The notes: generated by a model from the sequence alone, not told the origin. DNA of 64,000 nt from Chitinophaga pinensis (GCA_945861665.1 CAMAVS010000003.1:124001-188000), one strand, 5' to 3'. Shown: positions 1-64,000, numbered from the stretch's first letter. Numbers and translations are program-made.

Positions 1-247
1 CTCTTTCTTCTGGTAAGTAACCAATATGGGCAATGTGGTTCTGGCTTAATTTTGCTCCATTAAACAAGACCTCACCACTATCGGGACCGGTAATTTGATT
101 AATAACACGTATAAGGGATGTTTTTCCTGCTCCATTTGGACCGAGAAGCCCGAATATACTTTTTTCAGGAATACTAATACTAACATCATCAAGTGCTGTG
201 TGATTAGCGTATTTTTTAACAATATTGTTTGCCGTTAAAATATCCAT
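1..247 (-). CDS. ABC transporter ATP-binding protein, N-terminal part (runs off left edge)
   Basis: Reading leftward from an ATG at 247 gives about 82 residues of an ABC-type ATPase before the window ends. The start MDILTANNIVKKYANHTALD is followed by a clear Walker A motif (GPNGAGKTS) near residue 37 and by the segment leading to the Q-loop. The family hydrolyses ATP to drive a partner permease. The first residues resemble the Bacteroidota export and gliding-type ATPases (CcmA/GldA-like), but the signature motif, Walker B and any permease lie outside the window. The substrate cannot be assigned. It is separated from dnaJ by about 40 nt on the same strand. Confidence 0.85.
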   Translation of the reverse strand, partial: MDILTANNIVKKYANHTALDDVSISIPEKSIFGLLGPNGAGKTSLIRVINQITGPDSGEVLFNGAKLSQNHIAHIGYLPEER

Positions 248-290
248 TCAAGGGTGATTTGTTTATAAAACTAACAATAAATTAAAGCTG

Positions 291-1421
291 TTAATCAAAA
301 TATTCTTTCATTCTGTCAAAAAAGCCTTTGTCCTTTTTAGTAGGTTTTGGGACAAAGTTTTCGGCTGTTTGAAATTTTTCTAATATTTTTATCTCCTCCT
401 TCGATAGTTGTTGGGGTGTCCATACGTTTATATTTACCAATAAATCTCCTTTTGAATAGCTATTTACCTCTGGTAGGCCTTTTCCTCTTAAGCGAAGTAT
501 TTTTCCGGATTGTGTTCCAGCATCAATTTTAATTTTTGCTTTTCCATCAATGGTGGGTATTTCAATTTGTGTTCCTAAGGCGGCATCAGCAAAGTTTACA
601 AAATGTTCGTATAATAAATTGTTCCCATCGCGTCTTAATAGTTCGTCCACCTCTTCTTCTATTGCAACAATTAAGTCACCATTCACTCCGCTTCTGGCAC
701 CTGCATTTCCTTTTCCACTCACCGACAGTTGCATTCCTTCGGCAACTCCTGCAGGAATTTTTATAGTTATAACTTCCTCATCTTTTACAATTCCATCACC
801 GTAACATACTTTGCATTTATCGGTAATAGTTTGACCTTCTCCACCACAATCGGGACAAGTAGTTGAAGTTTGCATTTGTCCTAGCATTGTGTTCATAATG
901 CGTGTAACTTGACCACTTCCTCTGCAGGTTTTACACGAATTAAACGAACTTCCATTTGCAGCACCACTTCCACTGCAGGGTTTACAACTAACAAATTTGT
1001 TTACTTTAATTTTTTTCTCAACACCGTTCGCAATGTCTTGCAGGTTAAGTTTTACTTTTACACGTAAATTACTTCCCTTATTTACTCTTTTTCCTCCACG
1101 ATTACCACCTCCAAAGCCCGATCCGAAAATATCTCCAAATTGACTAAAGATATCTTCCATATTCATTCCTCCACCATAATTTCCCCCACCATTTCCACCC
1201 ATAGCGGAATGTCCAAATTGATCGTATTTACTTTTCTTTTGGGAGTTGCTTAACACATCGTATGCTTCGGCAGCTTCCTTAAACTTTTCTTCGGCTGCTT
1301 TATCACCTTGGTTTTTATCAGGGTGATATTTCATGGCCATTTTTCGATAGGACTTTTTTATCTCGCTTTCATCGGCACTTTTGCCAATACCAAGAACTTC
1401 ATAATAATCTCTTTTACTCAT
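291..1421 (-). CDS. dnaJ: Molecular chaperone DnaJ (Hsp40)
   Basis: DnaJ co-chaperone of 376 aa, which delivers unfolded clients to DnaK and stimulates its ATPase. The J-domain covers about residues 1-70 with the essential HPD at 33-35. A glycine- and phenylalanine-rich linker follows at about 73-110. Four CxxCxGxG zinc modules have cysteine pairs at 146/149, 163/166, 189/192 and 203/206, and the C-terminal substrate-binding domains come last. Length and domain order match type I DnaJ. It lies 25 nt downstream of grpE on the same strand, so the two are probably co-transcribed. DnaK itself is not in the window, and I see no CIRCE-like operator. Confidence 0.98.
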
Positions 1422-1446
1422 TATTTTTATTTTTTACCAAGAGTAT

Positions 1447-2013
1447 TTAGTTTCCTACAACAACCTTTGCGAAACGAATTACTTTTCCATTTAAAGTGTA
1501 TCCCTTTTCCAACTCATCAATTACTTTTCCTTTTAATTCTACTTCGGGGCTAGGTATGTTTGTTATAGCTTCGTGTATATCTACATTAAATACTGTGCCT
1601 TTTGAGTCAATTTCATCTAAACCTTTTTGTTGTAAAGTGCTTTTAAATTTATGGAATATAAGATTTACTCCTTCTTTCAAGGCATTAACATTTTGGGTTT
1701 CATTCATCGATTTTATTCCTCTTTCAAAATCGTCAACAACAGGTAAAAGTGCTTTTACCAATTCTTCTCCGGCAAACTTACTCCAATCTATTTTTTCCTT
1801 TGCCGTACGCTTTCTGAAATTTTCAAAATCGGAATATAAACGAAGATATTTATCGTTTAGTTGATTGTACTTATCTTCAGAAGATTGCTCTATATCAATT
1901 GTGGGGTTTTCGTTTAAATCGGATTGGGTAGTCTCTTCTTCATTAAGTTCTTGTAACTCTTTTTCAGTATTATCAGTATTCATATTAAAAAGTTTTTTGA
2001 ATTTGTTTTTCAT
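1447..2013 (-). CDS. grpE: Nucleotide exchange factor GrpE
   Basis: GrpE of 188 aa, the ADP-release factor for DnaK. The first 45 or so residues are acidic and low-complexity. A long coiled-coil helix follows (about 48-100, containing YLRLYSDFENFRKRT), then the C-terminal beta domain, including the family's HEA(I) segment near 148-150 and the YTLNGKVIRFAKVVV ending. It is the first gene of a grpE-dnaJ pair, the usual Bacteroidota order. The 145 nt upstream contain the terminator of the preceding foldase gene, so grpE probably has its own promoter there, although I could not identify a convincing -33/-7 pair. Confidence 0.97.
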   Translation of the reverse strand: MKNKFKKLFNMNTDNTEKELQELNEEETTQSDLNENPTIDIEQSSEDKYNQLNDKYLRLYSDFENFRKRTAKEKIDWSKFAGEELVKALLPVVDDFERGIKSMNETQNVNALKEGVNLIFHKFKSTLQQKGLDEIDSKGTVFNVDIHEAITNIPSPEVELKGKVIDELEKGYTLNGKVIRFAKVVVGN

Positions 2014-2102
2014 TAATTATTTGTGAGTATTTTCAAAAATTTTGCCATTTACTATAAACGGACAAATTGTCATTGTTATGAGGTGTATTTAGTTTTATTA
2101 CT

Positions 2103-2139
2103 TAAAAAAAACAGCCGGAATGTTTGAACAGTCCGGCTA
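2103..2139 (-). terminator. Rho-independent terminator of the PpiD-like gene
   Basis: The arms AGCCGGA (2113-2119) and TCCGGCT (2132-2138) form a 7-bp GC-rich stem with a 12-nt loop. On the minus strand this is followed by a run of U from the A-tract at about 2104-2110. It lies just after the stop of the 2159-4264 gene and before grpE, which separates the two transcription units. Confidence 0.8.
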
Positions 2140-2158
2140 TCTATTATGGTTGTTGGTA

Positions 2159-4264
2159 TTATTGGAATTTTGCTCTGTTGTCAACTACATTAGCTTTTGC
2201 TTTTAGCGCTTCAAACATTTCATAATCTACACGGTTTTTCATACCCGATAATAATTGTTTTTTAGCATCATCGTAATTTTTTTCAGTACTCGCTTCTTTA
2301 ACTTCAGTCACCTTTATAACGTAAATGCCTGATTCGCCCTTGATTGGGTTGGAAACAATATTTGCTTTTATTCCAAAAATAGTTCCTACAACTTGTGGTT
2401 CTCTGCCTAAGCCTTGAATTGAACTGGATGCGAAAGTTTGATTTTCTACCGTTTCTACTTTTGTATTCACTTTTGACGCAATTTGTTCAAGCGAACTTGC
2501 ACCACTTATTGCGCCTTTAAACGATGCAATATATTGTTCCGCTTTTTTCTCTTTTTTAGCTTCTAACTCAACAGCCGCCTTAACAGATTCTAATGGCAAA
2601 ACACCTTTTTCTTTTATGTCTTTAAGTATAGCAATTACATATTTGTTACCCAGTTCAAATACTTTTGATATTGAACCCTTTTTGGTATCTTCGTTATAGG
2701 CCCAACGAATTACTTCACGTGAGTTTTCCAGTCCGTTCACATTTTTATCAATGTCTTTAATATTTTCGGCTATACGTTTATTTAAATTCTGGTCAAGTAC
2801 AGCCTTATCAAATAATTCAACGCTTGTGTTTTTTCCTGCAAATTCGCTGGCTTTTTGATAATAGGATTGAAAAGTTTGTGAACTCGGAAGGGCATTTCGT
2901 TCAATAATAGCCATCATTACCTTTGGTGTCTCTGCTTTTTTATCTGTTATTTCAATAATATGAATGCCAAACTGCGATTTAATAATAGGCATATCGCCCC
3001 TTTTTCCTTTAAAGCAAGCATCATTGAATGAAGGAACCATCATTCCTTCTGCAAACCAACCTAAGTCGCCACCTTTTGCACCACTACCTGGGTCTTTTGA
3101 GTAAAGTTTAGCAAGGTCTTCAAACTTTTTGCCTTTTTTGATAGCATTTTTAATACTATCGGCACGAGTCATATATTTAGCTGTGTCAGTTCCTTCTATT
3201 TTTATTAAAATATGACGCGCTTTTACAGAGTCGCTGCTCATTCTTATTTTCATCACCTTGGCAAGCTTGTAAACATTGTTTTCAAAATAAGGGCCCATTA
3301 CTGCTCCTATCTGCGCTTTAAAAACAACAGTATCCAACATTGGCGGTAATTCACCTTTTTTAGAATAGCGCTCCGCGAATTTTACGTCAGAATTACCATT
3401 AACATAAGAAGAGTCATCGGTAACGGTTTTAAATTCATCCACCAATTTCTTTAATTGCTCTTCCGTATTAGTATTGTCCTCTTTTGAAGGAAGTATATCG
3501 TAGGTAATAAAATCGAAACCGCGGGTTCTGCTTTCTTGCTTGTATTTATTTTTATTCTCGTTATAGTATTTTTGCAAATCAGCATCCGTAACCTTAATTG
3601 TACTATCTTGAATATCAATATAACGCTTAACAAGGTAAGTGAATTTTGCTGTTTTACTCTTTGAAATATGATCTCTTTTAGCTTCGTTTTTTGTTACATA
3701 AAAACCTTGTTTGATAATAGTGTTGTATTTATTTGCAATACGCTCTTGCTTTATAGCTGCCTCAAATTTTAACCATCTGTCGCGTGTTGCACCGGTTTTA
3801 TCATTATCCATATTTTTCAGAAAGTTGATAACTTGCGCAGGGTTGAATTCACCCGTTTTGGGGTCGGTAAAAGCTTGTTTTACCGAAGAGTGAGGTTCTT
3901 TCCCTTGAACCATATCAAATAACTCATCGGTTGAAACGGTAATACTTAAATCGTCATAGTGAGGCTGCATTATTTTTTCAAAAAGTAATTGATTCCAAGC
4001 TTGACTTTTTAAATTGTCTATTGTAGTTTCGTCTAAAGGTTTATCCGACTTGTTTTTTTCGTTTTCAAGTGAAGCTTCAACTCGTGCCTCAAATTCTTGA
4101 ATGTTTACCTCTTTACCTGCAATTTCGGCTACTTTGGTTCTATCGTCTGCAAAAAAGGAATTCTTCGACTGAAATGCTTGTTCCAGTACAAATACAAGTA
4201 GCGCAAGCGCTATAATACCAACTAATAAACCCGAACGGTTTCTGATTTTTGCTAAAATGCTCAT
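2159..4264 (-). CDS. Membrane-anchored peptidyl-prolyl isomerase, PpiD/SurA-like
   Basis: Protein of 701 aa with one N-terminal transmembrane anchor (about residues 13-32) and a large periplasmic part. It has a SurA_N-like chaperone region (about 35-230) followed by a parvulin-type rotamase domain (about 345-450). The rotamase shows ARHILIKI, GGDLGWFAEGMMV and QFGIHIIEI, the conserved parvulin blocks. A long C-terminal chaperone-like region follows. The predicted role is folding of outer-membrane and secreted proteins at the periplasmic face of the inner membrane. Architecture and length match the Bacteroidota PpiD-like proteins. It is transcribed alone and ends in a strong terminator. Confidence 0.92.
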   Translation of the reverse strand: MSILAKIRNRSGLLVGIIALALLVFVLEQAFQSKNSFFADDRTKVAEIAGKEVNIQEFEARVEASLENEKNKSDKPLDETTIDNLKSQAWNQLLFEKIMQPHYDDLSITVSTDELFDMVQGKEPHSSVKQAFTDPKTGEFNPAQVINFLKNMDNDKTGATRDRWLKFEAAIKQERIANKYNTIIKQGFYVTKNEAKRDHISKSKTAKFTYLVKRYIDIQDSTIKVTDADLQKYYNENKNKYKQESRTRGFDFITYDILPSKEDNTNTEEQLKKLVDEFKTVTDDSSYVNGNSDVKFAERYSKKGELPPMLDTVVFKAQIGAVMGPYFENNVYKLAKVMKIRMSSDSVKARHILIKIEGTDTAKYMTRADSIKNAIKKGKKFEDLAKLYSKDPGSGAKGGDLGWFAEGMMVPSFNDACFKGKRGDMPIIKSQFGIHIIEITDKKAETPKVMMAIIERNALPSSQTFQSYYQKASEFAGKNTSVELFDKAVLDQNLNKRIAENIKDIDKNVNGLENSREVIRWAYNEDTKKGSISKVFELGNKYVIAILKDIKEKGVLPLESVKAAVELEAKKEKKAEQYIASFKGAISGASSLEQIASKVNTKVETVENQTFASSSIQGLGREPQVVGTIFGIKANIVSNPIKGESGIYVIKVTEVKEASTEKNYDDAKKQLLSGMKNRVDYEMFEALKAKANVVDNRAKFQ

Positions 4265-4349
4265 TTTATTTTAAATTAATTTGGGTTGCGAATATACGTT
4301 TTTAAGTCCTAATAATAAAATGTTTTAATAGGCTGTTTATCGTTTGTGT

Positions 4350-4757
4350 TTATTCCGATAGTAGTTTTCGCCCTGCTTTTATCTCCGAACGTATTTTTTT
4401 TGTTTGCAGTCTCTTTTCCTTAGAACCTTTGCTGGGTTTTGTTGCTTTTCTTTTTTTTGTTACAATAAAGCATTTATCAAGCATCTTATAAAGTTTGGCA
4501 ATTGCAGCTTTTTTGTTGTCTAATTGCGACCTAGAGCTTTGGTCGCTTGTGACCAACCAACCTTCCGCTGATATTTTGCTGTCGAGTTTGTGAAGTATAA
4601 TTTGCTTTTCTTCCTCAGTAAGCAATGCTGAGTCATTAATATTAAGCCGTATTTCTACTTTTGTAGAAACTTTGTTTACATTTTGCCCTCCCTTTCCACT
4701 ACTTTTTGTGGCTTTAAATTCGACTTCTTTGTAAATATTTCGACTCGAAAATTGCAT
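4350..4757 (-). CDS. arfB: Alternative ribosome-rescue factor / peptidyl-tRNA hydrolase ArfB
   Basis: A 135-aa class I release-factor-like protein (YaeJ/ICT1 family). It carries the catalytic GGQ motif at residues 23-25 within the SSGKGGQNVNKVST block. The C-terminal tail is strongly basic (from about residue 100, rich in K and R), the part that in ArfB enters the empty mRNA channel of stalled ribosomes. There is no stop-codon recognition domain, which separates it from RF1 and RF2. Its role is hydrolysis of peptidyl-tRNA on non-stop complexes. It sits 5 nt downstream of the DUF6973-like gene on the same strand. Confidence 0.95.
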   Translation of the reverse strand: MQFSSRNIYKEVEFKATKSSGKGGQNVNKVSTKVEIRLNINDSALLTEEEKQIILHKLDSKISAEGWLVTSDQSSRSQLDNKKAAIAKLYKMLDKCFIVTKKRKATKPSKGSKEKRLQTKKIRSEIKAGRKLLSE

Positions 4758-4762
4758 TTTTT

Positions 4763-5392
4763 TTAATGTGGATTGTAATTAGAGGAAACAAGGCATTTAG
4801 AGTTTTTCCATTTTTTTTGAATTTCGGGTAGGGGAATCTCTTTATCGTTACAATCAACAAATTGCCCAGTACTATTTTTTGCTATTATTTTCATAGCACC
4901 TTCCTGTATTTTTTTAATAACAATGAGTTTTATATCAACAGAATTTGCTTTTTTATTGGCTTGCCCAATTCGAATTCCCTGTTCATTATTGAATAAATCC
5001 ATTGCACAGCTTATCGAATCGGGTGTTTCACCGTCTTCTGTTAGGTTTTTGTCGAATAGTATTCTGTTCCCTTTTTCGTGCGCAAGTCCCAATTTTTTAG
5101 ATTTTCTTTTTCCTATTTTTTGTGTTAGAACAGCCATCCAATAAGCGTGCCTAAATGCATCTAATTTCCCGCCAATATTTTCTTGGTCAAGCATTTGTTC
5201 TATTTTTACTTCGGTGCATATTTTTATTACTTTTTGAGTGACGTTATGTGTTTTTTTTGCTACAAATGGATGCTTTATTATCCAGCTTTTTTCAGAGTTA
5301 CTTAAGTTTGCATAATTGTGTAAAAGGTTTTGCGAAAATACATTGTTATTGCATAATACTAAAAATATAAAAATAGCTAAAGAAAACTTCAT
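4763..5392 (-). CDS. Secreted protein resembling the DUF6973 family
   Basis: An upstream in-frame ATG at 5476 exists, but the ATG at 5392 is preferred. It yields a clean signal peptide (MKFSLAIFIFLVLCNNNVFS followed by Q) and 209 aa. It also clears the divergent promoter region of the PASTA gene. The mature part contains KLDAFRHAYWMAVLTQ and, further on, HEKGN and DLFNNEQGIRIG. This histidine- and acid-rich pattern resembles DUF6973, a family of uncertain, possibly hydrolytic function. I assign the family by motif resemblance only. The mature protein is basic and presumably periplasmic or secreted. Its coupling to arfB by a 5-nt gap may be accidental. Confidence 0.7.
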   Translation of the reverse strand: MKFSLAIFIFLVLCNNNVFSQNLLHNYANLSNSEKSWIIKHPFVAKKTHNVTQKVIKICTEVKIEQMLDQENIGGKLDAFRHAYWMAVLTQKIGKRKSKKLGLAHEKGNRILFDKNLTEDGETPDSISCAMDLFNNEQGIRIGQANKKANSVDIKLIVIKKIQEGAMKIIAKNSTGQFVDCNDKEIPLPEIQKKWKNSKCLVSSNYNPH

Positions 5393-5482
5393 TGGCGTAA
5401 AAATATTGAATAATATGATATACTGTATGTATCGTAAAAAACTAATAGTAACTTTGCTTACTAAATTACCTATCATTTCATT

Positions 5483-6286
5483 GTGTTTAAATTTATAATC
5501 AGTAAATCGTTTTTTAAACAGTTAGGAATTGCATTAATAACGCTAACCCTAATATTGTGGGTGACCTTTAAATGGATTTCAAATTATACATTGCATGGCG
5601 AAATGGTTGTTGTTCCTAATCTTGTAGGTTTAACTTTGTCTGAAATTAAAAATGTAATTGATGAAAAGTGTTTAAGGTTTGTAATTGTAGATTCTTTGTA
5701 CGACAAAACAAGGAAAAAGGGGACTGCAATAGATCAAGACCCAATCGCCAATTTTAATGTAAAAAAGAACCGTACAATATATATAACGCTTTCTTCGTTT
5801 AATCCAGCAAAAGTTCAAATGCCCAGTTTAGTTGATGTATCCTTACGACAAGCAACCGCTATGCTTGAAACGTATGGACTACAAGTAGGTAAATTAAGTT
5901 ACGTGCCCGATTTTGCAAAGAATGCTGTTATCGAACAATTCTATAATGGAAACATCATTAAACCGGGTCAAATGATTGTGAAAGAATCAAAAATTGATTT
6001 AGTATTGGGCGATGGATTAAAGGGCGACAAAGTATCTTTGCCAAATTTAATAGGACTTTCAAGAGCCGAAGCTATATCTCGAATAGTTGCTTCCTCATTA
6101 AACGTAGGTGTTATTCTTCACGATGCCAGTGTAAAAGATTCCTCCATAGCAAAGGTGTATAAACAAGTACCGGGCTATTCATCAGGTATAAATGTAAAAG
6201 CAGGAAAACAAATAGATATTTTTATTACCCAAGATGAGGCAAAAATGAATGGTACAAGTGACTCACTTCAATTAGGGGACGAATAA
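5483..6286 (+). CDS. Membrane-anchored protein with three PASTA domains
   Basis: Protein of 267 aa starting at GTG 5483. One N-terminal transmembrane helix (about residues 14-32) is followed by three PASTA repeats starting near VPNLVGLT (about 43), MPSLVDVS (about 112) and LPNLIGLS (about 185). PASTA modules bind peptidoglycan-like ligands in Ser/Thr kinases and penicillin-binding proteins, but here no kinase or transpeptidase domain is attached. It is probably an envelope-associated accessory protein. A -7-like element (TAACTTTG, 5449-5456) lies 27 nt upstream. Its stop overlaps the next start by 1 nt, so the downstream T9SS protein is translationally coupled. Confidence 0.9.
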   Translation: MFKFIISKSFFKQLGIALITLTLILWVTFKWISNYTLHGEMVVVPNLVGLTLSEIKNVIDEKCLRFVIVDSLYDKTRKKGTAIDQDPIANFNVKKNRTIYITLSSFNPAKVQMPSLVDVSLRQATAMLETYGLQVGKLSYVPDFAKNAVIEQFYNGNIIKPGQMIVKESKIDLVLGDGLKGDKVSLPNLIGLSRAEAISRIVASSLNVGVILHDASVKDSSIAKVYKQVPGYSSGINVKAGKQIDIFITQDEAKMNGTSDSLQLGDE

Positions 6287-8202
6287 TGAGAAAAATTGCA
6301 TTGCTATATTCTGTTTTTTGTTTGTCAGCGAATGTGTTTGCTCAGGAAGCAATTTATGACCTTTCTGTGAACCCTATTATACAAGCTAGTTTTTGCGAAA
6401 GTGAAATTGTAAAACAAAAAAGTGTTGGGTATAAGGGCTCTGCCATACAAGTACAAATGTATATTCCTCATGCAAAGAAAGTGGGAGGAATAAACGATAC
6501 AATTGACCCTAACGTTGGGGTAAACGGTTTTTTTGACGATTTTTCATTTTCTGTTTTCTCTAATCCCGATCCTTCTTTATGGATGGATACCAACGTTTTT
6601 ATTAATTCAAATTATCCGGTAAACCAACCTACTATAGGCGTTGCTACGTTTGATGGCTTAAAGAAAAATGGAATGCCTTATAATTTTGCTCAACCCAACT
6701 CACAGGGATTAGCCGATTTTTTAACTTCAAAGTATATTTATATGGATAATATGCAATTGAGTGATTCGGTATATTTGAGTTTTTATTATCAAGCACAAGG
6801 TAGAGGCAATGCACCTGAAGTGCAAGACTCATTGGTGTTAGAGTTTAAAGATTCACTGGATAATTGGCTTCATATATGGGCAAAGTCGGGCTATAGCATT
6901 GCTTCCGATAGTTCTTTCTTTAGGGTAATGATACCTATTTCTGCCCCTAAATGGTTTTACAATGGATTTCAGTTGAGGTTTAAAAATTATGCAACGCTAT
7001 CGGGAAATTTAGACCATTGGAATTTAGACTATGTAAAGTTGAATGATTTTAGAAGTATTACAGACACTATTTTTGATGATATTGCTTTTGTTACTCCTAT
7101 TCTTTCATTACTCAAGGAATACACATCGGTTCCTTGGAAACATTACAATACTTCAATGATGGTAGCAAGTATTAGCAATAATTTTCGCAATTTATTTAGT
7201 ACTAAAGTTGTTGATTTTAAATACAATGTATTTAGGTACAATGGAACAAGTTTACATAATCAAGGTATTGTAACTGATCTTTTTTTAAATGGCTTTAACA
7301 AATGTAATCAAGCTAATGGTATTATATCAGCACCAATTAGTTTTTCGTATGTTGATACTACAGCCTGTATCGATTATTTTGTGAAACAGAGTATAAAAGC
7401 TACTTCGGATGCCGTTCGTAATAACGATACGCTGCGATTTATACAACGGGTTGAGAATTATTTTTCTTACGATGACGGCTCTGCCGAAGCTGCGTATGGT
7501 TTAACACAACCGTATTCTTCATTGGCATATAAATTTATAATGACCGTTCCGGATACACTTACGGGAGTTAAGTTTCATTTTAATCCTGTAGTAAACGATG
7601 TAAGTTTAAAGCAATTCAAGCTTACTGTTTGGGATCATGATGTGATGAATAACCGTCCGCGAAATATTATTTATCAAAGTGACATAGTTTACAATCCTCA
7701 GTATACTTACTGTTACAATGGTTTCAGTGAATACCCTATTGATTCATTGTTTGAGATGAACGATGTTTTTTATGTTGGTTGGCAGCAAAATTCAGCCGAT
7801 TTGTTGAATGTTGGCTTGGATAGAAATATTGACAATACTGCCAATATGTTTTATAATACAAATGGAAATTGGTTAAATACTCAATTCCCCGGTTCCTGGA
7901 TGATACGCCCTGTGTTTGGCAAGTGTTATTTGCCTGCCGGTATTGAAAATAGTGAAGTTGAAAAGGATGTAATCTCTATGTATCCAAACCCTACAAGTAA
8001 TTTGCTTTACATAAAAGGACTTAATACAAATGATTGTATAGTGAATTTAATTGACATGTTAGGTAAAATCGTTATTAGTCAAGCTGTAAAAGAAAATGAA
8101 GGGATAGATATTTCAGAAATTTCGAATGGAATTTATTTACTAAGAATTGTATCCCCTTCAAATGCTTTATTTTACACAAGTAAAGTAATTATAAATAAAT
8201 AG
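6286..8202 (+). CDS. Secreted protein with type IX secretion (T9SS) C-terminal sorting domain
   Basis: Protein of 638 aa with a signal peptide (MRKIALLYSVFCLSANVFAQ) and a large beta-rich middle region without recognisable catalytic motifs. It ends in a typical T9SS type A sorting domain over the last 85 or so residues: MYPNPTSNLLYIKG, then a DMLGKIV strand, GIYLLRI and a basic end. The domain directs export across the outer membrane and cell-surface attachment or release. The N-terminal region (about 150-260) has a jelly-roll-like composition, but I do not assign a family. It sits between the PASTA protein (1-nt overlap) and the pseudouridine synthase (5-nt gap), a conserved-looking envelope/RNA operon. 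Confidence 0.9.
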   Translation: MRKIALLYSVFCLSANVFAQEAIYDLSVNPIIQASFCESEIVKQKSVGYKGSAIQVQMYIPHAKKVGGINDTIDPNVGVNGFFDDFSFSVFSNPDPSLWMDTNVFINSNYPVNQPTIGVATFDGLKKNGMPYNFAQPNSQGLADFLTSKYIYMDNMQLSDSVYLSFYYQAQGRGNAPEVQDSLVLEFKDSLDNWLHIWAKSGYSIASDSSFFRVMIPISAPKWFYNGFQLRFKNYATLSGNLDHWNLDYVKLNDFRSITDTIFDDIAFVTPILSLLKEYTSVPWKHYNTSMMVASISNNFRNLFSTKVVDFKYNVFRYNGTSLHNQGIVTDLFLNGFNKCNQANGIISAPISFSYVDTTACIDYFVKQSIKATSDAVRNNDTLRFIQRVENYFSYDDGSAEAAYGLTQPYSSLAYKFIMTVPDTLTGVKFHFNPVVNDVSLKQFKLTVWDHDVMNNRPRNIIYQSDIVYNPQYTYCYNGFSEYPIDSLFEMNDVFYVGWQQNSADLLNVGLDRNIDNTANMFYNTNGNWLNTQFPGSWMIRPVFGKCYLPAGIENSEVEKDVISMYPNPTSNLLYIKGLNTNDCIVNLIDMLGKIVISQAVKENEGIDISEISNGIYLLRIVSPSNALFYTSKVIINK

Positions 8203-8207
8203 TCGTG

Positions 8208-9263
8208 ATGAAAGACATAGTTGAAGGTGAGTTAGAAGATCAGGAGCAGGAACTCTTTGAACATTTTCGTTTTGTGATGGGCAAGGGGCAGGAGTTATTG
8301 CGTATCGATAAATACTTAATGAATCATATTAAGAGTGCAACCAGAACTAAGATTCAGCAAACAGCAGAGGCAGGAAATGTACTGGTAAATGACAAGTCTG
8401 TAAAATCAAATTACAGAGTAAAACCATTTGATGTAATTTCCATTGTATTAGCACATCCGCCAAGAGACAAAGAGATTAAACCCGAAAATATTCCTTTGAA
8501 CATTGTGTACGAAGACGACCAAGTGGTTGTTGTAAATAAATCGTCAAATATGGTGGTACACCCTGGTTTTGGTAATTATTCAGGAACTTTGGTGAATGCA
8601 ATGATGTATCATTTGCAGGATTTACCCTTGTTTCATACCAATAATTTACGACCGGGTTTGGTGCATCGATTGGATAAAAATACAACTGGTATTATGATTA
8701 TGGCTACTAACGAAGTAGCACTTGCACACTTAGCCAAACAGTTTTTCGAACGTACAACACAACGTAAATACGTTGCCCTTGTTTGGGGCGATATGTTGGA
8801 TAACGAAGGAACCATAACAGGCAATGTTGGGCGTAACATAAAGGATAGAAAAAAGATGGATGTTTTTGAAGATGCATCCGAAGGCAAGCACGCTGTAACA
8901 CACTATAAAGTATTGGAAAGATTTGGTTATGTTACCTTAGTTGAATGTAAATTAGAAACCGGGAGAACGCATCAAATACGGGTTCATTTTCAGCATATTG
9001 GGCACCCCTTGTTCAATGATTCACTTTATGGTGGAGATAGAATATTAAAGGGAACAACTTTCTCGAAATACAAGCAATTTATACAAAACTGTTTTGATAT
9101 TTTACCTCGACAAGCACTGCACGCGAAAGAATTGGGTTTTAAACATCCGAAGAGGGGCGATATGATGTTTTTTGATTCGGTACTTCCTGACGATATGACA
9201 CAGGTACTTGAAAAATGGCGTATTTATTCTAAAAGCAGAACATTTGAAGACCCCAATGAATAA
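8208..9263 (+). CDS. rluD: RluA/RluD-family 23S rRNA pseudouridine synthase
   Basis: Converts uridines in 23S rRNA to pseudouridine. An N-terminal S4 RNA-binding domain (about 30-85) precedes the catalytic domain. That domain carries GLVHRLDKNTTG with the catalytic aspartate near residue 156, GRTHQIRVH (about 258-266) and HPLFND. I start at the ATG at 8208; a GTG one codon earlier (8205) is equally in frame. The 350-aa length includes a short acidic N-terminal extension typical of Bacteroidota RluD-like proteins. It is the last gene of the PASTA-T9SS operon. Confidence 0.95.
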   Translation: MKDIVEGELEDQEQELFEHFRFVMGKGQELLRIDKYLMNHIKSATRTKIQQTAEAGNVLVNDKSVKSNYRVKPFDVISIVLAHPPRDKEIKPENIPLNIVYEDDQVVVVNKSSNMVVHPGFGNYSGTLVNAMMYHLQDLPLFHTNNLRPGLVHRLDKNTTGIMIMATNEVALAHLAKQFFERTTQRKYVALVWGDMLDNEGTITGNVGRNIKDRKKMDVFEDASEGKHAVTHYKVLERFGYVTLVECKLETGRTHQIRVHFQHIGHPLFNDSLYGGDRILKGTTFSKYKQFIQNCFDILPRQALHAKELGFKHPKRGDMMFFDSVLPDDMTQVLEKWRIYSKSRTFEDPNE

Positions 9264-9386
9264 CTGTTTTAAGTATTAGTCTTAATAAAAATAGTGTTCA
9301 TCGCAAAAAAAAGACAGTTAATCGTAACTTTTTTTTAAAGTGTTCGTATAAGTATTTAATAGTTCTAAATTGATTAGATACTGCCT

Positions 9387-10256
9387 ATGAGACAATTAAA
9401 AATTACTAAACAAGTTACCAACCGTGAAACTGCATCCCTCGACAAATACCTTCAAGAAATAAGTCGTCTCGATTTAGTTACGGCCGATGAAGAAGTTGAA
9501 TTGGCTAGAAGAATTAGAGCAGGTGATCAAGATGCATTAGATAAGCTTACAAAAGCAAATTTACGATTTGTAATATCGGTATCAAAACAATATCAAAATC
9601 AAGGACTAAGTTTACCTGATTTAATTAATGAGGGAAATTTAGGTCTTATAAAGGCAGCTCAACGTTTTGATGAGACACGTGGTTTTAAATTTATTTCGTA
9701 TGCGGTTTGGTGGATACGGCAATCGATATTGCAAGCATTGGCTGAACAATCGAGAATTGTGAGGTTGCCGCTGAATAAAATTGGAGCACTCAATAAAATA
9801 AATAAAACATTTTCGCTATTGGAGCAGCAATTTGAAAGAGAGCCATCGGCCGAAGAAATTGCAAAAATTTTAGAAATAACAGAGGAAGATGTTAAGGATT
9901 CACAACGCAATATGGGTAAACATATATCTATGGATGCTCCCTTAAATATATCTGACGACAATACTGGTAGTCTTTACGATGTATTGCAGAGTGAAGATAG
10001 TCCTAGCCCGGAAAATGGTTTGATAGGTGATTCATTGCGTAGAGAAATTGAAAGAGCGCTTGGAACACTTACCAGTAGGGAGGCAGATGTAATTCGTTTT
10101 TATTTTGGTTTAAGTGGTGAACATTCAATGACATTAGAAGAAATTGGAGAAAAATTTGAACTCACTCGTGAAAGGGTTCGTCAAATAAAAGAAAAAGCTG
10201 TAAGGCGATTGAAAAACACTTCTCGATGCAAGCATTTGAAAGCATATTTAGGATAG
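9387..10256 (+). CDS. rpoD: Primary RNA polymerase sigma factor RpoD (sigma-A)
   Basis: A 289-aa group 1 sigma factor of the short Bacteroidota form, with no region 1.1. Region 1.2 begins at about residue 18 ([10 protein letters not shown]). Region 2 contains the core-binding and -10 recognition helix ([20 protein letters not shown], then [15 protein letters not shown]). Region 3 follows, and region 4 carries the helix-turn-helix ([28 protein letters not shown]). This protein should read the TTG-n19-TAnnTTTG promoters found across the window. It appears monocistronic, with 123 nt upstream and a short gap to rpe, which has its own -7 element. Confidence 0.97.
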
Positions 10257-10319
10257 TTGGATAAAAACATCTAAAAGAAAAGTTTTTCTTTTTAACTTTG
10301 TCGGCAATAATTCAATACT

Positions 10320-10976
10320 ATGCAACCAATAATAGCACCCTCCATTCTTTCGGCCGATTTTGCTAACCTGCAACGAGATGTTGAAATGATTAATGCTAGT
10401 AATGCCGATTGGTTCCACGTGGATATAATGGACGGTGTATTTGTACCGAATATTTCTTTTGGATTTCCTGTAGTTAAAGCAATTAAAAAATATGCGAACA
10501 AACCACTGGATATACATTTAATGATTGTTGAGCCTGATAAATACATTCAAACTTTTTGCGATGTAGGTGCCAATATATTAACAGTTCATTTTGAGGCCTG
10601 TAATCATTTACACAGAACAGTGCAACACATAAAAAGTTTAGGTATGCAATCGGGCGTGGCTATTAATCCACATTCCGCTATCGATTTACTGAAAGATATT
10701 ATTGCCGACATTGATTTGGTTTGTGTGATGTCGGTAAATCCCGGTTTTGGTGGACAGAAATTTATTGAAAATACGTATAGTAAAATAATTTCGTTGACCG
10801 AACTTATAAAATCGAAAAATTCGAAAGCAAAAATTGAAATTGATGGGGGAGTGGATTTGAAAAATGCCTTGCCCTTATTAAAAGCGGGTGCGAATGTATT
10901 AGTTGCAGGTAATACTGTATTTTTATCTCCAAATCCAAGCCAAACGATTGATCAATTGAAATCAATTCAGTTGTAA
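10320..10976 (+). CDS. rpe: Ribulose-phosphate 3-epimerase
   Basis: A 218-aa TIM-barrel epimerase that interconverts ribulose 5-phosphate and xylulose 5-phosphate in the pentose phosphate pathway. The family signatures are visible: the start IIAPSILSADFANL, the metal and catalytic segment WFHVDIMDGVFVPN, MSVNPGFGGQKF and the phosphate-binding IDGGV near residue 176. Full length. A TAACTTTG -7 element at 10293-10300 lies 19 nt before the ATG, so it is probably transcribed independently of rpoD. It converges with mazG across a 95-nt gap that contains a degenerate repeat. Confidence 0.97.
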   Translation: MQPIIAPSILSADFANLQRDVEMINASNADWFHVDIMDGVFVPNISFGFPVVKAIKKYANKPLDIHLMIVEPDKYIQTFCDVGANILTVHFEACNHLHRTVQHIKSLGMQSGVAINPHSAIDLLKDIIADIDLVCVMSVNPGFGGQKFIENTYSKIISLTELIKSKNSKAKIEIDGGVDLKNALPLLKAGANVLVAGNTVFLSPNPSQTIDQLKSIQL

Positions 10977-10980
10977 AAAA

Positions 10981-11009
10981 GTAGATAGCTTCGTTGCTCG
11001 CAATAACTC
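10981..11009 (-). repeat. Degenerate interspersed repeat (GTCATTGCGAG-type), copy 1
   Basis: Read on the minus strand the segment is GAGTTATTGCGAGCAACGAA followed by GCTATCTAC. This is close to the widespread bacterial intergenic repeat of the form GTCATTGCGAG...GCAATCTC. It lies just after rpe. A second, oppositely oriented relative is at 11901-11935, on the other side of mazG. Confidence 0.55.
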
Positions 11010-11071
11010 AAAACTGCATTATTTGCGCATTACACCAATTTATTCTCCACTGGGTATTTTATTTTCCATTT

Positions 11072-11839
11072 CTACAATTTTTTTGCATCGTTCCAATACA
11101 CATCCATTTCAGTAAGACTCATATCTTGAAGATTTTTTCCGTTTTTTAGGGCTTGCACTTCCAAGTATTGAAAGCGTTTGATAAATTTAATATTGGTTTT
11201 TTCCAGTGCATTTTCAGGGTTTACGTTAATAAAGCGAGCATAGTTAATAATGGAGAACAATACATCGCCAAATTCCTCTTCAATTTTTTCTTTGGAAGCA
11301 TTCCCATCGATTTCATTTTTCAGTTCTTGTAACTCTTCATTTACTTTTCCCCACACTTGTTCTTTTTGTTCCCAGTCAAAACCTACGGCTTTAGCTTTTT
11401 CTTGTATACGACAAGCTTTTACAAGAGCCGGTAAACCTTTGGGTACACCACCCAATACAGATTTATTTCCTTCTTTTAATTTTAATTTTTCCCAATTTTC
11501 TTTTACTTGTTCTTCATTTTCCACTTTCACATCACCATAAATGTGTGGGTGTCGGTGTACTAATTTGTCGCACAATGAATTGATTACATCGGCAATGTTA
11601 AAATCATTTGCCTCAGATGCAATACGTGCATAAAACACAATGTGTAATAACACATCCCCCAATTCTTTTTGTATGTTTTTTAGGTCTTTTTCAAGTATGG
11701 CATCGGTAAGTTCGTAGCATTCTTCAATGGTTAAATGCCTCAGCGATTCCATTGTTTGCTTTTTATCCCAAGGACATTTTTCGCGCAACTCATCCATAAT
11801 AACAAGCAAACGCTCAAAGGCTTTTAGTTTTTGTTCCAT
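11072..11839 (-). CDS. mazG: Nucleoside triphosphate pyrophosphohydrolase MazG
   Basis: A 255-aa all-alpha NTP pyrophosphohydrolase with two MazG domains, the full-length housekeeping form. The N-terminal domain has the CPWD block (residues 22-25) and the metal-binding EExxE at 39-43, followed by ELGDVLLHIVF. The second domain contains a further EE and EFGDVLFSIINYARF near 188-203. It hydrolyses (d)NTPs to monophosphates, limiting damaged or regulatory nucleotides. It is monocistronic and flanked on both sides by degenerate interspersed repeats in inverted orientation. Confidence 0.95.
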   Translation of the reverse strand: MEQKLKAFERLLVIMDELREKCPWDKKQTMESLRHLTIEECYELTDAILEKDLKNIQKELGDVLLHIVFYARIASEANDFNIADVINSLCDKLVHRHPHIYGDVKVENEEQVKENWEKLKLKEGNKSVLGGVPKGLPALVKACRIQEKAKAVGFDWEQKEQVWGKVNEELQELKNEIDGNASKEKIEEEFGDVLFSIINYARFINVNPENALEKTNIKFIKRFQYLEVQALKNGKNLQDMSLTEMDVYWNDAKKL

Positions 11840-11900
11840 AAACCAAATGTAATTATTTTAACGCGAGTTAATGAAATCAACCGCTTTTTTGGATTTACAT

Positions 11901-11935
11901 CGTCTTTACGAGGGCTTTTGCCCGCGTCAATCTAC
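11901..11935 (+). repeat. Degenerate interspersed repeat (GTCATTGCGAG-type), copy 2
   Basis: The segment reads CGTCTTTACGAGGGC, TTTTGCC and then CGCGTCAATCTAC. It has an internal 4-bp hairpin GGGC-TTTT-GCCC at 11912-11923. It matches the same general repeat as 10981-11009 but has a different central insert. It lies in the 129-nt gap between the start of mazG and the lipoprotein pseudogene. Such elements are usually non-coding and mobile by unknown means. Confidence 0.55.
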
Positions 11936-11968
11936 AGAAAATAGTTTCATGTTTTTAAAATTAAAAAT

Positions 11969-12724
11969 TTAACGGCAAGTAATATCTCCAGCAATTTTGT
12001 ATTTCATTATTGGAAAATTATATACTGCATCAACATTGTTAAATTCGGCACGCACTTTAAATTCGGGTGTAATTGAAATACTAAGTTGCCCGGCAGTTGA
12101 AAAAACAATCCAAAGAACGCCCCCTTCAAAATCACGAGGAACAATTGTTATGCAAGCTGTATCATTTGATAAGGACGTATTAGTCGATTTTAAGAAATAG
12201 GTTTTACCTACTGTAGGTGGCAGATTTCCAGGTAAAAATATTATACAATTAAGGTCGTCATTAAATGGGCTGAATACTTGCGCATACATTTTCCAATTGG
12301 CGGCATCAGGCCCCAAGAATTTTTAGTTGGATTTGCTACTGTTCCATTATACGAAAACCAATCATCAGTACTTGCGGTACTGCTTCCACTTGTGGTTGTA
12401 GGAACGGGTATTACTTTAATGGTTTTTGTAATGCTATCGTTTTTTTTTACCATTTTTTGAAGTAGTTACCAACGTAAAATTTTTTGTACCAGCAAGGTCA
12501 TTAATACTTATAGGATAATCTAAATCTTTAAGGAAGTATTTTATTTCATCGGGTGCTGTCCATAGACAAGTGTAGGCATTATCGGAGGCATTTTTGCAAT
12601 GAACAATTTCGCCTGCAAAGTAGGTATCTTTGTCGGTAGTAAAATTAGCTTCGCGTTGTTTAGTACACGATGTGATGCTAAGTATAAGGATGACTATGAA
12701 AAGTATGTTTGCTGTATTTTTCAT
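11969..12724 (-). pseudogene. Lipoprotein with PKD-like region, interrupted by two compensating frameshifts
   Basis: The gene starts at ATG 12724 with a lipoprotein signal (MKNTANILFIVILILSITSC). A PKD-like strand pattern follows (FAGEIVHCKNAS, then TCLWTAPD). The reading frame breaks at a T9 run (12440-12448; A9 on the coding strand) and hits a stop at 12434-12436. It continues in another frame (SITKTIKVIPVPTTTSGSS...) and returns to the original frame near the A5 run at about 12322-12326. From there the rest reads open to the stop at 11969. One base fewer in the first run and one more in the second would give a continuous protein of about 250 aa. This is either a real pseudogene or two homopolymer errors. 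Confidence 0.75.
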
Positions 12725-12781
12725 TGTGCAGTATTTTAGCAAAATATTAGTTCTTTCTATTATCTTCTCCTACAGCAATAA

Positions 12782-12811
12782 CAAAGTTATAATTTTTTTA
12801 CTTGTGTGCAA
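12782..12811 (-). promoter_or_regulatory. Bacteroidota-type promoter of the lipoprotein pseudogene
   Basis: On the minus strand TTG (complement of 12809-12811) and TAACTTTG (complement of 12782-12789) are separated by 19 nt, the exact phylum consensus. The ATG lies about 57 nt downstream. An intact promoter in front of a frameshifted gene suggests the damage is recent or is a sequencing artefact. Confidence 0.65.
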
Positions 12812-12855
12812 GAAAGAGTAGGGGTGATAAAAGCGAGATTAGAAATTGCGCTGAA

Positions 12856-14409
12856 TTACAATTTTATTTCATCATCATTACCGTTTAAAAAGCGGTATTC
12901 AAGAATTTGGTAGGAGCTAACAGCATTAATCTTAATCCACTTTTTATACTTTATTCTCCATTTCATTTGAATGGAGTTAAACCAGCCCTTGGTTAAATAG
13001 GCTGCTAAATATGGATGTATGGAGAGTGATACTTTTTGTTCGTTTTGTTCTTTTAAAATATAACGCAGGTTGTTTTCGATTTCATCCACCAATAAAATGC
13101 TTGCTTGAATTTCGCCACTGCCACTACAAGTAGGACATTTTTCTACGGTAATCACATTCATTTCAGGGCGTACACGTTGACGCGTAATTTGTATAAGTCC
13201 AAATTTACTAGGTGGCAGAATATTGTGTTTTGCCCTGTCACTTTTCATTTCGTCACGCAATTTTTCGAATAGTATTTTTCTGTTTTCTTGATCGTGTAAA
13301 TCAATAAAATCTACTACAATAATACCCCCCATATCTCGCAAACGAAGTTGGCGTGCTACTTCAACGGCAGCATCAATATTTACTTCAAGTGCATTTTTTT
13401 CTTGTGTGTTCTCTGATTTTGCTCTGTGACCACTATTCACGTCAATAACGTGCATAGCCTCTGTATGCTCGATAATAAGATAAGCACCACTTTTAAAAGT
13501 TACTATTTTGCCAAAGGATGCCTTAATTTGTTTATCAACTCCAAAAAAATCAAAAATTGGTTCTTTGCCTTTGTATAATTTTAAGATATTTTCTTTGTCG
13601 GGCGCATTTGTATGAAGGTAAGTTTTCATTTCCTCCATCAATCCATCTTCGTTTACAGTGATGCTAATAAATGTAGAGTTGAGTATGTCTCTTAATATGG
13701 CAGAAGTTCTATCCAATTCACCTAATATTTTTTTAGGAGGAGTAGCTACTTTTAGTTCTTTATAACAGTCAGCCCATTTGCTAAGTAAATCATTTAAATC
13801 GGCTTCTAATTCGGTTACTTCTTTATTCTCGGCTACGGTGCGTATAATAACTCCCATGTTTTTTGGGCGAATACTTTGAATAAGCTTTTTTAATCTATCG
13901 CGCTCCTCAGATGTTTTGATTTTTTGTGATACAGATACTTTGTCATTGAATGGTACCAGTACTAAATATCTTCCTGCCATTGATACTTCGGCAGTAATAC
14001 GCGGTCCTTTTGTTGAGATTGGTTCTTTTGCAATTTGAACCATTACAGTTTGACCAGATTGTATTATATTGTTTATTTTTCCGTTTTTGTTAATCTCGGC
14101 TTCAAGATGGAACTGTGATAAGGAACTATCGGTTTGCTTGTTTGATATAGTTCTTTTAACATAACTCATAAATGAGTTAAATTGAGGACCTAAATCGAGA
14201 TAATGTAAAAATGCGTCTTTTTCATAACCTACGTCTACAAATGCAGCATTAAGACCAGGCATCACCTTCTTGATTTTTGCTACATAGATATCTCCTACAG
14301 AAAAATTGTTATTTCTTTTTTCTCGATGCAGTTCAATAAGTCGCCTGTCTTTCAACAAGGCAATTACCACCTCTGAAGGTGTAGAGTCTATTACTAATTC
14401 GTAGTTCAA
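12856..14409 (-). CDS. rng: Ribonuclease E/G family endoribonuclease
   Basis: A 517-aa RNase G-like enzyme that cleaves single-stranded RNA in rRNA maturation and mRNA decay. An S1 domain starts near residue 36. The RNase H/DNase I-like catalytic region carries metal-binding aspartates at about 323 (HVIDVNSG) and 367 (IIVVDFIDL). The zinc-link CPTCSGSG has cysteines at 425 and 428 and joins two protomers. The long degradosome scaffold of E. coli RNase E is absent. It is the last gene of a unit with HU, a TPR protein and a 29-aa ribosomal protein, a common Bacteroidota arrangement, after a 144-nt gap. Confidence 0.95.
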   Translation of the reverse strand: MNYELVIDSTPSEVVIALLKDRRLIELHREKRNNNFSVGDIYVAKIKKVMPGLNAAFVDVGYEKDAFLHYLDLGPQFNSFMSYVKRTISNKQTDSSLSQFHLEAEINKNGKINNIIQSGQTVMVQIAKEPISTKGPRITAEVSMAGRYLVLVPFNDKVSVSQKIKTSEERDRLKKLIQSIRPKNMGVIIRTVAENKEVTELEADLNDLLSKWADCYKELKVATPPKKILGELDRTSAILRDILNSTFISITVNEDGLMEEMKTYLHTNAPDKENILKLYKGKEPIFDFFGVDKQIKASFGKIVTFKSGAYLIIEHTEAMHVIDVNSGHRAKSENTQEKNALEVNIDAAVEVARQLRLRDMGGIIVVDFIDLHDQENRKILFEKLRDEMKSDRAKHNILPPSKFGLIQITRQRVRPEMNVITVEKCPTCSGSGEIQASILLVDEIENNLRYILKEQNEQKVSLSIHPYLAAYLTKGWFNSIQMKWRIKYKKWIKINAVSSYQILEYRFLNGNDDEIKL

Positions 14410-14553
14410 CGTAAAGTGTATTACATGGTGTATTGCTTGGGCAGTAATAAATACCTACCGCTTTGGCTTGAGTAAAATCTAAGAGTATTTAATGTTGTAA
14501 CTGTGCATATTCGAATATACGCAAAATGTACGACTTTAATTCTAATAAAATAA

Positions 14554-14643
14554 TTACTTCTTTTTGTGTCTGTTTTTTCTTAGACGTTTCTTACGCTTGT
14601 GCGTTGCAATTTTATGTCTTTTTCTTTTTTTACCGCTTGGCAT
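14554..14643 (-). CDS. Tiny basic ribosomal protein, AURKAIP1/COX24 (bS22/mS38-like) family
   Basis: A 29-aa ORF reading MPSGKKRKRHKIATHKRKKR and ending LRKNRHKKK. About two thirds of the residues are K, R or H. It matches the very short COX24-domain proteins of Bacteroidota, related to mitochondrial mS38 and mycobacterial bS22. In those systems the protein is threaded into the small ribosomal subunit near the decoding region. It lies 11 nt downstream of the TPR gene and upstream of the RNase G gene, the usual position for this family. It is easily missed because of its size. Confidence 0.85.
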   Translation of the reverse strand: MPSGKKRKRHKIATHKRKKRLRKNRHKKK

Positions 14644-14654
14644 AATGTTTTTTT

Positions 14655-15491
14655 TTAACTGTTTTTTAATTCGTTTATATATCCTTGCACTTCTGTATTT
14701 ATAGTTTCGTCCGTATTTATTTTTTTATATTTTTCTAAAATTTCTATCGCAGTTTTTTTATCACCTTTACTAGCATATGTTTGTCCCAAATAAAGATATG
14801 CTTCAATATAGGTGGGGTGCATCAATAATATTTTCTTAAAGCGTTCAATGGCTTTTTCGTATTGCCCTGATTGCACTGCAAACATTCCTAAATTTAGTTG
14901 CGCACTAATATTTGTAGAATCCAATTGAATCACTTCTCTCAATAAGCCTATTCCTTTCATTGGATCTTTTGTTCCTTCAACATAACATACACCGAGACAT
15001 ACTTTTGCATCCAAATTGTTTGGTTCAAATTCAGTTACTTTTGTATAGCACTCTATCGCTTTACTCATCCAAATCGTTTTATACTGATCACTCCCAAATT
15101 TTGATGAGCCGTAATATTTGTTTCCTGCATTGTTCCAATCTCCACTATTGTTATTAATAAGAGCTTTTTGCTCTAAATAATATCCTGCAACGGATAATTG
15201 TTTGCTGGAATTCCACAACTTAGAAAGTGAATCCAACAGAGACGATTTTTGTTGAGGATTTCTTGCCGTTTGAAGCAATTGTTCCTGTACTGTAATATTA
15301 TCAGTTTGAGGCTGGTTTAATGTTTTTTTCAATGAGTCAATATACGCTTGCATTGAAAATTCATTTCCACTCTCTTTTCCTTTCGCTTTTGTTGCTTCAG
15401 GATTGCCTTTTTTAGGCGCAATAAATAAAAGAACTATTAATAATATTGCTCCAATAATAGCTCCAACTTGGAATTTATTAATGGAAGCCAT
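14655..15491 (-). CDS. Membrane-anchored tetratricopeptide (TPR) protein
   Basis: A 278-aa protein with one N-terminal transmembrane helix (about residues 8-26, GAIIGAILLIVLLFIAP) and a lysine-rich linker. The rest is helical with TPR units from about residue 145 onwards, such as AIECYTKVTEFEPNNLDAKV, AQLNLGMFAVQSGQYEKAIE and AYLYLGQTYASKGDKKTAIE. TPRs are protein-binding scaffolds; the partner is unknown. It is tightly coupled to HU upstream (4-nt gap) and to the 29-aa ribosomal protein downstream. Its fixed position in this operon across the phylum, as I recall it, hints at a ribosome- or nucleoid-linked role. Confidence 0.88.
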   Translation of the reverse strand: MASINKFQVGAIIGAILLIVLLFIAPKKGNPEATKAKGKESGNEFSMQAYIDSLKKTLNQPQTDNITVQEQLLQTARNPQQKSSLLDSLSKLWNSSKQLSVAGYYLEQKALINNNSGDWNNAGNKYYGSSKFGSDQYKTIWMSKAIECYTKVTEFEPNNLDAKVCLGVCYVEGTKDPMKGIGLLREVIQLDSTNISAQLNLGMFAVQSGQYEKAIERFKKILLMHPTYIEAYLYLGQTYASKGDKKTAIEILEKYKKINTDETINTEVQGYINELKNS

Positions 15492-15495
15492 ATTC

Positions 15496-15780
15496 TTACT
15501 TAAGGTTTTTCTTCACTTTCTCCACAAATGTTTTTGCCGGTTTAAAAGCGGGGATTTTGTGAGCAGGGATAATAATGGTTGTGTTTTTTGAAATATTTCT
15601 ACCTGTTTTTTCTGCCCTTTTTTTCACTATGAAACTTCCAAAGCCCCTTAAATATACATTTTTACCTTCTGAAAGTGAATTTTTTACACTTTTCATAAAA
15701 GCTTCAACAGTAGCTTGTACAGCAATTTTCTCTATTCCTGTTCTTTCGGCAATTTGATTTACTATATCGTTCTTAGTCAT
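15496..15780 (-). CDS. HU family histone-like DNA-binding protein
   Basis: A 94-aa HU/IHF-fold protein that bends and compacts DNA as a dimer. It shows the typical start MTKNDIVNQIAERTGI, the central YLRGFGSFIVKKRAEKTGRN hinge into the DNA-binding arm, and the arm itself with IPAHKIPAFKPAK, where the intercalating proline region lies. Standard length. A strong consensus promoter lies directly upstream (15813-15843). It is the first gene of the HU-TPR-ribosomal protein-RNase G unit. Confidence 0.96.
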   Translation of the reverse strand: MTKNDIVNQIAERTGIEKIAVQATVEAFMKSVKNSLSEGKNVYLRGFGSFIVKKRAEKTGRNISKNTTIIIPAHKIPAFKPAKTFVEKVKKNLK

Positions 15781-15812
15781 TGTTTGTTAATGCTTTATGT
15801 TTTTTAGGGTTG

Positions 15813-15843
15813 CAAATATACTGCATTATTATGGATTAGCAAA
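15813..15843 (-). promoter_or_regulatory. Consensus promoter of the HU operon
   Basis: On the minus strand TTTG (complement of 15840-15843), 19 nt, then TATATTTG (complement of 15813-15820) match the Bacteroidota sigma-A consensus fully. The HU ATG lies 32 nt downstream of the -7 element. Confidence 0.75.
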
Positions 15844-16155
15844 ATCAAAGATAAATAGAATAAGTTTTAGTCGTAGTTGTTATAAAAACAAAGAGGGGCG
15901 GTGTGTCATTATGCAACCTGACACTTTTACTGTTTTATTTGTTATTCTGTTTGTGAGTTCTCTTTTTATCTAATAAGCGTAATATTTTCTACCCTTTCAA
16001 ATGATTCTCCTTAGTTGGTCTTGTGTTTTTGTGAAACACCCTCTGCAAAGTGTTGCTTATGGTTGTATGGATTTGCTTTTTTGGCGTTTGCGATTTTTTA
16101 ACTTTATAATGTAAAAGTATAACAAGTTGCTTACTTTAAATTATTTTGGATTAAG

Positions 16156-16209
16156 TATTTTTCGATTTGTTACACTTTATTTTATAGAAAGATACTTTAT
16201 CGAAAAATA
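16156..16209. repeat. 11-bp perfect inverted repeat upstream of the pseB-like gene
   Basis: TATTTTTCGAT (16156-16166) and its exact reverse complement ATCGAAAAATA (16199-16209) are separated by 32 nt. The right arm ends 32 nt upstream of the TACTTTTG element. It is too widely spaced for a terminator and could be a pair of operator half-sites or a long leader hairpin. Confidence 0.6.
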
Positions 16210-16269
16210 GCACTTATAATGGAAATGTTAAAGCAAATACATACTTTTGGATTTTTAAAGATTTAAATA

Positions 16270-17286
16270 ATGCTTGATTTAAACGGAAAGTCGATTTTAA
16301 TTACGGGTGGTACAGGATCGTTTGGTAAGAAGTTTGTCGAAACAATTATTCATCGTTTCCCTGCCATAAAAAGGTTGGTAATTTATTCACGTGATGAGTT
16401 GAAGCAATATGAAATGGCTCAACAATTTCCACATTCAAAGCATAATTTTATCCGTTATTTTATTGGTGATGTGCGTGATGCGGAAAGGTTTAAAAGAGCT
16501 TGTGAAGGCATTGATATTATTGTTCATGCTGCCGCATTAAAGCAAGTACCAGCAGCCGAATATAATCCAATGGAGTGTATAAAAACCAATATTTTTGGCG
16601 CTGAGAATGTGATTAATGCTGCATTGGATTCCGGTGTGAAAAAAGTAGTAGCATTATCCACAGATAAAGCGGCTGCTCCAATTAATTTATATGGAGCTAC
16701 AAAGCTTTGTTCCGACAAATTATTTGTTGCTGCCAATAATATTCGTGGATTTAAGGATTTGTTTTTTTCGGTTGTTCGTTATGGAAATGTAATTGGTTCA
16801 AGAGGGTCAGTTGTTCCTTTTTTTATAGATAAAAGAAAAGAGGGCGTATTACCCATTACACACCCTCAAATGACACGTTTTAATATTTCATTAGAGGAAG
16901 GTGTTGATCTGGTATTGTATGCTATTGAACACGCTTGGGGGGGGGAGATATTTGTTCCAAAAATACCATCTTATAAAATAACCGATGTTGCTAAAGCCAT
17001 TGGGCCTAATTGCAAACAAGAAATTGTGGGCATACGCCCTGGTGAAAAATTACACGAAGAAATGATTACTGAAACAGATTCATTATATACAGTTGAATTG
17101 GATAAGTATTATGTAATAACACCTACCACGCCAACGTGGAAAACTTCTGATTTTATTGAAAAATTTAAAGGGAAAATGGTTGAGCCTGGTTTTAAATATA
17201 ATTCAGGAACAAATACAGAGTTTCTTACTGTAGATGCTATCAGAAACGAAATAAAAAAGCATGTGGATAAGAATTTTTCAGCTTAG
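16270..17286 (+). CDS. pseB: UDP-N-acetylglucosamine 4,6-dehydratase (PseB/FlaA1-like)
   Basis: A 338-aa short-chain dehydrogenase/reductase of the inverting UDP-GlcNAc 4,6-dehydratase family. The NAD(P)-binding GGTGSFGKKF is at residues 13-22. HAAALKQVPAAEYNP matches the PseB/FlaA1 signature. STDKAA and NLYGATK carry the catalytic Thr/Asp and Tyr/Lys positions. The product feeds pseudaminic acid or other dideoxy-sugar pathways for surface glycans. No pseC, pseI or other partner gene is nearby, so the exact sugar is open. It is separated by 60 nt from the response regulator, which has its own promoter. Confidence 0.92.
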   Translation: MLDLNGKSILITGGTGSFGKKFVETIIHRFPAIKRLVIYSRDELKQYEMAQQFPHSKHNFIRYFIGDVRDAERFKRACEGIDIIVHAAALKQVPAAEYNPMECIKTNIFGAENVINAALDSGVKKVVALSTDKAAAPINLYGATKLCSDKLFVAANNIRGFKDLFFSVVRYGNVIGSRGSVVPFFIDKRKEGVLPITHPQMTRFNISLEEGVDLVLYAIEHAWGGEIFVPKIPSYKITDVAKAIGPNCKQEIVGIRPGEKLHEEMITETDSLYTVELDKYYVITPTTPTWKTSDFIEKFKGKMVEPGFKYNSGTNTEFLTVDAIRNEIKKHVDKNFSA

Positions 17287-17289
17287 TGT

Positions 17290-17319
17290 TTTGTAGTAGA
17301 ATAATTTCTGTTACATTTG
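17290..17319 (+). promoter_or_regulatory. Consensus promoter of the orphan response regulator
   Basis: TTTG (17290-17293), 18 nt, TACATTTG (17312-17319). The expected transcription start falls at about 17324-17326, exactly where the first Fur-like palindrome begins, so a bound repressor would cover the initiation site. Confidence 0.7.
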
Positions 17320-17324
17320 CGTTG

Positions 17325-17341
17325 TTTAAAATCATTCTAAA
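17325..17341. promoter_or_regulatory. Fur-like operator, site 1
   Basis: TTTAAAAT-C-ATTCTAAA is an 8-1-8 palindrome with a single mismatch to the two perfect copies upstream of the TonB receptor. The 7-1-7 core (TTAGAAT-N-ATTCTAA type) resembles Fur/PerR boxes. It lies between the -7 element and the TTG start (17347) of the response regulator. Confidence 0.6.
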
Positions 17342-17346
17342 TAAAA

Positions 17347-18012
17347 TTGAGTTCAAGTATCAACATATTAATTGCCGACAATAGCTACCTTGTTCGTACA
17401 GGATTAAAAGCTTTATTGGCAGGTAATCAGGATTTTGTTTTTTCAGGTGAGGCCTGCGATTCAGGAGAACTGGCAGAAAAACTTCTTTTTTGTCAGCCCG
17501 ACCTGCTTATTATAGACAGTAATTGCAACAGTTTTTCTACCCAAGATATTAAAGTTTTGCTAAATAAAAATAAGAATGTAAAAGTTCTTTCTGTTTGTTC
17601 TCATCAGGATAAATTGTCACTTGCACGCTCTATAGAGATAGGAATACATAGCTTTTTATTGAAGGATTGTGATATGGATGAAATTACCGAGGCCATTTAC
17701 AAAACAGCAACCGGAAATAAATTTATGTGTGGTAAGATTGTTGCGATTGTTACAAATGAAACTTCAAGTGAAACTTCCTGCGAAGGGTTCAATATTACTG
17801 AAAGGGAAATAGAAATAATAAAACTACTTGCCGAAGGAAATTCCAATAAACAAATCGCAGATATTTTATTTTTAAGCACTCATACTGTAAATACACACCG
17901 TAAAAATATTATGGCAAAAGTGGGTGTAAATAATGCTGCAGGCTTAGTACTTTTTGCGGTAAGAGAAAACTTGATTTCCCCCAATAAATATCTTTTCTCA
18001 TCTCCCAATTAG
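17347..18012 (+). CDS. Orphan LuxR/NarL-type response regulator
   Basis: A 221-aa protein, TTG start; no better start codon fits. The receiver domain covers about residues 5-120, with the phosphoacceptor D57 (LLIID) and K106 (FLLKD). The usual paired N-terminal acidic residues are D11-N12, so one acid is replaced. The C-terminal LuxR-type helix-turn-helix (about 150-212) reads ITEREIEIIKLLAEGNSNKQ, then LSTHTVNTHRKNIMAK. No histidine kinase is adjacent. The start is overlapped by a Fur-like operator that also occurs twice before the downstream TonB receptor, which suggests metal-responsive expression. Confidence 0.92.
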   Translation: MSSSINILIADNSYLVRTGLKALLAGNQDFVFSGEACDSGELAEKLLFCQPDLLIIDSNCNSFSTQDIKVLLNKNKNVKVLSVCSHQDKLSLARSIEIGIHSFLLKDCDMDEITEAIYKTATGNKFMCGKIVAIVTNETSSETSCEGFNITEREIEIIKLLAEGNSNKQIADILFLSTHTVNTHRKNIMAKVGVNNAAGLVLFAVRENLISPNKYLFSSPN

Positions 18013-18028
18013 TTTTAATAACTAATTG
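18006..18028. repeat. Hairpin overlapping the response regulator stop codon
   Basis: CAATTAGTT (18006-18014) and AACTAATTG (18020-18028) form a perfect 9-bp stem with a 5-nt loop spanning the TAG stop at 18010-18012. It is AT-rich and lacks a U-tract, so it is at best a weak terminator or a transcript-stabilising hairpin. Confidence 0.4.
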
Positions 18029-18047
18029 ACAATCAGGATTAATATTA

Positions 18048-18064
18048 TTTAGAATCATTCTAAA
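18048..18064. promoter_or_regulatory. Fur-like operator, site 2
   Basis: TTTAGAAT-C-ATTCTAAA, a perfect 8-1-8 palindrome. Its centre is 37 bp upstream of the centre of site 3, about three and a half helical turns. It lies just upstream of the predicted -33 element of the TonB receptor. Confidence 0.65.
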
Positions 18065-18079
18065 ATACCCTTTTTTAGG

Positions 18080-18106
18080 TATTGTTTAGAATGATTCTAA
18101 ACAATA
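18080..18106. promoter_or_regulatory. Fur-like operator, site 3 (27-bp perfect palindrome)
   Basis: The half-site TATTGTTTAGAAT is followed by a central G and its exact reverse complement, giving a 13-1-13 perfect palindrome. The core equals site 2. It occupies the spacer between the predicted -33 (TTG, 18082-18084) and -7 (TATTTTTG, 18105-18112) of the TonB receptor promoter, an arrangement expected for direct repression. Confidence 0.7.
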
Positions 18107-18112
18107 TTTTTG
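18082..18112 (+). promoter_or_regulatory. Promoter of the FecA-like TonB receptor
   Basis: TTG (18082-18084), 20 nt, TATTTTTG (18105-18112). The ATG at 18142 follows 29 nt later. The spacer is almost entirely filled by the palindromic operator. Confidence 0.65.
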
Positions 18113-18141
18113 TTCTGTTAATCTATTTATATAAATTCAAT

Positions 18142-20334
18142 ATGAAAAAATCACTCATACTTATCTCTATTAGTATTGTCGCATTTTCAACTGCGTATTC
18201 ACAACAAAACGACAGAGCAAAAGTAATAACCCTAAAAGAAGTTGTAGTTAAGGGAAATCAACCTTTGGGCATAGACCGTATGCCTGATTTAAAAGATAAT
18301 GTAATTTATGCAGGTAAAAAAACTGAAGTAATACAAATGAATAAAATAAATGCCGACCTAAGCACTAACAATACTCGTCAGATTTTCGCAAAAGTTCCGG
18401 GAATGAGCATTTGGGAAAATGATGGTTCAGGTATTCAGGCGGGAGTGGCAACACGAGGGTTAAGCCCGAATCGTTCATGGGAATTTAACGTTAGGCAAAA
18501 TGGATATGATATTAGTTCGGAAGTTTTTGGTTACCCTGAAACCTATTATACTCCTCCAATGGAAGCATTGGAAAAAATTGAAGTAATACGAGGAGCAGCA
18601 TCTTTGCAATATGGTCCGCAGTTTGGAGGATTGCTCAATTATCAAATTAAAAAAGGAAATCCAAACAAGCCTATATCATTTGAAACGCAACAAACCGTTG
18701 GCTCTTATGCTTTATTTAATACATACAATGCCATTTGCGGAACGCACAAAAAATTTTCCTATTATGGATTCTTACATCATCGTACTGCCGAAGGGTGGCG
18801 TAATAACAGTCGTTACAATATTTACACAGGATATTTTTCTGCAAACTATCAGCTAACAAAAAAAATAAATATAGCAGGAGAATATACTAATATGAATTAT
18901 AAAAGTCAACAGCCGGGAGGACTTACCGATGTTCAGTTTAAAGAAAATCATCGTCAATCGTTCAGAGAAAGAAATTGGTTCGGTGCTCCGTTTAATGTTG
19001 CATCGCTCACAGTTAAATATGATATTTCTACATCAGTAAATTTACAAATCAAATCATTTGCTACGATTGCAGAACGAAACAGTGTTGGTTTCACTAAATC
19101 TATCACAACAAAAGACAGTATAAATCCTACTACACTTCAATACAGTGCAAGACAAGTAGACAGGGATAATTACGAAAATTACGGAACGGAAGTAAGTGTA
19201 TCGGTGAAATATAAATTCTTTAGTAAAGAAAATATTTTTGCAGGGGGCATAAGAGCTTACAGCGGAAGCACAAAAAGAAATCAACTTGGAACAGGAACAA
19301 CTGGCAATAATTTTGATTTAACGCTCACCAATCCGCAGTACGGACGTTCGTTAGATTTTGGAACAACGAACTATGCCGCCTTTGCTGAAAATATTTTTCA
19401 AATTGGAAAACGGCTTAAAGTAGTGCCGGGCATTCGTTTTGATTATATTGAAAATCAAAGCGAGGGATATATTAATACAACAAAAACAGGTACATTAAAT
19501 TCTAACAAAAGAGTACGCCAACTTCTACTTTATGGAATTGGAAGCGAATTTAAGGTTACAGAAAAAACAAACCTTTATGGCAACTATTCTCTAGCGTATC
19601 GCCCTGTTACATTTTCAGAACTTACTCCTTCCGCCACTACTGAAATCATTGATCCGAATTTAAAAGATGCAAGCGGTTTCAATGCTGATTTTGGTTATAG
19701 GGGTAATGTAAAAAACTATTTGAGTTTTGATGTTGGCATGTTTTACCTGCACTATGATAATCGTATAGGAACGCTTACTCAAAATGGAGCGCCTTTCAAA
19801 ACGAACATTGGCACATCAGTAAGTCAAGGCGTTGAATCGTATATTGAAATAGATGTTGTGAAAATATTTACAGAGAAATCAAAGGTTGGAAGCATCAGTT
19901 TTTTTGCATCTAATTCCTTTATTGATGCAAAATATGTAAAGTGGAATAATCCTGCGATTGCAAATGACCAAGCAAAATCAATTGAAAATAAACGAGTTGA
20001 AAATGCGCCACAATACATTCATCGCTTTGGAGCAACGTATTTTCTGAAAGAATTTTCTGCAACATTTCAATTAAGCAGTGTTGGAGATGTATTTACCGAT
20101 GCAGTAAATACAGAGACACCAAATGCGACAGGAACTATTGGAAAACTTTCAGGATATCAAGTAATGGATGCATCCCTTTCATACAAATTTATGGAATATT
20201 ATAATTTTAAAGCCGGTGTAAACAACATTGCTGACCAAAAATATGCAACCCGCAGGGCTGGCGGTTACCCTGGACCTGGCATTATGCCGGGTAATGGCAG
20301 AACTGTTTTTGTGAGCATCGGTGCATCATTCTAA
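18142..20334 (+). CDS. TonB-dependent receptor, ferric-citrate (FecA)-like
   Basis: The frame is open from 18082, but that stretch is the operator and promoter. The ATG at 18142 gives a signal peptide (MKKSLILISISIVAFSTAYS) and about 730 aa. There is no N-terminal carboxypeptidase-like domain, unusual for many receptors of this phylum. The plug domain (about 25-190) contains VPGMSIWENDGSGIQAG, TRGLSPNRSWEFNVRQNGYD and IEVIRGAASLQYGPQFGG. A 22-strand-type beta-barrel follows and ends in an aromatic residue (IGASF). The closest recalled group is the Fe(III) dicitrate/siderophore receptors. The Fur-like operators support iron import, but substrate is inferred. Confidence 0.9.
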   Translation: MKKSLILISISIVAFSTAYSQQNDRAKVITLKEVVVKGNQPLGIDRMPDLKDNVIYAGKKTEVIQMNKINADLSTNNTRQIFAKVPGMSIWENDGSGIQAGVATRGLSPNRSWEFNVRQNGYDISSEVFGYPETYYTPPMEALEKIEVIRGAASLQYGPQFGGLLNYQIKKGNPNKPISFETQQTVGSYALFNTYNAICGTHKKFSYYGFLHHRTAEGWRNNSRYNIYTGYFSANYQLTKKINIAGEYTNMNYKSQQPGGLTDVQFKENHRQSFRERNWFGAPFNVASLTVKYDISTSVNLQIKSFATIAERNSVGFTKSITTKDSINPTTLQYSARQVDRDNYENYGTEVSVSVKYKFFSKENIFAGGIRAYSGSTKRNQLGTGTTGNNFDLTLTNPQYGRSLDFGTTNYAAFAENIFQIGKRLKVVPGIRFDYIENQSEGYINTTKTGTLNSNKRVRQLLLYGIGSEFKVTEKTNLYGNYSLAYRPVTFSELTPSATTEIIDPNLKDASGFNADFGYRGNVKNYLSFDVGMFYLHYDNRIGTLTQNGAPFKTNIGTSVSQGVESYIEIDVVKIFTEKSKVGSISFFASNSFIDAKYVKWNNPAIANDQAKSIENKRVENAPQYIHRFGATYFLKEFSATFQLSSVGDVFTDAVNTETPNATGTIGKLSGYQVMDASLSYKFMEYYNFKAGVNNIADQKYATRRAGGYPGPGIMPGNGRTVFVSIGASF

Positions 20335-20427
20335 AATTAAAAATGGTTAACCTTTTTGACAGCAATAAGGGATAAAATATTTCTTACTGTTTAATAATAT
20401 ATCTACTTTTGAATACAATTCCAAAGT

Positions 20428-21282
20428 ATGATATTGATTGCAGATAGTGGTTCAACAAAAACAGATTGGAGGCTAATTGATTCCGAAAATAAAATACATC
20501 AGTTTAGTACACAAGGATTCAATCCCTATTTTCAAAGTCTTGAAGAAATTTCGGCTGAAATAAAAACTAAATTAGTTCCTATTTGTAGTATAAATTTAGG
20601 TGCTCCTTTGACAATTTTTTATTACGGTGCTGGATGTTCCAGTACAAATAAAAAGGAAATAATAAAGTGTGCACTATTGCAAAATTTCCCACAAGCAATT
20701 ATTGAAGTGGAACACGATTTATTGGCTGCTGCACGTGCTTTATGTGGTAAAAACAAAGGGATTGCAACTATTTTAGGTACTGGCTCTAATACGTGTTATT
20801 ATGACGGGGAAAAAATTGTACAAAACATCGATTCATTAGGATTTATATTAGGCGATGAGGGAAGTGGAGCTCATATTGGAAAAACATTTATGTCAGCCTA
20901 TTTAAATAAGGAATTGCCACAAGAACTTTCATTGCGATTTCAAGAACGCTTTTCTTTATCAAAAGAAATAATTCTTGAAAATATTTACAAGAAACCGATG
21001 CCAAATCGTTATTTGGCGTCTTTTAGTCAATTTATTTTCCAACAACAAAAAGAGCAAGTAGTTTTTGATTTGGTTGCCGATTGTTTTAGGCAATTTTTTG
21101 ATAAACATATATGCAAATACCCAATGCACAAACAGGTGAAAATAAGCTGTGTGGGTTCTGTGGCATTTTATTATAGTAATGTTTTGCGTTTAGTTGCTGA
21201 GGAAAAAGGACTTGTAATTGATAGGATTCTTGAATCGCCTATTGCGGGCTTGCTTTTATACCATACCGATAATCAAGACTAG
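20428..21282 (+). CDS. BadF/BadG-type kinase, probable N-acetylglucosamine kinase
   Basis: A 284-aa sugar kinase of the ASKHA fold. Phosphate-1 reads ADSGSTKTDWRL (residues 5-16). The connect/phosphate-2 region reads ATILGTGSNTCYYDG (about 113-127), followed by LGDEGSGAHIG, the hallmark of GlcNAc kinase-like proteins. It would phosphorylate an amino sugar recovered from peptidoglycan or chitin. It is monocistronic between the TonB receptor and the cystathionine beta-synthase gene. The substrate is inferred from family resemblance only. Confidence 0.88.
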   Translation: MILIADSGSTKTDWRLIDSENKIHQFSTQGFNPYFQSLEEISAEIKTKLVPICSINLGAPLTIFYYGAGCSSTNKKEIIKCALLQNFPQAIIEVEHDLLAAARALCGKNKGIATILGTGSNTCYYDGEKIVQNIDSLGFILGDEGSGAHIGKTFMSAYLNKELPQELSLRFQERFSLSKEIILENIYKKPMPNRYLASFSQFIFQQQKEQVVFDLVADCFRQFFDKHICKYPMHKQVKISCVGSVAFYYSNVLRLVAEEKGLVIDRILESPIAGLLLYHTDNQD

Positions 21283-21380
21283 ATTCAATCTTCTTCAAAA
21301 AATATTGTTAATAGCTGTTGATATTTTCAATCAAGCACTTTTGGGTATTTAACTACCTTTGTTTTTTATAAAAAACAGAT

Positions 21381-22739
21381 ATGTATTATAATAATATTCT
21401 TGAAACTATAGGAAATACGCCACTTGTAAAAATTAATACCATTACAAAAGGTGTAAAAGCTATTGTGCTTGCTAAGGTAGAAACTACCAATCCGGGCAAT
21501 TCCATAAAGGATCGTATGGCCTTAAAAATGATTGAAGATGCTGAGCGAAGCGGAGTGCTTAAGCCTGGTGGCACTATTATAGAAGGAACATCAGGTAATA
21601 CAGGAATGGGCTTGGCTATTGCAGCTATTATAAAAGGGTATAAATGTATTTTTACAACTACTGATAAGCAGTCGAAAGAAAAGGTGGATGCATTAAGGGC
21701 ATTTGGTGCTGAAGTAATTGTTTGTCCTACCAATGTAGACCCTGAAGACCCTCGTTCTTATTACTCAGTTTCATCCCGTTTAGTGAACGAAATACCAAAC
21801 TCTTGGAAGCCGAATCAGTACGATAATCCATCAAATTCTGTTGCTCATTATGAACAAACAGGACCCGAAATATGGGCACAAACTGAGGGTAAGATTGATC
21901 ACTTAGTAGTAGGGGTTGGTACAGGTGGAACAATTTGTGGTACAGGAAAATATTTAAAAGAAAAAAATCCCAATATAAAAATATGGGGTATTGATACCTT
22001 TGGCTCTGTTTTTAAAAAATACAAAGAAACAGGGATTCTCGACAAAAATGAGATTTACCCATACATAACAGAGGGAATAGGAGAAGATTTTTTACCAGCT
22101 AATGTTGATTTTAGTATCATTGATCACTTTGAAAAAGTGACCGATAAGGATGCTGCAATAATGACCCGAGAAATTGCAAAAAAAGAAGGCATTTTTGTTG
22201 GAAACTCTGCAGGCTCTGCAATGGCAGGATTGATACAGTTAAAGGATAATTTTAAAGAAGGTGAAATTGTAGTTGTTATTTTTCACGATCATGGAACTCG
22301 GTATTTGGGTAAAATGTTTAATGATGATTGGATGCGTGACAGAGGGTTTTTGGATGTAAGTAAACCATCCGTTAGAAGCATTGTTGACAGTCGTAAAAAT
22401 TATAATTTAATTTCGGTAAAAGCCGATCAAAAAGTAGAAGATGCACTGAAATTAATTACCAATTCTGATATATCGCAAATGCCGGTTATGAAAAACAATG
22501 AAATTGTGGGGGCAATTAATGAGAGTTCATTGTTGATGAAGCTGCTTGAGAACCCAGAACTTAAAACTCAAACAATTGAAAAGGTAATGGATAAACCATT
22601 TTCAGTGGTAACCATAGATATGACAGTGGAAGAGGTGTCTTCAAAAATTACGAAAGAAAGTGGTGCTGTAATGCTTCGCGACAATGGAGGAAATATGCAC
22701 ATCATTACAAAGTATGATATCATTAAGGCTATTTGCTAA
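21381..22739 (+). CDS. Cystathionine beta-synthase with C-terminal CBS pair
   Basis: A 452-aa PLP enzyme of fold type II with an added Bateman module. The PLP lysine is K43 in NPGNSIKDRMALK. The phosphate-binding loops are EGTSGNTGMG and GVGTGGTICGTG. The central EGIGEDFLPANVDF block separates cystathionine beta-synthase from plain cysteine synthase. Two CBS domains (about 335-452) would sense adenosyl ligands. It condenses serine or an activated serine with homocysteine in reverse transsulfuration. A TACCTTTG -7 element lies at 21354-21361. Its stop abuts the start of the HD phosphodiesterase gene. Confidence 0.93.
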   Translation: MYYNNILETIGNTPLVKINTITKGVKAIVLAKVETTNPGNSIKDRMALKMIEDAERSGVLKPGGTIIEGTSGNTGMGLAIAAIIKGYKCIFTTTDKQSKEKVDALRAFGAEVIVCPTNVDPEDPRSYYSVSSRLVNEIPNSWKPNQYDNPSNSVAHYEQTGPEIWAQTEGKIDHLVVGVGTGGTICGTGKYLKEKNPNIKIWGIDTFGSVFKKYKETGILDKNEIYPYITEGIGEDFLPANVDFSIIDHFEKVTDKDAAIMTREIAKKEGIFVGNSAGSAMAGLIQLKDNFKEGEIVVVIFHDHGTRYLGKMFNDDWMRDRGFLDVSKPSVRSIVDSRKNYNLISVKADQKVEDALKLITNSDISQMPVMKNNEIVGAINESSLLMKLLENPELKTQTIEKVMDKPFSVVTIDMTVEEVSSKITKESGAVMLRDNGGNMHIITKYDIIKAIC

Positions 22740-24818
22740 ATGAAAAAACAAATAGCACAATTATTCTCTTTTTTTAGAGACAAACATTCTGAGATTTATA
22801 AAATAGGTTTGGTACTTATTTGCATATCTGCTATTGTTTATTTCTTTCCTCGCGAAGGCAAGTTTAAGTATGAGTTTCAAAAAGGTAAACCCTGGCTATC
22901 TCAAGACTTGATAGCTCCTTTTGATTTTGCAATCAATAAAAAGTATCAAGAAATACAATCGGAACAGAGTCAAATCCAACAAAACTCTAAATTATATTTT
23001 AAGTCAAATAATGATGTTCTTAAAGAGGTAGAAAAGGAATTGGAAAATAAATTCGATAGCGTTTGGAATATAAATAAATCACTAATAAAAAATGATTCAA
23101 AAGAAAAGAGTATCGAAAAGGGATTGAAAATTTTAAACGAAATTTATAAAAAAGGTATTGTTCAAGTAAATGATAAAATAGAAAATAAGGGAACAGATTA
23201 TTCCATTTTTATATTGAAAGATAATTTTGCTGTTGAGGTTGAATTGTTAGATATATACACAATTCAAACGGCTTATAAATATGTTGCAAGAGAATTAAAA
23301 GACGATACCCTAGAAAGAAACATTAATAAAATGCTCCTTATTCAAAATGTATTAAAACAAAATGTTTTTTATGACGATGAAACCACAGAAAAGTTTAAGA
23401 GTGAACAATTAAATAACATTTCACTTACCCTCGATATGAAACAAAAGGGTGAAAGAATTATTTCGCGTGGCGACTTAATTGACGAAGATAAATTCAATAT
23501 GCTTCAGTCATTAAAAACAGAATACATCAATCAACTTGGAAATAATACCCATTACTTTTTTATCAGGGGTGGTCAATTTGTGTTGGTTGCTTTATGCATT
23601 TTAATGTTAATGACATTTTTGTTTTTGTTTCGTAAAGACATTATTGCTGATAATCAGAAAATATTTTTTATGCTGGTTATCTTATTTACTGTTTCATTGA
23701 TGTGTTCAGTTAGTATACAGCTTAAAATTGAAAGTGTCTATATTATGCCTTTTTGTATATTTCCGGTTTTAGTAAGGTCTTTTTTTGATACAAGAATTGC
23801 TCTCTTTACACACTTAACATCCGTCCTCATACTATCATTAATAGTTGCCAATCCTTTCGAATTTGTTTTTATTCAAATCATAGGAGGTATTTTTGCTATA
23901 TTTAGTATTATCAACATGCGTAACAGGTCGCAATTGTTTTTTTCTGTTGCTATTATTTTTTCAGCTTACAGTATAGCTTATATTGGAATTTCCTCAATTC
24001 AAGAAGGATCTTTGCAAAATATTGAATGGCAGAATATTACTTGGTTTGCCATTAGCTCAGTGCTTACCTTGTTTGCCTACCCATTGATTTATGTTTTTGA
24101 AAAATTATTTGGATTTATTTCAGATGTATCCTTAATGGAACTTTCAGACATAAATTCCCCGCTATTAAGAGAATTAGCATTAAAAGCACCTGGTACATTT
24201 CAACATTCACTGCAAGTGGCAAGTTTGGCAGAAGAGGCTATACTTAAAATAGGCGGTATACCCTTGTTGGTTAGGGCAGGTGCCTTGTATCATGATATAG
24301 GTAAAATGGAAATGCCAATGTATTTCATTGAAAATCAATTTACTGGAGTAAATCCTCATGACGAGTTGGGATACGAAGAAAGTGCCTCAATCATAACAGG
24401 TCATGTAAGTAAAGGGGTAGAAATAGCAAAGGCAAACAGTTTGCCTGATATTATAATTGATTTTATTCGGACTCATCACGGTACCACAAAAACACAATTT
24501 TTTTACCAATCATTCTTGAAAAATTTCCCTGGTGAAGAAATTCACGAAGCGTTATTTCAGTATCCGGGCCCCATACCATTTTCAAAAGAAACTGCTGTGT
24601 TAATGATGGCAGATACGGTTGAAGCTGCTTCAAGAAGTCTTAAAAAATATGATATAGAAACAATAGATAGCCTCGTGGAGAGAATTATTGATGCTCAGAT
24701 TAAGGAAAATCAATTTATTAATTCGGACATTACATTCAAGAATATAAGTAGTATAAAGAAAATTTTTAAGAAAAAGCTGTTAAATATGTATCATTTACGA
24801 ATAGAATACCCGAAATAG
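22740..24818 (+). CDS. PgpH-like 7TM receptor with HD phosphodiesterase domain (c-di-AMP)
   Basis: A 692-aa protein. One N-terminal transmembrane helix (about 20-38) is followed by a large extracytoplasmic 7TMR-HDED domain (about 40-270). Seven transmembrane helices come next (about 275-465), then a cytoplasmic HD domain with the metal-binding pair H518-D519 in YHDIGKMEMP and further histidines in TGHVSKG and RTHHGT. Listeria PgpH of the same architecture degrades cyclic di-AMP, so that is the probable substrate. It begins at the nucleotide after the cystathionine beta-synthase stop and is likely co-transcribed. Confidence 0.93.
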   Translation: MKKQIAQLFSFFRDKHSEIYKIGLVLICISAIVYFFPREGKFKYEFQKGKPWLSQDLIAPFDFAINKKYQEIQSEQSQIQQNSKLYFKSNNDVLKEVEKELENKFDSVWNINKSLIKNDSKEKSIEKGLKILNEIYKKGIVQVNDKIENKGTDYSIFILKDNFAVEVELLDIYTIQTAYKYVARELKDDTLERNINKMLLIQNVLKQNVFYDDETTEKFKSEQLNNISLTLDMKQKGERIISRGDLIDEDKFNMLQSLKTEYINQLGNNTHYFFIRGGQFVLVALCILMLMTFLFLFRKDIIADNQKIFFMLVILFTVSLMCSVSIQLKIESVYIMPFCIFPVLVRSFFDTRIALFTHLTSVLILSLIVANPFEFVFIQIIGGIFAIFSIINMRNRSQLFFSVAIIFSAYSIAYIGISSIQEGSLQNIEWQNITWFAISSVLTLFAYPLIYVFEKLFGFISDVSLMELSDINSPLLRELALKAPGTFQHSLQVASLAEEAILKIGGIPLLVRAGALYHDIGKMEMPMYFIENQFTGVNPHDELGYEESASIITGHVSKGVEIAKANSLPDIIIDFIRTHHGTTKTQFFYQSFLKNFPGEEIHEALFQYPGPIPFSKETAVLMMADTVEAASRSLKKYDIETIDSLVERIIDAQIKENQFINSDITFKNISSIKKIFKKKLLNMYHLRIEYPK

Positions 24819-24890
24819 GTCTATTTTAGTGAATTTTACCGTTAACTAAATAAATTGTAACCAAAATCAAATATTAAACAAAAAAAATTT

Positions 24891-24919
24891 TTTGGTCAGT
24901 AAAATTATTATTACATTTG
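24891..24919 (+). promoter_or_regulatory. Consensus promoter of the YwqK/MORN-like gene
   Basis: TTTG (24891-24894), 17 nt, TACATTTG (24912-24919), with the ATG at 24945. It supports the ATG over an upstream in-frame TTG at 24924, which would fall at or before the transcription start. Confidence 0.7.
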
Positions 24920-24944
24920 TTTATTGAAAATTAAAAAAATTGCT

Positions 24945-25484
24945 ATGAAAAAAACAATTACTATTTGCGCGTCACTTTTCATTTTTGCAGCTGCTACAGC
25001 TCAATCTCAATTGAAAACAGATTACTACGATGCTGCTAAAACAAAAAAGAAGACCGAAGGTTATATTATGGACCCAAACTTTAAACTGGAAAGTTTAACT
25101 ATGAACGATTACGTTAATCGTGATGGTAAATGGACTGAATGGTTTGAAGACGGTAAAGTAATGAAAGAAATGCAATTTACTAAAGGTGTTATGTCAGGTC
25201 AATGGAAATCTTATTTCCAAAATGGCAAATTAGATTACGATGTTAATTACGATACCCATAAAGCAGTATTTTACTTTTTAGATGGAGAAAAACTTTGTGC
25301 TGGTGATATGTATCCTGGTTTTAAATATGAAGGTAAATGGACTGGATGGTTTAAATCTGGTAAAGTTACATACATAGGTAACTACAAAATGGGTAAAAGA
25401 CACGGTGATTGGACTTGGTATGATGAGAAATCAGGAGCTGTTCTTTTGCAAGAAAAATACGATAACCAAACTTTAGTAAAATAA
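24945..25484 (+). CDS. Exported YwqK/MORN-repeat protein
   Basis: A 179-aa protein with a signal peptide (MKKTITICASLFIFAAATAQ) and repeated MORN-like units: GKWTEWFEDGKVMKEMQF, GQWKSYFQNGKLDYDV, GKWTGWFKSGKVTYIGNY and GDWTWYDEKSGAVL. Such repeats make elongated beta-sheets. Annotation pipelines often call them YwqK-family antitoxins, but no toxin gene is adjacent and the protein is exported, so an antitoxin role is unlikely. It is monocistronic between a consensus promoter and a strong terminator. Confidence 0.88.
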   Translation: MKKTITICASLFIFAAATAQSQLKTDYYDAAKTKKKTEGYIMDPNFKLESLTMNDYVNRDGKWTEWFEDGKVMKEMQFTKGVMSGQWKSYFQNGKLDYDVNYDTHKAVFYFLDGEKLCAGDMYPGFKYEGKWTGWFKSGKVTYIGNYKMGKRHGDWTWYDEKSGAVLLQEKYDNQTLVK

Positions 25485-25503
25485 TTACTAAATAATGTAT
25501 AAT

Positions 25504-25536
25504 AAAAAAGCCCCGAATTATTCGGGGCTTTTTTTT
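25504..25536 (+). terminator. Strong rho-independent terminator
   Basis: AAAAAAGCCCCGAA (25504-25517) and TTCGGGGCTTTTTT (25521-25534) form a perfect 14-bp stem with a 3-nt loop, continuing into a T8 run. It follows the YwqK-like gene by 19 nt. The A-tract upstream lets it work in both directions. Confidence 0.93.
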
Positions 25537-25679
25537 GCATCTAATTTCAATGTGGCATTGGTTTAACATAAAATGTTATACTTCTATTATTCCCAAAAGG
25601 CTAGTGTATTTCTTTTCAATTTTATGGAAAAATAAAAATACCTGCATCTATACAGCAAAAGAATCTAAAACTTTTGCTT

Positions 25680-26528
25680 ATGATAACTACTCAAATAAAG
25701 TCGGAACTACAACATAGTAGTAGTCTTATTAACAAGGCAACCGATAAATTTACCAGCGACCCTCGGCACTATCAAATTACTTTCTTACTTATTTTTTTAC
25801 TTTTCGGAATTACCAATCTTGGTTGGGAGGTGGAACAATTTAAATTCATTGTCACTTTTATTACTTGTTTAAGCACACAAGCTGTATTTACCTATTTCAC
25901 CAACAAGGATTTTAATTCCTTGAAAAGCGCGCTTATTTCTTCGCTTAGTTTATGCTTAATGTTTAAAACCAATGAAATGGGAACTATATTTCTTGCAGGT
26001 TTTTTAAGTATTGCCAGTAAGTTTATGTTTCGTATCAATGGCAAGCATATTTTTAACCCAACTAATTTTGGAATCATAATTACCATTTTACTTTCAGGGA
26101 AAGCTTGGATATCACCCGGACAATGGGGAAGCAATGGACTTTTGTTGCTTTTTATTGGATTGCTTGGTTTAACAGTATTGCTTAGAGTAAAACGTTTGGA
26201 TACAGCCTTTGCATTTTTTATCACATTTGTTGGATTATCTTTTATTCGAAATGTAGTATATCAAGGATGGCCAATAGATTTTTTCTTTCATCAATTTACA
26301 AGTGGTACTCTTTTACTGTTCACCTTCTTTATGATTACCGATCCGGTATCTACCCCATCACATAAAATAGCGAGAATTGTTTGGTCGGTGCTTATTGGAG
26401 TTGTGGCATTTTATATGCAACATATATTATTTGTAAACGGAGCACCTATTTGGGCGCTTTTTATACTCTCGCCTTTAACAATCTTATTCGATAAATTATT
26501 TAGTGCTAACCAATTTAAATGGAAATGA
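25680..26528 (+). CDS. Solitary RnfD/NqrB-like membrane protein
   Basis: A 282-aa polytopic protein (about 8-10 helices), ATG at 25680; a TTG two codons earlier is the only alternative nearby. It shows RnfD/NqrB family blocks: NGKHIFNPTNFGI near the middle and TSGTLLLFTFFMITDPVSTP near residue 215-235. It is shorter than typical RnfD (about 350 aa). I do not see the SGAT-type threonine motif used for covalent FMN attachment. The other Rnf subunits are not in the window. Its stop overlaps the next gene, so the pair is translationally coupled. The function is probably transmembrane electron transfer or a flavin-binding derivative. Confidence 0.85.
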   Translation: MITTQIKSELQHSSSLINKATDKFTSDPRHYQITFLLIFLLFGITNLGWEVEQFKFIVTFITCLSTQAVFTYFTNKDFNSLKSALISSLSLCLMFKTNEMGTIFLAGFLSIASKFMFRINGKHIFNPTNFGIIITILLSGKAWISPGQWGSNGLLLLFIGLLGLTVLLRVKRLDTAFAFFITFVGLSFIRNVVYQGWPIDFFFHQFTSGTLLLFTFFMITDPVSTPSHKIARIVWSVLIGVVAFYMQHILFVNGAPIWALFILSPLTILFDKLFSANQFKWK

Positions 26529-28126
26529 TTATGAAAAAATTAATGACAATCCTCTTGCTATGCGCAGGAGCAACAAAGATGAGTGCCTTTTGTGGTTTTT
26601 ATGTTGCAAAGGCTGATGCCAGTTTATTCAACACCTCATCGCAAGTAATTCTTGCACGTAACGGTCAACGTTCCACCATAACTATGTGGAGCGATTTTAA
26701 GGGCGATGTAAAGGATTTTGCAATGGTAGTACCTGTTCCAGTTGTATTAAAAAAGACAGATATTAAGGTAGTAGAACATACGTTGTTCGAAATGTTGGAT
26801 GCTTATTCAGGACCAAGAATGGCAGAATACTACGATAATAATCCTTGTCAAAATTATGATTTAGAATCAGTGTCAGATATGGCGTATCCATCATCTATGG
26901 CACGTGGAGCAGGTATGCAAGAGGAATCAAAAAGTGCTAAAAAAGAAGTTGTTAAAATTGAAGCAAGGTATTCTGTTGGGGAATACGATATTCTTATTTT
27001 ATCCTCAAAGGAATCGGTTGGACTTGCCGATTGGTTAACAGAAAATGGGTACAAAATACCAAGCGGTGCAAATGAGGTGTTAGAGCCTTACATTAAGAGT
27101 AATATGAAATTTTTTGTTGTAAAGGTGAATACCGATGAACTTAAAAAAAGGGGAACAAGCGCCATTCGTCCCATTCAAATTAGTTTTAATTCGCCCAAGT
27201 TTATGCTTCCTATTCGTTTAGGAATGGCGAATGCGAATGGTAAGCAGGATATGATTGTTTACGCTTTATCAAAAACAGGAAGGGTTGAAACCACCAATTA
27301 TAGAACATTGAAAATGCCTACTGACAATTTGGTTCCTGAATTTGTTGCGGATGTATTTGGTAAATTTTATCACGATTTATACCGCAAGAATATGAAAAGA
27401 GAAGGGGGAAATAATGTATATCTTGAATATGCTTGGGATGTAAGTATGAATGCCTATATCAAATGCGACCCTTGCTCTGGAACACCACCCGAAATTGCAG
27501 AAATGATGACTGCCGGTGTAGATTGGCTAGATTTCGATTATCATTACAATACTTATAATGGTAGTGTGTTCCTTACTCGTTTGCATGTTACATACGATAG
27601 AGAAAATTTTCCGCAAGACTTGATGTTTCAGGAAACACCCAATAAAGAAAATTACCAAGCCCGTTATGTTATAACACATCCTGCACAAGGCCCTTTTGAT
27701 TGTTCCGAAGGTAAAAATTATTTGAGCAGTGTATATAAAAGGAGAGTTGAAGAGTTGCAGGAACTTTCTAGGCTAACAGGTTGGGATGTTTCTAATTATG
27801 CCGATTATGCATACACAATTAATGGCTTTAAAATTCCTATGGAATCAAAAAGCACTTCTACAAAAAATACAAAAAATGATACTACAGGGTTTATTAGCAA
27901 ACCCAATAATCAAATTGGTTTACCCAATAATGGAACAATTACTTCTGAAAATCCTACCAAAGAAGCTGTATTTAATCCTATTTACCTCGATGACGATAAC
28001 AAAGGTGGTAATAATAGTGCTGATGGTTCCAAAGGGACAGATGCTTATTATATAGTTGCTTTGGGTGCGATGCTGTTGCTCTTATTTATGTTGATAAGCA
28101 GTCGAAGAAAAAGAGAAAGTGTTTAA
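26525..28126 (+). CDS. DUF2330 domain-containing exported protein
   Basis: About 533 aa. Three in-frame ATGs (26519, 26525, 26531) surround the stop of the RnfD-like gene. 26525 gives the classic ATGA overlap and 26531 the tidiest signal peptide (MKKLMTILLLCAGATKMSAF). The mature N-terminus CGFYVAKADASLFN and the segment MVVPVPVVLKKTDIKVV match DUF2330. A late patch (CDPCSGTPPE) contains a CxxC pair. A low-complexity linker precedes a C-terminal transmembrane helix (about 508-526) with a basic tail, so most of the protein faces the periplasm. Function is unknown. The tight coupling suggests it works with the RnfD-like protein. Confidence 0.87.
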   Translation: MIMKKLMTILLLCAGATKMSAFCGFYVAKADASLFNTSSQVILARNGQRSTITMWSDFKGDVKDFAMVVPVPVVLKKTDIKVVEHTLFEMLDAYSGPRMAEYYDNNPCQNYDLESVSDMAYPSSMARGAGMQEESKSAKKEVVKIEARYSVGEYDILILSSKESVGLADWLTENGYKIPSGANEVLEPYIKSNMKFFVVKVNTDELKKRGTSAIRPIQISFNSPKFMLPIRLGMANANGKQDMIVYALSKTGRVETTNYRTLKMPTDNLVPEFVADVFGKFYHDLYRKNMKREGGNNVYLEYAWDVSMNAYIKCDPCSGTPPEIAEMMTAGVDWLDFDYHYNTYNGSVFLTRLHVTYDRENFPQDLMFQETPNKENYQARYVITHPAQGPFDCSEGKNYLSSVYKRRVEELQELSRLTGWDVSNYADYAYTINGFKIPMESKSTSTKNTKNDTTGFISKPNNQIGLPNNGTITSENPTKEAVFNPIYLDDDNKGGNNSADGSKGTDAYYIVALGAMLLLLFMLISSRRKRESV

Positions 28127-28132
28127 AATGGT

Positions 28133-28171
28133 TTGTTGGTTGTTAGCTATACCAAGGCTAACAACCAACAA
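28133..28171 (+). terminator. Long-stem terminator-like hairpin after the DUF2330 gene
   Basis: Positions 28133-28147 (TTGTTGGTTGTTAGC) pair perfectly with 28157-28171 to form a 15-bp stem with a 9-nt loop. The following ATTATTATTT is a poor U-tract, so termination may be partial. It starts 6 nt after the stop codon. Confidence 0.7.
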
Positions 28172-28217
28172 TTATTATTTCTAAACGGACAAATAAATTG
28201 TGATAAACTTAATTTCA

Positions 28218-28248
28218 TTGCTATTTTTTCAATTATTCATTATATTTG
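28218..28248 (+). promoter_or_regulatory. Consensus promoter in front of the T9SS remnant
   Basis: TTG (28218-28220), 20 nt, TATATTTG (28241-28248). No intact gene starts shortly after it. The first ATG is at 28270 and opens a truncated T9SS domain. Confidence 0.5.
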
Positions 28249-28269
28249 CTTTCTTTGAAGAATGTAAAT

Positions 28270-28398
28270 ATGTTGGGTAAAGTTATAATGGAACAGGATA
28301 TCCAAGGCACTTCAAGCATTGATATAAGCAAACTTAGTTCAGGCATTTATTTTATTAGAACCAACGATGGCTAAACTACTAAATTAGTGAAGCAGTAA
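28270..28398 (+). pseudogene. Remnant of a T9SS C-terminal sorting domain
   Basis: The frame translates to MLGKVIMEQDIQGTSSIDIS, KLSSGIYFIRTNDG, a TAA stop at 28372-28374, then TTKLVKQ and a final TAA. The DMLGKV-like strand, the ISKLSSGIYFIR block and the K-rich end are the last half of a type A sorting domain. The internal stop interrupts it 7 codons before the natural end. Nothing upstream of 28240 reads as the rest of such a protein. The terminator at 28416-28452 is still present. It is most likely the decayed 3' end of a deleted secreted-protein gene. Confidence 0.75.
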
Positions 28399-28415
28399 TT
28401 TTTTCTTTCCAAAAC

Positions 28416-28452
28416 AAATCCCCCATAGAATTATATCCTATGGGGGATTTTT
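28416..28452 (+). terminator. Rho-independent terminator downstream of the T9SS remnant
   Basis: AAATCCCCCATAG (28416-28428) and CTATGGGGGATTT (28438-28450) form a perfect 13-bp GC-rich stem with a 9-nt loop, followed by TTATA. Confidence 0.88.
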
Positions 28453-28556
28453 ATATACTATTTTTGGGTCTTAAAAACAACTCAATTAAAAGCTCCAATA
28501 CTTTACTTTTACGCTCCTAATTGTTATGTTTGTATTAAATAATACCATACGCTTTT

Positions 28557-30653
28557 ATGAGCCAGGCAATGACCGATAAAAAAAGAAAGATAGACTCTCC
28601 TATACCTGAAATTATTTTATTGAAAGCGTTTTCATTGATGTGTACCGCAAAGGCTATGACAGAGCTTTACGAGGCGAATAAGGATGTTACAGCTAAATAC
28701 GTTCATGCTACTTCTCGAGGTCACGAAGCCATTCAATTGGCGATGGGCTTACAGCTAAAAGCACAGGATTTTCTTTCCGCTTATTACCGTGACGACAGTA
28801 TGTTGTTGGGTATTGGAATACAGCCCTACGAATTGATGTTGCAGTTGCTCGCAAAGCGCGATGACCCTTTTTCGGGAGGGCGTACCTACTATTGTCATCC
28901 TAGTTTGAAGCGCGACAACATGCCCAAAATTCCTATGCAAAGTTCCGCAACCGGAATGCAGGCAATTCCTACTACAGGTGTAGCAATGGGTGTTCAGTAT
29001 ATTGAAAATCAAAAAATGCCCACCAACTATGGTGCTGATAAACCTGTGGTAGTTTGCTCACTGGGTGATGCATCTATTACGGAAGGCGAAGTAGCGGAGG
29101 CTTTTCAAATGGCAGTTCTTAAAAAATTGCCAATTTTATATTTGATTCAAGATAATGAATGGGATATATCGGCAAGTGCAAAAGAAATAAGGGCCCAAGA
29201 TGCTAGCGAATATGCAAAGGGCTTTAAAGGTTTGGAGGTTCGAACCATTGATGGCAGCGATTTTATGAAGTGTTACGAAACCGTTCAAGAGGTAATAGGA
29301 CTTATTCGAAAAGAAAGAAGACCTTTCATGATTCACGCCAAAGTGCCTTTGCTCAATCACCACACATCTGGTGTACGCAAAGAATGGTACCGTGATGACT
29401 TGTTGGAGGCTGCAAAAAAAGATCCTTTTCCGCGTTTTAGAAATCAATTGATTGTTGCAGGTTTCGAAAGCTACGAATTAACAAAAATAGAAGAAGAAGC
29501 GGCAAAGGCTGTTCAGGAACAATATACACAAGCACTAAAGGCAGAAGACCCTAAACCGGAAGATTTATTTTTACACGATTTTGCTCCTACACCAATTACT
29601 GAGGAGAAAGGGGTGCGTGAACCGAAAGGCAAAGAAAAAACAGTGATGGTTGATTGTGCTTTATTTGCTGTGCAAGAATTAATGACAAAGCACAAAGAGT
29701 GTTTGCTTTATGGTCAGGATGTCGGTGGACGATTGGGTGGAGTATTCAGGGAAGCCGCAACTTTGGCTCAAAAATTTGGTGACGATAGGGTATTTAATAC
29801 GCCTATACAAGAAGCCTTTATTATTGGAAGTACTGTTGGTATGAGTGCTGCAGGATTAAAACCCATTGTAGAGGTTCAGTTTGCCGATTATATTTGGCCG
29901 GGTCTTAATCAATTGTTTACGGAAGTAAGTCGTTCATGTTATTTAAGTAACGGTAAATGGCCGGTAAGTTGTATTATACGTGTACCTATAGGTGCTTATG
30001 GCAGCGGTGGTCCTTATCACTCTTCCAGTGTTGAATCAGTATTAACAAACATTCGTGGTATTAAAATAGCATACCCTAGCACAGGAGCCGATTTAAAAGG
30101 ATTGATGAAAGCAGCTTATTATGATCCTAATCCGGTAGTAATGCTGGAACACAAAGGTTTGTACTGGAGTAAAATAAAGGGTACCGAAGATGCTAAAACC
30201 ATTGAGCCTGATGAAGATTATATCATACCTTTTGGTAAGGCAAGAATTGTGTTAGGGGCGGCAGAAGATTGCAAGGCAAAAGGAAAAACACTTACTATTA
30301 TTACTTATGGAATGGGCGTTTATTGGGCAAAAAATGCTGCTAAGGATTTTTCTTGCCAAATAGAAATTATAGATTTAAGAACTTTGTATCCGCTTGACGA
30401 AGAAACTATTTTTACTTCGGTTAAACAAAACAACAAGTGCATTGTTTTAACGGAAGAACCTACAAATAACACCTTTGCTCAAAGTTTGGCCGGACGAATT
30501 AGTCAAGAATGTTTTAAGTCATTGGATGCGCCTGTATTGGTTGTTGGTTCTGAAAATTTACCGGCTATTCCACTTAATTCTATATTGGAGGCCACTATGT
30601 TACCCAATGCCGATAAGTTGAAAATTGCGATTGAGTCATTGTTGAAATATTAA
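28557..30653 (+). CDS. Fused 2-oxoacid dehydrogenase E1 (alpha plus beta), thiamine-dependent
   Basis: A 698-aa single-chain E1 that decarboxylates a 2-oxoacid and acylates the lipoyl arm of E2. The alpha half (about 1-340) has YYRDDSMLLGIG, the TPP-binding segment GDASITEGEVAEAFQMA and the QDNEWDIS block. The beta half (about 365-698) has YGQDVGGRLGGVFREA, NTPIQEAFIIG and GAYGSGGPYHSSS. Bacteroidota commonly carry this alpha-beta fusion for branched-chain (2-oxoisovalerate) or pyruvate substrates; the substrate cannot be fixed by reading. No E2 or E3 gene is adjacent. mqnE follows after 6 nt. Confidence 0.92.
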   Translation: MSQAMTDKKRKIDSPIPEIILLKAFSLMCTAKAMTELYEANKDVTAKYVHATSRGHEAIQLAMGLQLKAQDFLSAYYRDDSMLLGIGIQPYELMLQLLAKRDDPFSGGRTYYCHPSLKRDNMPKIPMQSSATGMQAIPTTGVAMGVQYIENQKMPTNYGADKPVVVCSLGDASITEGEVAEAFQMAVLKKLPILYLIQDNEWDISASAKEIRAQDASEYAKGFKGLEVRTIDGSDFMKCYETVQEVIGLIRKERRPFMIHAKVPLLNHHTSGVRKEWYRDDLLEAAKKDPFPRFRNQLIVAGFESYELTKIEEEAAKAVQEQYTQALKAEDPKPEDLFLHDFAPTPITEEKGVREPKGKEKTVMVDCALFAVQELMTKHKECLLYGQDVGGRLGGVFREAATLAQKFGDDRVFNTPIQEAFIIGSTVGMSAAGLKPIVEVQFADYIWPGLNQLFTEVSRSCYLSNGKWPVSCIIRVPIGAYGSGGPYHSSSVESVLTNIRGIKIAYPSTGADLKGLMKAAYYDPNPVVMLEHKGLYWSKIKGTEDAKTIEPDEDYIIPFGKARIVLGAAEDCKAKGKTLTIITYGMGVYWAKNAAKDFSCQIEIIDLRTLYPLDEETIFTSVKQNNKCIVLTEEPTNNTFAQSLAGRISQECFKSLDAPVLVVGSENLPAIPLNSILEATMLPNADKLKIAIESLLKY

Positions 30654-30659
30654 TATACA

Positions 30660-31841
30660 TTGGAGAAAGAGAATCACATTGAGCTATTGCTTAACAGCAC
30701 GAATACTGATAAAGAACTTTTAAGTATTGCTAAGAAGGTTTTAAATAATGAACGCATAAATACAAGCGAAGGCTTAGTGTTATATCAAAAAGGCAAACTT
30801 GCTTTTTTGGGAATGTTAGCGAATTATGTGCGTGAAAAAAAGAATGGAGATTACGTTTATTTCAATCGTAATTTTCACATTGAGCCAACCAATATTTGTG
30901 TGTTCGATTGTAAGTTTTGCTCTTACTCACGTTTATTAAAACAAAAGGAGGATGGTTGGGAAATGAGCGAGGAACAAATTTTAAACATTGTTCGTAGTTA
31001 CGATGGAAAGCCAGTTACGGAAGTTCATATAGTTGGTGGGGTACACCCAAAAATGGGATTGATGTATTTTGCAAATTTGATAAAGAAAATAAAGGAAATT
31101 CGTCCCGATATACACGTAAAAGCATTTACAGCAGTGGAGTTGGAGTATATGTGCAGGAAAGCCAAAGTAAGCTACGAAGAAGGTTTACGCATATTGAAAG
31201 AACACGGACAAGATTCCTTACCAGGTGGTGGTGCTGAAATATTTGACGAAACATTGCGCGCACAAATTTGTGATGATAAAGCAACTACAGCACAATGGCT
31301 CGAAATTCACGAAACAGCGCATAAATTGGGAATGCCTTCCAATGCAACGATGTTATATGGTCACGTAGAAAATTTTGAACACCGAGTTGATCATATGAAC
31401 CGATTAAGGGAATTGCAAGATAAAACAGGTGGATTTAATACTTTTATTCCGCTTAAGTTTAGAAATAAAGACAATCAGATGTCGCATATAGCGGAGGTTT
31501 CAGTAATTGAAGATTTGCGCAATTATGCAATTGCCCGAATATTTATGGATAATTTCAATCACATAAAGGCTTATTGGCCTATGATAGGAAGAACCACAGC
31601 TCAGCTTTCTTTGTCATTTGGTGTGGACGATATTGATGGAACAATTGACGATTCAACAAAAATATATACGATGGCAGGCTCGGAAGAGCAGAGCCCTAAA
31701 TTAAGCACGCAGGAGTTGGTTGAATTAATTAAACAAGTAGGAAAGCATCCTATTGAGCGCGATACTTTGTATAATGTAATTACCGATTACAAAGACTTTT
31801 CGTTTAGTAACGAAAAGGAAGCGGCATACTCCAATAGGTAA
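30660..31841 (+). CDS. mqnE: Aminofutalosine synthase MqnE (radical SAM)
   Basis: A 393-aa radical SAM enzyme, TTG start. The 4Fe-4S cysteines are C80, C84 and C87 in the CVFDCKFCSYSR block. The later segments VGGVHPKMGLMYF, LPGGGAEIFDE and ATMLYGHVE identify the CofH/MqnE/MqnC group, and the overall pattern best fits MqnE. It joins 3-(1-carboxyvinyloxy)benzoate to the adenosyl radical in the futalosine route to menaquinone. This implies the organism uses that route rather than classical Men enzymes. It sits 6 nt after the E1 gene and 15 nt before the DUF5916 gene. Confidence 0.93.
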   Translation: MEKENHIELLLNSTNTDKELLSIAKKVLNNERINTSEGLVLYQKGKLAFLGMLANYVREKKNGDYVYFNRNFHIEPTNICVFDCKFCSYSRLLKQKEDGWEMSEEQILNIVRSYDGKPVTEVHIVGGVHPKMGLMYFANLIKKIKEIRPDIHVKAFTAVELEYMCRKAKVSYEEGLRILKEHGQDSLPGGGAEIFDETLRAQICDDKATTAQWLEIHETAHKLGMPSNATMLYGHVENFEHRVDHMNRLRELQDKTGGFNTFIPLKFRNKDNQMSHIAEVSVIEDLRNYAIARIFMDNFNHIKAYWPMIGRTTAQLSLSFGVDDIDGTIDDSTKIYTMAGSEEQSPKLSTQELVELIKQVGKHPIERDTLYNVITDYKDFSFSNEKEAAYSNR

Positions 31842-31856
31842 AAGTATAGAGTTCTG

Positions 31857-34064
31857 ATGCAAAATATTTTAAGGATTTTCCTTGTATTTTCTCTTTTTAC
31901 AAATTTTTCCTTCAGCTACGAATTGAAGCAAAAACCGACTGTGAAAATTAAAAAAGCAATCGGTAAAATAGTGTTGGATGGAATATTGGATGAGGAGGAT
32001 TGGTTGAGTGCAGATGTAGCCAAGGATTTTTACAATACCTTTCCACACGATACTGGATACGCTAAAACAAAAACAGAATCGCGCATTACTTACGATAATA
32101 AGAATATTTACGTGTCGGCAATTTGCTATGATGAGTTAGAAGGAAATTATGTTATTCAATCCTTAAAACGCGATTTTTCTTACCCTGTTAGTGATGCATT
32201 TTCAGTAATTTTTGATCCTTTCGATGACAATACAAACGGTTTTAGTTTTGCCGTAAATCCATACAATGTGCAACGAGAAGGTCTTGTTGCATTTGGTGGT
32301 GGGGAAGGTGTTTCTACTGATTGGGACAATGTTTGGTACAGTGAAGTGAAGCGAGAAACGGGGAAGTGGGTGGTTGAAATGGCTATTCCTTTTGTTTCAT
32401 TAAGGTATAAAACAAATATTCCGCATTGGGGAGTGAATTTTACCCGGAATGATTTAAAGCGTAATGAGAGTAGTTGCTGGTCGGCAGTTCCTAGGGTTTA
32501 CAATATATCTTCGCTCGCATTTACTGGCGATATGGAGTGGGATACTTCACCTAAAAAATCAGGGACTAACGTAGCTCTTATTCCTTATGTTAGTGGTGAG
32601 GGTAATCACAATTATGAAATAGATGATAAAACAAATACAAAACCTAATGGAGGCCTTGATGCTAAGATAGCAGTTAGTTCATCCTTAAATTTAGATATTA
32701 CGGTTAATCCAGATTTTTCGCAAGTAGAGGTGGACAGGCAGGTTACAAACCTTACTCGTTTTAGTTTATTTTTCCCTGAGCGCAGAAAGTTTTTTATTGA
32801 GAACAGTGATTTGTTTGAGCGTTATGGTTTCAGGCAAATACGTCCTTTTTTCTCACGACAAATTGGTTTGAATAGTGGCAATGTAATTCCTATTCTTGGA
32901 GGGGCAAGGTTAAGTGGTAAAATAAATAAGAATTGGCGTATCGGTATTATGAGTATGCAAACTGATAAAGTAAAATCATTGAATGTAAAGAGTCAAAATT
33001 ACACAGTGGTAGCATTACAACGACAAGTATTTGCGCGTAGCAATGTGGCTGCTATATTTGTGAACCGTCAAGCATTTTTAAGTAACCAACAACTGATAAG
33101 TGATTTTAATCGAGTAGCCGGTTTGGATTTTAATTTGGCATCGAAGAATAACAAATTCAGGGGGAAGGTTTTTTATCATCACGCGTTTACACCCTTGCAA
33201 TTAAACGATAATTATACACACGCTTCTTGGTTCGAGTATTTTGATAAAAATTGGCTTGTGATGTGGAACCACGAGTATGTGGGTAAAAATCACTTTGCCG
33301 ATGTTGGTTTTGTGCCGCGTATTTTCCAGTTTGATGCGGTGAATAATAAATTAGTGCGTAACAGTTATTGGCGTTTTGAACCAATTGTTATGTATAAGTT
33401 TTATCCTAAATCATCCATCATTAACAATCATGGTCCGGGTATTTATTTGAGTCAATATTTTGATTCAAAATTAGCTAGCAATGAAAGTTTATTGCAAGGG
33501 AGCTATAAAGTAATATTTCAAAGTTCGGCCGAAACTAAATTGGAGTTAAATAAAAGTTTTGTAAAATTACTGTTTGCATCCAATATTACTTCAAAAGGAT
33601 TACCATTGGCTATAGGGTATTATAATTATAACAATACTTTGCTTTCGTATACTTCCAATAAGCGCAAACTGTTTAATTATTTGTTAACCATAAATTACGG
33701 TCAGTTTTACAATGGTACAAAGTTTAGTTATTCCGGAGAATTAAATTACCGCCAACAGCCTTTGGGCATTTTCTCACTTGCCTTTTCGCAAGATGAAATA
33801 AAATTACCTGAACCTTATTCACATGCATATTTAACCTTAATTGGACCTAAGGTAGAGTTGTCGTTCACTAAAAGCTTATTTTTCACTACTTTTTTTCAGT
33901 ACAATACACAGCTCAACAATTTCAACATTAATAGTCGTTTACAATGGCGTTTTAAGCCAATGAGTGATTTCTACATAGTGTATACTGAAAATTATATCAC
34001 ACCTGTATTTGGGATTAAAAACAGAGCACTTGTGTTTAAGTTTATTTATTGGCTCAATTTGTAA
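31857..34064 (+). CDS. DUF5916 protein with N-terminal CBM9-like domain
   Basis: A 735-aa exported protein with a signal peptide of about 21 residues. The N-terminal domain (about 25-215) follows the carbohydrate-binding family 9-like pattern (IVLDGILDEEDWLSADVAKDF, then VIFDPFDDNTNGFSFAVNP). The rest (about 230-735) is DUF5916, a probable beta-barrel, with the family's NPDFSQVEVDRQV and FFPERRKFFIENSDLF signatures and an aromatic-rich C-terminus (YWLNL). The family is abundant in Bacteroidota. It is probably an outer-membrane protein, role unknown. Last gene of the E1-mqnE unit. Confidence 0.9.
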   Translation: MQNILRIFLVFSLFTNFSFSYELKQKPTVKIKKAIGKIVLDGILDEEDWLSADVAKDFYNTFPHDTGYAKTKTESRITYDNKNIYVSAICYDELEGNYVIQSLKRDFSYPVSDAFSVIFDPFDDNTNGFSFAVNPYNVQREGLVAFGGGEGVSTDWDNVWYSEVKRETGKWVVEMAIPFVSLRYKTNIPHWGVNFTRNDLKRNESSCWSAVPRVYNISSLAFTGDMEWDTSPKKSGTNVALIPYVSGEGNHNYEIDDKTNTKPNGGLDAKIAVSSSLNLDITVNPDFSQVEVDRQVTNLTRFSLFFPERRKFFIENSDLFERYGFRQIRPFFSRQIGLNSGNVIPILGGARLSGKINKNWRIGIMSMQTDKVKSLNVKSQNYTVVALQRQVFARSNVAAIFVNRQAFLSNQQLISDFNRVAGLDFNLASKNNKFRGKVFYHHAFTPLQLNDNYTHASWFEYFDKNWLVMWNHEYVGKNHFADVGFVPRIFQFDAVNNKLVRNSYWRFEPIVMYKFYPKSSIINNHGPGIYLSQYFDSKLASNESLLQGSYKVIFQSSAETKLELNKSFVKLLFASNITSKGLPLAIGYYNYNNTLLSYTSNKRKLFNYLLTINYGQFYNGTKFSYSGELNYRQQPLGIFSLAFSQDEIKLPEPYSHAYLTLIGPKVELSFTKSLFFTTFFQYNTQLNNFNINSRLQWRFKPMSDFYIVYTENYITPVFGIKNRALVFKFIYWLNL

Positions 34065-34115
34065 AATTGCTTGAATGATGTTTCTGTAAATTGTTTTTTT
34101 GTACCTTAGTATTCA

Positions 34116-35402
34116 ATGAAAATGAGTTTATTTATAATGTATTTATTTAGCATTTTCCTTTTTTCTTGTAAAAAGGATAGTGATGCTTTAAAACCTGTAA
34201 TCACTATCAGTATTCCTAGTGAAAATGCTCAATATGCTATAGCGGAAAAAATAACGGTAACAGCAACTGTATGTGATGAAAGTAACATTGAATATATTAT
34301 GATGCAGATAATAGATGAAAATCAAATAGCCGTTACACCACAAATTCTATCCATACCGAATGAGAAAAAAGCTTTTATAAGCAACGATTTTGTTATTGAA
34401 AATAATAAATTGAAATCGGGTGATTATTATATTTATATACGCGCCTTTGATGGTACGAATGAGTCGAGTGTTCGTAGAAAAATTTATATCAGTGAAATAC
34501 CTAAATATAGCAAAGCGATATATGTATTAACATCTCCCGGTCAAAATCAATTTGATACTCACAAAGTAGATTCGCTTTATACTACTTCGCTCGCTTTTTC
34601 TCATATTGGAGATTGTATAGGTATAGAGGTGAATTCAAATGATAATCAGGTTTATACTTGTGGTAGTTTAACAGGTAATTTAGAGGCGCGTACTGTAACG
34701 AATCATTCAATGGTGTGGAACAGTAATAATAATGGTGCAGGGGTGCCTTACTTTACTGCAATGCATTCTGCCGAAAATATTTTGTATGTTGGGCACTATG
34801 ATGGACACATAAGTGGTTACAATAAAAATGGGCAGATTACAGTCAATACAACAGCTGGTGGCAATCAATACTACCCAACTAAAATAAGCGCGAATAACGA
34901 TTTAATATTTTCGGAAGAAAAGCAATTGGTTGGACAATTAAAAAGGTTATCAGTATATTATTCTTCTACAGGTGCATTAAAACAATCGGTTTTATTTCAG
35001 GCAGATGTAGTAAATATGTTTTTTAAAGATGATAACAACACATTTATTTTTGCGAATCAAAATGGACAAGCAAAAATGTATATTTATTCTGTTTTGCAAA
35101 ACACATTATGGGAGCCGCATACTATTTCAGGAACTATATATGCAGCAGATAGGATGGATGAGAATACATACTTTATTTCTACAAGTAATTCCATATATCG
35201 TTATCGATACAATACCAATAGCTTATTTACGTTACTTTTCGGAACAAAATCACAGTGTTTAAAATACAATGAAATTAGTGATGAAATCGTTGTTGCCAAT
35301 AGTAAAAGTATAAATGTATACAGTAATGTCACAATGAATTTAACACACACAATGGTATATTCCGACTCAATTAATGATATTGGAATACTTTATAACAAAT
35401 AG
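34116..35402 (+). CDS. Lipoprotein with Ig-like and beta-propeller-like regions
   Basis: A 428-aa lipoprotein with lipobox cysteine C18 (IFLFSC). The N-terminal part (about 28-130) is an Ig/DUF4625-like beta domain (ITISIPSENAQYAIAEKITV). The remainder repeats short beta-strand units (LYVGHYDGHISGYN, FIFANQNGQAKMYIYS, YFISTSNSIYRYRYN) suggesting a WD40- or YVTN-like propeller. No catalytic motif is seen. It heads a tight plus-strand run, with a 6-nt gap to the next gene. Function unknown. Confidence 0.8.
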   Translation: MKMSLFIMYLFSIFLFSCKKDSDALKPVITISIPSENAQYAIAEKITVTATVCDESNIEYIMMQIIDENQIAVTPQILSIPNEKKAFISNDFVIENNKLKSGDYYIYIRAFDGTNESSVRRKIYISEIPKYSKAIYVLTSPGQNQFDTHKVDSLYTTSLAFSHIGDCIGIEVNSNDNQVYTCGSLTGNLEARTVTNHSMVWNSNNNGAGVPYFTAMHSAENILYVGHYDGHISGYNKNGQITVNTTAGGNQYYPTKISANNDLIFSEEKQLVGQLKRLSVYYSSTGALKQSVLFQADVVNMFFKDDNNTFIFANQNGQAKMYIYSVLQNTLWEPHTISGTIYAADRMDENTYFISTSNSIYRYRYNTNSLFTLLFGTKSQCLKYNEISDEIVVANSKSINVYSNVTMNLTHTMVYSDSINDIGILYNK

Positions 35403-35408
35403 TTAGTA

Positions 35409-35954
35409 ATGAAGAACATAAAAATAAATGCAATATTCTTATTCTTTTTTTGTGCGAACTTTCATTGTTTTGCGCAATTGGATAGCATTCCGGATAAAAA
35501 TGTTAAACCCCAAAAAAAGGGATTCGATTCTTCTAAATTGTTTTCAGGTGGGAATTTTGGTTTGTCATTTGGTACCATTACAATTATAGATATTTCACCA
35601 TTGCTGGGGTATCAAATAACGGATAAAGTATCAGCAGGGCTCGGAGTTACTTATTTACATTATTCAGACAATGTAAATCAATATAAAACAAATGTGTATG
35701 GGGGCAGAGTATTTGCTCGCTACAATCTTTTTCCAAATTTATTTTTACACGCAGAAGCAGAAGAGTTAAACGGTGAATGGGTGTATCCCGATCGTTGGTG
35801 GGAATTGGCATTGCCGGTTGGTGCCGGATACAGACAACCTTTGGGTGATTTTTCATCTTTTACGTTTATGTTATTGTATAACCTCAATCATACTGTCTAT
35901 TCTCCATACCAAAGTCCAGTTATAGTAAGAGTAGGATTTAATATAGGCTTATAA
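35409..35954 (+). CDS. Predicted small outer-membrane beta-barrel protein
   Basis: A 181-aa protein with a signal peptide (about residues 1-22, ending FAQ). Amphipathic strands alternate through the mature part, e.g. FGLSFGTITIIDISPLLGYQ and VSAGLGVTYLHYSD, and it ends VRVGFNIGL. The pattern is typical of eight-stranded outer-membrane barrels. No specific family recognised. It lies between a lipoprotein (6-nt gap) and an acyltransferase-like gene (18-nt gap). Confidence 0.78.
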   Translation: MKNIKINAIFLFFFCANFHCFAQLDSIPDKNVKPQKKGFDSSKLFSGGNFGLSFGTITIIDISPLLGYQITDKVSAGLGVTYLHYSDNVNQYKTNVYGGRVFARYNLFPNLFLHAEAEELNGEWVYPDRWWELALPVGAGYRQPLGDFSSFTFMLLYNLNHTVYSPYQSPVIVRVGFNIGL

Positions 35955-35972
35955 TATTTTAAAAATTAACGA

Positions 35973-36887
35973 GTGATTCAGTATCTAGAAAATTATCAAA
36001 TCAATAAACAAAAGTGGGATGCCTGTGTAGCCAAATCGTTTAATGGAATTATTTATGCATATTCTTGGTATTTGGGTATTGTATCGCCCGATTGGAAAGG
36101 ATTAGTGGAGGACGATTACATATCAGTAATGCCCTTGTGTTCAAGAAAAAAAATTGGAATATCCTATTTATTTCAACCATTTTTCACTCAACAACATGGA
36201 GTTTTTTCTACTGCTAGGTTAACTGAAGATAAAACCAATGAGTTTTTAAGTTCAATACCAACTATTTTTAAGTTAATTGAAATTAATCTAAATACTTTTA
36301 ATAAAACAAGCGATACGTCCTTTACAATTGAAAAAAAATCGAATATAGAACTTGATTTGATTGAGTCGTATGAAAATATTGCAAAAAATTATTCTCAGAA
36401 TCATCAAAGAAATATTAAAAAAGCACGCCAGAATGGTTTAGTGATTAGTTATCAAGTCAATATTCAGGATGTTATAAGTGTTTTTAAAGACAATAGAGGA
36501 AAAAATCTTGAAACATTTAAAAAGAAGGATTATGAAACTCTTACTAAATTAATTGAGCATTGTACTAATTGTGGAATAGGTCATACCGTTGGAGTTTTTA
36601 ATTCGGATAAAACATTATGTGCTGGGGCATTTTTCATTGAGAGTAATAATAAGGTGATTTTTATATTTTCTAGTACAAATAAAGAAGCAAAAGAAAAAAG
36701 TGCTATGTTTTTGTTGTTGGATAGTTTTATAAAGGAAAACTCACAAAAGAATATTACTCTCGATTTTGAGGGGTCTAACGATGAAAATTTGGCTCGTTTT
36801 TATAAAGGATTTGGTTCTAAAGAATGCGTATATTTACAATTAAGGAGAAACCGCCTTCCTTTTTTAATTAATTGGTTAAAAAAATGA
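35973..36887 (+). CDS. FemAB/BioF2-like acyltransferase-fold protein
   Basis: A 304-aa soluble protein, GTG start. It resembles the GNAT-fold FemAB/BioF2-like group: an N-terminal ligand domain (WYLGIVSPDWKGLVEDDYISVMP), a central helix with NYSQNHQRNIKKARQNGL, and a C-terminal GNAT-like core (LCAGAFFIESNNKVIFIFSSTN, FLLLDSFIKE, DFEGSNDENLARFYKGFG). Such proteins transfer aminoacyl or acyl groups, often in envelope or polysaccharide synthesis. The donor and acceptor here are unknown. It is tightly followed by upp. Confidence 0.75.
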   Translation: MIQYLENYQINKQKWDACVAKSFNGIIYAYSWYLGIVSPDWKGLVEDDYISVMPLCSRKKIGISYLFQPFFTQQHGVFSTARLTEDKTNEFLSSIPTIFKLIEINLNTFNKTSDTSFTIEKKSNIELDLIESYENIAKNYSQNHQRNIKKARQNGLVISYQVNIQDVISVFKDNRGKNLETFKKKDYETLTKLIEHCTNCGIGHTVGVFNSDKTLCAGAFFIESNNKVIFIFSSTNKEAKEKSAMFLLLDSFIKENSQKNITLDFEGSNDENLARFYKGFGSKECVYLQLRRNRLPFLINWLKK

Positions 36888-36891
36888 TGTT

Positions 36892-37536
36892 ATGGTAAAT
36901 ATTATAGGTGCAAAAAATTCTATTTTTAATCAGTTTATGTCTCAACTTCGAAATGCTGAAGTGCAAAAGGATAGTATGCGGTTTCGAAGAAATTTAGAAC
37001 GAATTGGTGAAATAATGGCATACGAAATAAGCAAACAATTAACCTATGAAACGAAGGATGTTATAACTCCAATGGGAGTAGCAAGTATGAACCTTCTTTC
37101 TGAAAAACCTGTTTTGGCAACAGTACTTAGGGCAGGCTTGCCACTTCATCAAGGATTATTAAATTATTTTGATGATGCCGATAATGCATTTATATCGGCA
37201 TATAGAAAACATCACAAAGACAATACTTTTGAAGTAAAGGTTGATTATCTTGCTACTCCTACTTTAACAGGTCGTACACTTATCCTTTCCGATCCGATGT
37301 TAGCTACAGGTACTTCTATGGTGCTATCATATCAAGCACTTATAACACGTGGTATGCCTGCTCATATTCATATAGTATCAGTGGTAGCAAGTATGGAAGG
37401 TCTTGCTTATGTTAAGAGATATTTACCTAAAAATGTTACTTTTTGGTTAGGTGCAGTAGACGAAGAGTTAACAGTTCAATCATTTATAGTGCCGGGCTTA
37501 GGAGACGCTGGGGATTTAGCTTTTGGAACGAAGTAA
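36892..37536 (+). CDS. upp: Uracil phosphoribosyltransferase
   Basis: A 214-aa phosphoribosyltransferase for pyrimidine salvage, converting uracil and PRPP to UMP. The PRPP-binding loop is LILSDPMLATGTSM (about 130-143). The uracil-binding C-terminal segment contains FIVPGLGDAGDLAFG, and VLRAGLPLHQG is the second conserved block. Full length. It lies 4 nt after the acyltransferase-like gene and 5 nt before a membrane protein, in a unit ending with the pyrimidine nucleotidase-like yjjG, so pyrimidine salvage genes are grouped. Confidence 0.95.
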   Translation: MVNIIGAKNSIFNQFMSQLRNAEVQKDSMRFRRNLERIGEIMAYEISKQLTYETKDVITPMGVASMNLLSEKPVLATVLRAGLPLHQGLLNYFDDADNAFISAYRKHHKDNTFEVKVDYLATPTLTGRTLILSDPMLATGTSMVLSYQALITRGMPAHIHIVSVVASMEGLAYVKRYLPKNVTFWLGAVDEELTVQSFIVPGLGDAGDLAFGTK

Positions 37537-37541
37537 TATAA

Positions 37542-37988
37542 ATGAAGGATTTTTGGGAAATTATTTCTGTAATATTATTAAGTAGTGTTAAATTTAGCAT
37601 TGGTGGAATCCCGCTTGCCCTAGGATTAGGCTTCCCATTTTTTAAGGCCGTAACAACTACTTCAATCGGAGGTATTATAGGTACTATTATGTTTGTTTAT
37701 GTTAGTGATTTTTTAATAATATGGTGGAACAAACTTAGAACTAAAAAGAAGGATGGCGTTATTAAAAAACGGTTTACTTGGAAGAATAAAATAATTATTA
37801 TTGTAAAAAGACGCTTTGGTTTATTGGGGATTTCCCTGCTAACACCACTTTTATTGTCTATTCCATTTGGTTGCTTTTTGGCGGTTCGTTTTTTTAAAAA
37901 CAAAGAGCGTATTTTGGTTTATATGTTTGCCTCTGTTTTGTTTTGGGCTGTATCACTATCTTCTTTTAAGTTGCTTTTTCCAGAATAA
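37542..37988 (+). CDS. Small integral membrane protein
   Basis: A 148-aa protein with about four hydrophobic helices: about 5-30, 38-58, 92-115 and 122-142. A strongly basic cytoplasmic loop (KLRTKKKDGVIKKRFTWKN) lies between helices 2 and 3. No recognised motif; the glycine-rich first helices recall small exporter-type proteins, but I assign no function. Its stop overlaps the yjjG start by 1 nt. Confidence 0.75.
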   Translation: MKDFWEIISVILLSSVKFSIGGIPLALGLGFPFFKAVTTTSIGGIIGTIMFVYVSDFLIIWWNKLRTKKKDGVIKKRFTWKNKIIIIVKRRFGLLGISLLTPLLLSIPFGCFLAVRFFKNKERILVYMFASVLFWAVSLSSFKLLFPE

Positions 37989-38680
37989 TGTACAACCATA
38001 TTTTTTTTGATTTAGATAGAACTATCTGGGATTTTGACACCAATTCCACAGAAACATTAATGGAAATTATTAGCGATTTTCAGTTACATACATACACCGG
38101 ATTTACGGATACTGAAAATTTTATTGAAGTGTATAAAAAAATCAACAATGAATTGTGGAGTGCATATGGAAATAACACTATAACAAAAGAACGTTTAAGG
38201 AATGAACGTTTTGAAAGGGTACTGCATTTATTTAATATCAATGATGCTAAATTAGCTTTAGCTATTAGTGATGCCTACATTAATAGAAGTCCTTTGAAAA
38301 AAGCACTTATGCCAAGCGCAATAGATGTGCTACAATATTTATCAGGTAAATACACCTTGCATATCATTACCAATGGTTTTAATGATGTACAGTTTGTAAA
38401 ATTGAAGAATTCTCAGGTAGAACATTTCTTTACACATATAATAACTTCAGAAAAGGCCGAAAGTAAAAAGCCCGCTCCGACTATTTTTGATTTTGCATTG
38501 AAAGTTTCTGGTGCAACAGTAAAAAATAGTATCATGATAGGGGATAATATGGAGGCGGATTGTATAGGTGCAAGAAGGTTTGGGATGGATCAAATTTTTT
38601 ATAATACGGATAATATTATTCACCAAGAAAAATTTACGCACGAAGTAACAAGTTTATTGGATTTAAAAGGAATTCTTTAA
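37988..38680 (+). CDS. yjjG: HAD-family pyrimidine nucleotidase, YjjG-like
   Basis: A 230-aa HAD phosphatase. Motif I is FFDLDRTIWDF, with nucleophile D8 and acid D10. Motif II is HIITNGF, followed by the lysine of motif III (SEKAESKKPAP) and motif IV SIMIGDNMEADCIGA. The cap insertion and TLMEIISDF start match YjjG, which dephosphorylates non-canonical pyrimidine nucleotides. It closes the plus-strand unit containing upp and converges on the formyltransferase gene after 21 nt, with no obvious terminator between them. Confidence 0.9.
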   Translation: MYNHIFFDLDRTIWDFDTNSTETLMEIISDFQLHTYTGFTDTENFIEVYKKINNELWSAYGNNTITKERLRNERFERVLHLFNINDAKLALAISDAYINRSPLKKALMPSAIDVLQYLSGKYTLHIITNGFNDVQFVKLKNSQVEHFFTHIITSEKAESKKPAPTIFDFALKVSGATVKNSIMIGDNMEADCIGARRFGMDQIFYNTDNIIHQEKFTHEVTSLLDLKGIL

Positions 38681-38701
38681 AATGGAGGAAAAATTTGCAT
38701 T

Positions 38702-39430
38702 TTAATTCTCCTTCACCTTCTCCCAGAAGGTTTCATTCAGTTGATTAAGATCAAATCGCAGTTCTTTATTGAAGGTTATTTTTCTGTTTAGGATATTCAA
38801 TGTTTGAGGTTCTGATTGAAAAAGCGGGGGATTTTCTTCCGTTAAGTAAAGACTATTAATTATACTTAAACAACCACAACGAAAAATAACATTGCTAATC
38901 GATTCAATTGTTTCAGACTCATTAATGTCTAAAATGGCGTTTGCAATTATTTCTCCCTCATCAACATCATTGTTTATATAATGACAAGTAACCCCAGTCA
39001 CTTTGTCGTGGTTTGCAAATGCTTTTTTAATGGGATCAAAACCTATTAATCCCTTGTGTTTTGGTAAAATCGAGTAGTGCAGATTTATTAGTTTGCCTTT
39101 AAAATCACCAACAAGCTTTTCATCTAGTATTTTATGAATATGACAAACAATATAATTTGGTTGTAATTCAATTAACTTATTATATAAAGCATTATTGTTG
39201 TTTTTTCTATTATATGGAATCAGAAAATTTGGAATACTATTACGATCGCAAAATTCAAGAGCTTCACAATTTCTGTCAGCTATTACTGCTATTATTCGAA
39301 AAGGAGCACTTGTTGAATTAAGGAAGTGGTATAAAAAACGTAAATTACCGCCACTACCTGAAACCAATACCACTATTCCTTCATATCTCCTCTTGTTCAA
39401 TAAAATTCGGTTTTTGCGTGGTTTTTTCAT
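38702..39430 (-). CDS. Formyltransferase-family protein (PurN / sugar N-formyltransferase-like)
   Basis: A 242-aa protein of the folate-dependent formyltransferase fold. The N-terminal loop is LVSGSGGNLRFL. The catalytic triad region is NLHYSILPKHKG (N116, H118) and VDEGEII (D157). The NLHYS form recalls sugar N-formyltransferases at least as much as PurN (usually N-HPSLLP). The ATG at 39430 overlaps the upstream glycosyltransferase by 50 nt. A GTG inside (about residue 20) would remove the overlap but clips the first beta-strand. Coupling to a membrane glycosyltransferase suggests a role in modifying a glycan precursor rather than in purine synthesis. Confidence 0.8.
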   Translation of the reverse strand: MKKPRKNRILLNKRRYEGIVVLVSGSGGNLRFLYHFLNSTSAPFRIIAVIADRNCEALEFCDRNSIPNFLIPYNRKNNNNALYNKLIELQPNYIVCHIHKILDEKLVGDFKGKLINLHYSILPKHKGLIGFDPIKKAFANHDKVTGVTCHYINNDVDEGEIIANAILDINESETIESISNVIFRCGCLSIINSLYLTEENPPLFQSEPQTLNILNRKITFNKELRFDLNQLNETFWEKVKEN

Positions 39431-40313
39431 TTACTCTGTAAACATATTCACCTAACACACTTATGCCAAATAGTATTGCAGCAATGCCTAATCCTGAAAA
39501 AATAATGATGCTCGCATAACCTTTAACAAGGTCATTATATATTAGTTTTCTCAATAAAATATAAATTACATAACTGCTTGTCGATAAAAAGAAAAACATT
39601 GATAAAATGGACACTATTCGAATGGGAGCATATGAAAATGTAAAAAATATATTACTTGTATGGCGTATTAATTTACTGATGCCATAAGCACTTTTCCCTA
39701 TTTCTCTATTGTTGTGTTCCACCCTTATGCTAGTCACGTTATTTGTTGTCCAAGTAATGTAACCGTCTAAAAATGTATAAGAATTATTCATTTTCGTAAT
39801 CTCAAGTGCAATTTTTCTTTTAATAAGCCTAAAAGATGTAAAGTCGGGGTGTAATCCTGGAATACTTTTTTGTAATAACTTACCTGCTAATTTTGACGTT
39901 AAATTTCTGAAAAAACTGTGTTTAAGTTCATTGTATTTACCATATACAACACAAGCATTTGTTTTTATTTGCTGTTCTATTAATTTGGTAATTTCAGAAG
40001 GAGGGTGCTGTAAATCTTCGTCCATTGTGATAATAAATTTGCCTTTCGAATGCTTAATACCACATATTGTCGCATTGTGTTGACCGTAATTTTTGGAGAG
40101 TCTTATTCCTGTAATACTTGAAGGTGATTTAGCCTTCAGTTTCAATATTTTCTGCCAAGCTTCTTCATTACCGCAATCAAAAACAAATATTAATTCAAAT
40201 TTTTCATTTCGTGAGTCAAACAACTGTTGCAATTCAACACTCAAAATCTCGATAGTTTTTTCACCATTGAATACAGGAATGATTACTGAATATAGGGATT
40301 GTTGAGTGTCCAT
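39381..40313 (-). CDS. Family 2 glycosyltransferase with C-terminal transmembrane helices
   Basis: A 310-aa GT-A enzyme of the DPM1/ArnC/GtrB-like group. It starts with SVIIPVFNGEKTI. The metal-binding DxD is D98-E99-D100 in TMDEDLQHPP, followed by KNYGQHNATICGIK. Two C-terminal transmembrane helices (about 225-248 and 265-290) anchor it. Enzymes of this type load a sugar onto undecaprenyl phosphate. The usual VDDGS motif is here VFDCGNE, a notable change. Its 3' end overlaps the formyltransferase gene by 50 nt, the expected layout for two co-acting enzymes. Confidence 0.88.
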   Translation of the reverse strand: MDTQQSLYSVIIPVFNGEKTIEILSVELQQLFDSRNEKFELIFVFDCGNEEAWQKILKLKAKSPSSITGIRLSKNYGQHNATICGIKHSKGKFIITMDEDLQHPPSEITKLIEQQIKTNACVVYGKYNELKHSFFRNLTSKLAGKLLQKSIPGLHPDFTSFRLIKRKIALEITKMNNSYTFLDGYITWTTNNVTSIRVEHNNREIGKSAYGISKLIRHTSNIFFTFSYAPIRIVSILSMFFFLSTSSYVIYILLRKLIYNDLVKGYASIIIFSGLGIAAILFGISVLGEYVYRVNEKTTQKPNFIEQEEI

Positions 40314-40491
40314 TTCTTTTTATTTCGTATTAATACCCTTGAATGTGTTTCATGTTTTAAATCAATTTAATAGCGATAGATTGTATACAGAATCAATAAT
40401 TTATTCATAATCGTTTTATACAAATCTATTACACTATTTTGAAATCTAAGAAAAGAAGCGAAAATAGTTTTTAACGAAATTTATTTAATAG

Positions 40492-40521
40492 AAAAAGCTT
40501 CCCGTTTGAGAAGCCTTTTTT
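40492..40521 (-). terminator. Rho-independent terminator of the cysteine-rich peptide gene
   Basis: On the minus strand GCTTCTC-AAAC-GGGAAGC forms a 7-bp stem (one G-T pair) flanked by AAAAAAG and TTTTT. It lies 18 nt after the stop at 40539, and the flanking A and T tracts make it bidirectional. Confidence 0.8.
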
Positions 40522-40538
40522 ATATCAAATTGCTAAAA

Positions 40539-40769
40539 TTACTTTGTAGTAGGAGTAGCAGCAGGAGTTGTGTCTGCTTTTTTCTCATCTTTTTTGCAAC
40601 AAGCTTTTTCTTCACCTTTTTTGCAGCAAGCAGCTTTGTCTTTTTTGCAGCAAGATTTGGATTCTTTATTACACTTTTTTTTGTCTGCATCTTTACTTGT
40701 AATAGAGTTTTGAGCAGTAGATGCTAATGCAAAACTTGCAACAGCAACAAATAATAATAATTTTTTCAT
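40539..40769 (-). CDS. Small exported cysteine-rich peptide with CCKK repeats
   Basis: The ATG at 40769 is chosen over an in-frame one at 40811, because it gives an ideal signal peptide (MKKLLLFVAVASFALASTAQ) and 76 aa. The mature peptide of about 56 residues has seven cysteines: one single, then three spaced CC pairs each followed by KK (SCCKKDK, ACCKKGE, ACCKKDE). The tail is rich in Ala, Thr and Pro. The pattern suggests metal binding or a disulphide-stabilised surface peptide. I know no family for it. Monocistronic, with its own terminator. Confidence 0.8.
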   Translation of the reverse strand: MKKLLLFVAVASFALASTAQNSITSKDADKKKCNKESKSCCKKDKAACCKKGEEKACCKKDEKKADTTPAATPTTK

Positions 40770-40853
40770 TTTTAATATTTTAGGTTTTTTTATATACACA
40801 AATATAGGCAACTTTTATACCAAAAGTAGAATTGTTGAAATAATTAACAAAAT

Positions 40854-41510
40854 TTAGCTAAACGTTCCGATAACAGTCTCTCCTCCTCTTGTTTTTTGTT
40901 CTAAATTAACACACACTTTTGATGTTAAGGGTAGGAAAATATCTACCCTCGAGCCAAATTTAATAAAGCCAAATTCCCCACCTTGTTCCACTTTATCGTT
41001 TTCTTTGCAATAGTAAACTATCCTTCTTGCAAGGGCACCTGCAATTTGTCTAAATAATATTTGCTCTTTATTTGTATGTTCCACAACAACCGTTGTTCTT
41101 TCATTTTCGGTAGAAGATTTAGGGTGCCAAGCTACTAAATAGAGGCCCGCGTGATATTTTACATATTTAATCAAGCCACCTATAGGGAATCGATTTGCGT
41201 GTACATTTATAGGTGACATAAAAACCGATACTTGAATTCGTTTGTCTTTAAAATATTCCGGTTCATAGACTTCTTCAATTACTACTACTTTCCCATCAGC
41301 AGGTGAAACAATTGTATTTCCATCTATTATTGTTATTCGGGCTGGATTTCTAAAAAATTGTAATACAGTAACCAAAACAAATACCGAAAGTGCGTAACCT
41401 AAGTAAACAACAATGGGGTAATTTAACCATTTATAAATGGAAATATTTACTAATGCAATAAATAGTAAAGCTGCTAAAAGAGTTGGATAACCTTCTTTGT
41501 GAAATTTCAT
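40854..41510 (-). CDS. psd: Phosphatidylserine decarboxylase (short, single-helix-pair type)
   Basis: A 218-aa pyruvoyl enzyme that makes phosphatidylethanolamine from phosphatidylserine. Two N-terminal hydrophobic helices (about 10-25 and 33-52) anchor it. The conserved VSPADGKVV block is at 69-77 and FMSPINVHANRFP at 98-109. The self-cleaving Gly-Ser is at 186-187 in FIKFGSRVD, the motif that yields the pyruvoyl group. The short form is typical of Bacteroidota. It is downstream of bioF (36-nt gap) on the same strand. Confidence 0.94.
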   Translation of the reverse strand: MKFHKEGYPTLLAALLFIALVNISIYKWLNYPIVVYLGYALSVFVLVTVLQFFRNPARITIIDGNTIVSPADGKVVVIEEVYEPEYFKDKRIQVSVFMSPINVHANRFPIGGLIKYVKYHAGLYLVAWHPKSSTENERTTVVVEHTNKEQILFRQIAGALARRIVYYCKENDKVEQGGEFGFIKFGSRVDIFLPLTSKVCVNLEQKTRGGETVIGTFS

Positions 41511-41546
41511 AGTTAACTATTAATTTTATGTAAATGTAATTATTAT

Positions 41547-42686
41547 TTAAACAGGTGCTTGAAATTGCTTTGCCAGTATTTCTATTTCTGTTTCTGTATT
41601 GTAAGCGTGAAGGCAAATTCGTATTCTTTCAAGTCCTTTAGGAACCGTTGGGTAAAGAATTGCCCTTACATCAAAATTCAATTTTTGTAAGTTAGCTACA
41701 ACCTTCTTTACTGATTCATTTCCAGGAATGATAATACATTGAATAGTACTTTCACTTTCTATTTTAGTTAAAGAATGATGTAGTTTATCAAATTTCGATT
41801 TAAAATACTGAATGCGATTTTTAAGCATTATTATAGCTTGTTCAGATTGTTTTAATAACTCATAGGCACAATTGATTGAAATTAATCCATGCAAGGGTTT
41901 TGCTGTTGTGTAAATAAAGGATCGCGAAAAATTGATTAAGTAATTTCTTAAAATTTCAGAGCCACAAATAACAGCACCATCGCAACCCATTGCCTTGCCA
42001 AAGGTAAATAGCGTTGCAAATACATCTTTTACCAATTGTAGTTCAAAAACTATTCCTTTTCCATTTTCTCCAAATACTCCTATTGCGTGGGCCTCGTCAA
42101 CAATTAATAACACGCCATATTTATTACAAATAGTAGCGATTTCTTTTAAGGGAGCACAATCACCGTCCATTGAATAAACTGATTCTACTGCTAAAAAAAT
42201 TTTACCATTAGCCGATTTAATCTTTTGTTCAAGATCTAGAAGATCATTGTGTTTAAAAGAATAATTAGTAGCAAAGCTTAACCTTACTCCATCGCGCACT
42301 GATGCGTGAATTAATTCATCATAAATAATGGTATCGCCTCTTTTAGCTACACAACTGAATAAGCCAATGTTCGCATCGTATCCTGAATTATATAGTAATG
42401 ACGCTTCAAAATTGTGGTATTTTGCAATTTTCTTCTCCAGTGTTTCTGCATATTTAGTATTGCCGGCTAATAGTCGTGAACCGCTTGATCCATTTCGAAT
42501 ATTTTTTGTAGAATGAAATTCATTTTCTATATTTTTTGCCAATTCGGTCGAACGGGCAAATCCTAAATAGTCGTTTGAGCAAAAATCAATCAATCCATTT
42601 GTTGCGGTCAACTTTCGTAATGCATTTTCTGCACCTCTCTTGTTAAGCGCTTCTTGTAAAAATTGTTCTTTGTTGGTCACTATCAT
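41547..42686 (-). CDS. bioF: 8-amino-7-oxononanoate synthase
   Basis: A 379-aa PLP-dependent alpha-oxoamine synthase that condenses pimeloyl-thioester and alanine in biotin synthesis. CSNDYLGFA near residue 36, GSSGSRLLAGN, the VDEAHAIGVFGENGKG segment and the PLP lysine K231 in TFGKAMGCDGA identify it. KBL and serine palmitoyltransferase are relatives, but the nearby bioB favours BioF. It lies in a minus-strand set: bioB, an outer-membrane protein, bioF, psd. Confidence 0.92.
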   Translation of the reverse strand: MIVTNKEQFLQEALNKRGAENALRKLTATNGLIDFCSNDYLGFARSTELAKNIENEFHSTKNIRNGSSGSRLLAGNTKYAETLEKKIAKYHNFEASLLYNSGYDANIGLFSCVAKRGDTIIYDELIHASVRDGVRLSFATNYSFKHNDLLDLEQKIKSANGKIFLAVESVYSMDGDCAPLKEIATICNKYGVLLIVDEAHAIGVFGENGKGIVFELQLVKDVFATLFTFGKAMGCDGAVICGSEILRNYLINFSRSFIYTTAKPLHGLISINCAYELLKQSEQAIIMLKNRIQYFKSKFDKLHHSLTKIESESTIQCIIIPGNESVKKVVANLQKLNFDVRAILYPTVPKGLERIRICLHAYNTETEIEILAKQFQAPV

Positions 42687-42737
42687 TTTTTAGAAGTAAA
42701 AAATAGAATTAATTTATATGTGTTAATTGCTTGAAAA

Positions 42738-43433
42738 TTAACGGATATATAAATTCATACGAATGCCTGCCGATATAGAATAATTGATAATGTTATGATT
42801 AATTTCTGTAGGTAATTCCTTGGGTGAGGTTTTAAAGAATTTGTATTCAACATTGGGCATAATAAATATATAAGTTTTGTCAAATACTTTATAGTCTGCC
42901 ATTAGAGCTAAAGAAACAAGAAATCGGTTTCCCAATTTAGTGCCGAAAAAATTATAGCGTTTTAAGCCATTGTAACTAAAATAGCCTAAATGTGTGTTTG
43001 CCCCTAATGACCAAAGGTTATTTTGTCTCATATTTATTGGAAATTCAGCCTGAATAAAAACCTTGTTTACTGTAAATGTTTCTTCAAATAGCATATACTT
43101 ATCCGAACCTTTGCTTTGAATAAGTATTTTGTTCAAATAATAATCTTCAAATGCTACTCCTAGTCCTATTCTTAATGAGTTGCTAATGGGACCAATCACT
43201 TCAAAATTCATTAAGCGGCAAGGGTTTTGTGCTTTTAATTTTATGTCACCGGATTGAATAATGTTGCCCGATGTATCGTATAGACTTGAATTGAAGTTAG
43301 AGTACCAGCGTGCAGTTCCCATACCATAGCTTCCGCCAATAAAATACTTCCTGTTTTTTTCTTCAATTTTACTTTGTGAGTAGCACTGATAAGCAGATAT
43401 TATGAATAAAAATAGGAGTAGTGTTTGTTTCAT
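42738..43433 (-). CDS. Predicted outer-membrane protein within the biotin gene set
   Basis: A 231-aa protein with a signal peptide (about 1-19, ending CYS) and alternating amphipathic strands to the end (IINYSISAGIRMNLYIR), the usual form of a small outer-membrane barrel. No family recognised. It is only 4 nt downstream of bioB and 51 nt upstream of bioF. Biotin-gene co-transcription could mean precursor or vitamin traffic, but may be accidental. Confidence 0.75.
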   Translation of the reverse strand: MKQTLLLFLFIISAYQCYSQSKIEEKNRKYFIGGSYGMGTARWYSNFNSSLYDTSGNIIQSGDIKLKAQNPCRLMNFEVIGPISNSLRIGLGVAFEDYYLNKILIQSKGSDKYMLFEETFTVNKVFIQAEFPINMRQNNLWSLGANTHLGYFSYNGLKRYNFFGTKLGNRFLVSLALMADYKVFDKTYIFIMPNVEYKFFKTSPKELPTEINHNIINYSISAGIRMNLYIR

Positions 43434-43437
43434 TCAC

Positions 43438-44427
43438 TTAAATAAGTTCTGCCGTTTTATTTTTGGTCGACTTTTTAAATGCCTCACGGGGCTTTAAACC
43501 AAGGATGGAAAACATTTCCATATCTGCACTGAATTCTGGATTTGGTGTAGTAAGCAATTTGTCGCCTGCAAAAATTGAGTTGGCTCCTGCCATAAAACAA
43601 AGTGCTTGACCTTCCAAATTCATATGTGTCCTTCCTGCAGATAGCCTTACTACTGTTTTAGGCATCACAATCCTTGTTGTTGCTATCATTCTAACCATAT
43701 CCCAAATAGGTACTAAGGGTTGGTTTTCAAGTGGTGTTCCTGCCACCGCTACCAATGCGTTTATTGGAACAGATTCGGGTTGCGGTGTTAAGTTAATCAA
43801 GGTCATTAACATCCCCATTCTATCTTCAATCGATTCGCCCATCCCGATTATTCCACCCGAGCAAACTGTAACTTTTGCTTTGCGAACATTTTTAATGGTA
43901 TTTAAACGGTCGTCATAATTCCTGGTGGTAATTATTTTTTTGTACTGTTCTTCCGATGAATCTATGTTGTGATTGTAGGCATATAGTCCTGCATCGGCAA
44001 GTTTTTGAGCTTGTGGTTCGGTTAACATACCCAAAGTGGCACATACTTCCATTCCTTTTGCATTTACCACTTTCACCATTTCCAATACTCGGTCAAAATC
44101 CGAATTGTCGCGTACTTCTCTCCAAGCAGCACCCATACAAAGACGGGAAGCACCACTTGCTTTTGCTTTGTCGGCAGCCTCAGAAACTTGTGACACGGTC
44201 ATGAGTTTGTGAACCTCAATATCAGTATGGTAACGAGCAGCTTGTGGGCAATAGCCGCAATCTTCCGAGCAACCTCCTGTTTTAATAGATAATAGCGAAC
44301 TTACTTGTACCTCATTTGCATCGTTAAATTCACGGTGTACGCTAGCAGCCTTGTATAATAGGTCTAAAAAGGGTAAATTGTATATACTCAACAATTCTCC
44401 CTTTGTGTGTTTTTTCTCTTGTGACAT
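43438..44427 (-). CDS. bioB: Biotin synthase
   Basis: A 329-aa radical SAM enzyme that inserts sulphur into dethiobiotin. The 4Fe-4S cysteines are C53, C57 and C60 in [12 protein letters not shown]. Further family blocks are [37 protein letters not shown] and [10 protein letters not shown] with the arginine that binds the 2Fe-2S cluster. Full length. It is the first gene of the bio set. I see no BirA-type palindrome upstream in the 80 nt before trmD. Confidence 0.96.
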
Positions 44428-44483
44428 ATAAAAAAATTTATTCCTACAAAATTAAGCTTCTATTTTAAAAAAGGAAATTAAAT

Positions 44484-44491
44484 TACATTTG
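44484..44491 (+). promoter_or_regulatory. -7 element of trmD
   Basis: TACATTTG matches TAnnTTTG and lies 16 nt before the trmD ATG. The -33 position holds only a T-rich tract. Confidence 0.5.
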
Positions 44492-44507
44492 TTTTAATTT
44501 TACCATT

Positions 44508-45182
44508 ATGCGTATAGACATTATAACTGTTTTACCACAATTGCTGGAAAGTCCTTTTTCGCATTCTATATTGATGCGTGCACAGCAAAAGGGACTTGTG
44601 GAGTTGAATATAATTAACTTAAGAGATTATGCTGTTGGTAAGCATAAATCGGTTGACGATATGTGTTATGGAGGCGGTGCAGGAATGGTTATGGGTATTG
44701 AGCCTATTGCAGCTTGTATTGAAAAACTGAAAAGTGAAAGAACATACGATGAAGTAATTTATATGTCGCCTGATGGAGAGTTGTTACAGCAGAGGGTGGC
44801 AAATCATCTTTCTACTTTTAAGAATATAATGATACTTTGTGGTCATTATAAGGGGGTTGATGAAAGGGTACGTGAGTTGTTTATTACCCGTGAAATATCA
44901 ATTGGAGATTATGTGTTAAGTGGTGGGGAATTGCCTGCAGCATTGTTGTGCGACAGTATCATTCGTTTAATACCGGGCGTATTATCGGACGAAACATCGG
45001 CACTTACCGATTCTTTTCAAGATAATTTACTGGCACCCCCTGTTTATACACGTCCCGCAAATTTTAAGGGAAGTAAGGTGCCTGATATTTTATTGAGTGG
45101 GAATACACCTGAAGTAGAAAAGTGGAGACACGAAAAGGCTGTGGAGCGAACGCTACAAAGAAGACCTGATTTGTTGAAATAG
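44508..45182 (+). CDS. trmD: tRNA (guanine-N1-)-methyltransferase
   Basis: A 224-aa SPOUT methyltransferase that makes m1G37 in tRNAs, preventing +1 frameshifting. It starts [12 protein letters not shown]. The knot region contains [35 protein letters not shown] and the signature [16 protein letters not shown] conserved [11 protein letters not shown] segment and the basic helical C-terminus complete it. Monocistronic, convergent with the double ligase gene. Confidence 0.96.
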
Positions 45183-45220
45183 TTTCTATTTGATATTCGA
45201 AAAATTAGAACAACTACCAA

Positions 45221-47902
45221 CTAACAAATAGCTTTCCTCTCAAAACCAAACTCTAAAATCCGATCAATAAAGTCATAGGGTTTGTATCCATTGATAGCGG
45301 TTTGGTGAAAAATGCAAGTAGCAGGAGTCATTCCGGGCAATGAATTTACCTCAATGAAAATAACCTCTATTTCATTTTTATCGAACACACGTACAAAAGC
45401 GTCAATTCGGCAGTATCCGCTAACATTAAGTGCTTTGGCAGCTTTTTCAAGTTGTACCTTTACTTTATCCGAAATTAGTTGTCTGTCTGCTTTAATGTTT
45501 GAATACCGAGCGGGTGTAATGTTTTGACCTTGTCCTGCTAAAAATTTCTCTTCCAACGACAGTATTTCTCCATCTGCTAATGCTTCGGATGCTTCAAATA
45601 TTTCGTAACAAATGTTTCCATTTTTATCAAAAGTGGTAAGCATTCCACCTGTAATCTCTAAAAAGTGTTTCGCATTTTTTTTGCTGATAAGCTCTTCCAC
45701 AAGAAATTGTCTTTTTTGTGGAAATTCTTCGTTCAGTTTTACTTTTAATATTTCTGCACTTTGAGGGTTGAGGGTTATGGAATTTCTGAAAATTAATTCC
45801 GCAAAAGCAATTAGTTCCTGCTTTGTTTTTATTTTTCGCACTGCCGAACTACAGCCATCATCAACGGGTTTTGCAATAAAAGGGAAGGTTATTTTTTTTA
45901 GCAACTCCTCGATATATTTTTCAGGATTTATATTCCATTCATCGTCCTTTACAACAAAATGTTCGGCAACAAGTAAACCTTCTTTTTTTAGTATTTCGTT
46001 GGTTTCGTATTTGTTGATGGTAATGTTTGAACTGTTGGCATCAGATCCATTATAAGCCAATCCTACTTTATCTAACTCTCGTTGAACAGCACCATCTTCA
46101 CCGGGCTTACCGTGAAGTGCTATAAACACTCCATCTACGATCTCTTTCAGGTCGCTGTAGTTTATCTTTTTTGGTTTAGCAAGATTGTCAGTATGGGCAT
46201 ATTTTGTTGTGATATCGGATGCTTTTTCAATAATTTCTTTTACCACATCATGAACATAATAATTATCTATTTTCTCTTTAATATCGTCTGCATTGTCCTT
46301 CAATAAAATATTGATGGGAATCTGATACATCAAGTGATTGTTATCGTCACCTGTTAAGAAAATTGGAAATGGTTCATACTTTTCCGATGAGGCCAGTTTT
46401 TCATAAATATTTCTGCCACTTTCAATGGATATATGTCTTTCCGAAGAATAGCCCCCAAGCAATACAGCAATTTTAATTTTATTATGTTTCGCTTCTTTGT
46501 CATTTTGTATGCTGTTGTCTAATTTTTTTAAGAGGGAATTGTATGCGTCATTTATTCCTATTTCTTTTGCTCTTTCAGATAGTGATGTACGCAGTATATA
46601 AGTAAGAAATTGAGAAGGATTTAATCCAATTTCGGCAGCCTGATGAAAGAAAAAAGAAGAGGGCATCATTCCTGAAGTGGTATTTGGGTCGTTTAGGTAA
46701 ATAGTATTATCTCTTCCTATAAAACCATCTATACGGGCGTATACATTAAAGTGCAATGCACGAAAAAGTTTTTCGCACTCTAAACGGATGGCATCAATTT
46801 GTTCTTTAGGAACATCGATGGGTGTAATTTTACGTGCTAATCCTGGTAAGTATTTTGATCGGTAATCAAAAAGTTCTTTTCCTTTTCTGATTTCGGTAGG
46901 GGGAAGCGCAATTACATCGCCATTTTCTTTTTGTGCAACAATACAAGAAAATTCCTTTCCTTCAATAAATCCCTCAATGAGCACTGTGCTTTCACCATCT
47001 AGAGATTCAACAACTAAACCATCAATGTTTGTAAGTCCTTTGTTTAAAAAGTCTATTAATTGGCTTGGTTCGTAAATAATCTCTTCATCTATTTTTACGG
47101 GAAGTCCGATTCCTTCACGGATGTCAGAAAGCGTTTTAATGTATTCAACTTTCTCACTATCTTTCATCTTATTCCAAAAGGCGGAATTAATCCACCTTGT
47201 AAACAATGCCTTTTCCACGGCTTCCATAAAGGTAAATTCATCATCCGCTTTATGAAGTATGCTTATTCCAATGGATGAGCCTTGATGTGCCGACTTTACA
47301 ACAATTGGGAATCCAATTTCATTTTTTGCTTTTGTGAATGAGTCCTTGCAGTTTCCGTTTATCCAATCATTTCGATCAATGCTCATAAATTTAGGACTAT
47401 TAAACCCCGCATTGACCATTAATTTTTTTTGTATACTTTTATTGATACCAATCGAGGAAGGTAGAATTCCCGAGCCGGTATAGGGTATTTTTAAATATTC
47501 TAAAAATCCTTGAATGCGTCCATCTTCACCGTATGGTCCATGTAAGCAAAGGAAAGCAATATCAATTAATTGTGAAATGTTTTCGGATTCAATTTTTTTA
47601 CCAATTCGCGAAATCATTTCTTCTTGTTGGGATATGGAAAGGTTTCCCAAATTTTCAGCATATAACGGAAAAGTTTGATTGCCGGAAGGAAGAAATTCCA
47701 CAGGAGGATAAAAATCGCGAATACTTCCTTTGTAAATAAATTCCCAATTAAGTAGAATAAAGTTGCCAAAGCTGTCTACAAAAACAGGAATGGCTTCGAA
47801 CAAACTTTTGTTTAGGTTATCATATACTGTCCTGCCGCCCGCAAATGATATTTCTCGCTCTTTCGAAAAGCCTCCGAAAATGATTCCTACTTTTATTTTC
47901 AT
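45221..47902 (-). CDS. ddl: Tandem D-alanine--D-alanine ligase fusion (two ATP-grasp ligase units)
   Basis: An 893-aa protein of two complete Ddl-like units, about 1-465 and 478-893. Standard Ddl is 300-370 aa. Each unit has the Ddl N-terminal motif (GGFSKEREIS; GGYSSERHISIESGR) and the ATP-grasp loops. Unit 2 keeps the canonical end FIEVNSLPGMTPATCIFHQ. Unit 1 has YLNDPNTTSGMMPSS in its place, with the Glu and Pro-Gly altered, so it may be inactive or make a different dipeptide. The Ddl reaction supplies D-Ala-D-Ala for peptidoglycan. A consensus promoter lies at 47923-47950. Confidence 0.88.
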   Translation of the reverse strand: MKIKVGIIFGGFSKEREISFAGGRTVYDNLNKSLFEAIPVFVDSFGNFILLNWEFIYKGSIRDFYPPVEFLPSGNQTFPLYAENLGNLSISQQEEMISRIGKKIESENISQLIDIAFLCLHGPYGEDGRIQGFLEYLKIPYTGSGILPSSIGINKSIQKKLMVNAGFNSPKFMSIDRNDWINGNCKDSFTKAKNEIGFPIVVKSAHQGSSIGISILHKADDEFTFMEAVEKALFTRWINSAFWNKMKDSEKVEYIKTLSDIREGIGLPVKIDEEIIYEPSQLIDFLNKGLTNIDGLVVESLDGESTVLIEGFIEGKEFSCIVAQKENGDVIALPPTEIRKGKELFDYRSKYLPGLARKITPIDVPKEQIDAIRLECEKLFRALHFNVYARIDGFIGRDNTIYLNDPNTTSGMMPSSFFFHQAAEIGLNPSQFLTYILRTSLSERAKEIGINDAYNSLLKKLDNSIQNDKEAKHNKIKIAVLLGGYSSERHISIESGRNIYEKLASSEKYEPFPIFLTGDDNNHLMYQIPINILLKDNADDIKEKIDNYYVHDVVKEIIEKASDITTKYAHTDNLAKPKKINYSDLKEIVDGVFIALHGKPGEDGAVQRELDKVGLAYNGSDANSSNITINKYETNEILKKEGLLVAEHFVVKDDEWNINPEKYIEELLKKITFPFIAKPVDDGCSSAVRKIKTKQELIAFAELIFRNSITLNPQSAEILKVKLNEEFPQKRQFLVEELISKKNAKHFLEITGGMLTTFDKNGNICYEIFEASEALADGEILSLEEKFLAGQGQNITPARYSNIKADRQLISDKVKVQLEKAAKALNVSGYCRIDAFVRVFDKNEIEVIFIEVNSLPGMTPATCIFHQTAINGYKPYDFIDRILEFGFERKAIC

Positions 47903-47922
47903 ACAATTTGTAACCTCTATAA

Positions 47923-47950
47923 CAAAAGTAATGAATTTGTATGCTTACAA
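47923..47950 (-). promoter_or_regulatory. Consensus promoter of the tandem ligase gene
   Basis: On the minus strand TTG (complement of 47948-47950), 17 nt, TACTTTTG (complement of 47923-47930). It begins inside the 3' end of rdgB and leaves a 20-nt leader before the ATG. Confidence 0.6.
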
Positions 47951-48529
47951 GCTATTGCGATGATTTAAGAAATTAACAAGTTTACCAACAGCTATAGATC
48001 GGTGGCTAATCCTGTTTTTTTTTTCTATAGACATTTCTGCAAAGGTTAATCTCTGTCCTTTTGGAATGAAAATAGGGTCGTACCCAAAACCATTAACTCC
48101 TTTTGGTTTTTCAGCTATGCTTCCCTGAATAATTCCTTCAAAAATATGTTCTTTTCCTTCCATTACAAGTGATATAATTGTTTTAAACTGAGCAGCGCGG
48201 TTTGTTTTGCTTTTCATTTCATGTAATACTTTTTTAATGTTGTCGGAATCACTTTTATGCACACCTGCATAACGTGCGGAATATACTCCGGGTTCCATAT
48301 TCAATGCTTCAATTTCTAATCCGGAATCATCTCCAAAGCAATTATTGCAGGTATGATTGTAAATATGCCAAGCTTTTAAGGATGCATTTTCTTCAATAGT
48401 ACTGGCAGTTTCTTCTATTTCTGGAGTGTAGTTTATATCATTAAGACTAAGAAGCTGTATGCTTAGGTCGATAAGTTTAGTAACCTCAAAAAGTTTATGT
48501 TGATTTTGAGTTGCGAATATTAGTTGCAT
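47945..48529 (-). CDS. rdgB: Non-canonical purine NTP pyrophosphatase (RdgB/HAM1)
   Basis: A 194-aa enzyme that removes ITP, dITP and XTP from the nucleotide pool. The start at 48529 gives the family beginning MQLIFATQNQHKLFEV. An in-frame ATG at 48547 would overlap tsaD by 13 nt and add six residues. Motifs are FGDDSGLEIEAL (about 68-79), GVYSARYAG and the C-terminal GFGYDPIFIP...TFAEM and HR(S)IA block. Tightly coupled downstream of tsaD. Confidence 0.94.
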   Translation of the reverse strand: MQLIFATQNQHKLFEVTKLIDLSIQLLSLNDINYTPEIEETASTIEENASLKAWHIYNHTCNNCFGDDSGLEIEALNMEPGVYSARYAGVHKSDSDNIKKVLHEMKSKTNRAAQFKTIISLVMEGKEHIFEGIIQGSIAEKPKGVNGFGYDPIFIPKGQRLTFAEMSIEKKNRISHRSIAVGKLVNFLNHRNSL

Positions 48530-48534
48530 AGTAT

Positions 48535-49545
48535 TTATAAATTCCACCTTGCCGAAGCCGTTACGCTTTGTGTTGTAAAATTATTTTGTAGAAATTTGTA
48601 GTATCCAGTAATGGCAATCATTGCAGCATTGTCGGTACAGTATTCGAATGGTGGTAAAAATACTTTTACATTTTTTGTTTCTTGCAATTGTAATAATGAG
48701 TTTCGTAAACCACTGTTTGCAGAAACGCCACCTGCTATAGCTATTTGACTAATTCCAGTTTGGTCAATTGCCTTTTCAAGTTTAATTAATAGAGTTGAAA
48801 CAATTGCCTGTTGGTAAGAAGCGCAAATATCCGCTAAGTTTTTCTCAATAAATTTTTCATCTTTTCGTATACCATCTTTTATAAAATATAGAAAGGCTGT
48901 TTTTAATCCGCTAAAGCTATAGTTTAATTCAGGGACAGATATTTTTGGAAATGAAAACGCCATAGCATTACCTTCTTTTGCATAGCTGTCAATTAATGGA
49001 CCACCGGGGTAGGGCAGTTTCAATATTTTAGCAGCTTTATCAAAGGCTTCTCCCGCTGCATCGTCCGTAGTTTCTCCGATCACTTCCATTTTTAAGTAAT
49101 CGTTGACTCGTACAATTTGGGTATGACCACCCGATACGGTTAAACATAAAAATGGGAAGGAAGGAGTAAGGCCGTCTAACTTATTAATAAAATGAGCCAG
49201 AATGTGTGCTTGCATGTGGTTCACTTCAATAAGAGGGATGTTTAGTCCCAAAGATAATCCTTTTGAAAACGAGGTTCCCACCAATAAGGAGCCCATTAAA
49301 CCAGGACCTTTTGTAAAAGCGATTGCACTTAGTTCAGTTTTATGGATCTTTGCTTTTTTAAGTGCAGCATCAACAACTGGAACTATGTTTTGCTGGTGAG
49401 CCCTGGATGCAAGTTCGGGTACAACACCTCCATATTGTTCGTGTACTTTTTGTTCCGCAATAATATTTGAAAGACATTTTCCGTTTTGTATAACGGCAGC
49501 CGATGTTTCGTCACACGATGACTCAATTCCAAGTATATTAATCAT
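48535..49545 (-). CDS. tsaD: tRNA N6-adenosine threonylcarbamoyltransferase TsaD
   Basis: A 336-aa ASKHA-fold enzyme that attaches threonylcarbamoyl to A37 of ANN-decoding tRNAs with TsaB and TsaE. It starts ILGIESSCDETSAAVI. The metal-binding HMQAHILAH is near residues 110-118, followed by LTVSGGHTQIV, the GEAFDKAAKILKLPYPGGP block and AIAGGVSANSGLR. Full length. It is transcribed divergently from the TamB-like gene across a short gap and followed by rdgB. Confidence 0.96.
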   Translation of the reverse strand: MINILGIESSCDETSAAVIQNGKCLSNIIAEQKVHEQYGGVVPELASRAHQQNIVPVVDAALKKAKIHKTELSAIAFTKGPGLMGSLLVGTSFSKGLSLGLNIPLIEVNHMQAHILAHFINKLDGLTPSFPFLCLTVSGGHTQIVRVNDYLKMEVIGETTDDAAGEAFDKAAKILKLPYPGGPLIDSYAKEGNAMAFSFPKISVPELNYSFSGLKTAFLYFIKDGIRKDEKFIEKNLADICASYQQAIVSTLLIKLEKAIDQTGISQIAIAGGVSANSGLRNSLLQLQETKNVKVFLPPFEYCTDNAAMIAITGYYKFLQNNFTTQSVTASARWNL

Positions 49546-49575
49546 TGGGAGGCTTATGAATTATAGTTAGCTTTG
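49545..49575 (+). promoter_or_regulatory. Consensus promoter of the TamB-like gene
   Basis: TTG (49545-49547), 20 nt, TAGCTTTG (49568-49575). The predicted transcript starts near 49581, about 22 nt before the AUU proposed as the start codon, and well upstream of the GTG at 49657. Confidence 0.6.
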
Positions 49576-49602
49576 CAAAGGTAAATAATAAAAAAGTAGC
49601 GT

Positions 49603-52600
49603 ATTAAAAAGGTTCGCAAAATAGCGTTAATAATACTATCCGTACTAATTTTACTGGTGCTTGGCGGCTATATTATGTTGCGGTCAAGTAAAGGACAAAC
49701 TTATCTTACACAAGTAATAGCATCTTATTTTTCGAGCAAACTGAATACTATAGTTACTGTAAAAGGTGTTGATATTGAATTTTTTAATAAGTTGTTGCTA
49801 GAAGGGTTATATGTAGAAGATTTGCACCACGACACTTTGTTGTATTTAGGGGAATTAAAATTGGGCATACAATCATTCGATTTGGATAGTAGCAGATTTA
49901 TGTTGAGCAGCATTGGAATTACAAATACGCGATTCAATGTTGTAAAATACAAAGGAGAAAGGGAGCTAAACCTTCAGTTTTTAATAGATGCCTTTGATAC
50001 TGGAGACATAGGCACAACTAAAAAAACTAATATTCCTCAATTTCGCTGCAAGAATATTGAATTGAATAACATTTATTTTTCATACCGTTATGAAAATGAT
50101 ACGATACCTAACGTTGGAATAAATTACAGTGATATGCGTATAAAAAAAATAAATGGTGCCATAAAAAATGTATTTATAGAAGGTGATACAATTCACGGAG
50201 CAGTACAAAACTTGTCCTGCATTGAAAAAAGTGGATTTGAGTTGAAATATCTTAATGTACTCGCTAAAATAAGTCCTGTGCAAACAGAACTACAAAAATT
50301 AGAGTTTGCTACAAACAATAGCCATATAAATTGCGATGTTACTTTTACGTACCAGAAATACGAAGACTATAATGATTTTATAGAGAATGTGTATATGAAC
50401 GGTAGCTTTCGCAATACCCGACTTGAGATGAATGATATAGCATATTTTACACCTGAGTTAGAGGGAATTCATAAAATCGTTACGTTTAACGGAGATGCAA
50501 GTGGAACCGTAAGCAGCTTAAAAGCAAAAAATATGAATTTAACTTTTGGTGAGAGTTCTTATTTTAAAGGCAATATAAAGTTGACAGGCTTGCCTAATAT
50601 TAATGAAACGTATATTCAATTAAATGTTGATGAAGCATTAACGAATAGCAAAGATTTGAGAAGTTTGCCAACACCACCATTTGTGGAAAAAAAATATTTG
50701 AAAATTCCGAAAGAGTTGGATAAACTGGGATGTATTAAATTTAATGGAGATTTTACAGGATTTATTTATGACTTTGTTGCTTATGGAACTTTTAAAACTA
50801 CTATTGGTTTAATATCTTCAGATATTGCTCTTCAAGAGGATAAAAAGAAGGAGACTTATACATACCACGGTAATATTAAAACTAGGAATTTTGACTTAGG
50901 TAGGTTAGTTGAGGCTGAAAGCACAATAGGGGAAATTAGTTTGGATGCAGATGTAAATGGCAAAGGTTTAAACATAAATACTATCAATGCTGATATAAAG
51001 GGAAAGGTACAGCAGCTAGAGTTGAATAATTACAATTACAAAAACATAAATATTGAAGGTAATTTTGTAAAAAATATTTTTAAAGGTGCTTTTGATGTAC
51101 AAGATGAAAACATTGCATTAGAATACAAGGGGAATATTGACTTTACGGGCAATTTACCCCTGTATAAGTTCACTGCAAATATTAAGAATGCAGATTTAGG
51201 TGACTTAAACATTCTAAAAACTGGTAGTCGGAATTCATTAGTTGGTGACTTTGATGTAAACGTAAGCGGTGATAATCTAGATAATATTATTGGGTCGATA
51301 TCATCTAAAAAAATAGTGTATACTGAAAATGGGAAGGATTATTTTATAAAAGATCTCAATATGAGTTCTCAGCAAAATAGAAGTATAAAAACAATTACGC
51401 TTCGTTCAAATGTTGTGGACGCTGATTTTAGTGGGATTATTAATTTGGGAAAACTGGAAACGTCCATGCAAGAATTTATCACTGTTTTCATTCCTGCATT
51501 ATCATCTAAAGATAAAAATAATGTTGTCGAAGTTGTAGAAAATTTTAGTTATTCGGTAAATTGTAAGGAATCAGAGGCACTTAGTAAGTTATTACTAAAG
51601 AATATTATTATTAAGCATAACACATTATTGCATGGTGCTATAAATACAGAGACGAATAAATTTTCATTAAACTTAGATGCCCCTGAAGTGTTAATTAATG
51701 GAAATATCGTTAAAACCTTAAATGTGACCTCTCAATCGGATAATAAAATTTTGTATTTTTCAGCCCAATGCAAAAGTATAGAGTTTACCAAAGATGCCCA
51801 TTTGGGGAATGTTAAGATATATAGCCAAGCGCATAATGATAGCATAAAGACATACTTTGATTGGCGAAATTTGGACTCATTAAGAAATTATGGACGGCTG
51901 AGGTTGAACACTCATTTTGAGACGAAAAATAAAATAAATATGAAGTTTTTAACATCGGAATTCTTTCTCGAAGATTCGTTGTGGATAGTTAGCGATAATA
52001 ATAGTATACAGATTGATAGTACACAAATTAGTATAAATGATTTTAGTTTATCAAACTCAGAGCATTTAGTAAAGCTGTCTGGCAAGGTTTCGGAAAACAA
52101 AAGCGATCAATTAATGGTGTTTTTTGATAAGTTTAATTTATCTTATGCGAACCCATTTTTAAAGAAAAATGATGTTGCCATCAATGGTATTGTTACCGGA
52201 AATGCATCCATTTCAAGTTTGTATGATAGCCCCGTGTATACTGCTGATGCTAATATTATAGACTTACTAGTAAACGATGTTCCAATAGGTAGCGGTTCAT
52301 TAATATCATTGTGGAATAGTAAACAAGAATCCATTGCACTTAATGGAAAGTTTATGCGTGGTGAAATACCAACGATTGGTTTTTCGGGTTTTTATTATCT
52401 CAATAAAGAAAGTGAAAACTTTGATTTGGAGTTACAACTTCAAAAAACAAAATTGAAATTGTTTGAGAAGTTCACTTCAAATTTAGTAAGTAAAATTGGT
52501 GGCGTTGCAACAGGTGATTTGTTTTTAAAAGGAACTCCTGAAAGGCCAATTCTGAAAGGCTCATTAGAAGTTCAAAAAATGAGTTTTTTATTTGACTATT

Positions 52601-54093
52601 TGAATACATTTTATACCATTCCTAGTGGTGTTATTGAATTTACTGAAAATAAGATTTTTATAAAAGATATGTTGATGTTTGATTCACCCATTCCTGAAAA
52701 AGGAAAACCAATTTCTCCAAATACAGCGATGGTTAATGTTGCTATTGTTCACAGATATTTTAAAAATGTTACTGTTGATGTAAACATCAATGCGAAAAAC
52801 CTGTTTTGTTTAAATACAACTGAAGGTCAAAATGATTCTTATTATGGAAATGCTTATGCAACAGGACTTATTCATGTATTCACGGATTTTAAAAATACTA
52901 CTATTGATATTGATGCAAAAACAAATAAAGGAACGGATTTTAATATACCATTAGCAGGCGCAGATGATATTAGCTCAAATGATTTTATTCGTTTTGTAAA
53001 TAAAGATAGAAACGCAGTTAAATTGGAGGATAAGTATAAATTAGATCTTTCCGGTATTCAACTTAATTTTAATTTAGATGTAACTCCTGATGCACAAGTT
53101 CAGCTTATTTTCGATTCTAAAATAGGAGATGTAATTAAAGCCAATGGACGTGGGAACATAAAAATGAACATCAACACACTAGGTCAGTTTAATATTTTTG
53201 GCGATTATGTAATTGAGAAAGGGGACTACCTTTTTACACTCAAAAATATTATCAACAAAAAGTTTAAAATTGACCAAGGCAGCACCTTAGCCTGGCACGG
53301 TAATCCATACGATGCAGAAATAAATTTAAATGCAACATACAATCTGCGTACCTCGCTGGTTGATTTAATGCAAGACACATCAAATACAAACTATAGTAAA
53401 AGAGTACCCGTTGAATGTAAATTAACAATGACAGGAAAGTTGATGAATCCTACTGTTAAGTTTGACATTGAGGTTCCTAATTCAGATCAAAAAATTCAAA
53501 ATGAATTAATACGTATAACTCAAAATGATGGAGAGTTGAACAAGCAAGTTTTTTCGTTGCTTTTAGCCGGTAAATTCCAGCCTTCATCCGATAGAGCATC
53601 TTCAGTAACTGGTGGAGCAGTTAGTTCTAATTCATCCGAGTTGTTGTCCAACCAGTTAAATAATTGGCTTTCTCATCTTGATTTCCCAGTAGAAATTGGT
53701 GTAAATCTTAAGGGAGGCGATCAAGTAACAAATAAAGAAGTACAAGTTTCTCTCTCCAAACAATTGTTTCAAGATAGATTGAGCATAGATGGGAATTTTG
53801 GTGCAACAAAAAGCCCTACAGCAACAAATAATTCTTCTTCAGCCAGTAACCTTGTAGGTGATGTGAATATTGAATACAAATTAACACAGGATGGGAAATT
53901 AAGAGTTAAAGCTTATAATCAGTCTTATGAAAATACAAATGTATCCAATAACTCGCCATATAAACAGGGTGTTGGTTTAACATATAAAGAAGAGTTTAAC
54001 ACCTTTGGTGAATTGATGAGTAGGTATAAAGCATTTTTAAAATCAAAGAAGAAAAAGGTGGAAGTAAAAGAGGATGTTAAGAAAGGGGAATAA
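49603..54093 (+). CDS. tamB: TamB-like translocation/assembly module protein, probable AUU start
   Basis: A giant AsmA/TamB-family protein of about 1496 aa with a C-terminal TamB (DUF490) domain. The C-terminal part includes GRGNIKMNINTLGQFNIFGD, GDYLFTLKNIINKKF and a serine-rich region before the end. The conventional start (GTG 49657) cuts into the signal anchor. Read from the ATT at 49603, the N-terminus is (M)KKVRKIALIILSVLILLVLG, a complete basic-plus-hydrophobic anchor, and a TAG stop lies two codons earlier. No ATG, GTG or TTG lies between them. The protein probably bridges inner and outer membrane to move lipid or fold outer-membrane proteins. Confidence 0.88.
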   Translation: MKKVRKIALIILSVLILLVLGGYIMLRSSKGQTYLTQVIASYFSSKLNTIVTVKGVDIEFFNKLLLEGLYVEDLHHDTLLYLGELKLGIQSFDLDSSRFMLSSIGITNTRFNVVKYKGERELNLQFLIDAFDTGDIGTTKKTNIPQFRCKNIELNNIYFSYRYENDTIPNVGINYSDMRIKKINGAIKNVFIEGDTIHGAVQNLSCIEKSGFELKYLNVLAKISPVQTELQKLEFATNNSHINCDVTFTYQKYEDYNDFIENVYMNGSFRNTRLEMNDIAYFTPELEGIHKIVTFNGDASGTVSSLKAKNMNLTFGESSYFKGNIKLTGLPNINETYIQLNVDEALTNSKDLRSLPTPPFVEKKYLKIPKELDKLGCIKFNGDFTGFIYDFVAYGTFKTTIGLISSDIALQEDKKKETYTYHGNIKTRNFDLGRLVEAESTIGEISLDADVNGKGLNINTINADIKGKVQQLELNNYNYKNINIEGNFVKNIFKGAFDVQDENIALEYKGNIDFTGNLPLYKFTANIKNADLGDLNILKTGSRNSLVGDFDVNVSGDNLDNIIGSISSKKIVYTENGKDYFIKDLNMSSQQNRSIKTITLRSNVVDADFSGIINLGKLETSMQEFITVFIPALSSKDKNNVVEVVENFSYSVNCKESEALSKLLLKNIIIKHNTLLHGAINTETNKFSLNLDAPEVLINGNIVKTLNVTSQSDNKILYFSAQCKSIEFTKDAHLGNVKIYSQAHNDSIKTYFDWRNLDSLRNYGRLRLNTHFETKNKINMKFLTSEFFLEDSLWIVSDNNSIQIDSTQISINDFSLSNSEHLVKLSGKVSENKSDQLMVFFDKFNLSYANPFLKKNDVAINGIVTGNASISSLYDSPVYTADANIIDLLVNDVPIGSGSLISLWNSKQESIALNGKFMRGEIPTIGFSGFYYLNKESENFDLELQLQKTKLKLFEKFTSNLVSKIGGVATGDLFLKGTPERPILKGSLEVQKMSFLFDYLNTFYTIPSGVIEFTENKIFIKDMLMFDSPIPEKGKPISPNTAMVNVAIVHRYFKNVTVDVNINAKNLFCLNTTEGQNDSYYGNAYATGLIHVFTDFKNTTIDIDAKTNKGTDFNIPLAGADDISSNDFIRFVNKDRNAVKLEDKYKLDLSGIQLNFNLDVTPDAQVQLIFDSKIGDVIKANGRGNIKMNINTLGQFNIFGDYVIEKGDYLFTLKNIINKKFKIDQGSTLAWHGNPYDAEINLNATYNLRTSLVDLMQDTSNTNYSKRVPVECKLTMTGKLMNPTVKFDIEVPNSDQKIQNELIRITQNDGELNKQVFSLLLAGKFQPSSDRASSVTGGAVSSNSSELLSNQLNNWLSHLDFPVEIGVNLKGGDQVTNKEVQVSLSKQLFQDRLSIDGNFGATKSPTATNNSSSASNLVGDVNIEYKLTQDGKLRVKAYNQSYENTNVSNNSPYKQGVGLTYKEEFNTFGELMSRYKAFLKSKKKKVEVKEDVKKGE

Positions 54094-54272
54094 GTTTTAT
54101 TCTGAATTGTCTTTTTACAAACATGTCATCGATAAGTGTATTTAAAAAGTTTTATAAATCAATTTTATCTTGGTTGGTATAACTTACAAACAAGCAATTA
54201 TAGATAACCGTTCGTTATTATTTATAAATTATATTTGTGGTGAAAGCAATATTGAAACTTAAAAACTTTAAA

Positions 54273-54914
54273 ATGGAATTCTTAGATAAAGCGATTGAAG
54301 ATTATTCTATTCAGCATTCTACCAATGAGGATAGTGTTTTATCAGAACTTAATAGAGAAACAAATTTAAAAGTAATGATGCCGCGTATGCTATCCGGACA
54401 TATTCAAGGAAGGGTGCTGAGTACCTTTAGTGCAATGTTAAAACCGGATAGAATACTTGAAATTGGTACTTATACAGGTTATTCAGCAATATGTTTGTGT
54501 GAGGGTTTGTCGGAGGGTGGATTGCTTTACACTATTGATACCAATGAAGAACTTGAGGGATTGGTTAGGAATTATTTTGAAAAGGCAGGATGTGCTAACA
54601 AAGTAAAGTACATTATTGGTAATGCAATGAATGTGATTCCGACTTTGGATGAAACATTTGATTTGATTTTTATTGATGCCGACAAAATAAATTATTCAAA
54701 CTACTACGATTTGGTTTTTGACAAAGTGAGAAAGGGTGGCTTTATTATAGTTGACAATGTTTTGTGGAGTGGAAAAGTACTTAATAAACGTGAAAAAATG
54801 GATAAGGATACATTGGCAATTGATAATTTTAATAAAAAAATTAAGACAGACATGCGTGTTGAAAAAATATTGTTTCCAATACGTGACGGTCTTTTTGTGA
54901 TTCGAAAAATATAA
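54273..54914 (+). CDS. SAM-dependent O-methyltransferase (class I, catechol-type)
   Basis: A 213-aa enzyme, ATG at 54273. A GTG at 54237 coincides with the end of the TATATTTG -7 element (54230-54237) and is excluded on that ground. The SAM-binding motif I is ILEIGTYTGYSAICL, with motif II LYTIDTNEELEG and the metal-binding LIFIDADKINYSNYY and IIVDNVLWSGKV. This is the cation-dependent O-methyltransferase family (caffeoyl-CoA/catechol type); the bacterial substrate is unknown. purD follows after 68 nt. Confidence 0.93.
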   Translation: MEFLDKAIEDYSIQHSTNEDSVLSELNRETNLKVMMPRMLSGHIQGRVLSTFSAMLKPDRILEIGTYTGYSAICLCEGLSEGGLLYTIDTNEELEGLVRNYFEKAGCANKVKYIIGNAMNVIPTLDETFDLIFIDADKINYSNYYDLVFDKVRKGGFIIVDNVLWSGKVLNKREKMDKDTLAIDNFNKKIKTDMRVEKILFPIRDGLFVIRKI

Positions 54915-54982
54915 CTTGTGAATAACACTTGTTTTATGATGTCTCAATTTTTCAATACCTTAGCGATTTAAATTATTATTTT

Positions 54983-56263
54983 ATGAATGTATTGTTAATA
55001 GGCTCTGGAGGAAGGGAAAATGCTTTTGCTTGGAAATTGGCACAAAGTAAAAAATTGAACACCTTATTTGTTTGCCCCGGAAATGCAGGCACTTTACAGT
55101 TTGCTACCAATGTGAATATTGCAGAGTCAGATTTTGAAGAAATTAAAAAATTTGTGATTAAAAATGTCATTAAAATGGTACTGGTTGGTCCGGAAGGACC
55201 TTTGGTTAATGGCATTTACGATTTTTTTAAAGAAGATACTCAGTTAAGCAATATTCCGGTTATAGGACCTTCAAAAATTGGTGCTCAATTAGAAGGTAGT
55301 AAGGATTTTTCGAAGCAGTTTATGATTCGTCATAGTATTCCAACGGCTAGTTATGGAACTTTCACAAAAGAGCAATTACCCGAAGCACTTGATTTTTTGG
55401 TAAAATTTAATCCTCCATACGTAATTAAAGCGGATGGTTTGGCAGCAGGAAAGGGAGTTGTAATTCTAAATAATCTAAAAGATGCAAAAGTTGAACTAAC
55501 TGAAATGCTTGTAAATGCTAAGTTTGGCAATGCAAGCAGTAAAGTAGTAATTGAAGAATTTTTGAAAGGTATTGAGTTGTCTGTGTTTGTATTGACAGAT
55601 GGTAAAAATTATAAAATACTTCCTTCGGCTAAAGATTATAAGCGAATAGGAGAAGGCGATACAGGGTTGAATACAGGAGGTATGGGAGCTGTGTCGCCTG
55701 TTCCTTTTGCAGATGAAACTTTTTTAAAAAAGGTAGAAGAAAGAGTGATAATACCTACGGTTGAAGGCTTAAGGAAAGAGAATGTTGAGTACAAAGGCTT
55801 TATTTTTATCGGACTGATGAATTGTGGAGGTGAACCTTATGTAATTGAATACAATTGTCGTATGGGTGATCCTGAAACAGAAGTGGTTGTGCCAAGAATA
55901 AAGTCGGATTTGTTGGAATTATTTGAAGCCGTTGGAAACCAAACCTTAAATGAAATTCAGGTTGAGCTTGATGAAAGAATAGCAGTTACTGTAATGCTTG
56001 TTTCAGCTGGGTACCCAGGTGATTTCGAAAAAGAAAAAATTATTACAGGTACAGAAAATGTAAAACAAAGTTTGGTTTTTCATGCGGGTACCAAAATAGA
56101 AGGAAAGGATTTGGTAACAAATGGAGGTAGGGTGATGGCAATAACTTCTTTTGGTGATACTATTGAAGAAGCAATTGGATTATCTATGAAGAATGCAGAA
56201 CTAATTAATTTCGATAATAAATATTATAGAAAAGATATAGGAAATGACTTAATAAAGCTATAA
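54983..56263 (+). CDS. purD: Phosphoribosylamine--glycine ligase
   Basis: A 426-aa ATP-grasp enzyme of purine synthesis (GAR synthetase). The ATG at 54983 gives the family start MNVLLIGSGGRENAFAWKLA; the frame is open upstream but without similarity. Further blocks are VGPEGPLVNGIYDFF, SKDFSKQFMIRHSIPTASY, KADGLAAGKGVV, TGLNTGGMGAVSP and NCRMGDPETEVV. Its stop codon is immediately adjacent to the stop of the opposing 53-aa gene, with no spacer. Confidence 0.96.
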   Translation: MNVLLIGSGGRENAFAWKLAQSKKLNTLFVCPGNAGTLQFATNVNIAESDFEEIKKFVIKNVIKMVLVGPEGPLVNGIYDFFKEDTQLSNIPVIGPSKIGAQLEGSKDFSKQFMIRHSIPTASYGTFTKEQLPEALDFLVKFNPPYVIKADGLAAGKGVVILNNLKDAKVELTEMLVNAKFGNASSKVVIEEFLKGIELSVFVLTDGKNYKILPSAKDYKRIGEGDTGLNTGGMGAVSPVPFADETFLKKVEERVIIPTVEGLRKENVEYKGFIFIGLMNCGGEPYVIEYNCRMGDPETEVVVPRIKSDLLELFEAVGNQTLNEIQVELDERIAVTVMLVSAGYPGDFEKEKIITGTENVKQSLVFHAGTKIEGKDLVTNGGRVMAITSFGDTIEEAIGLSMKNAELINFDNKYYRKDIGNDLIKL

Positions 56264-56425
56264 CTATTTGTTAGGCTCTTTGTATTTTGGCCCGTATGTA
56301 GTCCAAATAAAGAATCCTACAAATCCAATGGCAATAAAAATCATATTAGAAGGACGACCGACTTTAACCAATATTTCAAAAAGTCCGTTAAAAATATCTG
56401 CTATACAATAAAATACCTTATCCAT
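56264..56425 (-). CDS. Small single-pass membrane protein (53 aa), DUF6341-like
   Basis: Opposite purD, an ORF of 53 aa starts at ATG 56425 with MDKVFYCIADIFNGLFEILV and ends with an aromatic-rich transmembrane helix (about 28-42, MIFIAIGFVGFFIWT) and a short basic tail. Small proteins of this shape next to purD and a DUF6427 gene are, as I recall, conserved in Bacteroidota (DUF6341-like). Function unknown. It is transcribed divergently from the DUF6427-like gene across 75 nt. Confidence 0.72.
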   Translation of the reverse strand: MDKVFYCIADIFNGLFEILVKVGRPSNMIFIAIGFVGFFIWTTYGPKYKEPNK

Positions 56426-56500
56426 ATTAATTTAGTTTATTTGATGCACAAAAGTAAAATTTATTTTAATTCACACAAAAATAATAATTAACAAAATAAG

Positions 56501-57493
56501 GTGATTCGATTTTTTAGATACAATCAATTTGCTGCAGTCGTAGCAATAGTATTGCTCATAGCTGCAATTTGGGTGTTTGGATTTTTACGTCCAGTAGCTG
56601 CTAATATAAAAAACACTATGCCTTTGTATGAAATATGTTGCAGTTGGTTGGGGACTAATTTGCTCGTCCAATATATTGTTGCAATACTGCTTGTATTAAT
56701 ACAAGCATTTTATTTCAATTACATTGTTAATAAGCACGAGTTATTAGGAAAAGTATCTTACGTTCCTGCATTGGTGTATGCTTTGTTTATGAGTGTTTGT
56801 AAAGCATATTTAATGCTGCATCCATTGTTGTTTTGTAATTTTTTTATTTTGATAGCTGTACATAAAATGTTAGGTACTTACCGTAAAGATGAGGCTTTTG
56901 GAAACATATTTGATGCAGGGCTTTATATTTCTATAGCATCCTTATTTTATTTCCCTGCCATTGTTTTATTCCCATTGGTATGGGTTTGTTTATTGGTGAT
57001 AAGGCCATTCGTATGGCGTGAATGGATTATTTCTTTTTTAGGTTTGACAGTGCCTTATCTTTTTGCTTTTACCTATTATTTTTGGCTTGACAAAGTAGAT
57101 TATTTTCTTTTTGATAAAATTTTCTTCCCTGTGTCGGATAGTAAATTTAGTATTGCTTCTGAACCAACTTCTTTTATTGTTTTGGTTACTACTATATTGT
57201 TTGTAATTGCAGTTTCATTCATAAAATTGCTCAATGGATTGCCAGTGAATACAGCATTTTCTGGCAACGTTTTTTTATTTTTCTTGTGGATGATAGGACT
57301 TTCATTTATTAGTTTTTTTATTGCCCCGGTACTTAAGTTTAACTATTTGGCAATTGCTGCAATGCCAATTGCATTGTATGTTGCAAATTACTTTTTAAAT
57401 ACACAACGACTGCGTTTGGCTGAAATACTTTTTTGGGTTTTTTTGATTATATTATTTTATAATCAGTATGTATACTACTTCAAACCAATTTAA
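56501..57493 (+). CDS. Polytopic membrane protein, DUF6427-like
   Basis: A 330-aa protein, GTG start, with about nine hydrophobic helices. Landmarks are [18 protein letters not shown] at the start, [40 protein letters not shown] and [14 protein letters not shown], a pattern typical of the DUF6427 family. Function unknown; it may relate to gliding or envelope biogenesis only by neighbourhood in relatives. Its 3' end overlaps the convergent rimK gene by 4 nt. Confidence 0.82.
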
Positions 57494-58368
57494 AGAAACT
57501 CATTACGTTCAATGTATTCAATAATTTTTCCAGCAATGTCTAATTTAGTTGCCCCTTCAATACCTTCTAATCCTGGCGATGAATTTACTTCCATTACCAA
57601 AGGACCTCTGCTTGACTGAAGCATGTCAACACCAGCAATTGCTAATCCTAATTTCTTTGCCGACAGTATTGCTGTTGCTTTTTCTTCAGGCGATAATTCA
57701 ATAACTGTGGCGTTGCCACCTCGGTGTAAATTCGATCGAAATTCGCCTTCTGCCCCTTGTCTTTTCATTGCACCAACTACTTGTCCGTCTACCACAAATA
57801 CTCGTATGTCTGCTCCTCCCGCTTCTTTAATAAATTCTTGTACCAATATATTTGCCTCTAGCCCCATAAAAGCTTCTACTACCGATTTGGCAGATTTTTG
57901 TGTTTCTGCTAAAATTACACCAATGCCTTGTGTTCCTTCCAATAGTTTAATTACACAAGGGGTTCCGCCAACCTGTTGTATAACACTGTCGATGTTTTTA
58001 GGATGAGATGCAAATACGGTTTTTGGCATACCAATCCCTGCTCTCGAAAGTAATTGCAAACTCCTTAATTTGTCACGTGAACGAACCAGTGCTTGGGATT
58101 CAACGGCAGTAAATATTTTCATCATTTCAAACTGACGAACAACGGCTGCTCCATAAAATGTTACCGATGCTCCAATTCTTGGTATCACAGCATTCACTCC
58201 TTTTACTTCTTCGCCGTTATGAAAAATGTGGGGTCTGCCTTTTTCTATTACAAGTACACATTTTAAATGATCAAGCACCAACATTTCGTGATTGCGTTTA
58301 TGACCCGCTTCAACTAGTCTTTTTGTCGAATATAAATTCGGGTTTCTTGAAAGAATAACAATCTTCAT
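57490..58368 (-). CDS. rimK: RimK-type ATP-grasp ligase (alpha-L-glutamate ligase)
   Basis: A 292-aa ATP-grasp enzyme matching RimK, which adds glutamates to the C-terminus of ribosomal protein S6 or makes poly-glutamate. Visible blocks are [51 protein letters not shown] and [20 protein letters not shown] followed by [10 protein letters not shown], the metal- and ATP-binding end. It overlaps by 4 nt (ATGA) the upstream retropepsin-like gene, so the two are translationally coupled. Confidence 0.94.
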
Positions 58369-58817
58369 ACTACTTTTTTTTTCTTTTTTTCGGTTAAGTA
58401 TATTTGTGAAATATCTACAATAAATTTGTTCTTTAATAATTTTCTCCCAATCAAAACAGGATAGCGCATATTGCCTCTATCCGTCAACGAAATTACGGTA
58501 TTTATTGTTTTATTGCCAATTTTAACCTTGGTTTTTATGATATATCTTTCTTCAAGGGTTCCAAACGAATTTTTAATTTCTTTTTTACTGAAATCTATAA
58601 AACGATGTATTTGTTCATTATATTCGGGATGCGAAGGGTCGAGCAATTTGAATAATAGTACAGGATTTTCAGTTGATGAGTCTAACAGAATATCGTGGCA
58701 GTGCAGTGCAGTAGTATAGGCTCCTGTATCTATTTTTGCTTCAATGTTAAACAATCCTAAGTCGGGGAAAGAAATTTTCTCCCTTCTGCCAATTGTTTTT
58801 TTTATTTTGTTAATCAT
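58365..58817 (-). CDS. Retropepsin-like / RimB-type protein coupled to RimK
   Basis: A 150-aa single-domain protein of the PF05618 type (often labelled ATP-dependent zinc protease). The aspartic-protease-like motif is [12 protein letters not shown] with D30-T31-G32. The later [17 protein letters not shown] block contains the second conserved region. In Pseudomonas a related protein, RimB, acts with RimK and modulates its glutamate ligation. Here the gene is directly upstream of rimK with a 4-nt overlap, supporting the same partnership. Confidence 0.85.
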
Positions 58818-58914
58818 AAATAATTGAACACAAGTATACGCAGTTTTCAGGAAATAAAAGCGAACTCACTTGAATTTTAAAATCGAATAAATAATAATTC
58901 GTAAATTTGCTTTT

Positions 58915-59442
58915 GTGAAAAAAGCCTTGTCGTATTCCTTGTTATTGCTGTTTGTTTTTAATTTATTGGCTTATTACCCTTTTTACTTGATGAAAAGAGC
59001 CGAAATAAAGAGAGAAATGAAGCAATATATAAAATCGGATAATTACAAAAAGCAATTAACTGTGTTTACTTTTGACAAAAAAGTGTATTCCCTATTGGAG
59101 TGGGAAGATCGAGGTAAAGAGTTTAAGTACTTAAACAATATGTATGATGTTGTTTCAAAGGAAATGGATGGTGAAAAAAATATTACCATTCGTTGTATTC
59201 AAGATAAACAGGAAGGGAAATTACTTGCTTTTTTAAATAAACAATCACAGGAAAATTCAAGCAGTACACCAACCAAGCATGTGGCTAAACGTCTTTTCAA
59301 AATGCTTTCTTTTATCTACTTGCCTATCGTAGATATAATTCCTCAAACTCAATCTCTACTTGCAGAAAGTGATTTTTATTATTTTTCTAACATTCCTTCG
59401 CTTTCAATAGCTCCTCCTTTTATCCCGCCTCGATTTAGTTAA
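58915..59442 (+). CDS. Membrane-anchored accessory protein upstream of a TonB receptor
   Basis: A 175-aa protein, GTG start. It has an N-terminal transmembrane segment (about 6-24), a charged alpha/beta region and a conserved-looking end (SLSIAPPFIPPRFS). It recalls short Bacteroidota proteins with a proline-rich C-terminus found next to TonB receptors, but I do not know a function. A TAAATTTG element at 58902-58909 is only 5 nt upstream, so the transcript may be nearly leaderless or the start may be later. 83 nt separate it from the receptor. Confidence 0.72.
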   Translation: MKKALSYSLLLLFVFNLLAYYPFYLMKRAEIKREMKQYIKSDNYKKQLTVFTFDKKVYSLLEWEDRGKEFKYLNNMYDVVSKEMDGEKNITIRCIQDKQEGKLLAFLNKQSQENSSSTPTKHVAKRLFKMLSFIYLPIVDIIPQTQSLLAESDFYYFSNIPSLSIAPPFIPPRFS

Positions 59443-59525
59443 ATTATTTTTTAGTACAGAAGGTTGTGATATTTCATTCGCAGTCTTTCTATTTAAGTAT
59501 TTAACAATTTTAAATAAATCAAAAA

Positions 59526-61937
59526 ATGAAACAGACAATTTTGTTCGCATTTTTGTGGATGTGTTACATAGTGCCAGGTTTCTCTCAAAAAGTTACTGTC
59601 CTTGATAAAACAACATCTCAACCGCTGCCATATATTTTAGTAAAAAGTAGCTCATCCAATTTAACACTTCAAACCAACAATAAAGGAGTTGTTGATATTT
59701 CATCCTTGAAACAGTCCGATAGCATTTCGTTTTCCTTTGTGGGATATAAAACATCGGTGTTAAGTTATGGTCAGATTGAATCGGCTAAATTTAAAATCCG
59801 TATGTCAGATAAAACCTACTCCATAGGTGAGTTAGTTGTTTCCGCAAGTCGGTTTGAGGAAAAAAGAGAGGATGTTCCTCAGCAAATTCAAGTTATGAAG
59901 AGTAAAGAACTTCAATTTATGAACCAGCAAACAATGGCCGATGTAATTCAACAATCGGGAAATGTGTTGGTGCAAAAGAGTCAACAAGCGGGTGGAAGTC
60001 CTATTATTAGAGGTTTTGAAACCAATAAAGTACTGATGGTAGTTGATGGTGTTCGTATGAATAATGCTATCTATAGGGGTGGCCATATTCAAAATGTTAT
60101 TACGCTTGATAATACCATAATGGACAGGGTTGAAATTGTTTTTGGAGCAGGCTCTGTTGTTTATGGGAGTGATGCCTTAGGCGGTGTTATGCACTTTTAT
60201 ACTAAAAATCCTATGTTGGCTGACTGTGGCACCAAAACATTAATAAAAGCGAATGCCTTTACAAGGTATTCTACGTCCTGTGAAGAACAATCGGCCCACG
60301 TTGATTTTAATATAGGATTAAACAAGGTTGCATTCCTTACAAGTATTACCTACTCCAATTATGGTGACTTACGTCAGGGTAATAATCGCAATCCTTTTTA
60401 TGGCGATTGGGGTAAACGTACATTCTATGTAGATCGGATAAATGGAATAGACAGCACAATAAAAACAACTAATCCTGATGTTCAAAGACAATCCGCTTAT
60501 CAACAATATGATGTTTTACAAAAAGTATTAATCAAGCAAAGTAAAAAGGTTGATCACGTATTGAATTTTCAGTATTCCAATTCAGGTGATGTTCCTCGAT
60601 ACGACCGATTAACGGAAGTTTCGGGTGCTAAACCTAAATTTGCAGAATGGTATTACGGTCCTCAAAAAAGAGTATTTGGATCCTATGCGCTTAATCTGAA
60701 AAAGCATAGTGGCATTTATGATAATGCCCGAGTAATTGTTGCCTATCAAAATATCGAAGAGAGTCGTCACGATAGGAGATACAGGAAGGATGCATTAAAT
60801 AATCGTATCGAAAAGTTAGATGTTGTTACCTTGAATATCGATTTAGCAAAGCGTGTAAAAAGGAATGAAATAAGATATGGATTAGAAGCAAATTATAACA
60901 AAGTGAATTCAACGGCTTTTCAAACGGACATTAAAACAGGGGTAGAAACTACACTCGATACACGTTATCCAGATGGTGGCTCCAATATGCAATCGGCAGC
61001 TTTGTATGTAACACATACATTTGAGTTTTCTCCGAAAGTTATTTTAACTGAAGGACTTCGTTATAGCTACGTGTCGCTTAATTCTAAATTTAATGACACT
61101 ACATTTTTTCCTTTTCCATTTAGGGAAGTAAATCAAATGAACGGGGCATTAAATGGAAATATTGGAATGGTATTTATGCCTGGTAAAGAATGGCGCTTTA
61201 GTGTTATTGGTTCAACGGGTTTTCGTGCGCCAAATGTGGATGATTTAAGCAAGGTATTTGAAAGTGTTGCAGGAAGCCTTGTGGTTCCGAATCCTAATTT
61301 AAACCCGGAGTATACTTATAACGGGGAATTGAGTATTACAAAAGGATTTAATAAACGTGTCAGATCAGAAGTTGTTGCTTATTATACTATTTATAAAAAT
61401 GCCATAACAACCAAGGAGGCTTTCTTTAACGGACAAGACAGTATTTTGTTTAACGGTACCCTAAGTCAGGTTAAAAGCAATGTTAATGCGAAAGAGGCAT
61501 ATATATATGGTGGCAGCATTAATTTAGTTGCCGATGTGTCGGATAATTTTGCATTAACAAGTTCCTTTAATTATACGTATGGAAGAATTAAAACGGATAC
61601 AACGGATTATCCTTTGGATCACATTCCCCCGGTGTTTGGCAAAACAAGTTTGCTGTTGAACTTGAATAAATTTAAAAGCGAATTTTTTGTAATGTACAAC
61701 GGTTGGAAAGCATATAAAGACTATAATATAGTAGGTGAAGATAATATTTCGTATGCAACTGCCAGCGGTATGCCCTCTTGGTGTACATTAAATGTTCGAG
61801 GAGCATACCAATTTACTGAAAATATACAGGTTCAAATGGCATTGGAGAATATTCTCGATCAAAATTATCGTGTTTTTGGTTCCAACATTGGTGCATCAGG
61901 TAGAAACTTAATAGTTACCTTAAGGGGTAAATTTTAA
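59526..61937 (+). CDS. TonB-dependent receptor, HmuR-like
   Basis: An 803-aa outer-membrane receptor. It has a signal peptide (about 1-20), a carboxypeptidase-regulatory-like domain (about 21-95), a plug with GGSPIIRGFETNKVLMVVDG and a 22-strand-type barrel ending LRGKF. The barrel contains FRAP (GSTGFRAPNVDDL) and NPNL (VPNPNLNPEY), the paired boxes of heme/hemoglobin receptors. The histidine normally between them in HmuR-type proteins is not present here, so heme uptake is not assured. It is preceded by a probable accessory gene. Confidence 0.92.
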   Translation: MKQTILFAFLWMCYIVPGFSQKVTVLDKTTSQPLPYILVKSSSSNLTLQTNNKGVVDISSLKQSDSISFSFVGYKTSVLSYGQIESAKFKIRMSDKTYSIGELVVSASRFEEKREDVPQQIQVMKSKELQFMNQQTMADVIQQSGNVLVQKSQQAGGSPIIRGFETNKVLMVVDGVRMNNAIYRGGHIQNVITLDNTIMDRVEIVFGAGSVVYGSDALGGVMHFYTKNPMLADCGTKTLIKANAFTRYSTSCEEQSAHVDFNIGLNKVAFLTSITYSNYGDLRQGNNRNPFYGDWGKRTFYVDRINGIDSTIKTTNPDVQRQSAYQQYDVLQKVLIKQSKKVDHVLNFQYSNSGDVPRYDRLTEVSGAKPKFAEWYYGPQKRVFGSYALNLKKHSGIYDNARVIVAYQNIEESRHDRRYRKDALNNRIEKLDVVTLNIDLAKRVKRNEIRYGLEANYNKVNSTAFQTDIKTGVETTLDTRYPDGGSNMQSAALYVTHTFEFSPKVILTEGLRYSYVSLNSKFNDTTFFPFPFREVNQMNGALNGNIGMVFMPGKEWRFSVIGSTGFRAPNVDDLSKVFESVAGSLVVPNPNLNPEYTYNGELSITKGFNKRVRSEVVAYYTIYKNAITTKEAFFNGQDSILFNGTLSQVKSNVNAKEAYIYGGSINLVADVSDNFALTSSFNYTYGRIKTDTTDYPLDHIPPVFGKTSLLLNLNKFKSEFFVMYNGWKAYKDYNIVGEDNISYATASGMPSWCTLNVRGAYQFTENIQVQMALENILDQNYRVFGSNIGASGRNLIVTLRGKF

Positions 61938-61993
61938 ATACAACATTGTTTCTTTAAAAAAGTCTAGTTGGGTAATTTCTGCAAGGCTTTTAG

Positions 61994-62001
61994 TATATTT
62001 G
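61994..62001 (+). promoter_or_regulatory. -7 element of kdsB
   Basis: TATATTTG matches TAnnTTTG and lies 14 nt before the kdsB ATG. A TTG at 61968-61970 is 23 nt upstream, a long but possible spacing. Confidence 0.5.
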
Positions 62002-62015
62002 TAATAAAATAATCT

Positions 62016-62771
62016 ATGAAGTTTATTGCGGTTATTCCTGCTCGTTATGCTTCTACTCGTTTTCCGGGTAAACCGCTTGCTGATATTAATGGTGTGTCGA
62101 TGATTGAAAGGGTTTATAACCGAGCAAAAGAATCAAAAAATATAAGCAGAGTGATAGTTGCAACGGACGATGAGAGAATTGTTGACTGTGTTAAAAAATT
62201 TGGTGGTGAGGTAATCATTACGGATGTAAATCACCAAAGTGGAACCGATCGCTGTGCTGAAGTTGCTCTTAAAATTGGCTTGAAGATACAGGATGTTGTT
62301 ATAAATGTGCAAGGAGACGAACCCTATATTTATGCAGCCCATATCGATGAATTAACTACTTGTTTCGAAACTGCAAAGGACGAGTTGGCAACCCTGGTTT
62401 CTGTCATAAAAAGTGAACACGATGTTGTAAATTCGAACGTAGTTAAGGCAATATTGAACAAGAACAATGAAGCAATTTATTTTAGTCGCGCTGCTGTGCC
62501 ACACAAACGAAATGCTGAATTAAGCGAATGGCTGAAGCAAGGACATTACTATAAACATGTTGGTATTTATGGGTATAAGGTAAGTACACTTTTAAGTATA
62601 ACTCAATTGGATAAAAGTTTTTTAGAACTAACCGAGTCTCTTGAGCAGTTACGCTGGATTGAAAATGGCTACAAAATTAAAGTAAAAATTGTGTCGTCAA
62701 GCACTTATACGGCAATTGATTCACCTGCCGATATTGAGCTGTTGTTGAAGCAATTAAAAGAGGGAATATGA
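62016..62771 (+). CDS. kdsB: 3-deoxy-manno-octulosonate cytidylyltransferase
   Basis: A 251-aa enzyme that makes CMP-Kdo for lipopolysaccharide, so the organism builds a Kdo-containing inner core. Family motifs are FIAVIPARYASTRFPGKPLA, VIVATDDERI, INVQGDEPYI and the C-terminal ESLEQLRWIENGYKI. Full length, monocistronic with its own -7 element. Confidence 0.96.
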   Translation: MKFIAVIPARYASTRFPGKPLADINGVSMIERVYNRAKESKNISRVIVATDDERIVDCVKKFGGEVIITDVNHQSGTDRCAEVALKIGLKIQDVVINVQGDEPYIYAAHIDELTTCFETAKDELATLVSVIKSEHDVVNSNVVKAILNKNNEAIYFSRAAVPHKRNAELSEWLKQGHYYKHVGIYGYKVSTLLSITQLDKSFLELTESLEQLRWIENGYKIKVKIVSSSTYTAIDSPADIELLLKQLKEGI

Positions 62772-62836
62772 CTTAAGTGGCTGATTATCAGGGCAATTTT
62801 ATTGCTTAATTTTTAGTATTTTTGGTGTATAAATTT

Positions 62837-63901
62837 ATGAAATTAGATAGCCACATAAGAGACTTATTGTTTGAGCACGACTGTGTAGTTATTCCGGGCT
62901 TCGGAGGCTTCGTTGCCAATTATGCCCCTGCTCGCATACATCCTACACAACATACTTTCGAACCTCCTTCCAAGAATATTTTATTCAATAAGAATTTAAC
63001 GAACAATGATGGTTTGCTTGCAAATAAAATAGCAGGTGTGGAAGGTTGTTCTTATCAGCAAGCACTTATCAATATACAAATGGGTGTTGATGAACTTAAT
63101 GCAAATTTAAGTGAGAGCAAGAAGATTGCCATTGAAGAAGTAGGTGTTTTATATTATGATATCGAAAAGAATCTTCAATTTACCATAGCAAACGGAGTGA
63201 ATTATTTGGTTGATTCTTTTGGACTTCCATCTTTTCATTCGTCTGCCATAAAACGCGAAAATATTTCACAACGTATTGAGAAGGAGTTTATCGATCGTGG
63301 TCCAATAAAACAAGAAATAAAAAAGGTCAATTACAAAAAGGTTATTCCATATGTTGTTCTTTTGCCTATTTTGTTTCTAATGGTTTGGATACCGCTAAAA
63401 ACAGATTTATTGCATCAGGTAAATTATTCAAATTTGAATCCTTTTGCCGAAAAGGAACAGGCCTTATACAAGGAATCGAAGAGTGAATCCTTGCCTGAAT
63501 TACCGAAATTTACAGCAATAGAATCCATAGAAGCGGATGATACATTAAAATACAAGCCTTATTTTATTTCGGATAATACAACAACACCTATTACCATCAA
63601 ATTGTTTGAGGCTGTTGCCGACTCAACGAGTACGGTTGCTAAATCTGTTTTCCCGATAATTCAAGAATCTCAATCCACAAAGCAGTATTATATAATTGCA
63701 GGTTGTTTTAAGGAAGCCGAAAATGCAAACAAATTGTTGGAGAAATTAAAGTCGGAAGGCTATGCCGCATCCATTGTGGATACTACTTCCGGTGGACTAA
63801 TACGAGTTTGTTTTAGTGGACACAGCACAATGAATGAAGCCTTGAAGAGTATCGGGAAAATACAAGCATCCGGTACCAATGCTTGGTTATTGTCTATTTA
63901 A
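62837..63901 (+). CDS. HU-CCDC81-like / SPOR domain membrane protein
   Basis: About 354 aa, ATG at 62837; an upstream TTG at 62822 lies inside a TATTTTTG -7-like element (62817-62824). The N-terminal region (MKLDSHIRDLLFEHDCVVIP then GFGGFVANY) is the HU-like CCDC81-bacterial fold, repeated as two domains to about 150. A transmembrane helix follows (about 172-188). The C-terminal SPOR domain (about 280-354, YYIIAGCFKEAENANKLLEK and LIRVCFSGHS) binds denuded septal peptidoglycan. The protein therefore links a cytoplasmic HU-like module to the division septum. It converges with the next gene with a 4-nt overlap. Confidence 0.88.
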   Translation: MKLDSHIRDLLFEHDCVVIPGFGGFVANYAPARIHPTQHTFEPPSKNILFNKNLTNNDGLLANKIAGVEGCSYQQALINIQMGVDELNANLSESKKIAIEEVGVLYYDIEKNLQFTIANGVNYLVDSFGLPSFHSSAIKRENISQRIEKEFIDRGPIKQEIKKVNYKKVIPYVVLLPILFLMVWIPLKTDLLHQVNYSNLNPFAEKEQALYKESKSESLPELPKFTAIESIEADDTLKYKPYFISDNTTTPITIKLFEAVADSTSTVAKSVFPIIQESQSTKQYYIIAGCFKEAENANKLLEKLKSEGYAASIVDTTSGGLIRVCFSGHSTMNEALKSIGKIQASGTNAWLLSI

Positions 63902-64000
63902 TTATTTTCTTTACTGATATCCCCATCACTTTCTGCCTTTTCTCTTCCTCTCTTGTAAATTTTTATTGCCAACAATAAGGTTACTGCAAAAACAACAAAG
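63898..64000 (-). CDS. C-terminal end of a membrane protein (runs off right edge)
   Basis: On the minus strand the last 33 codons read FVVFAVTLLLAIKIYKRGRE then KAESDGDISKENN and a TAA at 63898-63900. It is a hydrophobic helix followed by a short charged tail, the typical end of a polytopic or bitopic membrane protein. Nothing more can be said without the flanking sequence. Confidence 0.55.
   Translation of the reverse strand, partial: FVVFAVTLLLAIKIYKRGREKAESDGDISKENN

Follow-up and report, generated by a model that had tools for sequence, protein, structure and literature searches.

Three copies of one palindrome flank an orphan response regulator gene of Chitinophaga pinensis and precede the receptor gene that follows it. 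Which protein reads these palindromes, and does the response regulator act in turn on the receptor? We analyzed a stretch of 64,000 nucleotides (the window). The response regulator (RR; 17347..18012, + strand) is a NarL/FixJ-type protein of 221 aa with a degenerate receiver, as judged from Pfam Response_reg and GerE matches and a residue survey. The receptor (18142..20334, + strand) is a TonB-dependent outer-membrane protein of 730 aa with a FecA-like fold, assigned from Pfam Plug and barrel matches, an AlphaFold model, and a PDB fold match. RR lies between a Polysacc_synt_2 enzyme gene and the receptor gene, with no sensor kinase beside it.

Fur-type palindromes at the RR and receptor promoters

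Scanning for TTTAGAATNATTCTAAA, we recovered the three palindromes of the original prediction: box 1 (TTTAAAATCATTCTAAA, 17325-17341) with one mismatch, box 2 (TTTAGAATCATTCTAAA, 18048-18064) with none, and box 3, whose perfect core (18085-18101) lies within a perfect 13-1-13 palindrome, TATTGTTTAGAATGATTCTAAACAATA, over 18080-18106. No further copy had been noticed in the window, and indeed the sole other match at ≤3 mismatches, at 47488-47504, has three. Box 1 begins 5 bp past TACATTTG (17312..17319, + strand), the −7 element of the RR promoter, of the Bacteroidetes TAnnTTTG pattern that is kept in orthologs; the −33 TTG (17291..17293, + strand) lies 18 bp before this element. The box thus sits at the expected RR transcription start, as had been predicted. 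Box 2 is upstream of the receptor promoter and 37 bp from box 3. Also in agreement with the prediction, the palindrome of box 3 fills the 20 bp spacer between the receptor −33 TTG (18082-18084, + strand) and −7 element TATTTTTG (18105-18112, + strand).

Such sites are rare. Under a first-order Markov model of the window, 0.0125 exact sites and 0.54 sites at ≤1 mismatch are expected genome-wide, or 4e-6 and 2e-4, respectively, per 850-bp stretch. The whole genome (2.49 Mb, 13 contigs, 99.8% complete) holds exactly three sites at ≤1 mismatch, all at this locus. At ≤2 mismatches we counted 12 sites, versus 1 for the reversed control, and the nine additional ones are mostly intragenic. Among the weaker Fur-type sites of this genome, one precedes a gene for cytochrome c and another a gene for an A-type Fe-S carrier. 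The original prediction had proposed a genome scan to see whether the motif clusters before iron genes and before fur itself. Clustering at iron genes was borne out in relatives; in the own genome, a wider strong Fur regulon was rejected, given just three sites at ≤1 mismatch, and no box turned up upstream of fur.

In relatives, the motif precedes genes for TonB receptors, HmuY-domain proteins, DUF4856 proteins, and A-type Fe-S carriers, as well as Mrp, NqrA, hemerythrin, and multihaem cytochrome c genes. Multihaem cytochrome c genes preceded by a Fur box were seen at six loci (L225, L228, L229, L234, L239, and L259), RR-negative genomes included; in the own genome, such a gene has a box with 2 mismatches at L005:1501-1517. 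The genome encodes one Fur-family protein (157 aa, PF01475, E 1e-25), and a member of this family was found in 41/41 high-quality genomes examined. Its best PDB relatives are Fur proteins, with PerR a close second; the closest solved ones we take to be the Campylobacter Fur proteins.

The Fur box of Riemerella anatipestifer has been published as ATTTAGAATTATTCTAAAT, a 7-1-7 / 19-bp palindrome, and in EMSA the purified Fur protein bound promoters with predicted boxes, including those of TonB receptor and HmuR genes (PMC5609570). As given there, its 17-bp palindrome is identical to the window motif, and its sites likewise lie ≤100 bp from the start codon; the portion consulted describes neither a response-regulator layer nor a TACC-N8-GGTA site, unlike what we find here. 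The original reading of the 7-1-7 core as Fur-like therefore agrees with an EMSA-tested box. Together with the sole Fur-family protein and the placement before iron genes in relatives, this match supports a single metal-responsive regulator over RR and the receptor: the palindromes appear to be Fur boxes, through which Fur would switch off both genes.

An orphan regulator with a degenerate receiver

RR carries a receiver and a LuxR-type HTH (PF00072 and PF00196, both over cut-off). At its active-site positions we found D-N, D, C, and K, with no Ser/Thr at the T position. Compared with canonical paralogs, 97/107 RR orthologs have a non-acidic residue at the second acidic position, and only 3/107 retain the full DD, D, T/S, K set of a canonical phosphorylated regulator. 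Since 101/107 retain the phospho-Asp and 79/107 the Lys, RR may nevertheless be phosphorylated. The pattern fits pseudo-receivers, in which the second acidic residue is ~80% non-acidic (review, PMC12632262). Loss of this residue and an orphan gene are common to RR and pseudo-receiver regulators, for which control via expression level has been proposed (PMC12632262); unlike them, the RR family is only partly degenerate, as the retained phospho-Asp illustrates.

RR orthologs were detected at E<=1e-35 in 160/395 sampled genomes of the class; orthology was set by this limit, and RR-negative genomes in the same genera may hold sub-limit orthologs. Around the RR start, whatever the gene's location, the box is conserved as INDEPENDENTLY: 88/107 orthologs have it at ≤3 mismatches and 68/107 at ≤2, compared with 15/330 other genes of the same loci and ~1% of shuffles, while 19/107 are without a recognisable box. 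The claim that the orphan regulator shares the receptor's box control is thus upheld. In 72/88 boxed genes, 0-14 bp separate the end of TAnnTTTG from the box, and the usual gap is 0-8 bp, a position that would be suited to repression. In a sister genus (G004-G007; L083, L084, L085, and L087), the box is TTTAGAATGAGTTTAAT or close to it and contains the RR start codon.

A metallo-hydrolase gene, read by eye as encoding ribonuclease Z, lies upstream of RR in 60/107 ortholog loci. Iron genes near RR orthologs encode TonB receptors (13), FTR1 permease (4), DUF4856 (3), flavodoxin (2), and PepSY (1); in one of the three DUF4856 cases, an imelysin gene is next.

The receptor has a model of pLDDT 78, from a 17-sequence alignment. 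Its best PDB fold match is FecA (1kmp, E 7e-43, 19% identity), and with plug, barrel, and a fold nearest FecA it belongs among FecA-like receptors; at 111 bits it is far below the FecA equivalog cut-off of 1100. Searching a genome collection yielded 49 loci with relatives of the receptor, most of them in metagenome-assembled Bacteroidetes genomes. Where identity is ~60% or higher, almost every ortholog has a box, placed 37-110 bp ahead of the gene; it is usually the sole motif match of the whole locus and in most cases occupies the box 2 or box 3 position. This box is also kept in genomes without a detected RR ortholog. RR-receptor adjacency as a general rule was rejected, as the receptor has no RR ortholog for a neighbour in any of the 49 loci (L071 has a response-regulator match of 34%, 4 kb from a receptor relative); TonB receptors do recur beside RR at other loci. 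In the window, the gene next after the receptor is of BadF type (20428-21282), and this family directly follows RR at L092, L113, L121, L130, L164, and L165, an arrangement that insertion of the receptor gene between the two might explain. The window also encodes a sigma-70 family factor (regions 1.2 to 4) at 9387-10256.

A TACC-N8-GGTA repeat as candidate RR site

The original prediction had missed an inverted repeat located between receptor boxes 2 and 3, TACCCTTTTTTAGGTA (TACC-N8-GGTA, 7-2-7 type; 18066..18081), whose right arm is continuous with the −33 TTG. NarL and NarP sites are 7-2-7 heptamers, TACYYMT. The repeat likewise has inverted heptamers starting TAC and a 2-bp gap; it differs in its TACCNNN half-site, its AT-rich middle, and the lack of a nitrate link. 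The repeat resembles a NarL-type site, and we predict that it is bound by RR.

The locus is likely to form a coherent feed-forward loop, in which Fur represses RR and the receptor, and RR activates the receptor. When iron is sufficient, Fur would occupy box 1 at the RR transcript start, together with boxes 2 and 3, and both genes would be off. As iron falls, Fur would leave and RR would be made. Because its receiver is degenerate, RR probably works by amount, and phosphorylation may be unneeded. An RR dimer would then bind TACC-N8-GGTA, abutting the −33 element in a class-II-like position, and, once bound, would activate the receptor gene. Coherent feed-forward loops filter brief dips in their input, here iron, and strengthen the response.

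Plain co-repression by Fur is an unlikely alternative account, in which RR does not act on the receptor and TACC-N8-GGTA is the site of another iron-gene regulator. It would accommodate the observation that, among the receptor loci compared, RR adjoins this receptor in the window alone. However, the repeat at receptor orthologs co-occurs with RR: it is present in 13/13 RR-positive versus 2/13 RR-negative genomes (Fisher 2e-5; related genomes), and both exceptions are 1.9-Mb assemblies, maybe incomplete. Moreover, the closer receptor clade shows losses, with both RR and the repeat missing at L036, L037, L042, L044, and L046. The 7-2-7 geometry of NarL-type regulators and the frequent presence of the repeat before the gene adjoining RR also speak against co-repression.

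The wider sample bears on both accounts. The repeat with its promoter pattern occurs in 121/395 genomes (reversed control, 3), namely 86/160 RR-positive versus 35/235 RR-negative genomes (Fisher P 2e-16); P values are uncorrected for relatedness, and independence is overstated because the genomes are kin. The 35 RR-negative genomes are what co-repression would lead one to expect, and TACC-N8-GGTA is therefore not used by RR alone; some of them belong to genera having RR-positive members. Related but different repeats (such as TACCGTGATCACGGTA and TACCCAATATTGGGTA), perhaps sites of another regulator, stand at the same place before TAnnTTTG in RR-negative G336 and G127. Raw AATACC-N8-GGTATT counts per genome discriminated weakly because GC-rich intragenic matches add noise; requiring the AT-rich middle or the full promoter parted RR-positive and RR-negative genomes better. 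Feed-forward control of the receptor, raised as a possibility in the original prediction, thus gains support from a conserved repeat that co-occurs with RR; binding and activation by RR we infer.

The geometry of the repeat is narrowly defined. In RR loci, spacing 8 is singled out, with 44 matches versus ~8 per other spacing (the set includes a few overlapping loci), and GGTATTG and TAnnTTTG stand 20 bp apart in 32/38 cases and 19 bp apart in 5; some loci had been fetched on account of motif presence. In RR-positive genomes, the repeat precedes FeoA, FeoB, TonB receptor, HmuY, imelysin, DUF4856, SOD, and CbiX genes, and at most inspected sites a Fur box follows at a fixed offset of +3 or +39; none was found among the repeat-promoter sites inspected in RR-negative genomes. 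The exact window layout (repeat, TTG, Fur box in the spacer, −7) recurs in G074, G194, G200, G345, G373, G386, and G405. Directly after RR at L107, L115, L116, L117, L123, L127, and L161 lies a gene of a 276-280-aa family with a DRQFVRTYQS motif and no Pfam match (L107 tested), a candidate new iron-regulated outer-membrane protein; several of these seven loci carry both sites.

Elsewhere in the own genome, a single promoter has the strict repeat, that of an A-type Fe-S carrier gene (L295:2056-2075; C5:172955), where the Fur box has 3 mismatches. At all nine promoters of this kind that we found, the repeat and the −7 element (GG[TAnnTTTG]) overlap, with a Fur box after them. Five of the nine loci had been retrieved solely because of their Fur box, and eight are in relatives (L227, L246, L248, L249, L251, L266, L296, and L320). 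Overlap with −7 suggests that RR would repress these genes, the opposite sign of control.

Other candidate binders of the palindrome and known iron circuits

Binding of the boxes, TTTAGAAT-N-ATTCTAAA, by a DtxR-family repressor rather than Fur is very improbable. A DtxR-family protein (PF02742) is present in the own genome and 18/20 relatives, yet G014 has Fur, RR, and three sites at ≤1 mismatch with no detectable DtxR-family protein, and the 7-1-7 palindrome backed by EMSA is that of Fur (PMC5609570). That the palindromes are autoregulatory sites of RR is hardly credible and was rejected: box 1 is conserved at RR's own promoter, as autoregulation would have it, yet perfect boxes persist without a detected RR ortholog before receptors (L036, L037, L044, L046, L049-L051, and L053) and before cytochrome c, NqrA, and Mrp genes in RR-negative genomes (G008, G016, and G020).

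Fur control with RR as a second layer has parallels among two-component systems. In Pseudomonas, the Fur-dependent PfeRS genes lie beside the receptor gene they induce, PfeA. The same arrangement is described for PeuRS-PeuA of Vibrio parahaemolyticus, where a Fur-dependent regulator gene adjoins the TonB receptor that it induces, the receptor being Fur-dependent too (PMC4141801). Peu (PMC4141801) and Pfe encode a sensor kinase beside the regulator and respond to enterobactin, whereas here there is no adjacent kinase, the HTH is of NarL/FixJ type, the receiver is degenerate, and one regulator is predicted for many iron genes. We found no published description of the circuit in the literature searched, whose coverage leaves most subscription journals outside.

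The circuit recurs across the class and seems to be a widespread, hitherto undescribed form of two-layer iron control. More tentatively, RR could govern the response to iron starvation throughout the class: an orphan under Fur control with a degenerate receiver, present in ~40% of sampled class genomes, it would activate uptake genes from a −33-abutting TACC-N8-GGTA, repress A-type Fe-S carrier genes over −7, and be driven by expression level alone. Iron control in Bacteroidota is poorly mapped beyond Fur, and this locus points to a second regulator with a predicted site, targets, and fixed promoter geometry. The locus also suggests a simple way in which a kinase-less response regulator with a degenerate receiver might be switched, namely by Fur, via RR transcription.
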